A DNA stretch of 32,084 nucleotides from Chitinophagaceae bacterium (GTDB lineage Bacteria; Bacteroidota; Bacteroidia; Chitinophagales; Chitinophagaceae). The stretch covers positions 1 through 32,084 of the forward strand of contig JAGNRR010000002.1 in NCBI GenBank assembly GCA_017988595.1. Reading direction: 5' to 3'. The translations under genes were made by a program, and so were the position numbers. Below, piece by piece: positions 1 to 32,084 of the stretch. The notes beneath the pieces are model-generated. The model was not told the DNA's origin, searched no databases, and saw only the letters and a program-made list of their open reading frames with translations. How positions within the stretch are numbered: the stretch's first letter is position 1; every line of letters begins with the position of its first letter.

Positions 1-30
1 CTAACTTTTTATATTTGAATATGATGATTT

Positions 31-243
31 CTATTTAATTAATGTGTTGCTAAAAACAACTCTTAATCCTAATTCCTTTATAGAATTTAAAGCCAAAGTA
101 TAAGCGGTTACAATTCCAAATACTCCAAAATCATTTTTGGTAAGAAAAGGCATTATAAAAGGAAGGATTAAAAAAAAAGCTAAGCGAGGAATTTGGGGCG
201 CAATTCCATAAATTAAACTATGACTAAAAATTTTTTTTATCAT
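31..243 (-). pseudogene. Wzx-type polysaccharide flippase, N-terminal fragment
   Basis: The 70-residue product resembles the first two membrane helices of an oligosaccharide/polysaccharide flippase (Wzx/MATE-like), which moves undecaprenyl-linked glycan units across the inner membrane. Visible are a hydrophobic run around residues 12-35 (IPRLAFFLILPFIMPFL) and the family-like ending DFGVFG...ELGLRVVFSN. Intact members have roughly 400-500 residues, but a TAG codon at 31-33 ends this frame. About 12 bases further another frame (positions 2-19) reads FKYKKL, which looks like the expected continuation, so an indel or frameshift is plausible. The start overlaps the stop of the upstream acetyltransferase gene (ATGA at 240-243), which supports the start. 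The window edge prevents a check of the remainder. Confidence 0.6.
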
Positions 244-749
244 TCGTTAATTTTTTTATATCGAATAAATTTTGCGGGAACACCGCCATAGATTGCCATA
301 GGTTCAATGTTTTTTGTAACTACACTATTGGCTCCAACAATTGCATTTTCGCCAATTGTAATTCCAGGATTTATAAAAACGTTTGCTCCTATCCACACAG
401 CATTTCCTATTATTACATTTCCTTTTTTATTAGCAATCGGCTTAACATTAAAATCTACATCTGGATTGTTTGATAGAGTATAAATTCTTACATTATGACT
501 AATGTTGCAATTATTTCCAATTTCAACTTTGCAATCTTTGTCAACATACACTGTGCTATATGAACCAATATAAGATTTAGATCCAATTTGAATTTTTCCA
601 TCTCCATAAAATACAATTTCTTTTCCATTAAACTTAAAGTCTTTAGGTAAATTATATTTTTCTTTTATTAAACTATATTTTAATTTTTCTGGAAAAGAAA
701 ATAAAAATTCAAATAGTTTATACAAAAACGATTTTACTTTTAGTTTCAT
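240..749 (-). CDS. Hexapeptide-repeat (left-handed beta-helix) O-acetyltransferase
   Basis: A 169-residue acyltransferase of the left-handed beta-helix family (maltose/galactoside acetyltransferase and WcaF type), probably acetyl-CoA-dependent and acting on a sugar in the cytoplasm. The imperfect hexapeptide pattern is clear from about residue 40 to 150 (for example IGSKSYIGSYSTVY, VEIGNNCNISHNV, VIIGNAVWIGANVFI and ITIGENAIVGANSVV), followed by the usual AIYGGVPAKFIRY ending. The basic, hydrophobic N-terminus (about 30 residues) is typical of the capsule-locus branch. It lies 44 bp downstream of pseI and overlaps the flippase fragment by 4 bp, so it is probably the operon's glycan-modifying acetyltransferase. 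The exact acceptor cannot be told from sequence. Confidence 0.85.
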   Translation of the reverse strand: MKLKVKSFLYKLFEFLFSFPEKLKYSLIKEKYNLPKDFKFNGKEIVFYGDGKIQIGSKSYIGSYSTVYVDKDCKVEIGNNCNISHNVRIYTLSNNPDVDFNVKPIANKKGNVIIGNAVWIGANVFINPGITIGENAIVGANSVVTKNIEPMAIYGGVPAKFIRYKKINE

Positions 750-793
750 TCTTATTTATTTTTTGAAGCAGACCTTACAAGATAAATCATTTT

Positions 794-1819
794 TTATTCT
801 AATCTGTCTCCTTTATTGTAATCTTTTTTGGCTTTAGTTCCTAATAACTGTGAATAATATTTTGGATGTAAACCAAAACCTGGACGAACTGAACGAAAAT
901 TATCTTCTGTAAAAACATCGTCCTTTTTAATATCATTAGAAACATAAAGTGAACGAGAAAAATCTTTTCCTTTTTTTTGTTTCAGAGTCAAATTATAATC
1001 TACTACTCCAATGGCTTTTTCTGCTTCGCGAACAGTTTTTACCATGGCTGTGAATTCTATTTCATCCATTGAAAAATCGGCATCTGGTCCACCAATATTT
1101 CTATCTATTATGAAATGTTTTTCAATGATTTTTGCACCTAAAACTGTTGCAACAATTGGCACTGTACTTCCCATGGTATGATCGGAAAGTCCTGAAATTA
1201 CATTGAATTTTTTTGTTAAATCTGCAATCATAATCATATTCGCTTCTTCAATTGGAGCTGGATAACTTGAAGTACATTTTAGTAATGCAATATCAGAATT
1301 CCCCATTCTTTTGCATGCATCCAGAGCTAATTCAATATCTTCAATTTCTGCAATTCCTGTTGATATAATAACTGGTTTTCCTTTGGAAGCTACATATTCG
1401 ATTAAAGGAATATCTGTAATTTCAAAAGAGGCTATTTTGTAGGCTGGAACATTTAATTTCTCAAGAAAATCGACAGCAGTTTTATCAAATGGAGAAGAAA
1501 AACATACTAAACCTTCTTCTTTAGCAACATCAAAAAGTTGTTGGTGCCAATCCCAAGGCGTGTAAGCTTCTTTGTATAAATCATATAAATATTTGTCGTC
1601 CCAAAGCGTTCCTCCTTTGATTTTAAAATCATCATTTTTGACATCTAAAGTCAAAGTATCTGCTGTATAAGTTTGAAACTTAATGGCATCTGCTCCTGCT
1701 CTTTTTGCCGCTTTTATAGTTTCAATTGCTGTTTCTAAACTACCGTTATGATTAGCAGAAAGTTCAGCAATTATAAAAACTGGCGATTGAGAATCTATTA
1801 TATAATTATCTATTTTCAT
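794..1819 (-). CDS. pseI: Pseudaminic acid synthase (NeuB family)
   Basis: Condenses a 2,4-diacetamido-2,4,6-trideoxyhexose with phosphoenolpyruvate to make the nine-carbon sugar pseudaminic acid in the cytoplasm. At 341 residues it has full family length. The N-terminal TIM barrel carries AELSANHNGS (residues 18-27), KFQTY and the PseI-like segment GGTLWDDKYLYDLYKEAYTP, which separates PseI from sialic and legionaminic acid synthases. SGLSDHT and EKHFIIDR are the usual active-site segments. The last 60 residues form the antifreeze-like SAF domain (RSLYVSNDIKKDDVFT...RPGFGLHPKY). The start overlaps the upstream tandem-GNAT stop by 4 bp (ATGA at 1816-1819). I chose pseI over neuB/legI because pseB and pseC are in the same operon. 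Confidence 0.93.
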   Translation of the reverse strand: MKIDNYIIDSQSPVFIIAELSANHNGSLETAIETIKAAKRAGADAIKFQTYTADTLTLDVKNDDFKIKGGTLWDDKYLYDLYKEAYTPWDWHQQLFDVAKEEGLVCFSSPFDKTAVDFLEKLNVPAYKIASFEITDIPLIEYVASKGKPVIISTGIAEIEDIELALDACKRMGNSDIALLKCTSSYPAPIEEANMIMIADLTKKFNVISGLSDHTMGSTVPIVATVLGAKIIEKHFIIDRNIGGPDADFSMDEIEFTAMVKTVREAEKAIGVVDYNLTLKQKKGKDFSRSLYVSNDIKKDDVFTEDNFRSVRPGFGLHPKYYSQLLGTKAKKDYNKGDRLE

Positions 1820-2835
1820 TTTGCATTTTTTGTATAATGAAAACTTTTTAAGTTTTCATAATTCGTCATTTCTTTTAAAATAAAGCCTGCCTTTTCAAAA
1901 CCTTTGGCTGAGGCGATATTTTCTTCTTTTATGTAAGCATCAATTGTATTCTTATCATTTTTGCTTAAAAAATCATTTGAAGCAATTTCTATAATTTTAT
2001 TTGCATATCCTTTTCCTCTGTGATCAGAATCAATAGAAACGCCAATTATTGAAGAAAAATCATCTTGTTTTTGGATTCTAACTTGACCAATAAATTCGTT
2101 TGCTTCATTTTGAAAAAGATACATAAAACAGTTTTCATCCTTTAATTTAGAAGAAAACCAATTTACATGGGTTTCAAAATCGATTTTACTTGTGCTGTAA
2201 GAATTGCTTCTAACTGATTCGTCATTTGCCCATTCAAAATACAATTGTGCATCGTTTAAAGTTGGTTTTCTGAATTTAATTTGATTATTAATTTTTGAGT
2301 GAATCACCACATCAATGTATTTATTATCAAAAAAACAATGTTCTTTTAATCTTGCATCTTCTTTGTAATTACAATCAAAAAGCATTTCGTATAAATGTGG
2401 ACGCAAATCGAAAGCATAAGTGAAGATTTTATGAAATTTCATTTCTTCGAAAGCTACTTTTTCTATCAATTCCAAATAATTTGACCAATAAAAAGAGAAA
2501 AAATCTTCCTCTAATTTGGTTTTCATTACAAATGATATTTCAGCATTTTTATCAATCCAATTAATATGAACTAATCCGCCATAACCGATAAATTCGTTTT
2601 TATAAAAAAATGAAAATAGCAATTGATTAGGAAAATCTTGTTCAAATAATTTAGAAACAACATTTGAAAAGTAAATTTCTTGATCTTCTAAAGTTAATGG
2701 TTTTGCCTGACGCAAATGATAAATTTGTTCGTTTCTAATAGTTATAATTTCAAATTTATCCTCATCTCTTATGGATTCGAGATGAAATTCATTTGAAATA
2801 AATTTAGAAGATGCTAAACATTTATATTTTCTCAT
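1816..2835 (-). CDS. Tandem GNAT acetyltransferase, C-terminal half PseH-like
   Basis: 339 residues that read as two GNAT acetyltransferase domains in one chain. The first spans about 15-180 (IRNEQIYHLRQAKPLTLEDQ, then LFSFFYKNEFIGYGGLVHI). The second spans about 187-335 (FRKPTLNDAQLYFEWANDES, then DHRGKGYANKII as the acetyl-CoA-binding RGxGxA loop, and ENIASAKGFEKAGF). The second half resembles the GNAT module that acetylates the 4-amino group of UDP-4-amino-4,6-dideoxy-AltNAc (PseH) or is fused to PseG. The first half lacks a clear RGxGxA loop and may be structural or bind another substrate. It lies 3 bp after the aminotransferase gene and overlaps pseI by 4 bp. I infer a role in nonulosonate N-acylation, but which of the two GNAT proteins in the operon does the PseH step is open. 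Confidence 0.75.
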   Translation of the reverse strand: MRKYKCLASSKFISNEFHLESIRDEDKFEIITIRNEQIYHLRQAKPLTLEDQEIYFSNVVSKLFEQDFPNQLLFSFFYKNEFIGYGGLVHINWIDKNAEISFVMKTKLEEDFFSFYWSNYLELIEKVAFEEMKFHKIFTYAFDLRPHLYEMLFDCNYKEDARLKEHCFFDNKYIDVVIHSKINNQIKFRKPTLNDAQLYFEWANDESVRSNSYSTSKIDFETHVNWFSSKLKDENCFMYLFQNEANEFIGQVRIQKQDDFSSIIGVSIDSDHRGKGYANKIIEIASNDFLSKNDKNTIDAYIKEENIASAKGFEKAGFILKEMTNYENLKSFHYTKNAK

Positions 2836-2838
2836 AGA

Positions 2839-4146
2839 TCAATTTAGTCTTGAAAAACCTCCATGACAAACAGGACCTTCTAGTAAATCTTCAATTTTTT
2901 TATTTCCTTTTTCACATTCGCTAATTAGTCCATAAACATGATCTAATTCATTAAAATATTGCTCTAAATGGTTTTGATTATGTGCAGTAGAAGCATAAAA
3001 ATTAGTGCTTGCTAAAAAGCCTTTTTTCAGCATTTCTTGTGCTATAAGTGTTTTATAGGCCAAAGCATTTGGAGATTTAAAACCATAAGTGCTTAATGAC
3101 GGAATTCCCGAGATATTAATTTCTAAATTATGTGAATTAGCTAATTTTTCCCAACCATTTCTCATGTCGTTTCCAATGGCAGTAATGTATTCCCAAGATT
3201 TAGTTTGCTCCATTACTTTTAAAGTTGCTAATGCTGCTGTAGGTCCTATTCTTTCAGTCCAAAAAGTGCTACTAATGAAAGTGCTTTGTGCGGCTTCCAT
3301 TACAGATTTTTTTCCTACAACTGCAGTCAAAGCATAACCATTGCCTATGGTTTTGCCAAACATTGCCATGTCTGGTTCCACACCATATTTTTTATATATT
3401 CCTCCAAATGTTTCTCTGAATCCAGATGTGCACTCATCAAAAATTAAAACTATATTTTTAGCCGTGGCTAAATCTCTTACTTTTTGTAAAAAATTATCTT
3501 CTGGACCAAAATTTCTAACCACTTCCATTTTAATTACACCAACATCATTGTTTTCTATCAAGTACTCTAGTTCTTCATAGTTGTTATAATGAAATGGTAG
3601 AACAGTGTCTTTTAAACTTTTAGGAACTCCATTTGGGCTTAACCCTGGAAGTAAATGACTTGATAAGTCATCGCCAGCATTATGATTTGCAGATAAATAC
3701 CAATCATGCCAACCATGATAACCACAGATTGCAACTTTATCTTTTCCAGAGGCGGCTCGAGCAATTCTAATTGCTATTGAATTCGCTTCTCCTCCACTTC
3801 GAGCTAAACGAACCATATCGCCCCACGGATTTAGTTCTATAAGTTTCTCGGCTAAGTATACTTCCTCGGGACAGTTTAATGTGCTCATGTTTCCATTTTT
3901 AACGGTTTCCATAACGGCTGCATCAACTTCATCGTTTCCATATCCTAAAGTGTTTGTACCTATACCCATTATGCACATATCCAATAATTCTTTGCCGTCT
4001 AAATCCCAAACGTTACAGCCTTTAGCTTTTGAAAAATACGAGGGCCAATGTTCGGGTAAAAACATTTCTGGTCTTTTAGATAATAACATTGTTCCGCCAG
4101 GAATTAATGTTTTTGCTTTTTTATATAATTCTTGTCCTTTTCCCAT
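2839..4146 (-). CDS. Class III PLP aminotransferase (glutamate-1-semialdehyde aminomutase-like)
   Basis: 435 residues of the class III pyridoxal-phosphate aminotransferase fold, closest in pattern to HemL/glutamate-1-semialdehyde 2,1-aminomutase. Landmarks are LIPGGT near the N-terminus, RSGGEAN (116-122) for the cofactor phosphate, CGYHGWHDWY (141-150), the aspartate region IFDECTSGFR (235-244) and the Schiff-base lysine in MFGKTIGNGY (K265). It is unlikely to be the tetrapyrrole enzyme, because it sits in a sugar operon and its start shares one base with the preceding cytidylyltransferase stop (TAATG at 4146). I infer that it aminates a sugar or modifying group of the nonulosonate. It is not part of the canonical six-step pseudaminic acid pathway, so the substrate is unknown. 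Confidence 0.85.
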   Translation of the reverse strand: MGKGQELYKKAKTLIPGGTMLLSKRPEMFLPEHWPSYFSKAKGCNVWDLDGKELLDMCIMGIGTNTLGYGNDEVDAAVMETVKNGNMSTLNCPEEVYLAEKLIELNPWGDMVRLARSGGEANSIAIRIARAASGKDKVAICGYHGWHDWYLSANHNAGDDLSSHLLPGLSPNGVPKSLKDTVLPFHYNNYEELEYLIENNDVGVIKMEVVRNFGPEDNFLQKVRDLATAKNIVLIFDECTSGFRETFGGIYKKYGVEPDMAMFGKTIGNGYALTAVVGKKSVMEAAQSTFISSTFWTERIGPTAALATLKVMEQTKSWEYITAIGNDMRNGWEKLANSHNLEINISGIPSLSTYGFKSPNALAYKTLIAQEMLKKGFLASTNFYASTAHNQNHLEQYFNELDHVYGLISECEKGNKKIEDLLEGPVCHGGFSRLN

Positions 4147-4907
4147 TAGTTGTCGTTTTTTAATGAATTTAAAAGTCCTTGGTTTCTAATAATATATTGA
4201 TTTATAGATCCTAAATTATTGTCTATTATATAGTTTGTATATTCTAACCATGATTTTTCAATTCCTAATTCATTTACTAAAATTTCAATAAGGTCAAAAT
4301 CTTTTGATTCATCTACTGTCATTCTAATTTTAGAATAATCAAAAGAACAAGGAAAATTAACTGCTGTAAACTTATCTCCTCCTTTGAAATCGGAATTATT
4401 TCTTATATATAATGTAACGTGTTCTCTATCGGATAACAATTTTGCATTTTCCCAGGCATATTGTAATGCTGAAAACTTAAACACTTCAATGTCTTGTCCG
4501 TCTGGATAATTTTCTATCAATACATTGGAACAATAATCTACATTTTTTTCTTGTGCGAATGAAATTATTTTGTCAACTAATTCAGGATCAATAAGTGGAC
4601 AATCAGAAGTAACTCTTACAACCCAATCAGGGTTTTTGTGCTTTACAGCTTGACAAAAACGATCTAAAACATCATCTTCTGAACCTCTAAAAGATAGAAA
4701 TCCCCATTGAATTGCTTTGTTATAGATAATTTCGTCTTGAAGATTATCTGTAGTTGCAACTATTATTTCAGCAACATTTTTACATTTTTTTAATCGTTCT
4801 AAATGGATTTCTAATAGGGCTTTGTTATTAATTTCTTTAAGAACTTTTCCTGGTAGCCTTGAACTACCAAAACGTGCTTGTGTTATCAGAATTGTTTTTA
4901 CTTCCAT
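4146..4907 (-). CDS. Cytidylyltransferase, SpsF/PseF-like CMP-sugar synthetase
   Basis: A 253-residue nucleotidyltransferase of the CMP-sialic-acid-synthetase superfamily. The N-terminal activation motif is ITQARFGSSRLPGKVL (residues 8-23), followed by LEIHLERLKKCKNVAEIIVATT, then RGSEDDVLDRF and VVRVTSDCPLIDPELVD, which fit the CTP and metal site. This SpsF-type branch commonly sits in polysaccharide and pse-type loci. By position it probably activates the nonulosonate to its CMP form, the PseF step. SpsF homologues are often labelled 'glycosyltransferase family protein', so the exact substrate remains inferred. The gene overlaps the upstream aldo/keto reductase by 10 bp and touches the downstream aminotransferase by one base, indicating translational coupling. 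Confidence 0.85.
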   Translation of the reverse strand: MEVKTILITQARFGSSRLPGKVLKEINNKALLEIHLERLKKCKNVAEIIVATTDNLQDEIIYNKAIQWGFLSFRGSEDDVLDRFCQAVKHKNPDWVVRVTSDCPLIDPELVDKIISFAQEKNVDYCSNVLIENYPDGQDIEVFKFSALQYAWENAKLLSDREHVTLYIRNNSDFKGGDKFTAVNFPCSFDYSKIRMTVDESKDFDLIEILVNELGIEKSWLEYTNYIIDNNLGSINQYIIRNQGLLNSLKNDN

Positions 4908-5767
4908 AATGCTGGATTTAAAAGTTCGTTGTTCACTATATTGATTGTGTTTATTTCAGATATAAGTTTCGCATCTAATTGATATTGAAATGCTAAAAAA
5001 TTATCTTCTAATTGTTTTTTTGAATCAATACCAATTAACACTTGGTCAATATTGTTTTGGTTTAAACTATAAGCTAATGCCATTTTAGAAATTGAAACAT
5101 TATATTTCTCAGAAAGTTTTTTTAGTTTTTCTAAATCTACTTTTAGTGGATAAAAAAAACTGCTTAAATCGTTAGTTTCTTTAAAAAACAAACCTTGTAA
5201 AAAAGCAGATCTTGTATGAACCTCTTTTCCTGATAATTTCAATTTTTCAATTATTTTTCCTCTTTTATTTATATTATCTAACATATTAAAGGGCAATTGA
5301 ACTACTGTTATAATTTTATCTGCTAATAATGATTCTATTTGTTCATTTGTATATACTGAAACACCAATGCTTTTAATAAATCCTTTATTAATTAATCTTT
5401 CAAACTTATCAATGTTTTTATTGTTTTCAAGATATGTTTCATACGAATGAAACATTAGAACATCAATAGTTTCAATTTCTAAATCTTTTAAATATTGTTC
5501 AACTTTAATTTCAATATTGTCTAAATTAAAACCATGAGGTATTTTAGTAATAATTTTAAATTTCTTAATCGGATTTAATTTATGAAAATCACCAATAATT
5601 TTATGAGCATCACCGTAAGCTTCGGCTGTATCTAGAGTCTCAATTCCTAATTCAAAAGCTTTTAATAATATTGCACAACTATTTTCAAAAGATATTTTTC
5701 CGGAATTATTGTTAATCCCATAATTTAGCCCCATTTGAACTGTACCTAAGATTAATTTATCCTTCAT
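4898..5767 (-). CDS. Aldo/keto reductase
   Basis: An NAD(P)H-dependent oxidoreductase of the aldo/keto reductase TIM-barrel family, 289 residues from the chosen start. The catalytic tetrad is visible: Asp46 and Tyr51 in LDTAEAYGDAHKIIG, Lys75 in IITKIPHG and His107 in DVLMFHSYE. The open frame extends 10 codons upstream to a TTG at 5797, but ATG at 5767 gives the family-typical beginning MKDKLILGTVQMGLNYGI, so I use it. It starts 34 bp after the GNAT gene and overlaps the cytidylyltransferase by 10 bp. No canonical pseudaminic acid step needs such an enzyme. Together with the class III aminotransferase it suggests a modified or side-chain-bearing nonulosonate. That role is inference. Confidence 0.88.
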   Translation of the reverse strand: MKDKLILGTVQMGLNYGINNNSGKISFENSCAILLKAFELGIETLDTAEAYGDAHKIIGDFHKLNPIKKFKIITKIPHGFNLDNIEIKVEQYLKDLEIETIDVLMFHSYETYLENNKNIDKFERLINKGFIKSIGVSVYTNEQIESLLADKIITVVQLPFNMLDNINKRGKIIEKLKLSGKEVHTRSAFLQGLFFKETNDLSSFFYPLKVDLEKLKKLSEKYNVSISKMALAYSLNQNNIDQVLIGIDSKKQLEDNFLAFQYQLDAKLISEINTINIVNNELLNPALWK

Positions 5768-5801
5768 TATTAATGTAGTATTAGCATTTAATGTCAATTA
5801 T

Positions 5802-6377
5802 CTACTGAGAGTCATTCTCTTTGTTTTTATAATAATTTTCGGCTAACAAAGCTAAAACTGCTACATTGTGGTATTTCCCATTTTTATAAACATGCTTCTC
5901 TAACTCAGCTTCTATTTTGAATCCTACTTTTTCATTAGCCTTTATTGAAGCAATATTTGTCACAACTGCCATATCCCATACTTTATGTAAGTTCAATTTA
6001 TCGAAAGCAAATTTTAATATTAATGAAAAAGCTTCCTGGGCATACCCTTTGCCCCAAGAAGATTTATCTCCTAACATCAATCCATAATTTGTTGTTCGGG
6101 AAATCCAGTCAATTGGACCTAATTTCACATTACCGATATGTTTATTAGAGTCTTTCACTACAATTGCAAAAAACACAAAATTTGGATTTTTTAATATTGA
6201 CTTGACGAAATTTTCTAAATCTTCTTTAGATGTTGGAAAAACTGTTGCTAAATTGTCTATAACGGCACCATCATTAATCCAATTTAAATACAATTCATTT
6301 ACATCGTCTATGTCTATCGGTCGTAAATAAATTTTATCAGCAACTAAAAAGGGTCTATCTAAATTTATATAATTCAT
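5802..6377 (-). CDS. GNAT N-acetyltransferase (RimJ/RimL type), candidate PseH
   Basis: A 191-residue acetyl-CoA-dependent GNAT protein. IYLRPIDIDDVNELYLNWIN opens the fold, GNVKLGPIDWISRTTNYGLM forms the central strands, and WGKGYAQEAFSLIL is the acetyl-CoA pyrophosphate loop. IASIKANEKVGFKIEAELE is the usual RimJ/RimL-type ending. It follows pseC by about 30 bp. In pse clusters the enzyme after PseC is often PseH, which N-acetylates the 4-amino group of UDP-4-amino-4,6-dideoxy-AltNAc, so this is a good candidate. The tandem-GNAT protein further down the operon is a competing candidate. The domain call is firm; the substrate is not. Confidence 0.82.
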   Translation of the reverse strand: MNYINLDRPFLVADKIYLRPIDIDDVNELYLNWINDGAVIDNLATVFPTSKEDLENFVKSILKNPNFVFFAIVVKDSNKHIGNVKLGPIDWISRTTNYGLMLGDKSSWGKGYAQEAFSLILKFAFDKLNLHKVWDMAVVTNIASIKANEKVGFKIEAELEKHVYKNGKYHNVAVLALLAENYYKNKENDSQ

Positions 6378-6408
6378 AATTTAAAGGTGTTCTTTTACTT
6401 TTTTATAA

Positions 6409-7599
6409 CTATTTATTGTAAAACTGATTTATTTGCTCAATAACGAATTCTTGTTCATTTCTTAATAAAGTTGGATACATTGGCAAACTAATACAATGTT
6501 TATAATACATTTCAGCATTTGGCATATCGCCTTCGTTCCAGCCTAACTCTCTATAGTATGGCATTAAATGACAAGGAATATAATGTATTTGAGCAAAGAT
6601 TTTATGTTCTCTTAAATAGTTATAAAGTCCAACACGATTTTCAACTTCAATTATATATAAATGATAAGCGTGACCATCAACAAAACCAGATTGCCCTTTT
6701 ATGAAATCTTTGTTTTTAAAAGCATTTTCATAGTTTTTAGCTATTTCTTTTCTTCTTTCTAAACCTTGATTGGCTCTTGATAATTGACTATTTCCTAAAG
6801 CTGCTTGAAAATCAGTAAAACGATAATTGTAACCAAGTGTCTGCATTTCCATATACCAACCCGGGAAATTATCATTCTCTAAAGCTGGTTGTCCTGTTGC
6901 AAAATTATTTGAATTTTTAAAAACATTAACATCTCTAGTAATTCCGTGCGTTCTTAGTTCTAATAACTTTTTGTATAATGATTCATCGTTTGTAGTAATC
7001 ATTCCGCCTTCGCCAGTGGCAATGTGTTTTACAGGATGAAAAGAAAAAATTGCTAAATCTGCAAAATTTCCGTTACCACAATTTTGTTTTTGTCCTTTTG
7101 AATCAATAAAATTACCACCTGGAGCGTGACAAGCATCTTCAATTATCCATAAACCGTACTCATCAGCTAGTTTTCTAAATGCTTCTAGATTTACAGCATT
7201 ACCTGCAAAATCTACAGGAATAATTCCTTGATATGTTCCTTTTGGAGCAGCTTTTAACAATGCTTCAACTTTTGCAACATCTAACAAATAGGTTTCAGAA
7301 TCGATATCTGAAAATACCACTTCTCCATCGCAATATCTTACACAATTGGCAGAAGCTGCAAAAGTGATTGGAGTTGTTATTACTTTTTGTCCTTTTGAAA
7401 CACCAAGAGCTAAAGTGGATAAATGCAAAGCTGCTGTTCCGTTTGAAACTGCTACTGCATATTTGCAACCGATATAATCCGCAAAAGCTTTTTCAAATTC
7501 TAATATAGTTGGTCCTTGCGTAAGAAAATCACCTTTAAGTGCTTTGCTTACTGCTTGAATATCTTCTTCGGTAATGTTTTGTTTTCCGTATGGTATCAT
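6409..7599 (-). CDS. pseC: UDP-4-amino-4,6-dideoxy-N-acetyl-L-altrosamine transaminase
   Basis: A PLP-dependent sugar aminotransferase of the DegT/DnrJ/EryC1 family, 396 residues. It converts the 4-keto product of PseB to the 4-amino sugar, step 2 of pseudaminic acid synthesis. The opening IPYGKQNITEEDI is characteristic of PseC. Also visible are FLTQGPTILEFEKAFADYIG, SNGTAALHLS (52-61) for cofactor phosphate binding, EDACHAPGG (154-162) and the Schiff-base Lys191 in FSFHPVKHIATGEGG. It starts 5 bp after the pseB stop, the normal pseB-pseC pairing. The ATG at 7599 is the only sensible start. Confidence 0.95.
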   Translation of the reverse strand: MIPYGKQNITEEDIQAVSKALKGDFLTQGPTILEFEKAFADYIGCKYAVAVSNGTAALHLSTLALGVSKGQKVITTPITFAASANCVRYCDGEVVFSDIDSETYLLDVAKVEALLKAAPKGTYQGIIPVDFAGNAVNLEAFRKLADEYGLWIIEDACHAPGGNFIDSKGQKQNCGNGNFADLAIFSFHPVKHIATGEGGMITTNDESLYKKLLELRTHGITRDVNVFKNSNNFATGQPALENDNFPGWYMEMQTLGYNYRFTDFQAALGNSQLSRANQGLERRKEIAKNYENAFKNKDFIKGQSGFVDGHAYHLYIIEVENRVGLYNYLREHKIFAQIHYIPCHLMPYYRELGWNEGDMPNAEMYYKHCISLPMYPTLLRNEQEFVIEQINQFYNK

Positions 7600-7604
7600 A
7601 AATT

Positions 7605-8618
7605 TTATACTGTAAAATCTGGGTATAAATGCTCTTTAATCAAGGTTCTTAAAGAATCAACAGTTTCCCATTCGGTGTTATCACCAGAAGTGTAATTGAA
7701 TCCTTGTGGAACTAATTTTGCATTGAAATTTTTAATAAATTCATCAAGATTCCAATTGGTTGTTTGTGGCAAGATCACAAAATATTTACCCAAATCATAA
7801 GTTGTAAAAGAATCAGAAGCTGTAATCATTTCTTCGTGAACTTTTTCTCCTGGACGAATACCTACAATTTTATGTTCACAGTCAGGACCAATTGCTTGAG
7901 CCACATCTAAAATTTTATATGAAGGAATTTTTGGAACATATAATTCACCACCCCAAGCTTGATCTAAAGCATGTAAAACCATATCAACACCACCTTGAAG
8001 TGAAATATTGAAACGAGTCATATTTGGATCGGTAATTGGCAAAACGCCCTCACTTCTTTTATTCATAAAAAATGGAATTACAGAACCATTTGATCCCATC
8101 ACATTTCCGTAACGAACAACAGAAAATTTGACATCTTGTTTGCCACGAATGTTATTTGCGGCTATAAATAATTTATCAGAAGTTAATTTAGTGGCACCAT
8201 ATAAGTTAATTGGAGCACAAGCTTTATCAGTTGAAAGAGCTACAACCTTAGTTACACTTGAAGATAAAGCAGCTTTAATAACATTGTCAGCTCCTCCAAT
8301 ATTAGTTTTCACACATTCATCTGGATTGTATTCTGCAATATGAACATGCTTCATTGCTGCTGCATGAATAATATAATCTATACCATTGAATGCTCTTTTT
8401 AATCGCTCCAAATCTCTAACATCACCTATAAAATAGCGAATAGCTGGATACTTTGTATCTGGAAACTCTTGAGCCATTTGAAATTGCTTTTGTTCATCAC
8501 GAGAATAAATTACTAATCGTTTTACGTCAGGCCATTTTTCCAAAATAGTTTTTGTCAATTCCTTGCCTAAAGAACCGGTTCCGCCTGTTATTAATATTGA
8601 TTTGTTGTTTAAACTCAT
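7605..8618 (-). CDS. pseB: UDP-N-acetylglucosamine 4,6-dehydratase (5-inverting)
   Basis: A short-chain dehydrogenase/reductase of 337 residues that dehydrates UDP-GlcNAc and inverts C5, giving the first intermediate of pseudaminic acid. The nucleotide-binding motif is TGGTGSLGK (11-19). Catalytic residues in the family order are Asp131-Lys132 (LSTDKA) and Tyr140xxxLys144 (NLYGATK). AAAMKHVHIAEYNPDECVKT and IVGIRPGEKVHEEMI are strongly conserved in PseB/FlaA1-type inverting dehydratases. It is the first biosynthetic gene of the operon and lies about 50 bp after the antiterminator gene. Its own -7 box candidate is at 8642-8649, so it may be transcribed both with and without the regulators. Confidence 0.96.
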   Translation of the reverse strand: MSLNNKSILITGGTGSLGKELTKTILEKWPDVKRLVIYSRDEQKQFQMAQEFPDTKYPAIRYFIGDVRDLERLKRAFNGIDYIIHAAAMKHVHIAEYNPDECVKTNIGGADNVIKAALSSSVTKVVALSTDKACAPINLYGATKLTSDKLFIAANNIRGKQDVKFSVVRYGNVMGSNGSVIPFFMNKRSEGVLPITDPNMTRFNISLQGGVDMVLHALDQAWGGELYVPKIPSYKILDVAQAIGPDCEHKIVGIRPGEKVHEEMITASDSFTTYDLGKYFVILPQTTNWNLDEFIKNFNAKLVPQGFNYTSGDNTEWETVDSLRTLIKEHLYPDFTV

Positions 8619-8641
8619 TTTATTATGGTTCTTTTTTTTTG

Positions 8642-8649
8642 CAAAGATA
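8642..8649 (-). promoter_or_regulatory. Candidate -7 box in front of pseB
   Basis: On the minus strand these bases read TATCTTTG, a match to the Bacteroidota -7 consensus TAnnTTTG, 23 bases ahead of the pseB start codon. I see no clear -33 TTG at the expected distance. It lies between upxY-like and pseB and would be an internal promoter. Confidence 0.45.
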
Positions 8650-8666
8650 AATTGATTTTTGTAAAA

Positions 8667-9143
8667 TTATTTTTTCTTTATAGTTAATTTAATTTTTAGC
8701 GAAGTTAATACTAGCACTATTTTATTTTGTTTAATTTGAGTAATTTCAGCTAGATAACCACTAAAAATACCTTCATTTATAATTACAATATTTCCTAAAT
8801 AAGTATTATAATTTTCAATTATTAATTTTCCTTCGTTCTCAATAAATAGTTTTAAATTTCTAATCTCGTTACTTTTTAGAATTGCAGGCTTTTTATTCCA
8901 ATATACAAAATTTACAACTCCATTTATCATTCGAACATCACGATATTCATTTTCTTTTATTTTTACAAAAACATAAGATGGAATGATAATTTTTTCAACT
9001 ACTTTTTTTCGATCGCTCCACTGAACAATTTCTTTTCTTAATGGTAAATAATTTTCTATTCCTGCTTTTGTTAAATTTTCAACTACTTTTTTTTCACATC
9101 TACTTTTAGTATAAACAACAAACCATTTTTTTTCTTCATTCAT
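8667..9143 (-). CDS. UpxY/RfaH-like NusG-family transcription antiterminator
   Basis: A 158-residue NusG paralogue. The NGN domain begins KKWFVVYTKSRCEKKVVENL, continues with IENYLPLRKE, the usual basic WSDRKKVVEKIIIPSYVFVKI segment, and VNGVV-like INGVVNFVYW. The C-terminal KOW-like part (about 105-158) is weak and lysine-rich. In Bacteroides, UpxY proteins are encoded at the front of capsule operons and let RNA polymerase read through early termination in that same operon. The position here, directly before pseB on the same strand, fits that role. It has no neighbouring ribosomal or secE genes, so it is not housekeeping nusG. The start at 9143 gives the NGN domain its normal length. Confidence 0.9.
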   Translation of the reverse strand: MNEEKKWFVVYTKSRCEKKVVENLTKAGIENYLPLRKEIVQWSDRKKVVEKIIIPSYVFVKIKENEYRDVRMINGVVNFVYWNKKPAILKSNEIRNLKLFIENEGKLIIENYNTYLGNIVIINEGIFSGYLAEITQIKQNKIVLVLTSLKIKLTIKKK

Positions 9144-9154
9144 AATTTTTCAAA

Positions 9155-9178
9155 GCTTCGCCTCCTCAGTCACAGACC
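9155..9178 (-). promoter_or_regulatory. GC-rich leader element before the antiterminator gene
   Basis: 15 of these 24 bases are G or C (counted by eye), in surroundings of roughly 30 percent GC. On the minus strand it includes GACTGAGGAGGCGAAGC and ends 11 bases before the upxY-like start codon. A T-rich stretch lies just upstream. It could be a purine-rich ribosome-binding region or a recruitment/pause site for the antiterminator. Nothing here proves either. Confidence 0.3.
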
Positions 9179-9212
9179 AAGTTTTTTCAAAAAAATAAAA
9201 ACCTCTAAAATG

Positions 9213-9740
9213 TTAGTTATCCCAACAAAGTAGAAATTTCTTTTTATCGCTATAATCATTCACCTCAAATTCTTGCGGAGAAAACACCAGAATTTTCAAT
9301 TTCTTTTTCACTAGTTTTTCTCCTTTTTTTATTAACTCTATTAAATATTTTTTGTCAATATCCCCAACAATTATCATTTCTATCAAATCGCTATTTATGC
9401 CCAAAGCAAAATCTCCTGTTAAATAAACTTTTTGAACCTTGCCCAAATTTTCAACAATTGATGAAATAATTTTATCAATTCCTACATATTTCATTATAAT
9501 ATTGGATAAATCTGAAAATAGTGGGTGCTTTACATTTGCTCCAAATACTTTTTTGTTGCCTTGCATTTCGCTCAATAATAATTTGGCATCTTCAAGCCTG
9601 TTCAGCTCAAGCCGAATAGAATTTGTGCTTTCATTATATTCATCAGCAAGCGAACGCAAATGCGCTCTCGTTTCACTGTTTAAAAAAAATTTAAGCAGTA
9701 ATTTAATTCTTGTTTTTGATGATATTAAAGTTTCAATCAC
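9213..9740 (-). CDS. Winged-helix regulator fused to a nucleotidyltransferase-like domain
   Basis: About 175 residues. The first 70 form a winged helix-turn-helix: ISSKTRIKLLLKFFLN, LRSLADEYNESTNSIRLELN as the recognition part, then RLEDAKLLLSE as the wing. Residues of about 90-170 resemble a minimal nucleotidyltransferase fold (VEKVYLTGDFALG-type strand, here VQKVYLTGDFALGINSD, then EMIIVGDI), but the catalytic GSxxRG and paired aspartates are absent, so it is probably a sensor or structural domain. The open frame continues to TTG at 9764, but that TTG is the end of a -7 box (9762-9769). The GTG at 9740 gives MIETLISSKTRIKLL and is preferred. It precedes the antiterminator and probably regulates the glycan locus. 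Confidence 0.78.
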   Translation of the reverse strand: MIETLISSKTRIKLLLKFFLNSETRAHLRSLADEYNESTNSIRLELNRLEDAKLLLSEMQGNKKVFGANVKHPLFSDLSNIIMKYVGIDKIISSIVENLGKVQKVYLTGDFALGINSDLIEMIIVGDIDKKYLIELIKKGEKLVKKKLKILVFSPQEFEVNDYSDKKKFLLCWDN

Positions 9741-9761
9741 AAATCGAGCAATTAATTTGCT

Positions 9762-9769
9762 CAAAAGTA
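9762..9769 (-). promoter_or_regulatory. Candidate -7 box of the glycan-locus regulator
   Basis: Reads TACTTTTG on the minus strand, matching TAnnTTTG. Transcription would begin about seven bases downstream, so the TTG at 9764 cannot be the start codon and the GTG at 9740 becomes the likely one. No convincing -33 element seen. Confidence 0.45.
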
Positions 9770-9791
9770 AAAAATAAATTTTGATTTTTAA

Positions 9792-11630
9792 TTATTTTTC
9801 AAATAGAAATGTAGAATTTAACATTCGCCACTGATTTCCATTAGATTCATGAGCCCGTTCCGCATAGACTTTTTTGTTTAATTGGTTTTCACTAATCCAG
9901 CCCAATTTTATCAAGTTCGTCTTCTCATCTTGTATTTTTTTAACTATAATTTTTTCCCTCATCCAATCTTCTTGAGGTGCATCATAGGCTATTTTATCTT
10001 TTCGCCAAGCAATGCTTTCGGGCAAAATAGATTCAAAGCTTTTACGTAAAATATATTTTCGCCAACCCAATTCTATTTTCATTTCCGCCGGTAACGAAAA
10101 TACAAATTCTACCAACTCGTGAAACAAAAAAGGTAAACGCACTTCTCGTCCATGTGCCATACTATTTCTGTCTGCATATCGAAGTAATTGTTGCATTGGT
10201 CCACAAAAAAAATCATGATATAAATGTTCGTTCAGTGTGCCGAATTGATATTGCCTTTGAAAACTTTTATTGAAATTTTTTTTATAAAAAGAATTGTCGA
10301 AAAAGGGATTCAACTTCTGCTGAGTTTGTAATTTTAATAGACGAAACTTAAATGCATTCTTACCCAAAGAGGCTTTAATCTTTGAGGCAATTGTTGGTTT
10401 TTGAGTATAAAAAGGTTGAATGTTTTTCTTTTGCTTTGCAAAATCATTTTTGTTTTTTATTTCATTTAAAAAAGTATTATAATAGGTTTCGTATCCTGCA
10501 AAAAGCTCATCGGCTCCTTGTCCATCAAGCAAAACGGTACAGTTTTTTTCTTTAGCCAATTGCATTACTTTATATTGTGCAAAAACACTTGCATCGCTCA
10601 CTGGCTCTTCTTGATGAAAAATAAAATTATCGAAAGAGCTTGCAAAATCATTTGCCGAAGGCGAACAAAAATGCGCATCTATTGTTTTATTTTCTAAAAC
10701 TAAATCAATATATATTCGTTCATCGTTTTTATAACCAGGAAAAACTGCAGAAAAACTTTGTTGTTTTTCGGGTGCAATTTTATTTATTAAACTCACCAAA
10801 ATACTACTATCCAAACCACCACTCAAACTACTTCCAACTGCCACATCGCTTCGTAATCTTCTTGAAACAGAAAGTGACAATAATTCTTCTATTTTTTTTT
10901 CGGCTTCATCCACTGTAATTGTGGAATTAATCTTTTTGTAATCAATATCGTAATACTTTTTTTGCGAAATCGAAAACGTATTTAAATTTAATGTTATAAA
11001 ATGACTATGTTTTAATTGAAAACAATTTTTATAAAAGGTTTCGCTCAAATCATTTGGGTTAAATTGAAAGCCATAGGCTAAATAATTAAACCACATTTGT
11101 TCGTTTTTCTCTTTAGGAATATCTGCAGCCCAAAGCGATTTTAATTCAGAAGCAAAAACAAATTTTTCATTATCATGAAAATAATAAAAAGGTTTTTCAC
11201 CAAAACGATCTCGGGCACAAAAAACTACATTTTCTTCTTTATCATAAATAGCAAACGCAAACATGCCATCCAAATCATTTAAAAAATGTTCTTTTTTAAA
11301 ATCATAAAGTGCCAACAAAACTTCAGTGTCGGTTTGACTATGAAAAGTATAGCCTTCATTTATCATTTTTTCACGAAGTTCAATGTAATTATATATTTCG
11401 CCGTTAAATGTAATTGTGTATCTTTTTAAATAATGCATGGGCTGATGTCCATTTGCTGTCAAATCAATAATAGACAAACGTTGATGACCAAAACCAACTT
11501 GATTATTATCAGAAATCCAAAATCCTTTGCCATCAATTCCTCTATGCGAAATTTCAGCACACATTTGTTTCAAAACCAGTTCCGAAAAGGTATTTTTTTG
11601 TTTAAAAATCAATCCTGCAATGCCGCACAT
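9792..11630 (-). CDS. asnB: Asparagine synthase (glutamine-hydrolysing)
   Basis: 612 residues. Transfers ammonia from glutamine to aspartate, or to another carboxylate in pathway-specific paralogues, using ATP. The N-terminal class II glutaminase domain starts MCGIAG with the nucleophile Cys2, followed by SHRGIDGKGFW, RLSIIDL, TFNGEIYN (74-81) and DTEVLLALY. The C-terminal synthetase domain has the PP-loop SLSGGLDSS (268-276) and LLDGQGADELFAGY. Length and both active sites are normal for AsnB. AsnB paralogues are common in Bacteroidota polysaccharide loci, so it may either make asparagine or amidate a sugar acid. It has its own -7 box (11644-11651), independent of the pse operon promoter, and is divergent from atpB. 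Confidence 0.92.
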   Translation of the reverse strand: MCGIAGLIFKQKNTFSELVLKQMCAEISHRGIDGKGFWISDNNQVGFGHQRLSIIDLTANGHQPMHYLKRYTITFNGEIYNYIELREKMINEGYTFHSQTDTEVLLALYDFKKEHFLNDLDGMFAFAIYDKEENVVFCARDRFGEKPFYYFHDNEKFVFASELKSLWAADIPKEKNEQMWFNYLAYGFQFNPNDLSETFYKNCFQLKHSHFITLNLNTFSISQKKYYDIDYKKINSTITVDEAEKKIEELLSLSVSRRLRSDVAVGSSLSGGLDSSILVSLINKIAPEKQQSFSAVFPGYKNDERIYIDLVLENKTIDAHFCSPSANDFASSFDNFIFHQEEPVSDASVFAQYKVMQLAKEKNCTVLLDGQGADELFAGYETYYNTFLNEIKNKNDFAKQKKNIQPFYTQKPTIASKIKASLGKNAFKFRLLKLQTQQKLNPFFDNSFYKKNFNKSFQRQYQFGTLNEHLYHDFFCGPMQQLLRYADRNSMAHGREVRLPFLFHELVEFVFSLPAEMKIELGWRKYILRKSFESILPESIAWRKDKIAYDAPQEDWMREKIIVKKIQDEKTNLIKLGWISENQLNKKVYAERAHESNGNQWRMLNSTFLFEK

Positions 11631-11643
11631 TCTTTTTTTCTTT

Positions 11644-11677
11644 CAAAGATATTCAAATCTTTCTTTTTTGTATCAAA
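11644..11677 (-). promoter_or_regulatory. Candidate asnB promoter (-33 TTTG, -7 TATCTTTG)
   Basis: On the minus strand TTTG occurs at 11677-11674 and TATCTTTG at 11651-11644, 22 bases apart, close to the Bacteroidota promoter layout. The -7 box is 13 bases ahead of the asnB ATG, implying a very short leader. Confidence 0.55.
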
Positions 11678-11686
11678 AATGCGCCT

Positions 11687-11694
11687 TACCTTTG
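11687..11694 (+). promoter_or_regulatory. Candidate atpB -7 box
   Basis: TACCTTTG matches TAnnTTTG and lies 21 bases before the atpB ATG. A TTG at 11668-11670 sits 16 bases upstream, slightly closer than the usual 19-21. It is the promoter candidate for the atpBEFH cluster and is only 10 bases from the asnB -33 element. Confidence 0.5.
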
Positions 11695-11715
11695 CGCCAC
11701 TTATTTCAATAAGGT

Positions 11716-12789
11716 ATGATGTTTTCGATAAAAAATACGCTCAAATTCTTTACAGTTGCAGTTTTTATGCTAATTGCATCTTCTGTTTCAACTTCTGCAA
11801 ATCCGACAGAAGAAACACATCATGAAGAGAAAAAAGAAATTAATGTAAAAGAAATCATCTTTGGTCATATTCGTGATGCTCATGATTGGCATTTTTTCTC
11901 AATTGGGCAAGGCCATGATGCTTTTCACGCGACAATTCCACTACCTGTTATTTTATATAGTCCAACAAAAGGTTTTTCGGCATTTATGTCTTCAGCTTTT
12001 CATCATGGCACAGAACCGCACAACGGTTATATGCTGAATCATGAATCTGGTAAAATAGAAGCCGAAGATGGCAGCAAAGTATATGATTTTTCATTAACCA
12101 AAAATGTAATCTCAATGTTTATTTCATTGATATTGCTTTGGTTTATTATGACAGGTATTGCAAAGAAATATAAGAAAGGAGGTAGCAATACTGCGCCTAC
12201 TGGAATTCAAAATGCAATTGAGCCAGTAGTAGAATTTATAAGAGACAATGTTGCTAAACCATCACTTGGAAAAAATTATGCTAAGTATATGCCCTTGCTA
12301 TTAAGTTTATTTTTCTTTATTTGGATTAATAATTTATTGGGTTTATTGCCAGGAGGAGCTAATCTTACAGGAAACATAGCCGTTACATTAGTTTTGGCAT
12401 TAATATTTTTAACGGTATTAATTTTTAAATCAAAGAAAGCATATTGGATGCATATTATAAATCCACCAGATGTTCCTTTTTTAGTAAAAATGATTTTGAT
12501 TCCAATTGAAATTTTAGGCTTTTTTATAAAACCAATGGCTTTAGCAATTCGTCTTTTTGCAAATATTTTTGCAGGGCATACAATTGTTTTAAGTTTAGTA
12601 TGCTTGATATTTATATTTGGATCGATGAATGCAGCAGCTGGATATGGATTTTCAATAGTGTCGGTTGCCTTTACAGTATTTATGTTTTTCTTGGAGCTTT
12701 TAGTGGCAGCAATTCAAGCATTTATATTTGCAAATTTGACAGCAGTATTTATAGGGCAAGGAATAGAAGAACACGACGAACACCATTAA
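11716..12789 (+). CDS. atpB: F-ATPase subunit a (F0)
   Basis: 357-residue membrane subunit a that forms the proton half-channels against the c ring. Residues 1-28 look like a cleavable signal sequence (FFTVAVFMLIASSVSTSA), and about 100 polar, His-rich residues follow. Both are usual in Bacteroidota and explain the extra length over the ~270-residue E. coli protein. The core from about 130 onward has several membrane helices. The essential arginine is Arg279 in ALAIRLFANIFAGH. FFLELLVAAIQAFIFANLT near the end is the helix with the conserved Gln. First gene of the cluster, 47 bp before atpE. The ATG at 11719 is an equally possible start. Confidence 0.96.
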   Translation: MMFSIKNTLKFFTVAVFMLIASSVSTSANPTEETHHEEKKEINVKEIIFGHIRDAHDWHFFSIGQGHDAFHATIPLPVILYSPTKGFSAFMSSAFHHGTEPHNGYMLNHESGKIEAEDGSKVYDFSLTKNVISMFISLILLWFIMTGIAKKYKKGGSNTAPTGIQNAIEPVVEFIRDNVAKPSLGKNYAKYMPLLLSLFFFIWINNLLGLLPGGANLTGNIAVTLVLALIFLTVLIFKSKKAYWMHIINPPDVPFLVKMILIPIEILGFFIKPMALAIRLFANIFAGHTIVLSLVCLIFIFGSMNAAAGYGFSIVSVAFTVFMFFLELLVAAIQAFIFANLTAVFIGQGIEEHDEHH

Positions 12790-12803
12790 TAATAATAAAA
12801 TAA

Positions 12804-13079
<276 letters not shown>

Positions 13080-13096
13080 TCTAGAAACAAAAAAAC

Positions 13097-13135
13097 AATA
13101 CTGCACTTAAGGCATAGGGCTGCAAGTGCAGTATT
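13097..13135 (+). terminator. Intercistronic hairpin between atpE and atpF
   Basis: A perfect 12-bp stem (AATACTGCACTT at 13097-13108 with its complement at 13124-13135) around a 15-base loop. Only a short T run follows and the next genes are needed for F0, so I read it as a partial terminator or an RNA-stabilising/processing element rather than a complete stop. Confidence 0.65.
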
Positions 13136-13194
13136 TTAAAAAAATTGGATTTTTATTTATTTCAAAAACAAACACATTATAAAAATTAAAAAAA

Positions 13195-13689
13195 ATGGAT
13201 TTATTATTACCAGAATTTGGGCTGTTTTTTTGGACATTAGTTGCTTTTTTAATTGGATTTTTTCTGTTGAAAAAATTTGCATGGAAACCAATACTTGAAA
13301 CTTTGGATGAAAGAGAGAAAAGTATTGCAAGTAATATTGCAAGTGCCGAAAAAGTAAAAAATGAAATGGCAAATATGAAAAGTGAGCATGAGCAATTATT
13401 GGCAAAAGCAAGAGAAGAAAGAGCTTTAATTGTAAAAGAAGCTAAAGAAACTAAAGATAAAATGATTGGCGAAGCAAAAGAAATGGCAAAAACAGAAGCT
13501 GCAAATATTATTGCAGATGCTCGTCAACAAATTCAAAATGAAAAAATGGCAGCCTTAACTGAAGTGAAAAATCAAATGGGAAATTTGGTAATAGAAGTGA
13601 GCGAGAAAGTGTTGAGAAAAGAATTATCTGATAAAGGAGCTCAACAAAGTTATATTCAACAATTAAGTTCAGAAATAAAATTAAACTAA
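13195..13689 (+). CDS. atpF: F-ATPase subunit b (F0 peripheral stalk)
   Basis: 164 residues. One N-terminal membrane helix (about 8-28, FGLFFWTLVAFLIGFFLLKK) is followed by the conserved FAWKPILETLDERE junction and a long charged Lys/Glu/Ala helix to the C-terminus that forms the peripheral stalk dimer and contacts subunit delta. Normal length for the family. It lies 115 bp after atpE, with the hairpin between them, and 4 bp before atpH. Confidence 0.95.
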   Translation: MDLLLPEFGLFFWTLVAFLIGFFLLKKFAWKPILETLDEREKSIASNIASAEKVKNEMANMKSEHEQLLAKAREERALIVKEAKETKDKMIGEAKEMAKTEAANIIADARQQIQNEKMAALTEVKNQMGNLVIEVSEKVLRKELSDKGAQQSYIQQLSSEIKLN

Positions 13690-13693
13690 ATAG

Positions 13694-14257
13694 ATGCAAA
13701 ATCCAAGACTAGCCGGCAGATACGCTAAATCAGTAATGGATTTAGCCAAAGAAAAAAATATATTGGATGTAGTTTTTAACGACATGCTTTTTTTAGATAA
13801 AATTTGCAATCATAATAAAGAAATTAATAATTTGCTGAAAAGCCCTATTGTTACTGGCGATAAAAAAACTAGTATAATAAAAGAAATATCAAAAGGACGA
13901 ATTGGTGAATTGAGCAGTGCTTTTATTGACTTAATTATTCGAAAAAAAAGAGAATACTTTTTGCCAGAAATTGTAAAAGCATTTATTGATCAATATAAGG
14001 AGTTTAAAAATATTGTAATTGTAAATTTATATGTAGCCCATGAAATGGATGAGGCAATGAAAAATCAAATGCTTGATCATATAAATAAACAATTACAAGG
14101 AAAAACAATTGAACTTCATGTTCATATCAAAGAAAGTTTGATTGGTGGATTTGTATTAGAAAGTAATAATAAATCATTTGATGCTAGTATAGCAAGAGAT
14201 TTGAAAGATATTCGAGATCAATTTATGCAGAATATTTATGTGCCCAATATTAGATAG
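13694..14257 (+). CDS. atpH: F-ATPase subunit delta
   Basis: 187-residue OSCP/delta subunit linking F1 to the peripheral stalk. The opening NPRLAGRYAKSVMDLAKEKN and the C-terminal part HVHIKESLIGGFVLESNNKS...DASIARDLKDIRDQF are family-diagnostic. It follows atpF by 4 bp. The usual next genes atpA and atpG do not follow: a 175-bp AT-rich gap and an unrelated ketoacyl synthase gene come next, so the F1 subunits must be encoded elsewhere in the genome. Confidence 0.94.
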   Translation: MQNPRLAGRYAKSVMDLAKEKNILDVVFNDMLFLDKICNHNKEINNLLKSPIVTGDKKTSIIKEISKGRIGELSSAFIDLIIRKKREYFLPEIVKAFIDQYKEFKNIVIVNLYVAHEMDEAMKNQMLDHINKQLQGKTIELHVHIKESLIGGFVLESNNKSFDASIARDLKDIRDQFMQNIYVPNIR

Positions 14258-14371
14258 GCATTATGAAAATTTTATTTTAATAATTTTCTCAAAATCAAGT
14301 ATATAAACATGTAATAATTTATTATATTAATAATAATATTTAAAATGTTATAAAATTATCAAAGCACTCCT

Positions 14372-14379
14372 TACTTTTG
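14372..14379 (+). promoter_or_regulatory. Candidate -7 box of the ketoacyl synthase gene
   Basis: TACTTTTG matches TAnnTTTG, 53 bases before the ATG. It lies in the 175-bp gap after atpH, where no gene is seen. The predicted leader contains a run of six G (14411-14416), the only notable G tract in this AT-rich gap. No clear -33 box. Confidence 0.45.
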
Positions 14380-14432
14380 TTTAAGAAAAGAACACTAACT
14401 TAATTAATCAGGGGGGTAAAGCGTATTTATTT

Positions 14433-15518
14433 ATGAGTAATAAGTCAATTTATAGTATTATTGCTGGTAGTGGAAAGTATATTCCGTTACAACAAAAAAA
14501 GAACTGTGATTTTTTGAATTATAGATTCTTGAATAAATATGGCGAATTAAATCCTAAATCAAATGAAGAAATTTTAAATAAATTTTCTGAAATTACACAT
14601 ATTGAAGAAAGAAGGTATGTAAAAGATGAATATGTAGCTTCAGATTTGGGTTTTTTTGCAGCTCAAGACGCTTTAAATTCTTCAGGGATAGATAAAGAAA
14701 CAATAGATTATATTTTAGTTGCCCACAATTTTGGTGATGTAAAAAACGATAACAGAAAATCGGATATGGTGCCAAGTTTGGCAACAAGAATAAAACATAA
14801 ATTGAAGATTGAAAATCCAGATACAATTGCTTTTGATATTGTTTTTGGATGTCCTGGTTGGTTGCAAGCTTTTATACAAGCGAATTATTTAATAATTTCT
14901 GGAGATGCAAAACGAGTTTTGGTTATTGGATGTGAAACGTTATCAAGAATTTCTGATCCACACGATATTGATAGTTTAATATATGCAGATGGTGCTGGTG
15001 CAATTATTTTAGAAGGAAAAAAAAGTGAAACACCTGTAGGTTTTTTAGCTCATAAATCAAGAACAGATACACTAGAATATGCAAATATGCTTTATATGGG
15101 AAAATCATATAATCCAGAATTGCATGATGATGATGCAATTTTTATGAAAATGAATGGCAGAAAACTGTATCAATATGCGCTTGAATTTGTGCCTAAAACA
15201 ATTAAAGAATGTTTGGATAAAAACAACATCGGAATTGATGAAATAAAAAAAATATTTATTCATCAAGCAAACGGAAAAATGGATGACGCAATTTTACGAG
15301 AGCTTTTATTGCTTTATAATATCAATGAAACGCCAAAAAATATTATGCCAATGAACATTGCAAAGCATGGAAATTCTTCTGTGGCAACAATTCCAACATT
15401 GTATGATATGGTTGCGAAAAATGAAATCGAAAATCATCAATTAAATAAAGATGACATTATTTTATTTACATCGGTTGGAGCTGGTATGAACATTAATTGT
15501 ATAATATACAAAGTGTAA
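14433..15518 (+). CDS. 3-oxoacyl-ACP synthase III (FabH-like) family protein
   Basis: A 361-residue thiolase-fold condensing enzyme. The catalytic triad is intact: Cys140 in FGCPGW, His277 in FIHQAN and Asn314 in KHGNSSVATIP. SLIYADGAGAIIL matches the conserved strand near the dimer interface. It should join an acyl-CoA or acyl-ACP starter to malonyl-ACP, but FabH-like paralogues in Bacteroidota also serve aryl-polyene, resorcinol or other lipid pathways. No fatty-acid genes (fabD, plsX, acpP) lie beside it, so I give no symbol. It has its own leader and converges with the TonB receptor gene, with 11 bp between the stops. Confidence 0.88.
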   Translation: MSNKSIYSIIAGSGKYIPLQQKKNCDFLNYRFLNKYGELNPKSNEEILNKFSEITHIEERRYVKDEYVASDLGFFAAQDALNSSGIDKETIDYILVAHNFGDVKNDNRKSDMVPSLATRIKHKLKIENPDTIAFDIVFGCPGWLQAFIQANYLIISGDAKRVLVIGCETLSRISDPHDIDSLIYADGAGAIILEGKKSETPVGFLAHKSRTDTLEYANMLYMGKSYNPELHDDDAIFMKMNGRKLYQYALEFVPKTIKECLDKNNIGIDEIKKIFIHQANGKMDDAILRELLLLYNINETPKNIMPMNIAKHGNSSVATIPTLYDMVAKNEIENHQLNKDDIILFTSVGAGMNINCIIYKV

Positions 15519-15529
15519 AAAATATTATT

Positions 15530-17824
15530 TTAAAATTGATAAACACATCGAAGTGTAAAATTTCTGCCCATTTCATCAGCAAAATATCGAAGCCTATTTA
15601 AATAATCTCTATATCGAATATTGAATGCATTATCGCATTGCAATGACATAAATAATTCTTTGTCTTTAATTAAAAATTTTGTTTCTGCACCAAAATTTAC
15701 TAAGCCAAAAGAAGGTGGTGGCATTAAAAAATCTTGAAATGCTAAAAGTCTATTTTGTCGCATTACATATTTATAAGAGGTAAAAAGTTCAGTTTGTTTT
15801 ATAAAAGTATTTGTCATTAAAATTTGTTTATGAACTGCAATTGAAAAATTATTTGCTGGCATAAATACAAGTGGAATATTTTGTGCCACATCCTGCCCTT
15901 TCAATAAATTTATTTTAGATAAAAAAAATAAAGATTTTGCGGCTTGATATTTTCCTAAAAAATCTATTCCCATCAACAAAGCATTTGTTTGTTCATATTT
16001 AAAAACTGGAAATGCACCGCGAATAGTTAATCTGAAATCGGGTTGTGCTTGTAGGAAAATATAATTTTGTATTTGATGTGCAAATGCACTTGCTTCTATA
16101 AAAAATTTATCATTCAATTGTAAATGATGGGTATAAGCAAATTTGTTTCCCATTTCAGGTTTTAAATTTCTGTTTCCTTCTTCAATCCCTGAAACGCCTT
16201 GATGCAAACCATTGCTATAAAGTTCATTTACCTCAGGATTTCTAAAAGAAATTCCCCAATTGAAATTTCCAAAATGGTTTTCTGAAAAATAATAACTCAG
16301 GCCGCCAAGTCCGCTTACATTAAAAAATAGATGTGATGGCTCTTCATAAATATTTTGCTGCGTATATTGATATACTTTCAAAAAAGTTAAATCTGTTTTT
16401 GCGCCAAGTTCATATTTCCATTTGCCTTTATTTTTTGAAAAACCAGCAAAAGCAGTCTGCATGAAATTTGTATAGTTCGGAATTAAAGGCCTAATGCCTG
16501 TTTCGGCATTATTACTATTTTGAGTAAAACGTGTTTGAGTGCCAAGTTTAAAATCAAAACTTGTTGAAAATTTATTGTACACAATACCAAGTTGATTTGC
16601 CCAAAGTTGTAAAGACAATGCTGGTATATTTTCTCGTCCACCTCGACGAACATCAAATTCTTTTCTATTATTAAATTGTGTACTCCATGTAATTTTTAAA
16701 AGTGTATTGTTTCCCCAATCAATATTTGATTCGGTTTTAAATAAATGATGCATTACATTTTGACGAGGAGATGATAAGGAATAATTGAAATTTTCATTTG
16801 TAAAAAACGGAATTTTTTTCTGAATGGCTTCTTGTAAATCATTTAAATTTCCAACATGAGCACCTCGCAAAATTCCCAAATTGGTTGAAAATATACTATA
16901 GTTCATTGTTTGTTTCCAATGTTGACTAATATTTTTTTCTAATTGAAATGAAAAATTTTTTTCATCCACTCCAGTATTTGTCAAAAAATAATCAGGTGTT
17001 TTTCTGTCGCCTAGTTTTTTTAATGTCCCACCAATTCTATATTTTAGCCAAGGTTTTTTTTGTTCAACTTGTAAAGAAAGTTGTCCTCCACGACCATTGC
17101 TTTGCAACGCAGAAATTATTTTTCCGTGTAAATGTGGATCATTGCCAATAGGTAAAGCACTTGCATTGATAATTCCCGACATGCCATTTCCTCCATATTC
17201 AAAACCGCCAACACCTTTTATAATATTTAATTGTTGCATTTGCAAAGGATCTATTTCTGGTGCATGATCGCTTCCCCATTGTTGTCCGGCTTGCGGAATG
17301 CCATTGTTCAAAATTGTAATTCGGTTTCCACTCATGCCATTGATTATTGGCTTATTAATATTAGCACCATTTGATGAAATTGAAACTCCTGGAATTAATT
17401 CGGCTAATTGAGAAAATGTTTTTCCGCTATTTTTTTGGATTTCTTTTTTGCCAATCAGATGCTCTTCAATAACTTTTTCGTTATTGCTGTTTATATGCAC
17501 TTCGTGCAAAAATTCGGTGTGATGTTCTATTTCTATTTCAATAAAAGTATCTTTTTCAATTTTTAAAAAAATAATTTTATTATCACATCCCACATGACTA
17601 ATTATCAAATGAACATCGCCCAAGCAAACATTTTTAATTGAAAAAAAACCATGCTTGTCTGTTTTAGTTCCAAGCGTAGTTTTTTCTATTCGTATATTAG
17701 TATTTGGTAATATTTCTTTTGTGCTTTTATCTTTAACAATTCCAGTTAGTTTGACATTACATTCTTGAGCAAAAAGATTGCTTCCAAAAAAAATAATAAA
17801 TAATATGCTACAATATTTTTTCAC
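15530..17824 (-). CDS. TonB-dependent outer-membrane receptor, probable metal uptake
   Basis: 764 residues. Signal peptide 1-19 (ILFIIFFGSNLFAQ), a CarboxypepD_reg-like domain about 23-100 (GIVKDKSTKEILPNTNIRIE), a plug domain about 115-230 (INGMSGNRITILNNGIP, GSDHAPEIDPLQMQQLNIIK) and a 22-strand-type barrel ending in an aromatic residue (LRCVYQF). The translation begins with GTG at 17824, 4 bp after the lipoprotein stop. It is not a SusC pair: no SusD gene is adjacent. Its partners, a His-rich protein and an acidic lipoprotein, and the upstream palindrome point to metal (zinc, copper or iron) import. The ligand is inferred from context, not from a proven binding motif. Confidence 0.87.
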   Translation of the reverse strand: MKKYCSILFIIFFGSNLFAQECNVKLTGIVKDKSTKEILPNTNIRIEKTTLGTKTDKHGFFSIKNVCLGDVHLIISHVGCDNKIIFLKIEKDTFIEIEIEHHTEFLHEVHINSNNEKVIEEHLIGKKEIQKNSGKTFSQLAELIPGVSISSNGANINKPIINGMSGNRITILNNGIPQAGQQWGSDHAPEIDPLQMQQLNIIKGVGGFEYGGNGMSGIINASALPIGNDPHLHGKIISALQSNGRGGQLSLQVEQKKPWLKYRIGGTLKKLGDRKTPDYFLTNTGVDEKNFSFQLEKNISQHWKQTMNYSIFSTNLGILRGAHVGNLNDLQEAIQKKIPFFTNENFNYSLSSPRQNVMHHLFKTESNIDWGNNTLLKITWSTQFNNRKEFDVRRGGRENIPALSLQLWANQLGIVYNKFSTSFDFKLGTQTRFTQNSNNAETGIRPLIPNYTNFMQTAFAGFSKNKGKWKYELGAKTDLTFLKVYQYTQQNIYEEPSHLFFNVSGLGGLSYYFSENHFGNFNWGISFRNPEVNELYSNGLHQGVSGIEEGNRNLKPEMGNKFAYTHHLQLNDKFFIEASAFAHQIQNYIFLQAQPDFRLTIRGAFPVFKYEQTNALLMGIDFLGKYQAAKSLFFLSKINLLKGQDVAQNIPLVFMPANNFSIAVHKQILMTNTFIKQTELFTSYKYVMRQNRLLAFQDFLMPPPSFGLVNFGAETKFLIKDKELFMSLQCDNAFNIRYRDYLNRLRYFADEMGRNFTLRCVYQF

Positions 17825-17828
17825 TTAA

Positions 17829-18386
17829 TTATTGAATGGTTAAATCAAATTCTACCTCAATATCTGTTTCGCCACCAGCATTTGTAATATCACCTTGTGC
17901 TACATTTGCACCATTTTTATTAGGTTCATGTCTTAGTGTGATTTTTAATTTTCCTGTGCTGGCATTTCCAGTTTGAACATTAGTTTTTAATCCAATTGGT
18001 TTTTGATTACCATCTAAATCATCATAAGTAGTTGTAATATTTAACCCAGTTTCATTTTTAAAGAAAAACTGATGTGCTTCATCCTCTTCTTCAATTTCGG
18101 TGTTAATATTTTCGGGTGTTGGACCACTTTCGTCAAGTAATTCCAATGAGCCTTTATAAAGGATATTTGGCGTTAAAGCTTTGCTTACAGTAATAACTGG
18201 AGCACTTCCGCCGTCGCCATCAGCATCTTTAAATTTACAAATAATAGTATCGGAAGTAGAAGTTAATGTATAAGTTAACGTTGTTATTAATTCTTCCTCG
18301 TTTACAATTACAGGTTCTGGTTTTTTACAGTTAAATAAAATTATTGTACATAGTAAAAATGCAACGATTGTTGTTGTTGTTTTCAT
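17829..18386 (-). CDS. Acidic surface/periplasmic lipoprotein of the metal-uptake operon
   Basis: 185 residues with a lipoprotein signal ending ILFNC (Cys20 as the lipidation site) and a beta-rich remainder. EEELITTLTYTLTSTSD, FKDADGDGG, TEIEEEDEAHQFFFKNETGL and LRHEPNKNGANVAQGDITNA form a pattern I associate with a Bacteroidota family often labelled 'type 1 periplasmic binding fold', encoded beside TonB receptors. The acidic stretch with a His could bind a cation. Gene spacing is 20 bp after the His-rich gene and 4 bp before the receptor. Function is inferred from this pairing only. Confidence 0.75.
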   Translation of the reverse strand: MKTTTTIVAFLLCTIILFNCKKPEPVIVNEEELITTLTYTLTSTSDTIICKFKDADGDGGSAPVITVSKALTPNILYKGSLELLDESGPTPENINTEIEEEDEAHQFFFKNETGLNITTTYDDLDGNQKPIGLKTNVQTGNASTGKLKITLRHEPNKNGANVAQGDITNAGGETDIEVEFDLTIQ

Positions 18387-18406
18387 GATTTTTTGTTTTT
18401 TTTAAA

Positions 18407-18901
18407 TTAAATAATAAAATGAAACACATCGTTTAAAATTATTTCGATGTGTTGGTTGTGTAAAATAAATAATATTGGATTTAACTTAAAAAAAACTGGC
18501 GGTGCTCTGCCTAAATATTCTTTATTGTAAAATAAAAAATAAAATTGTTGAGTTGAAAATGTTGATGTTGAAAAATAAAAATTGGCTATAAAATTAAAAA
18601 CAAATTTTTCTTCAATGTCTATTGTGGAATAAAATTCACAATCCTTACATTTTTTTTTTTGTGCATTAAAATGTTTTTGATGATGACAGACATTGCCTTT
18701 TATATTAAAGTGTGCTGTACTTTGATGACAAACATTTTTTTCAATTTCTTGATGATGTTTTGTAATTTCTTCATGAACATGTTTTTTTCCGTGTTGAAAA
18801 AAATGATAACATGACCCCAAAAAGTATAAAAATAAAATTAGCCAAGCAATAATTTTTTGCTTAGGATTGCTTTTATTTATTTTACAGGTTGAACAATTCA
18901 T
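18407..18901 (-). CDS. His/Cys-rich membrane-anchored protein, unknown family
   Basis: 164 residues, not recognised. One hydrophobic helix at about 17-36 (IIAWLILFLYFLGSCYHFF) follows a short N-terminus with CSTC. A His- and Cys-dense stretch from about 35 to 90 contains HGKKHVHEEITKHH, CHQSTAHF, CHHQKHF and CKDCEFY. Many possible metal ligands in so short a stretch suggest a metal-binding or metal-buffering protein at the membrane. It is first in a three-gene operon with a lipoprotein and a TonB receptor. The -7 box ends 7 bases before the ATG, so the mRNA would be leaderless or nearly so. The exact reading frame is supported by the operon position. Confidence 0.65.
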   Translation of the reverse strand: MNCSTCKINKSNPKQKIIAWLILFLYFLGSCYHFFQHGKKHVHEEITKHHQEIEKNVCHQSTAHFNIKGNVCHHQKHFNAQKKKCKDCEFYSTIDIEEKFVFNFIANFYFSTSTFSTQQFYFLFYNKEYLGRAPPVFFKLNPILFILHNQHIEIILNDVFHFII

Positions 18902-18908
18902 GTATGTG

Positions 18909-18933
18909 CAAAGGTAAATAATATTGAATATTA
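18909..18933 (-). promoter_or_regulatory. Candidate metal-operon promoter with 7-1-7 palindromic operator
   Basis: On the minus strand TACCTTTG (18916-18909) matches the Bacteroidota -7 box. Two bases upstream, 18919-18933 is a perfect palindrome with 7-base arms around one centre base (TAATATTGAATATTA), the geometry of Fur/Zur/PerR boxes. A repressor there would block the promoter. The AT content means chance cannot be excluded. Confidence 0.45.
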
Positions 18934-18937
18934 ATAA

Positions 18938-20107
18938 TTAAATATTTTTTTGTTCAATTTTTTCATAATAAGAAGTATTAAAAGGATGACGATTTTCCCA
19001 GGTTTCGCCAATCTTATTATTAAACATTGCACTTAGTTTTTTTGTAATAAAATGTAATACAGAATTTTTAAGTTTATAAAATGTATATAGTTGTTTTGGT
19101 TTGCAGCCAATTATTGCTTTAGCTTCAAGTGCTGTTCTGCCTAAAAACAAGATTTGCATTTTATGAGAAATGGCGCACTCTATACAATGAAATAGGATAT
19201 TAAAATACAATTGATATTTTTGATTTAATTCATATTCAAATCCAATATAATTCATATCATGAACACCTTCGTGAATAATTGCACTCGAAAATGCAATCAA
19301 TCTTTCACCTTCAAAAAAACCCATAACAAGATATTTTTCTTGCAATGATTTTTTTAATTCATAAATGTAAGTTGGCGAAAGCTCGCCCATGCTCACAACT
19401 TGTTTTTCGACAACTAAATGATATAATCGAAATATATCTTTTTCGTATTTTTTTAGATCTTCAAGTTGTAATGGTTTTATAATTACATCCGCAAAGGATT
19501 TTCTAACTTTTTTTGCTCGTTGTTTGTATTTATGTTTAAGTTCATTTGAATAATCTTCAAAATTTTGCCATTCTTTTTCCAGAGGCAAATACATGGCGAT
19601 GTCGTTTTTTAATTCTTGATAGCCATCGTTTTTTTTAATTTCTGTGCTGTATTTTTCTTCCAAATCTTTAATAAAAACGCCTTTTGATTTGGAATGGTGT
19701 ATTAAAAAATCAACACAGTTTTCATAAATAGCGATTTCATTTTCAGGGGTGAAATTTTTATTTGTTGTATAAAAAATTGGCGTGTCGTGTCGAAACAAAT
19801 TTCCTGCAACTAATAATTTTGGTTTCAAAAAATCTATTAATGCCGACAAGCCTTTTTTTATTAATACACTTCCTTCTGATAAATTAAAATTGTCGCTCAA
19901 TATTTTTATTTGCTGAAAATATGCAAGCATTACGATTTCATTATTTTCATTTTTTATTTGCACATAAAAAAAAAGCATATTTTTTATTGCCGATTTTTCG
20001 GTAACAGAAATTTGGCTGGAATGAAAATTATGATGTGGTTCAAAAAAATTATCCCACGAGGCATCTAATTCTTTGTAAGAATTAAAAATTGTATAAGAAT
20101 ATGTCAT
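18938..20107 (-). CDS. FemAB/GNAT-like acyltransferase, function unknown
   Basis: 389 residues resembling the double-GNAT fold of FemAB and BioF2-like/DUF482 proteins. Residues 195-225 are strongly basic (LKHKYKQRAKKVRKS), and the C-terminal domain has LVMGFFEGERLIAFSSAIIH followed by YELNQKYQLYFNILFHCIE, with GRTALEAKAIIGCKP near the end. Such proteins transfer aminoacyl or acetyl groups, but no catalytic residue can be assigned here. The gene follows the thioredoxin-like gene by 32 bp on the same strand and ends just upstream of the metal-operon promoter. It shows no signs of transfer. Confidence 0.65.
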   Translation of the reverse strand: MTYSYTIFNSYKELDASWDNFFEPHHNFHSSQISVTEKSAIKNMLFFYVQIKNENNEIVMLAYFQQIKILSDNFNLSEGSVLIKKGLSALIDFLKPKLLVAGNLFRHDTPIFYTTNKNFTPENEIAIYENCVDFLIHHSKSKGVFIKDLEEKYSTEIKKNDGYQELKNDIAMYLPLEKEWQNFEDYSNELKHKYKQRAKKVRKSFADVIIKPLQLEDLKKYEKDIFRLYHLVVEKQVVSMGELSPTYIYELKKSLQEKYLVMGFFEGERLIAFSSAIIHEGVHDMNYIGFEYELNQKYQLYFNILFHCIECAISHKMQILFLGRTALEAKAIIGCKPKQLYTFYKLKNSVLHFITKKLSAMFNNKIGETWENRHPFNTSYYEKIEQKNI

Positions 20108-20139
20108 GGGAGTTTTATTGTATCGAAAATGTGTAATCT

Positions 20140-20664
20140 TTAATTACGATTTGCAGCATCTTTACTTACAATTCTAAGTAAATCTTCTTCGATACTTTTA
20201 TCCACCATTTCGGTAATTCTGCCCACTTCTCGATATTGATCCATTACAATAAATGTAGGAACTCTAGTAATATTAAATAATTTTGATTCAATATTTATAG
20301 CCTCTTTAGCTCTGTTTACACCAAAAAGTTGCACGCCATTCATATCAAAATTACATTCTCGAATAGTGGTATAAAATTTTGGCAGTAAATCTTTGGTGTC
20401 ACCACACCATGTGCCTAAAAAAACTACAATATGATATTTTTTTAAAAGTGGAGCAAGCTCGTCAATTACATCCAAATTTGGTTCATAGCGTTTTGCATTT
20501 TTCATAAACCAAGCATGATGTGTTTCGTTGGCAATATCTTCAAAAGTAATTTGACCACGAAGCAATACTAAGCCAGTTTCTTTGTCAGTTTCTCTTATAA
20601 ATTTTTGAGCAAAACCTTGCTGCATAAACCCTAATAATATAAATAATAAAATCAATTTTTTCAT
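20140..20664 (-). CDS. Exported thioredoxin-fold protein with a single active-site cysteine
   Basis: 174 residues with a signal peptide (LILLFILLGFMQQGFAQ, about 1-19) and a thioredoxin fold. The active-site loop is GTWCGDTK: Cys87 is present, but the second cysteine of CxxC is replaced by Thr90. The cis-proline loop TRVPTF (Pro136) is kept. The only other cysteine (Cys104) is distant. It therefore cannot be a conventional dithiol oxidoreductase, though monothiol reduction or a non-redox role is possible. It starts 10 bp after the MerR stop and is probably cotranscribed with the FemAB/GNAT-like gene downstream. Confidence 0.8.
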   Translation of the reverse strand: MKKLILLFILLGFMQQGFAQKFIRETDKETGLVLLRGQITFEDIANETHHAWFMKNAKRYEPNLDVIDELAPLLKKYHIVVFLGTWCGDTKDLLPKFYTTIRECNFDMNGVQLFGVNRAKEAINIESKLFNITRVPTFIVMDQYREVGRITEMVDKSIEEDLLRIVSKDAANRN

Positions 20665-20674
20665 AACTCCAATA

Positions 20675-21079
20675 TTAAGCTAAATATTTTTTCAAATTTA
20701 CTAAAAACGCCCGAACTTGTTCTAAATTTTCTATCATTTGTGCATTTGAATGAACTTTCTTTTTGTCTTGTCGCAGCATTTCTCGTGCACCTTCGATGGT
20801 CATTTTTTTGGTTTTCAATAAATAATAAATCACATTTAAGTATTCAATATTTTCTTTGTTGTAATATCGATCGCCTTTTTTATTTTTTTTTACTTTGCCC
20901 AGTTCTTTCGAAAATTCTTTTTCCCAAAAACGCAACAAAGAAGCGTTTACCGAAAACATAGCAGCAACTTCGGTTATGGTGTAATATATTTTTTTTAATT
21001 CTTTTTCATCAACTTTTTTGCTTACCTCTTTTTCTTTGGTAACACTAAGCACTTGATCAAATAATGAAAGCTGATTCAT
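20675..21079 (-). CDS. MerR-family transcriptional regulator
   Basis: About 134 residues from ATG 21079. The MerR helix-turn-helix is YYTITEVAAMFSVNASLLRF, followed by the wing WEKEFSKELGKVKKNKKGDR and YYNKENIEYLNVIYYLLKTK. The short C-terminus (about 35 residues) lacks the cysteines of metal-sensing MerR proteins, so no metal ligand is expected. This compact form is common as a housekeeping regulator in Bacteroidota. The frame extends to a TTG at 21088, but that TTG belongs to a -7 box (21086-21093), so the ATG at 21079 (MNQLSLFDQ) is preferred. Confidence 0.88.
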   Translation of the reverse strand: MNQLSLFDQVLSVTKEKEVSKKVDEKELKKIYYTITEVAAMFSVNASLLRFWEKEFSKELGKVKKNKKGDRYYNKENIEYLNVIYYLLKTKKMTIEGAREMLRQDKKKVHSNAQMIENLEQVRAFLVNLKKYLA

Positions 21080-21085
21080 GATAAA

Positions 21086-21093
21086 CAAAAATA
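21086..21093 (-). promoter_or_regulatory. Candidate -7 box of the MerR gene
   Basis: Reads TATTTTTG on the minus strand (TAnnTTTG), ending 7 bases before the ATG at 21079. It rules out the longer TTG start. The 98-bp gap to the M23 gene holds no gene that I can see. Confidence 0.4.
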
Positions 21094-21186
21094 CAAAAAC
21101 AAATCAAAGAAAAAAGCAATTTGATTGTTTACATACAAACTTGTTTAAGTCAATATTAATTTTTTTATATAAAGATAAATATACGA

Positions 21187-22164
21187 TTAATCGAAAGATT
21201 GATTGCTTGTGGAAGCAATTTTTACCATACGTTCAAAATCTTCGGTTTTAATATCTTGAAAAAAGAAATGCACCGGATCTACTTTTTTTCCTTTATATGA
21301 AATTTCGTAATGAAGATGTGGACCGGTACTTTTTCCTGTACTGCCTACCCAGCCAATAACTTGTCCTCTTTTTATTTTTTGTCCTGTTTTACAATTTAAT
21401 TTTATCATGTGCGCATAATGTGTACGATAACCAAAGCTATGATTTATCCATACATTATTTCCGTAACCCGAAGAACTGTATGAAGATTCATCTACAATTC
21501 CATTTCCTGTTGCATAAATTGGTGTTCCAGCTGGTGCACTAAAATCAAGTCCTGCATGAAATTTTCCAATTTTATAAATTGGGTCTATCCGAAACCCAAA
21601 ACCCGATGCAATTCTATTTAATTGTTTGTTGGATACGGGCTGAATGGATGGAATACTTGCCAACATTTCTGATTTATTGCTAATTAATTTTTCAAGCGTG
21701 TCGTATGATTTTTGTTGTTGCTTAATTTTATTTTTTTGTTGTGATATAGTTTTTTCAATGGCAATTAACAATTCTTGATTAGAAAATGGCGAAAGATTTT
21801 TTTGCCAATCTTTTTCGTTTATTTTTTCATAGCCCAATCTTATACTATCGGGCAAAGGATCTGCTTCAAAAATTTCTCTATAAATTATATTGTCTCTTTC
21901 TGCTAAATCATTTATTTTTTGATTATTATTTTTTATTTCATTTTTAAGCAAAGCATATTTTTCTTCAAGCAAGTCCATTTGTTTCATGAGTTGCTTTTCT
22001 TTTGGCGAACCAATATATTTAAATGCAATAGATACAATAATTCCAGCTGCAACAAAAACTGCACTAATCAATCCTAAAACTTGCAACATTTTTTTCCATA
22101 AGGGTAATTTGTATGGTTCAAATCGTTGGGTTTTGGAGCTATAAAAATATTTTACTTTTTTCAA
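21187..22164 (-). CDS. M23-family peptidoglycan metallopeptidase, membrane-anchored
   Basis: 325 residues. One membrane helix (about 27-49, VLGLISAVFVAAGIIVSIAF) is followed by a coiled-coil region (about 55-165, including KQLMKQMDLLEEKYALLKN), as in cell-division and periplasmic M23 proteins. The lysostaphin-type zinc endopeptidase domain is about 180-310. The zinc ligands are His203 and Asp207 in HAGLDFSAP, and the HxH motif His283/His285 in GPHLHYEIS is intact, so it should cut peptidoglycan cross-links. A -7 box lies at 22181-22188. It does not overlap its neighbours, so it is likely monocistronic. Confidence 0.92.
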   Translation of the reverse strand: MKKVKYFYSSKTQRFEPYKLPLWKKMLQVLGLISAVFVAAGIIVSIAFKYIGSPKEKQLMKQMDLLEEKYALLKNEIKNNNQKINDLAERDNIIYREIFEADPLPDSIRLGYEKINEKDWQKNLSPFSNQELLIAIEKTISQQKNKIKQQQKSYDTLEKLISNKSEMLASIPSIQPVSNKQLNRIASGFGFRIDPIYKIGKFHAGLDFSAPAGTPIYATGNGIVDESSYSSSGYGNNVWINHSFGYRTHYAHMIKLNCKTGQKIKRGQVIGWVGSTGKSTGPHLHYEISYKGKKVDPVHFFFQDIKTEDFERMVKIASTSNQSFD

Positions 22165-22180
22165 ATTCTAGGAATTATTT

Positions 22181-22188
22181 CAAAGATA
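22181..22188 (-). promoter_or_regulatory. Candidate -7 box of the M23 peptidase gene
   Basis: Minus-strand TATCTTTG (TAnnTTTG), 17 bases before the ATG at 22164. The 58-bp intergenic stretch after prfA otherwise shows nothing. Confidence 0.45.
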
Positions 22189-22222
22189 AAATATTTTCTA
22201 TAAATGTATGGAGTTTATAAAG

Positions 22223-23296
22223 TTACACGCTTTCGCCGGCTTTCATTTTTTCGGCGTTTTCTGCAAACATAAGTGCATCTATCATTTCATCAATATTTCC
22301 ATTAATAAAATCATCCAGGTTATACATAGTTTTTCCAATACGATGATCTGTGATTCTTCCTTGAGGCCAATTGTAAGTTCTAATTTTTGCACTTCTATCG
22401 CCACTACTTACAAGTGTTTTTCTGCTTTTGGAAATGGCTTCTTCGTGTTTACGAACTTCTTCTTCGTAAAGTTTGGTTCGCATCATTGCCATGGCTTTTA
22501 TTCGATTTCCCAATTGCGAACGATCAGTTTGGCATGTAATTACCAATCCTGTGGGTTTATGCGTAAGAATTACTTTAGTTTCTACTTTATTTACATTTTG
22601 TCCGCCTGCACCACCACTTCTTGCTGTTTGCATACTCACATCAGATTCTTTTAACTCAAAATCTACTTCTTCAGCTTCGGGCATCACCGCCACAGTTGCA
22701 GCCGAAGTATGCACACGTCCACTGGTTTCGGTATCAGGCACTCGCTGAACCCGATGCACGCCACTTTCATATTTTAATATGCCGTAAACATCGTCGCCCA
22801 CAATTTCTATAATTGCTTCTTTATATCCTCCCGATGTGCCTTCGCTTTCGCTCACTAAACTCACTTTCCAGCCTTTGTTTTCGGCAAATTTCATATACAT
22901 TCTAAATAAATCTCCAGCAAAAAGACTCGCTTCATCGCCACCTGTGCCAGCTCTAATTTCCATTACCACATTTTTTTCATCTTGTGGATCTTTGGGAATA
23001 AGCATTTGTTTAATGCTTTCTTCGAGCCGAGTTTTTTCTTCCTCATAGCCGCCCATTTCGGCTTTTGCCATTTCTCGAAGTTCGTCGTCGCTTTCGTTTT
23101 CCAATACTTCTTTGGCAAAACTAAGGTTTTCGATACTGTTTAAATATTGTTTGTATGCCAATACAATTTTTTCAAGTTTGCGATATTCTTTGCTTAATGC
23201 CGAATATCTTTTTTGATCGTTTACCACCTCTGGATTGGTAAGCGAAACAGAAATATCTTCAAAACGTGCACGTATGGCTTCTAATTTGTCTATCAT
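22223..23296 (-). CDS. prfA: Peptide chain release factor 1
   Basis: 357 residues, full length. Releases the finished peptide at UAA and UAG. The stop-codon-reading motif is PDT (187-189, the RF1-type PxT) in [17 protein letters not shown]. The catalytic GGQ (231-233) sits in [12 protein letters not shown]. PxT rather than SPF identifies RF1, not RF2. The N-terminal helical domain is present ([15 protein letters not shown]). Neighbours are the M23 gene (58 bp away) and iscS (about 150 bp upstream), with a terminator between iscS and prfA. Confidence 0.97.
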
Positions 23297-23388
23297 AAAA
23301 ACAAATGCGAAGGTAAAGAATTAAAGGCAATTTTGATGAATTGCTAATGATAAAAACAATATAATATAGACCTTACTTTTTAATCAAA

Positions 23389-23418
23389 AAAAATCGACTC
23401 TTTTCGAAGTCGATTTTT
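23389..23418 (-). terminator. Rho-independent terminator after iscS
   Basis: Stem of 11 perfect base pairs (23389-23399 with 23408-23418) around an 8-base loop. On the minus strand the stem runs straight into a T tract, and it lies 26 bases past the iscS stop. It could also act on plus-strand transcripts. Confidence 0.75.
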
Positions 23419-23444
23419 TATTTAATCAATATTTTTTTCTATGA

Positions 23445-24659
23445 TTAATGCGCAGCCCATTCTATCGAATCCAAATCGATACCTTCTTTATACATTTCCC
23501 AAAGTGGACTCATTTCACGTAGCTTTAAAACCGTTTCGCTAACGGCTTTTATGGTAAAATCGATTTGATCTTCGGTGGTAAAACGCCCAAGTCCAAAACG
23601 AAGTGAACTGTGTGCTAAATCATCGCCCAAGCCCAATGCTTTTAAAACATAAGATGGCTCTAAAGATGCCGATGTGCAAGCACTTCCGCTACTTAATGCA
23701 ATGTCTTTGTTTATTCCCATTAAAAGTCCTTCGCCTTCTACATGTTTAAAAGAAATGTTGCTTACGTGTGGCAAACGATTTGTTTTGTGTCCGTTCAAAT
23801 AACTTTCTTCCAATTGCAATAAACCGTTTTCTAATTTATCACGAAGTTTTACAATTCGTGTAGTATCTGCAGCCATTTCTTGCATACAAAGTTCTGCCGC
23901 TCGTCCAAAACCTACAATTCCAGGCACGTTCAAGGTACCACTTCTCATGCCACGTTCGTGTCCTCCACCATCAATTTGAGCAGTAACTTTTACACGAGGA
24001 TTTTTTCGACGAACATATAAGGCACCAACGCCTTTTGGTCCATACATTTTATGAGCAGTAAATGCCATCAAATCAATACCATCAGCGTTTACATCAACAG
24101 GAATTTTTCCTACTGCTTGCACCGCATCGCTCATTACCAATACGCCATGTTTTTTTGCAATAGTACTAATTTCTTTCATAGGATTTACCGTGCCAATTTC
24201 GTTATTGGCATACATAATGGCAATAAGAATTGTTTTTTCGGTAATGGCTTTTTCCAACTCCTCAAGATTTATCATCCCTTCAGGATTTACTTCTAAGTAG
24301 GTAACTTCGCCACCTTCTTTTTCGATATTTTTACAAGTATCTAAAACGGCTTTGTGTTCAATAGTTGTTGTAATGATATGATTTCCTTTGCTGGCATACA
24401 TTTCAAAAACGCCTTTGATGGCAAGATTGTCGGCTTCTGTGGCTCCAGATGTAAAAATAATTTCTTTGGCACTAGCACCTATTAATTTTGCAACTTGTTC
24501 TCGAGCATAATCTACAGCTTCTTCTGCAACCCATCCAAAGCTATGATTGCGACTTGCCGCATTTCCAAAATTATTTGTAAAATAAGGTATCATTGTTTCT
24601 ACCACACGAGGGTCGCAAGGTGTGGTGGCATTATTATCAAGATATATTGGGTGTTCCAT
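23445..24659 (-). CDS. iscS: Cysteine desulfurase (IscS/NifS type)
   Basis: 404 residues from ATG 24659. Removes sulfur from cysteine for Fe-S clusters and tRNA thiolation, using PLP. The start YLDNNATTPCDPRV is family-typical. The cofactor lysine is Lys204 in AFTAHKMYGPKGVG and the persulfide cysteine is Cys328 in SSGSACTSAS, the same number as in E. coli IscS. The longest frame begins at a TTG (24683) inside the -7 box at 24681-24688, so the ATG 24 bases later is preferred. No iscU, hscA or suf genes are next to it, which is common for a lone Bacteroidota iscS. Confidence 0.95.
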   Translation of the reverse strand: MEHPIYLDNNATTPCDPRVVETMIPYFTNNFGNAASRNHSFGWVAEEAVDYAREQVAKLIGASAKEIIFTSGATEADNLAIKGVFEMYASKGNHIITTTIEHKAVLDTCKNIEKEGGEVTYLEVNPEGMINLEELEKAITEKTILIAIMYANNEIGTVNPMKEISTIAKKHGVLVMSDAVQAVGKIPVDVNADGIDLMAFTAHKMYGPKGVGALYVRRKNPRVKVTAQIDGGGHERGMRSGTLNVPGIVGFGRAAELCMQEMAADTTRIVKLRDKLENGLLQLEESYLNGHKTNRLPHVSNISFKHVEGEGLLMGINKDIALSSGSACTSASLEPSYVLKALGLGDDLAHSSLRFGLGRFTTEDQIDFTIKAVSETVLKLREMSPLWEMYKEGIDLDSIEWAAH

Positions 24660-24680
24660 AATTGTATTTTTTGAGGAATA

Positions 24681-24688
24681 CAAAAGTA
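24681..24688 (-). promoter_or_regulatory. Candidate -7 box of iscS
   Basis: Minus-strand TACTTTTG (TAnnTTTG), 21 bases before ATG 24659. It contains the TTG used by the longest ORF, which therefore cannot be the start. Confidence 0.5.
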
Positions 24689-24725
24689 AGGAATAAAAAG
24701 TAATGTATCTAATTGAAGATAGTGA

Positions 24726-24759
24726 TTGGCTATTAATTAAAAATTAATTTGTAAATTTG
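24726..24759 (+). promoter_or_regulatory. Candidate promoter of the T9SS thioredoxin-domain gene
   Basis: TTG at 24726-24728 and TAAATTTG at 24752-24759 are 23 bases apart, close to the Bacteroidota -33/-7 layout. The -7 box is 20 bases before the ATG at 24780. Confidence 0.5.
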
Positions 24760-24779
24760 ATTTCTAAAAAAAATCATAC

Positions 24780-26276
24780 ATGAAAAAAATTTTTACCATT
24801 ACATTATTTTTAATGGGCAGTTTATTTGCCAAAGCACAAGCTCCTCTTCAGGCAGGGGAAGTTGCACCTAATTTTACGTATGCCGATATTAATAATGTAT
24901 CGCACACACTTTACAATTATTTAGATTCTGGGTACACTGTAATTATAGATGTTTCAGCAACTTGGTGTGGACCTTGTTGGGCTGTTCATAATTCTCATGT
25001 CTTTGATTCGTTGACACAACATTATGGTGCAAATGGAACTATTGATCCTAAAAAGATTAAAGTATTCTTTTTTGAAGGAGATGCAGCTACTAACACAGCA
25101 GATTTAAATGGAACGGGTTCAAACACACAAGGAAATTGGGTAGCTGGTTCAGATTATACAATCATTGATAATGCTGCAATCAAAACACAATATCCTATTG
25201 ATGGCTATCCACATTTTTATGTCGTTTGTCCTAATAGAATGATATCATTTTCACAAGCTGGATATTCTGCAGCAATGCTTACAGAACCATTTTGGGTAAA
25301 TTATCAAGGAGATTGCCCTGTGAAAGTAACAGGAAGCAATGCATCTACGGTTTCATCGGCAACAGAAACAAGTATTTGTGCAGGCGGAAGTACAGTGTTG
25401 AAAGCTAAAATTCAAAATATGGGAACTGTGCCAATGACAAGTGCAACAATAAATGCAAAAGTTGGTGCAAGTACTATTGCAACTTATAATTGGTCTGGAA
25501 GTTTGAACACTTATGATGTTACTGATGTTACTATTGGAAATTATACATTCAATCCAGGACAAACTGTAGTTGATTATGAAGTGGTATTGTCGGGAGATGT
25601 TCAAGCAAGTGATAATATAAAATCGAAAAGTTTATCAGCACTTACATCGCCAATTTACAATTGGAGATTGGTTGTAAAAACTGATCAATATCCAGGAGAA
25701 ATTACTTGGAAAATTAAAAACTCATCAAACGTTGTTGTGGATCAACATACATATACTCCAGGAACAGGAGCAGATGGCGCTGGCGGACCAGATGCTGGAC
25801 AAATTTTTATTTATAATTTAATGTTGAACCAAAACGAATGTTACACTTTTGAAATTACAGATTCTTATGGCGATGGTTTATTTGGTGTTCAAGCAGTAGC
25901 AGATACTGGATATATAAAATTATTTGATGATGTATCGATGACAACCCCATTGATAAATTTTGGAGGAGATTATGGCACTGGAATTAATGGAATAGCAAAA
26001 ACAGGAAATGTTTTAAGCAATGTTGAGTTTTCATTAAATAATAATATTGAGTTGTTTCCTAATCCAGCAAATAATGAAATTACTATAAAAGGATTAGAAG
26101 GAAATGTAAACTTTAAATTGGTTGATGTTTTAGGAAGAACTGTAAAAACTTTTGCGGCAACTACAATTAATCAAATTGCAAAATTGCAAATTGCTGAAAT
26201 TCCAAACGGTAATTACATATTGAAAATTGAACAAGATGGAAATGTGCAAACAAAATCAGTGTTGATTCAACATTAA
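24780..26276 (+). CDS. Secreted thioredoxin-domain protein with T9SS type A sorting signal
   Basis: 498 residues. Signal peptide 1-19 (FTITLFLMGSLFAKAQ), then a TlpA/thioredoxin-like domain about 25-170 with an intact WCGPC site (Cys63, Cys66) in SATWCGPCWAVH and a DGYPHFYVV cis-proline loop. The middle, about 180-400, is beta-rich, with CARDB-like TVPMTSATINAKV and VVLSGDVQASDN. The last 75 residues are a type A C-terminal sorting domain: NIELFPNPANNEITIKG, LVDVLGRTVKTF and NGNYILKIEQDG. The protein should cross the outer membrane by the type IX system and be displayed or released there. The substrate of the thioredoxin domain is unknown. A terminator follows at 26298. Confidence 0.92.
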   Translation: MKKIFTITLFLMGSLFAKAQAPLQAGEVAPNFTYADINNVSHTLYNYLDSGYTVIIDVSATWCGPCWAVHNSHVFDSLTQHYGANGTIDPKKIKVFFFEGDAATNTADLNGTGSNTQGNWVAGSDYTIIDNAAIKTQYPIDGYPHFYVVCPNRMISFSQAGYSAAMLTEPFWVNYQGDCPVKVTGSNASTVSSATETSICAGGSTVLKAKIQNMGTVPMTSATINAKVGASTIATYNWSGSLNTYDVTDVTIGNYTFNPGQTVVDYEVVLSGDVQASDNIKSKSLSALTSPIYNWRLVVKTDQYPGEITWKIKNSSNVVVDQHTYTPGTGADGAGGPDAGQIFIYNLMLNQNECYTFEITDSYGDGLFGVQAVADTGYIKLFDDVSMTTPLINFGGDYGTGINGIAKTGNVLSNVEFSLNNNIELFPNPANNEITIKGLEGNVNFKLVDVLGRTVKTFAATTINQIAKLQIAEIPNGNYILKIEQDGNVQTKSVLIQH

Positions 26277-26297
26277 TTTTTTTCTGAAGTTAAATTT

Positions 26298-26326
26298 AAA
26301 AAAGCAGCTCATAGAGCTGCTTTTTT
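26298..26326. terminator. Bidirectional rho-independent terminator
   Basis: Perfect 13-bp stem (26298-26310 with 26314-26326) around the loop ATA, GC-rich near the loop (GCAGCTC), with A and T tracts on either side. It separates the convergent T9SS protein (+) and zinc-ribbon (-) genes. Confidence 0.9.
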
Positions 26327-26349
26327 TGTGTTAATTTTTTATTTAAAAA

Positions 26350-26706
26350 CTACTCTTTTCTTTTTACAATTAAAACCCAATCGTTATCGGAATTTAAAAA
26401 TCCATAGTCGTAATTAAAAATATATAAACCTTTGGTGGTTTGGAGTTGATGCGTAAAATAATTAAAATCAAAACCTGCTTGTAGTAATTTTTCTTTAGGA
26501 TAGCTTTTGGTATTTTCTGTGTCTAAAATTTTTTCAAGAAGCAGTCTATTGTCTTTTAATTTTTTATTAATGGTTTTGATAATTAAAGGTTCAGCAATTT
26601 TGTTTTTATTATTGAATTCATTTCTGCAATAATCATTACAAAATTTTTTGTCGCTACGACCAATTAAATTTTTATTGCAGTTCAAACATTTTTTTTCTTC
26701 ACTCAT
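26350..26706 (-). CDS. Small zinc-ribbon protein, unknown function
   Basis: 118 residues from ATG 26706 (MSEEKKCLNCNKNL). The N-terminal CxxC...CxxxC pattern, CLNCNKNLIGRSDKKFCNDYC, is a treble-clef/zinc-ribbon of the DUF2116 or MYM type, seen in small Bacteroidota proteins. The remainder is a charged helix (residues 30-65) and an aromatic C-terminus (FNYFTHQLQTTKGLYIFNYD). The frame extends 14 codons to a GTG at 26748, but the extra residues match no family I recognise and the ATG puts the zinc motif at the usual position. Likely nucleic-acid or protein binding; this is not proven. Confidence 0.75.
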   Translation of the reverse strand: MSEEKKCLNCNKNLIGRSDKKFCNDYCRNEFNNKNKIAEPLIIKTINKKLKDNRLLLEKILDTENTKSYPKEKLLQAGFDFNYFTHQLQTTKGLYIFNYDYGFLNSDNDWVLIVKRKE

Positions 26707-26788
26707 AATTAAATTTAAAATTAATAAATTTTTGCAATTCAATATCACAAACTTTTTTAGTTTTAAAAAAATTATATATTTTTAAAAT

Positions 26789-27451
26789 ATGAATACATTA
26801 AAAAATATTATACAGTCGAACGAAGAGCGAAAAGGATTTTTATCCAATAGGCTTTTTCAAATTTTAGCTGCAATATTTATTTTATCTTGGTTTTATTTTT
26901 TTGCAACCACTAGAGATTTAACAAATTGGTGGATAGAAAATATTCTAGTATTACTTTTTATTCCTTGGTTTTATGTTCTAAATCGAAAATTTTTGTTTTC
27001 AAATACAAGCCTCATTTTTTTATTTTTCTTTTTATGGATTCATATTTATGGAGCACAAATGTCTTATACTTACAATACTGCAGGTGAATGGTTTCGAACA
27101 ACTTTCGATTTATGGCGAAATCCATATGATCGTTTTGTACATTTTAATTTTGGTTTATTGATGGTTTTTCCTACATGGGATTATTTAGTATATCGTTGGC
27201 AAGCTCCAGTAAAATGGTCCTATTTTATTGCCACATTATTATTATTTGCTATGGCTACTTTTTTTGAATTGATAGAATGGTTTGTGGCTGCAATCAGCGA
27301 TTCGGCAACTGGAGAAACATACGTTGCCACACAAGGTGATGTTTGGGATGCCCATAAAGATATTGGCTTGGCATGGATAGCAGCAACTTTGGTAATGACC
27401 TTGCTTTATTTTTATATTAAAAAGAAAAAAGCCATTGTTCAAATTCCATAA
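26789..27451 (+). CDS. DUF2238 (YjdF-like) inner-membrane protein
   Basis: 220 residues with about six hydrophobic segments. The conserved family sequence is visible: YGAQMSYTYNTAGEWF, NPYDRFVHFNFGLL, FFELIEWFVAAI and TQGDVWDAHKDIGLAWI. The conserved DRFxHF, GEWF, FELIEW and GDxWDxxKD residues suggest a polar site in the membrane, but the biochemical role of this family is not established. The final 35 bases overlap the convergent membrane-protein gene. It is divergent from the zinc-ribbon gene with an 82-bp gap in which I see no clear promoter motif. Confidence 0.88.
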   Translation: MNTLKNIIQSNEERKGFLSNRLFQILAAIFILSWFYFFATTRDLTNWWIENILVLLFIPWFYVLNRKFLFSNTSLIFLFFFLWIHIYGAQMSYTYNTAGEWFRTTFDLWRNPYDRFVHFNFGLLMVFPTWDYLVYRWQAPVKWSYFIATLLLFAMATFFELIEWFVAAISDSATGETYVATQGDVWDAHKDIGLAWIAATLVMTLLYFYIKKKKAIVQIP

Positions 27452-27884
27452 AAACTTTGATATAAATATCGGTAGCAAGTATAGTATATATAGCAAAAAC
27501 GGATTTGAATTTTTCTTGATTTTTATAAATAATAAAATAATTAATATTGATAAAAATAAAAACAAGTACGCTAAAAATATTAAACTTTGAATTTGGCGAA
27601 ACGTAAACAATATTTTCGTAAAGCGAAATTAATGGAATATAAAAAAGGGAACCGAAAATAGGAATAAAATTTTTTCTATAAATTATTAAATAATAAATAA
27701 ATAAACACGAGGCAATTAAAAAAGCTACAATGCTAAAAATAATAGCATAAGTAATGGGTAAAAAATATACTCCTATTGAAAATAAAAAAATTAGAATTAT
27801 TTTTTTTGCAAAGCTATCTTCTAAATGAAAATATTCTGAAATTGCAAAAACTCCTGCCAATGCCATGATTAATTTATAGCTCAT
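27417..27884 (-). CDS. Small multi-pass membrane protein, unknown
   Basis: 155 residues, not recognised. Four or five hydrophobic helices (for example KIILIFLFSIGVYFLPITYA, IIFSIVAFLIASCLFIYYL and FNIFSVLVFIFININYFIIY) separated by short charged loops. It ends in an aromatic/acidic tail (VFMEFEQWLFSF). Its 3' end overlaps the convergent DUF2238 gene by 35 bases. Start is ATG 27884. Being so Ile/Phe-rich in an AT-rich genome, the frame could be less certain than others, but its consistent helix/loop pattern argues for a real gene. Confidence 0.55.
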   Translation of the reverse strand: MSYKLIMALAGVFAISEYFHLEDSFAKKIILIFLFSIGVYFLPITYAIIFSIVAFLIASCLFIYYLIIYRKNFIPIFGSLFYIPLISLYENIVYVSPNSKFNIFSVLVFIFININYFIIYKNQEKFKSVFAIYTILATDIYIKVFMEFEQWLFSF

Positions 27885-28010
27885 AAATATAATTAAGGTA
27901 AATGTAAGACCATTTTTAGAAATCTAAAATGTGTATGATGAATAATTACCAAAACATACTTTGCAAATTTATTTTACTTAAGCAGTAATAGCAGTATTTT
28001 TGCAAAAATT

Positions 28011-29168
28011 ATGGGTTTAAATTATAAGATGGTTGCCAAAACCTTATTTGGTTTCGAAGAAATATTGGCAAATGAATTGCAAGATTTAGGCGCATTAAAA
28101 ATAGTAAAAGGTGTTCGCAATGTTAGTTATGAAGGAGATGATGGTATGATGTTTAAAGCAAATTTAGCCTGTCGAACAGCAATAAAAATTTTAAAACCCA
28201 TTCATCAATTTAATGTTACAAACGAACAAATGTTGTATGATGGTATTTATAAAATGAATTGGGATGACTTGTTAAGCACCGAAAAAACATTTGCAATTGA
28301 TGCCACGGTTTTCTCTAATTATTTTAATCACTCAAAATATATTGCTTTAAAAACTAAAGATGCTATTGCTGATTTTTTTAGAGATAAATATAAAATTCGA
28401 CCAAATGTGGACACCCAAAACCCCGATTTAAGAATCAATATTCATATTCATGATAATGAATGTACAGTTTCGTTGGATAGTAGCGGACAAAGTTTACACC
28501 AACGAGGTTATAAAATTAAAACGGGCATTGCACCAATAAATGAAGTTTTGGCGGCAGGATTATTATTGCAAAGTGGTTGGCGAGGACAATGCGATTTTTT
28601 AGATCCCATGTGTGGAAGTGGCACAATTTTAATTGAAGCAGCTTTGATAGCTTGTAATATTCCAGCAAATATTTTTAGAAAAGAATTTGCATTTCAAAAA
28701 TGGAAAAATTTTGACAAACAACTTTTTGAAAAAATTAAAGAACTATTGATGAATAAAGTTAGAGAATTTGATTTTTCAATTAAAGGCTATGATTTTGATA
28801 AACGAATGATTTCTATTACCGAAGAAAATGTAATTTCTTCAGGAATGGATGAATATATTAGATTAAAAAATGTAAATTTTTTTGATTCTGAAAAAGTAAA
28901 TGAAACACCTTTGCATTTATTTTTTAATCCACCTTATGATGAACGAATAGAAATAGACACCGAACTTTTTTATAATAATATCGGCGACACCTTAAAAACG
29001 AATTATCAAAACACCAATGCATGGATGGTAACCGCTAATCTGCCGGCTTTAAAGTGTGTAGGATTAAAACCTCGTCGAAAAATTATTTGTTATAACGGTG
29101 CTTTAGAAGCTCGTTTAGTACATTATGATATTTACAGCGGAAGCCGTAAGGAAAAAGGGAATGAATAA
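28011..29168 (+). CDS. THUMP-domain RNA methyltransferase (RlmL/YpsC type)
   Basis: 385 residues. Methylates a base of rRNA using S-adenosylmethionine, by analogy with the N-terminal part of RlmL (23S rRNA m2G2445). N-terminal THUMP region about 45-165. The SAM-binding motif is DPMCGSGTILIEAALIACN (198-216) and the catalytic tetrapeptide is NPPY (306-309) in FNPPYDERI. The RlmK half found in the E. coli fusion is absent, as in the shorter YpsC-type proteins. Possible -7 box TATTTTTG at 27995-28002 directly before the ATG. Confidence 0.9.
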   Translation: MGLNYKMVAKTLFGFEEILANELQDLGALKIVKGVRNVSYEGDDGMMFKANLACRTAIKILKPIHQFNVTNEQMLYDGIYKMNWDDLLSTEKTFAIDATVFSNYFNHSKYIALKTKDAIADFFRDKYKIRPNVDTQNPDLRINIHIHDNECTVSLDSSGQSLHQRGYKIKTGIAPINEVLAAGLLLQSGWRGQCDFLDPMCGSGTILIEAALIACNIPANIFRKEFAFQKWKNFDKQLFEKIKELLMNKVREFDFSIKGYDFDKRMISITEENVISSGMDEYIRLKNVNFFDSEKVNETPLHLFFNPPYDERIEIDTELFYNNIGDTLKTNYQNTNAWMVTANLPALKCVGLKPRRKIICYNGALEARLVHYDIYSGSRKEKGNE

Positions 29169-29178
29169 AAAAATAATT

Positions 29179-31320
29179 TTATTTTAAAAGCGTAATATCA
29201 CCTTTGTAAATTATTTTTTTACCAAAAGCATTTACTACTTCTGCTACATAAAAATATACACCCATTTCACATTTATCACCTTTATAAGTTCCATCCCATC
29301 CGTTACTATTGGATTTATGATTGTAAACATTTTCGCCAAAACGATTAAAAATCAAAAACGAATTTAGCTTTATATTTCCTTTTAATACAGGACCAAAAGT
29401 TTCGTTTTTAGTATCGCCATTTGGAGTAAATGCATTTGGAAAAAATATTGAACCATCTTCCAAAACTTCTACACAATGCTGAACGGTATCTTTTAAATCA
29501 CAATTGCCTATGGCAACTAAATCTACACAATGTGTGCCGATAGAATTAAACGAATAATTCAAATCTGTATTTGTAGAAATTAAATTTCCTTGATAATACC
29601 ATTCATAGCTTGTAGCATTTGTACTTTGATTTACAAAACTAAAATTTCCTTCCCCAATAATTGCTACTTGTGGTGAAGCAGAAAATGCAGCATCTGGTGC
29701 AGAGAATCCTGTAATTGTAAACGTTATGGTATCGTTTACAAAACATGGATCATTTGGGTTTAACGATGTTGCAGTTACTGTATAGGTTCCGCCGCCATAA
29801 ATATGTATTACTTTGTTTACAACATCATAGAAATTATTTGTATTAGGCTGAATTGTTATAGTAACATTTCCAGGTAATAAATAATGGATAGTATCACCAG
29901 GGCAAACTGAAGTTTGAGTTGGAGGTGTTAATTCTACACCACCTATTAAACCTGTATTAAAACAAGAAGTATCTGGAATAAATTTCCACAAATCGTTGTT
30001 TACCATAAATGTTGCAGCTTGTCCACCAGCTCCACCAAATACCCAAAAATTTCCTTGTGCATCACTCCATGTTCCATGTCCACCTCGTGGGGGAATCATA
30101 TTTGTTGCTGCTAAAACTCCTTGAGTACCATAATTTGAATATGGAATAGTTGAAACCATTGTTTCTCCACTTACTTTTGTCCATTCATAATTTTCGGTGT
30201 TAAATAACCATAAATCATTATGAAATGATGATCCTGTAGTAATAAAACCTCCAAATGTCCAAAATGCATTAACACATGAACTTGCTGTTTGTGCAGATTG
30301 ATTTTCATATCGAGAACTGGGTATTTCAGTTACTTTAGGGTCGCAATAATTTGGAAAAGTTCCTGGGTCGTCTATTACATTAGTTCCACTTACCCATGTC
30401 CATTCTTTAGTAAGCATATCAAATTTCCAAACATCATTTCTCATTCCTGTTATTGAAAAGTCAATTCCTCCAAAGATAAATAAGTTGTTTTTTCCATCTT
30501 TCCATTTGGTATATGAACCTCTTCCTGGTGGTAAATTTGTTGGGCTTGAAACACCCTTTGTTCCAAAATTACCAGTAGAAACTCCTTGTCCTCCGCTTTG
30601 CCAAGCCCATTGATCTGTAGAAATATTATATGACCACAAATTGTTACTAGTTCCCATTTGTCCCATTCCTCCAAACATCCACAATTCATTTCCAATTACC
30701 CAACCACTTTTTACTTCTTGTAAGCCATTTGGGCTATTTGTTGATGCATAAACTCCTTTTGTGCCATATACAGCACCTGTCGTATTTCCGCCAATTCCAC
30801 TACCATTTACCCAAGTCCATTCATTGGTAGTTGTATTATATTTCCATAAATTATCACAATTTGGATTTACTCCACCAGCACCTCCAAACAGCCACAAAAA
30901 TCCTGCAGAGTCTGTCCAGCAATTTGACCCAAAACCAATAGCATCGGGATAATTTAAAGGTGAAGGCACGCCTTTTGTGCCGTATACTCCAGAAGGATTT
31001 GTTGTGCCTTGTGGTCCATTCATCCAAGTCCATTCGTTAGTTGATATTTTATACCGCCACATATCATTTATGCAACCACTATTGCCATACCCTCCAAAAA
31101 CCCAAAAATCACCTTGCTTATCAATCCAATAAGCACATTGATATCTAGCTTCAGGTTCATTAGTTGGGCTAGACACACCTTTTGTTCCATAATTTCCAGC
31201 GGATGAAGTTGTATTATCTCCTTTCATCCAAACCCATTGTCCGCTTTGCGAAAATGAATCATTATTAAATGAAAAAAGAAAAGCAACTAAAAATAATAAT
31301 TTTAAACATGTGTTTTTCAT
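29179..31320 (-). CDS. Kelch-repeat surface protein with T9SS type B sorting domain
   Basis: 713 residues. Signal peptide about 1-25 (LKLLFLVAFLFSFNNDSFSQ). Six Kelch-type blades, about 27-448, each with an (F/L)WxFGG turn (72-77, 142-147, 213-218, 280-285, 353-358 and 425-430) and an NxWTWxxG strand; these should form one six-bladed beta-propeller. A PKD-like domain follows at about 545-625 (AAFSASPQVAIIGEGNFSFV-like, LNYSFNSIGTHCVDLVA). The last 85 residues are the gliding-motility-associated type B CTD: FFPNAFTPNGDTKNE, FNRFGENVYNH and GWDGTYKGDKCEMGVYFY. It is exported by the type IX system. Binding partner unknown. It follows the WG-repeat gene by 12 bp and is probably cotranscribed. Confidence 0.93.
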   Translation of the reverse strand: MKNTCLKLLFLVAFLFSFNNDSFSQSGQWVWMKGDNTTSSAGNYGTKGVSSPTNEPEARYQCAYWIDKQGDFWVFGGYGNSGCINDMWRYKISTNEWTWMNGPQGTTNPSGVYGTKGVPSPLNYPDAIGFGSNCWTDSAGFLWLFGGAGGVNPNCDNLWKYNTTTNEWTWVNGSGIGGNTTGAVYGTKGVYASTNSPNGLQEVKSGWVIGNELWMFGGMGQMGTSNNLWSYNISTDQWAWQSGGQGVSTGNFGTKGVSSPTNLPPGRGSYTKWKDGKNNLFIFGGIDFSITGMRNDVWKFDMLTKEWTWVSGTNVIDDPGTFPNYCDPKVTEIPSSRYENQSAQTASSCVNAFWTFGGFITTGSSFHNDLWLFNTENYEWTKVSGETMVSTIPYSNYGTQGVLAATNMIPPRGGHGTWSDAQGNFWVFGGAGGQAATFMVNNDLWKFIPDTSCFNTGLIGGVELTPPTQTSVCPGDTIHYLLPGNVTITIQPNTNNFYDVVNKVIHIYGGGTYTVTATSLNPNDPCFVNDTITFTITGFSAPDAAFSASPQVAIIGEGNFSFVNQSTNATSYEWYYQGNLISTNTDLNYSFNSIGTHCVDLVAIGNCDLKDTVQHCVEVLEDGSIFFPNAFTPNGDTKNETFGPVLKGNIKLNSFLIFNRFGENVYNHKSNSNGWDGTYKGDKCEMGVYFYVAEVVNAFGKKIIYKGDITLLK
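29977..31242 (-). repeat. Six divergent in-gene Kelch repeats (~210 bp each)
   Basis: Six copies of about 70 codons inside the Kelch gene. The most conserved DNA encodes YGTKGVxSPTN and the FGG turn. Five copies keep (Y/F)GT(K/Q)GV; the fifth blade has NYCDPKV instead. Internal amplification of a blade unit is likely. Confidence 0.8.
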
Positions 31321-31332
31321 AAAGTGGGAGAT

Positions 31333-32001
31333 TTAATGTTTTCTTGTATTTATATATTCTTTACCAATTTCGCCGTTCAAATTCATGTAATATTTTTTGT
31401 TTTGAAGGGTAACTATTGTTTGGTTATTTACAAATGGTTGTGCAAAATCAAATTCTTTATTGAACATTTTTTTTCCTGCTGCATTGATAAAATAATATTT
31501 ATTGTTGCTAGAAACCAATGCAACACCTTCGGTGAAATCAAAGGCTTTATCAAAATGTATTGGAAATTGTTCGGCACCTTTTTCATTAATAAAAGTATAT
31601 TTATTATCAATTTTTACTCTCGAAAGTCCGTTGCTAAAAGCGTATGCTTCTGTATATTTTGGTTCTTTAATCCATTTGCCAATGATATTGATATAGCCAT
31701 AAAAATCGCCAAACTTTACAGGTGCAATGCCATTATAAAAAGGATGTGCATCTCTAAACATAATAGGAATGATTTCGTAACCTTCTTTATTTATATAACC
31801 TCGCAAATTGTTTTTTATCACTATAGCGAAGTCGTTAATAAATTCGCTAGCGGCATCGTAACTTGGTGGAACAATAATTTTTCCTTCTTGATTTTTAAAA
31901 CCTGCTTTGGCGTTTTCATAAAAACGTATAGGATCAGATTGTGAAAATACCGACTGAAAAGAAAAAAGTGCAATGAGGAGGAAAAAAAAACTTATTTTCA
32001 T
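31333..32001 (-). CDS. WG-repeat exported protein
   Basis: 222 residues with a signal peptide (FFFLLIALFSFQSVFSQ) and a series of WG (KWG-type) repeats. Each unit of about 40 residues has a Phe/Tyr-Gly or Tyr-Ile/Phe-Asn core: KAGFKNQEGKIIVPPSYDAA, RGYINKEGYEIIPIMF, YGYINIIGKWIKEPKY, YTFINEKGAEQFPIHFD, YYFINAAGKKMF and YYMNLNGEIGKEY. These usually mediate binding. No catalytic site is visible and no T9SS domain is present, so it is likely periplasmic. The 12-bp gap to the Kelch gene suggests an operon. ATG 32001; the last 83 bases of the window show nothing else. Confidence 0.85.
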   Translation of the reverse strand: MKISFFFLLIALFSFQSVFSQSDPIRFYENAKAGFKNQEGKIIVPPSYDAASEFINDFAIVIKNNLRGYINKEGYEIIPIMFRDAHPFYNGIAPVKFGDFYGYINIIGKWIKEPKYTEAYAFSNGLSRVKIDNKYTFINEKGAEQFPIHFDKAFDFTEGVALVSSNNKYYFINAAGKKMFNKEFDFAQPFVNNQTIVTLQNKKYYMNLNGEIGKEYINTRKH

Positions 32002-32084
32002 AAAATAGCATATTTATTTATAAAGACGAAATAAAATTACATTTCGTTGGTATAAATATAAAGTATTTTTAATGAAAGTGAAAA

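Follow-up and report, generated by a model that had tools for sequence, protein, structure and literature searches.

How is a metal-uptake operon controlled when its first gene encodes a small His/Cys-rich protein of no recognised family? The question is raised by a locus within a stretch of 32,084 nucleotides of Chitinophagaceae DNA, referred to below as the window, in which three genes lie one behind the other on the minus strand. The initial annotation had taken them for a candidate metal-uptake operon with a leaderless promoter and, just upstream, a palindrome of the form used by repressors of the Fur family (Fur, Zur or PerR). The elements it described all lie where it had put them, on the minus strand:

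18919..18933 (18933-18919 on the minus strand): 7-1-7 palindrome TAATATT-C-AATATTA, read directly from the sequence
18909..18916, minus strand: -7 promoter element TACCTTTG, of the Bacteroidota type, separated from the palindrome by two bases (TT) and ending 7 bases before the leader ATG at 18901
18407..18901, minus strand: leader gene, a small exported His/Cys-rich protein of the R(A/G)PP class, 164 aa as assembled; candidate nascent metal sensor
17829..18386, minus strand: lipoprotein of an unmodelled family, 20 nt after the leader
15530..17824, minus strand: TonB-dependent receptor, 4 nt after the lipoprotein

Our analysis supports an operon of the metal-uptake type with an unrecognised His/Cys-rich first gene and, plausibly, a leaderless promoter. 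Regulation, however, more likely takes place inside this first gene than at the palindrome.

The palindrome and the promoter

Perfect 7-1-7 palindromes are common in DNA of this composition: the window holds 5 of them, against 6.4 expected under a first-order Markov model, and 2 of its 33 promoter regions contain one, against 0.63 expected. The exact sequence TAATATTNAATATTA occurs once in the genome of the window (G000, a 1.97-Mb draft, 70% complete, in which degenerate copies are possible). It does not occur in the two other genomes of the genus (G001 and G002), and this palindrome is missing upstream of the leader in G001 (locus L059) and of the other leader genes inspected. The palindrome is most likely a chance product of AT-rich DNA, a caveat that the initial annotation had itself entered.

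What does recur upstream of the lipoprotein-receptor cassette in relatives is another motif, TTGCAACAnTGTTGCAA, which appears to be a real Zur-like box. Of 121 loci, 34 encode near the cassette a short Fur-family protein, here called Zur-like. A profile of this protein hits structures of the Fur family, with two Zur structures near the top. This box is absent from the window promoter, where the best match has 7 mismatches and is no better than in shuffled sequence. Neither PF01475 nor the Zur-like protein profile of the order detected a Fur-family gene in G000 (70% complete) or G001 (93% complete); a profile search found one in G002.

These observations bear on the proposal that a Fur-family repressor binds the palindrome, which overlaps the promoter spacer, and shuts the operon down when metal is plentiful. 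Its 7-1-7 form, its position just upstream of the -7 element and the Zur-like genes flanking the cassette in many relatives all speak for such an operator. The number of palindromes in the window, the single copy in 1.97 Mb, the absence from same-genus promoters, the lack of a detectable Fur-family gene in a draft that is incomplete and the distance of at least 7 mismatches from the recurring box speak against it. We regard this operator as very improbable and, on chance statistics, uniqueness and missing conservation, reject the Fur-box reading. The initial annotation had itself named absence from orthologous promoters as a refutation, and by that standard the operator fails.

The promoter fares better. 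The pattern TAnnTTTG is found 6-8 nt before the start in four relatives with the same first gene (L059, L062, L064 and L065), so the leaderless promoter of the window operon looks real, although only 10 of 42 loci headed by a leader-type first gene have the pattern at such a spacing. A near-leaderless transcript is thus to be expected from TACCTTTG.

The first gene as a candidate arrest leader

Known ribosome-arrest peptides have R(A/G)PP as their core motif (PMC10951233, PMC12992588), and a 2025 survey reported R(A/G)PP ORFs upstream of TonB receptors in Gram-negative bacteria generally (PMC12992588). The first gene of the window is small, precedes a TonB receptor, and encodes an N-terminal membrane or export segment (the hydrophobic stretch being judged by eye), 14 His, 7 Cys ahead of RAPP, and a Cys motif about 45 residues before the putative arrest motif:

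18638..18649, minus strand: CKDC, residues 85-88, candidate metal site, with Cys 47 and 44 residues before Arg132
18497..18508, minus strand: RAPP codons (residues 132-135), where ribosome arrest is predicted; CCA at 18499-18497 is the second Pro codon
18488..18495, minus strand: T8 tract, read from the sequence, immediately downstream of the RAPP codons

Similar ORFs head 41 of 120 cassettes. Their products, of about 90-171 aa, start with a hydrophobic segment in the N-terminal part, are rich in His and have several Cys; they end in R(G/A)PP or a near variant followed by 2-11 residues, and can hardly be aligned (14-26% identity to the window protein). The distance between Cys and Arg is nonetheless kept: in 40 of the 41 leaders, 43-49 residues separate a Cys from the Arg that follows it (mean of 9.8 leaders in shuffled sequences, maximum 19), and the same holds for all 25 leaders in a second set of 60 loci, assembled after the first (shuffled mean 6.5, maximum 14). 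The class was defined by the Arg/Lys-PP motif and not by the Cys spacing. In the window leader, Cys residues stand 74, 60, 47 and 44 residues ahead of the Arg of RAPP, the same ladder as in many leaders of the second set. Since the R(A/G)PP end and the Cys spacing match the geometry of CruR and CutF, two copper-sensing leaders described below, the first gene is probably a nascent-protein sensor of their kind.

One feature sets the window leader apart: as assembled, its RAPP lies 29 residues from the C terminus, against 2-11 in relatives. One base more or less in the T8 tract would give a protein ending RAPPVFF or RAPPVFLS, 3-4 residues after PP, as in relatives; assembly error, polymorphism or slippage may lie behind such a difference in length. 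In G001, the nearest relative with a leader and of the same genus, the leader ends KSPP, not R(A/G)PP. At two other loci, small ORFs just upstream of the TonB gene end NRPPPSIS (L145) and CRPPPALN (L185); from their sequences, both ends come close to the arrest motif, and the ORFs are perhaps leaders that have degenerated or are of an alternative type.

Pfam and NCBIfam offered no convincing name for the leader. Membership in DUF2946 (PF11162) was considered and rejected: this profile has no match in the window protein and none over its cut-off in 99 genomes of the order. No relatives of the leader were found in viral contigs.

Predicted RNA pairing between the region after RAPP and that before the lipoprotein start

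The end of the leader gene is predicted to pair with the initiation region of the lipoprotein gene:

18479..18496, minus strand: 5' arm of an 18-bp RNA stem in the predicted fold, starting with the base right after the RAPP codons
18395..18412, minus strand: 3' arm of the stem, at -9 to -26 before the lipoprotein ATG (initiation region)
18423..18453, minus strand: inner hairpin of 9 bp in the predicted fold, AACACATCG / CGATGTGTT

The 129-nt segment that begins with the RAPP codons and ends shortly after the lipoprotein start has a folding energy of -21.4 kcal/mol (z -5.41), a value that none of 200 shuffled sequences reached. The 18-bp stem extends from one base beyond the second Pro codon to 8 nt short of the lipoprotein ATG, and a ribosome stalled at RAPP would cover about 10-13 bp of it, holding much of it open. 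On this model, the pairing in the window is as expected for translation controlled by arrest.

Pairing of this type is in excess at 39 leader loci, with 9.2 pairs against 5.8 in shuffled sequences (p 6e-4), while ordinary gene junctions, taken as controls, show 5.5 against 6.0. At 21 loci of the second set the signal is weak (7.0 against 5.6, p 0.11). A stem between leader and next gene was therefore not retained as a universal feature and, with so small an excess in the second set, it is the window for which the stem has the best support.

The lipoprotein and receptor cassette

Of 248 genomes of the order, 132 contain a relative of the lipoprotein; a wider genome collection yielded more than 500 matching stretches, the best ones in many groups of Bacteroidota. 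The lipoprotein gene is joined to a TonB receptor gene in 112 of 121 loci. Pfam and NCBIfam contain no convincing model for the protein, whose predicted fold is a confident beta-sandwich (pLDDT 92). Four residues are invariant, D56, H105, H153 and D175, and may be metal ligands; a metal site cannot be argued from the structure, since the fold has no match above the background of common folds (best Foldseek E 0.045; VIA Z <=8.3). In some genomes the lipoprotein domain is tandemly repeated within single long ORFs (G205:C11:22292-24967, G223:C138 and G151:C16), that of G205 encoding five copies in 924 aa.

The receptor matches heme-type receptor and ZnuD models far below their cut-offs, with 56.9 bits against a cut-off of 950 for the ZnuD model of NCBIfam (NF038289). 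ZnuD is nevertheless its closest solved sequence (4.6e-08, in the plug region only). The cassette most likely forms an outer-membrane metal-uptake operon, and zinc is its probable substrate because the cassette often lies beside a Zur-like gene.

Further neighbours point the same way. The exact box TGCAACAnTGTTGCA is rare, with 3 copies or fewer per genome in the 17 genomes searched; several of these copies are located at the cassette, and two belong to MerC genes. The MerC-domain genes that carry it, at L193:1092-1508 and L195:1601-1996, belong to box-bearing relatives. In G030, the neighbourhood of the cassette holds a MerC gene beside a Zur-like gene, and a ZigA-like zinc GTPase scoring 554.6 bits, just below the cut-off of 600.

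Leaders and Zur-like boxes across relatives

A box was counted as present with at most 4 mismatches to TTGCAACAnTGTTGCAA, and only complete loci were considered. By this measure, 8 of 41 leader-headed cassettes have a box, as do 56 of the remaining 75 (p 1.5e-8); the second set gives 9 of 25 and 28 of 32 (p 7e-5). On the receptor tree, leader loci are intermingled with box loci, and leader status changes at least 19 times. Among 16 supported independent pairs, the box went the opposite way in 6.6 and the same way in 0.8 (median p 0.07). Leaders and Zur boxes thus likely exclude each other, a sequence-based association that becomes no more than suggestive once kinship is corrected for. At several loci, L223 and L224 among them, a leader and the box occur together, which argues that cassettes under a leader and those under Zur transport the same metal. 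In G002, a genome of the window's own genus, a Zur-like gene and not a leader precedes the cassette (L060:5605-8937); the receptor there groups away from that of the window, which suggests exchange of the whole cassette.

It looks as if the leader here takes on the task that falls to Zur in many related bacteria. We tentatively extend this, at somewhat worse than even odds, to a broader proposition: that in Bacteroidota, Zur and its box have repeatedly been exchanged for, or derived from, a zinc-sensing nascent chain that stalls at R(A/G)PP, with the transporter unchanged.

Proposed mechanism and alternative explanations

We propose, with a probability of roughly two in three, that the window holds an operon for metal uptake across the outer membrane, most likely of zinc, and that the product of its leader gene acts as the sensor while still nascent. 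Translation of the leader would start on a near-leaderless mRNA, and the product would insert into the membrane. With its His/Cys site just outside the ribosome tunnel and free of metal, the ribosome would stall at RAPP and cover the 5' arm of the 18-bp stem, which would free the initiation region of the lipoprotein gene and let the transporter be made. Binding of metal would release the stall, the stem would close and expression would fall; the palindrome would have no role. We infer the stalling, zinc as the ligand, a translational rather than Rho-dependent output and the direction of the response, the last from CruR. The zinc assignment, which is probable, draws on gene neighbourhoods: the Zur-like gene in 34 of 121 loci, the ZigA-like GTPase, the MerC genes with the same box, and ZnuD as the nearest solved sequence. 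Several facts weigh against our proposal: RAPP lies far from the end of the assembled frame, in which a ribosome, once released, would read on across the stem; the stem signal of the second set is weak; the exclusion of leader and box is only suggestive when kinship is allowed for; the leader of G001 ends KSPP; the receptor has a resemblance to heme receptors as well; and the experimentally studied leaders of this kind sense copper.

This last point leads to an alternative we consider unlikely, though with some real weight, in which the leader-type regulation is right but responds to copper, or to a metal other than zinc. Copper is the ligand of CruR and CutF (PMC9426467, PMC9973294), CXXC is a usual copper site, and CutF-like proteins are common in Bacteroidota, TonB genes being frequent neighbours of that class. 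Set against this are the links of the same receptor family to Zur-like genes, ZigA and MerC, the mixing of leader and box loci on the receptor tree and their presence together at some loci, and the finding of the 2025 survey that leaders of copper genes are absent from Bacteroidota (PMC12992588). The form of the output is a separate matter. Rho-dependent termination between leader and lipoprotein, as in CruR, might replace the unmasking of a start; this precedent and the weak stem signal of the second set favour it, and the strong stem predicted exactly between RAPP and the start in the window disfavours it, so that we think it doubtful, at somewhat under one chance in three. We find it improbable that the small protein has no role in cis and works in the periplasm as a metal chaperone or as an accessory of the receptor. 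Its many His, membrane anchor and operon shared with a transporter would suit such a function, but conservation limited to R(G/A)PP near the end, with a fixed Cys-to-Arg distance, is the pattern one would expect of an arrest peptide, and the protein is missing from most Zur-box cassettes. The His/Cys-rich ORF probably encodes a regulator, not an accessory protein.

The alternation of these leaders with Zur on a single uptake cassette provides a testable function for an uncharacterised protein family. It also suggests zinc as a new ligand for nascent-chain sensing, the metal-sensing arrest leaders studied by experiment responding to copper, and it offers some 16-19 natural switches between two types of control of one transporter.

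Comparison with known systems

We found neither a zinc arrest leader nor a Zur regulon of this cassette type in the literature searched, and nothing specific in the Riemerella literature on zinc-regulated TonB genes. The text of the 2025 survey does not mention zinc (PMC12992588), and the authors of the CruR study stated that no riboswitch is known for zinc or copper (PMC9426467).

The nearest solved sequence to the window receptor is that of ZnuD, the Neisseria zinc receptor, although the window receptor falls far under the NCBIfam cut-off. Zur and its box accompany the same lipoprotein-receptor cassette in many relatives; the window promoter lacks the box and no such regulator was found in the draft genome (70% complete), and in these bacteria the box is TTGCAACAnTGTTGCAA, not the AT palindrome. 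The arrest peptides ApdA and ApdP resemble the window leader in being small proteins of the secretory pathway, encoded upstream of a regulated gene, that contain R(A/G)PP; theirs lies close to the C terminus, that of the window leader 29 residues from it as assembled. ApdA and ApdP are linked to protein localization genes.

The closest parallels are the two copper sensors. In CutF, the leader of cutO in Rhodobacter capsulatus, 45 residues separate the copper motif from the C-terminal one, and a stem-loop covers the start of the next gene (PMC9973294). The window leader resembles it as a candidate exported nascent sensor with a putative metal motif about 45 residues before a proline-rich motif, and with a stem predicted to mask the next start; CutF differs in its ligand, copper, in its CxxxC motif and in activating a copper oxidase, without a TonB receptor. 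CruR, the DUF2946 leader of bfrG in Bordetella pertussis, has CXXC and RAPP 45 residues apart (PMC9426467), and its arrest at RAPP was demonstrated in vitro (PMC12992588). Like the window leader, it is a small exported protein encoded by the first gene of an operon with a TonB-dependent transporter, with CXXC at about that distance from RAPP, which in CruR is C-terminal. CruR, however, is a copper sensor of the DUF2946 family that acts through Rho, whereas the window has neighbours of the zinc type and an AT-rich stem predicted over the next start.
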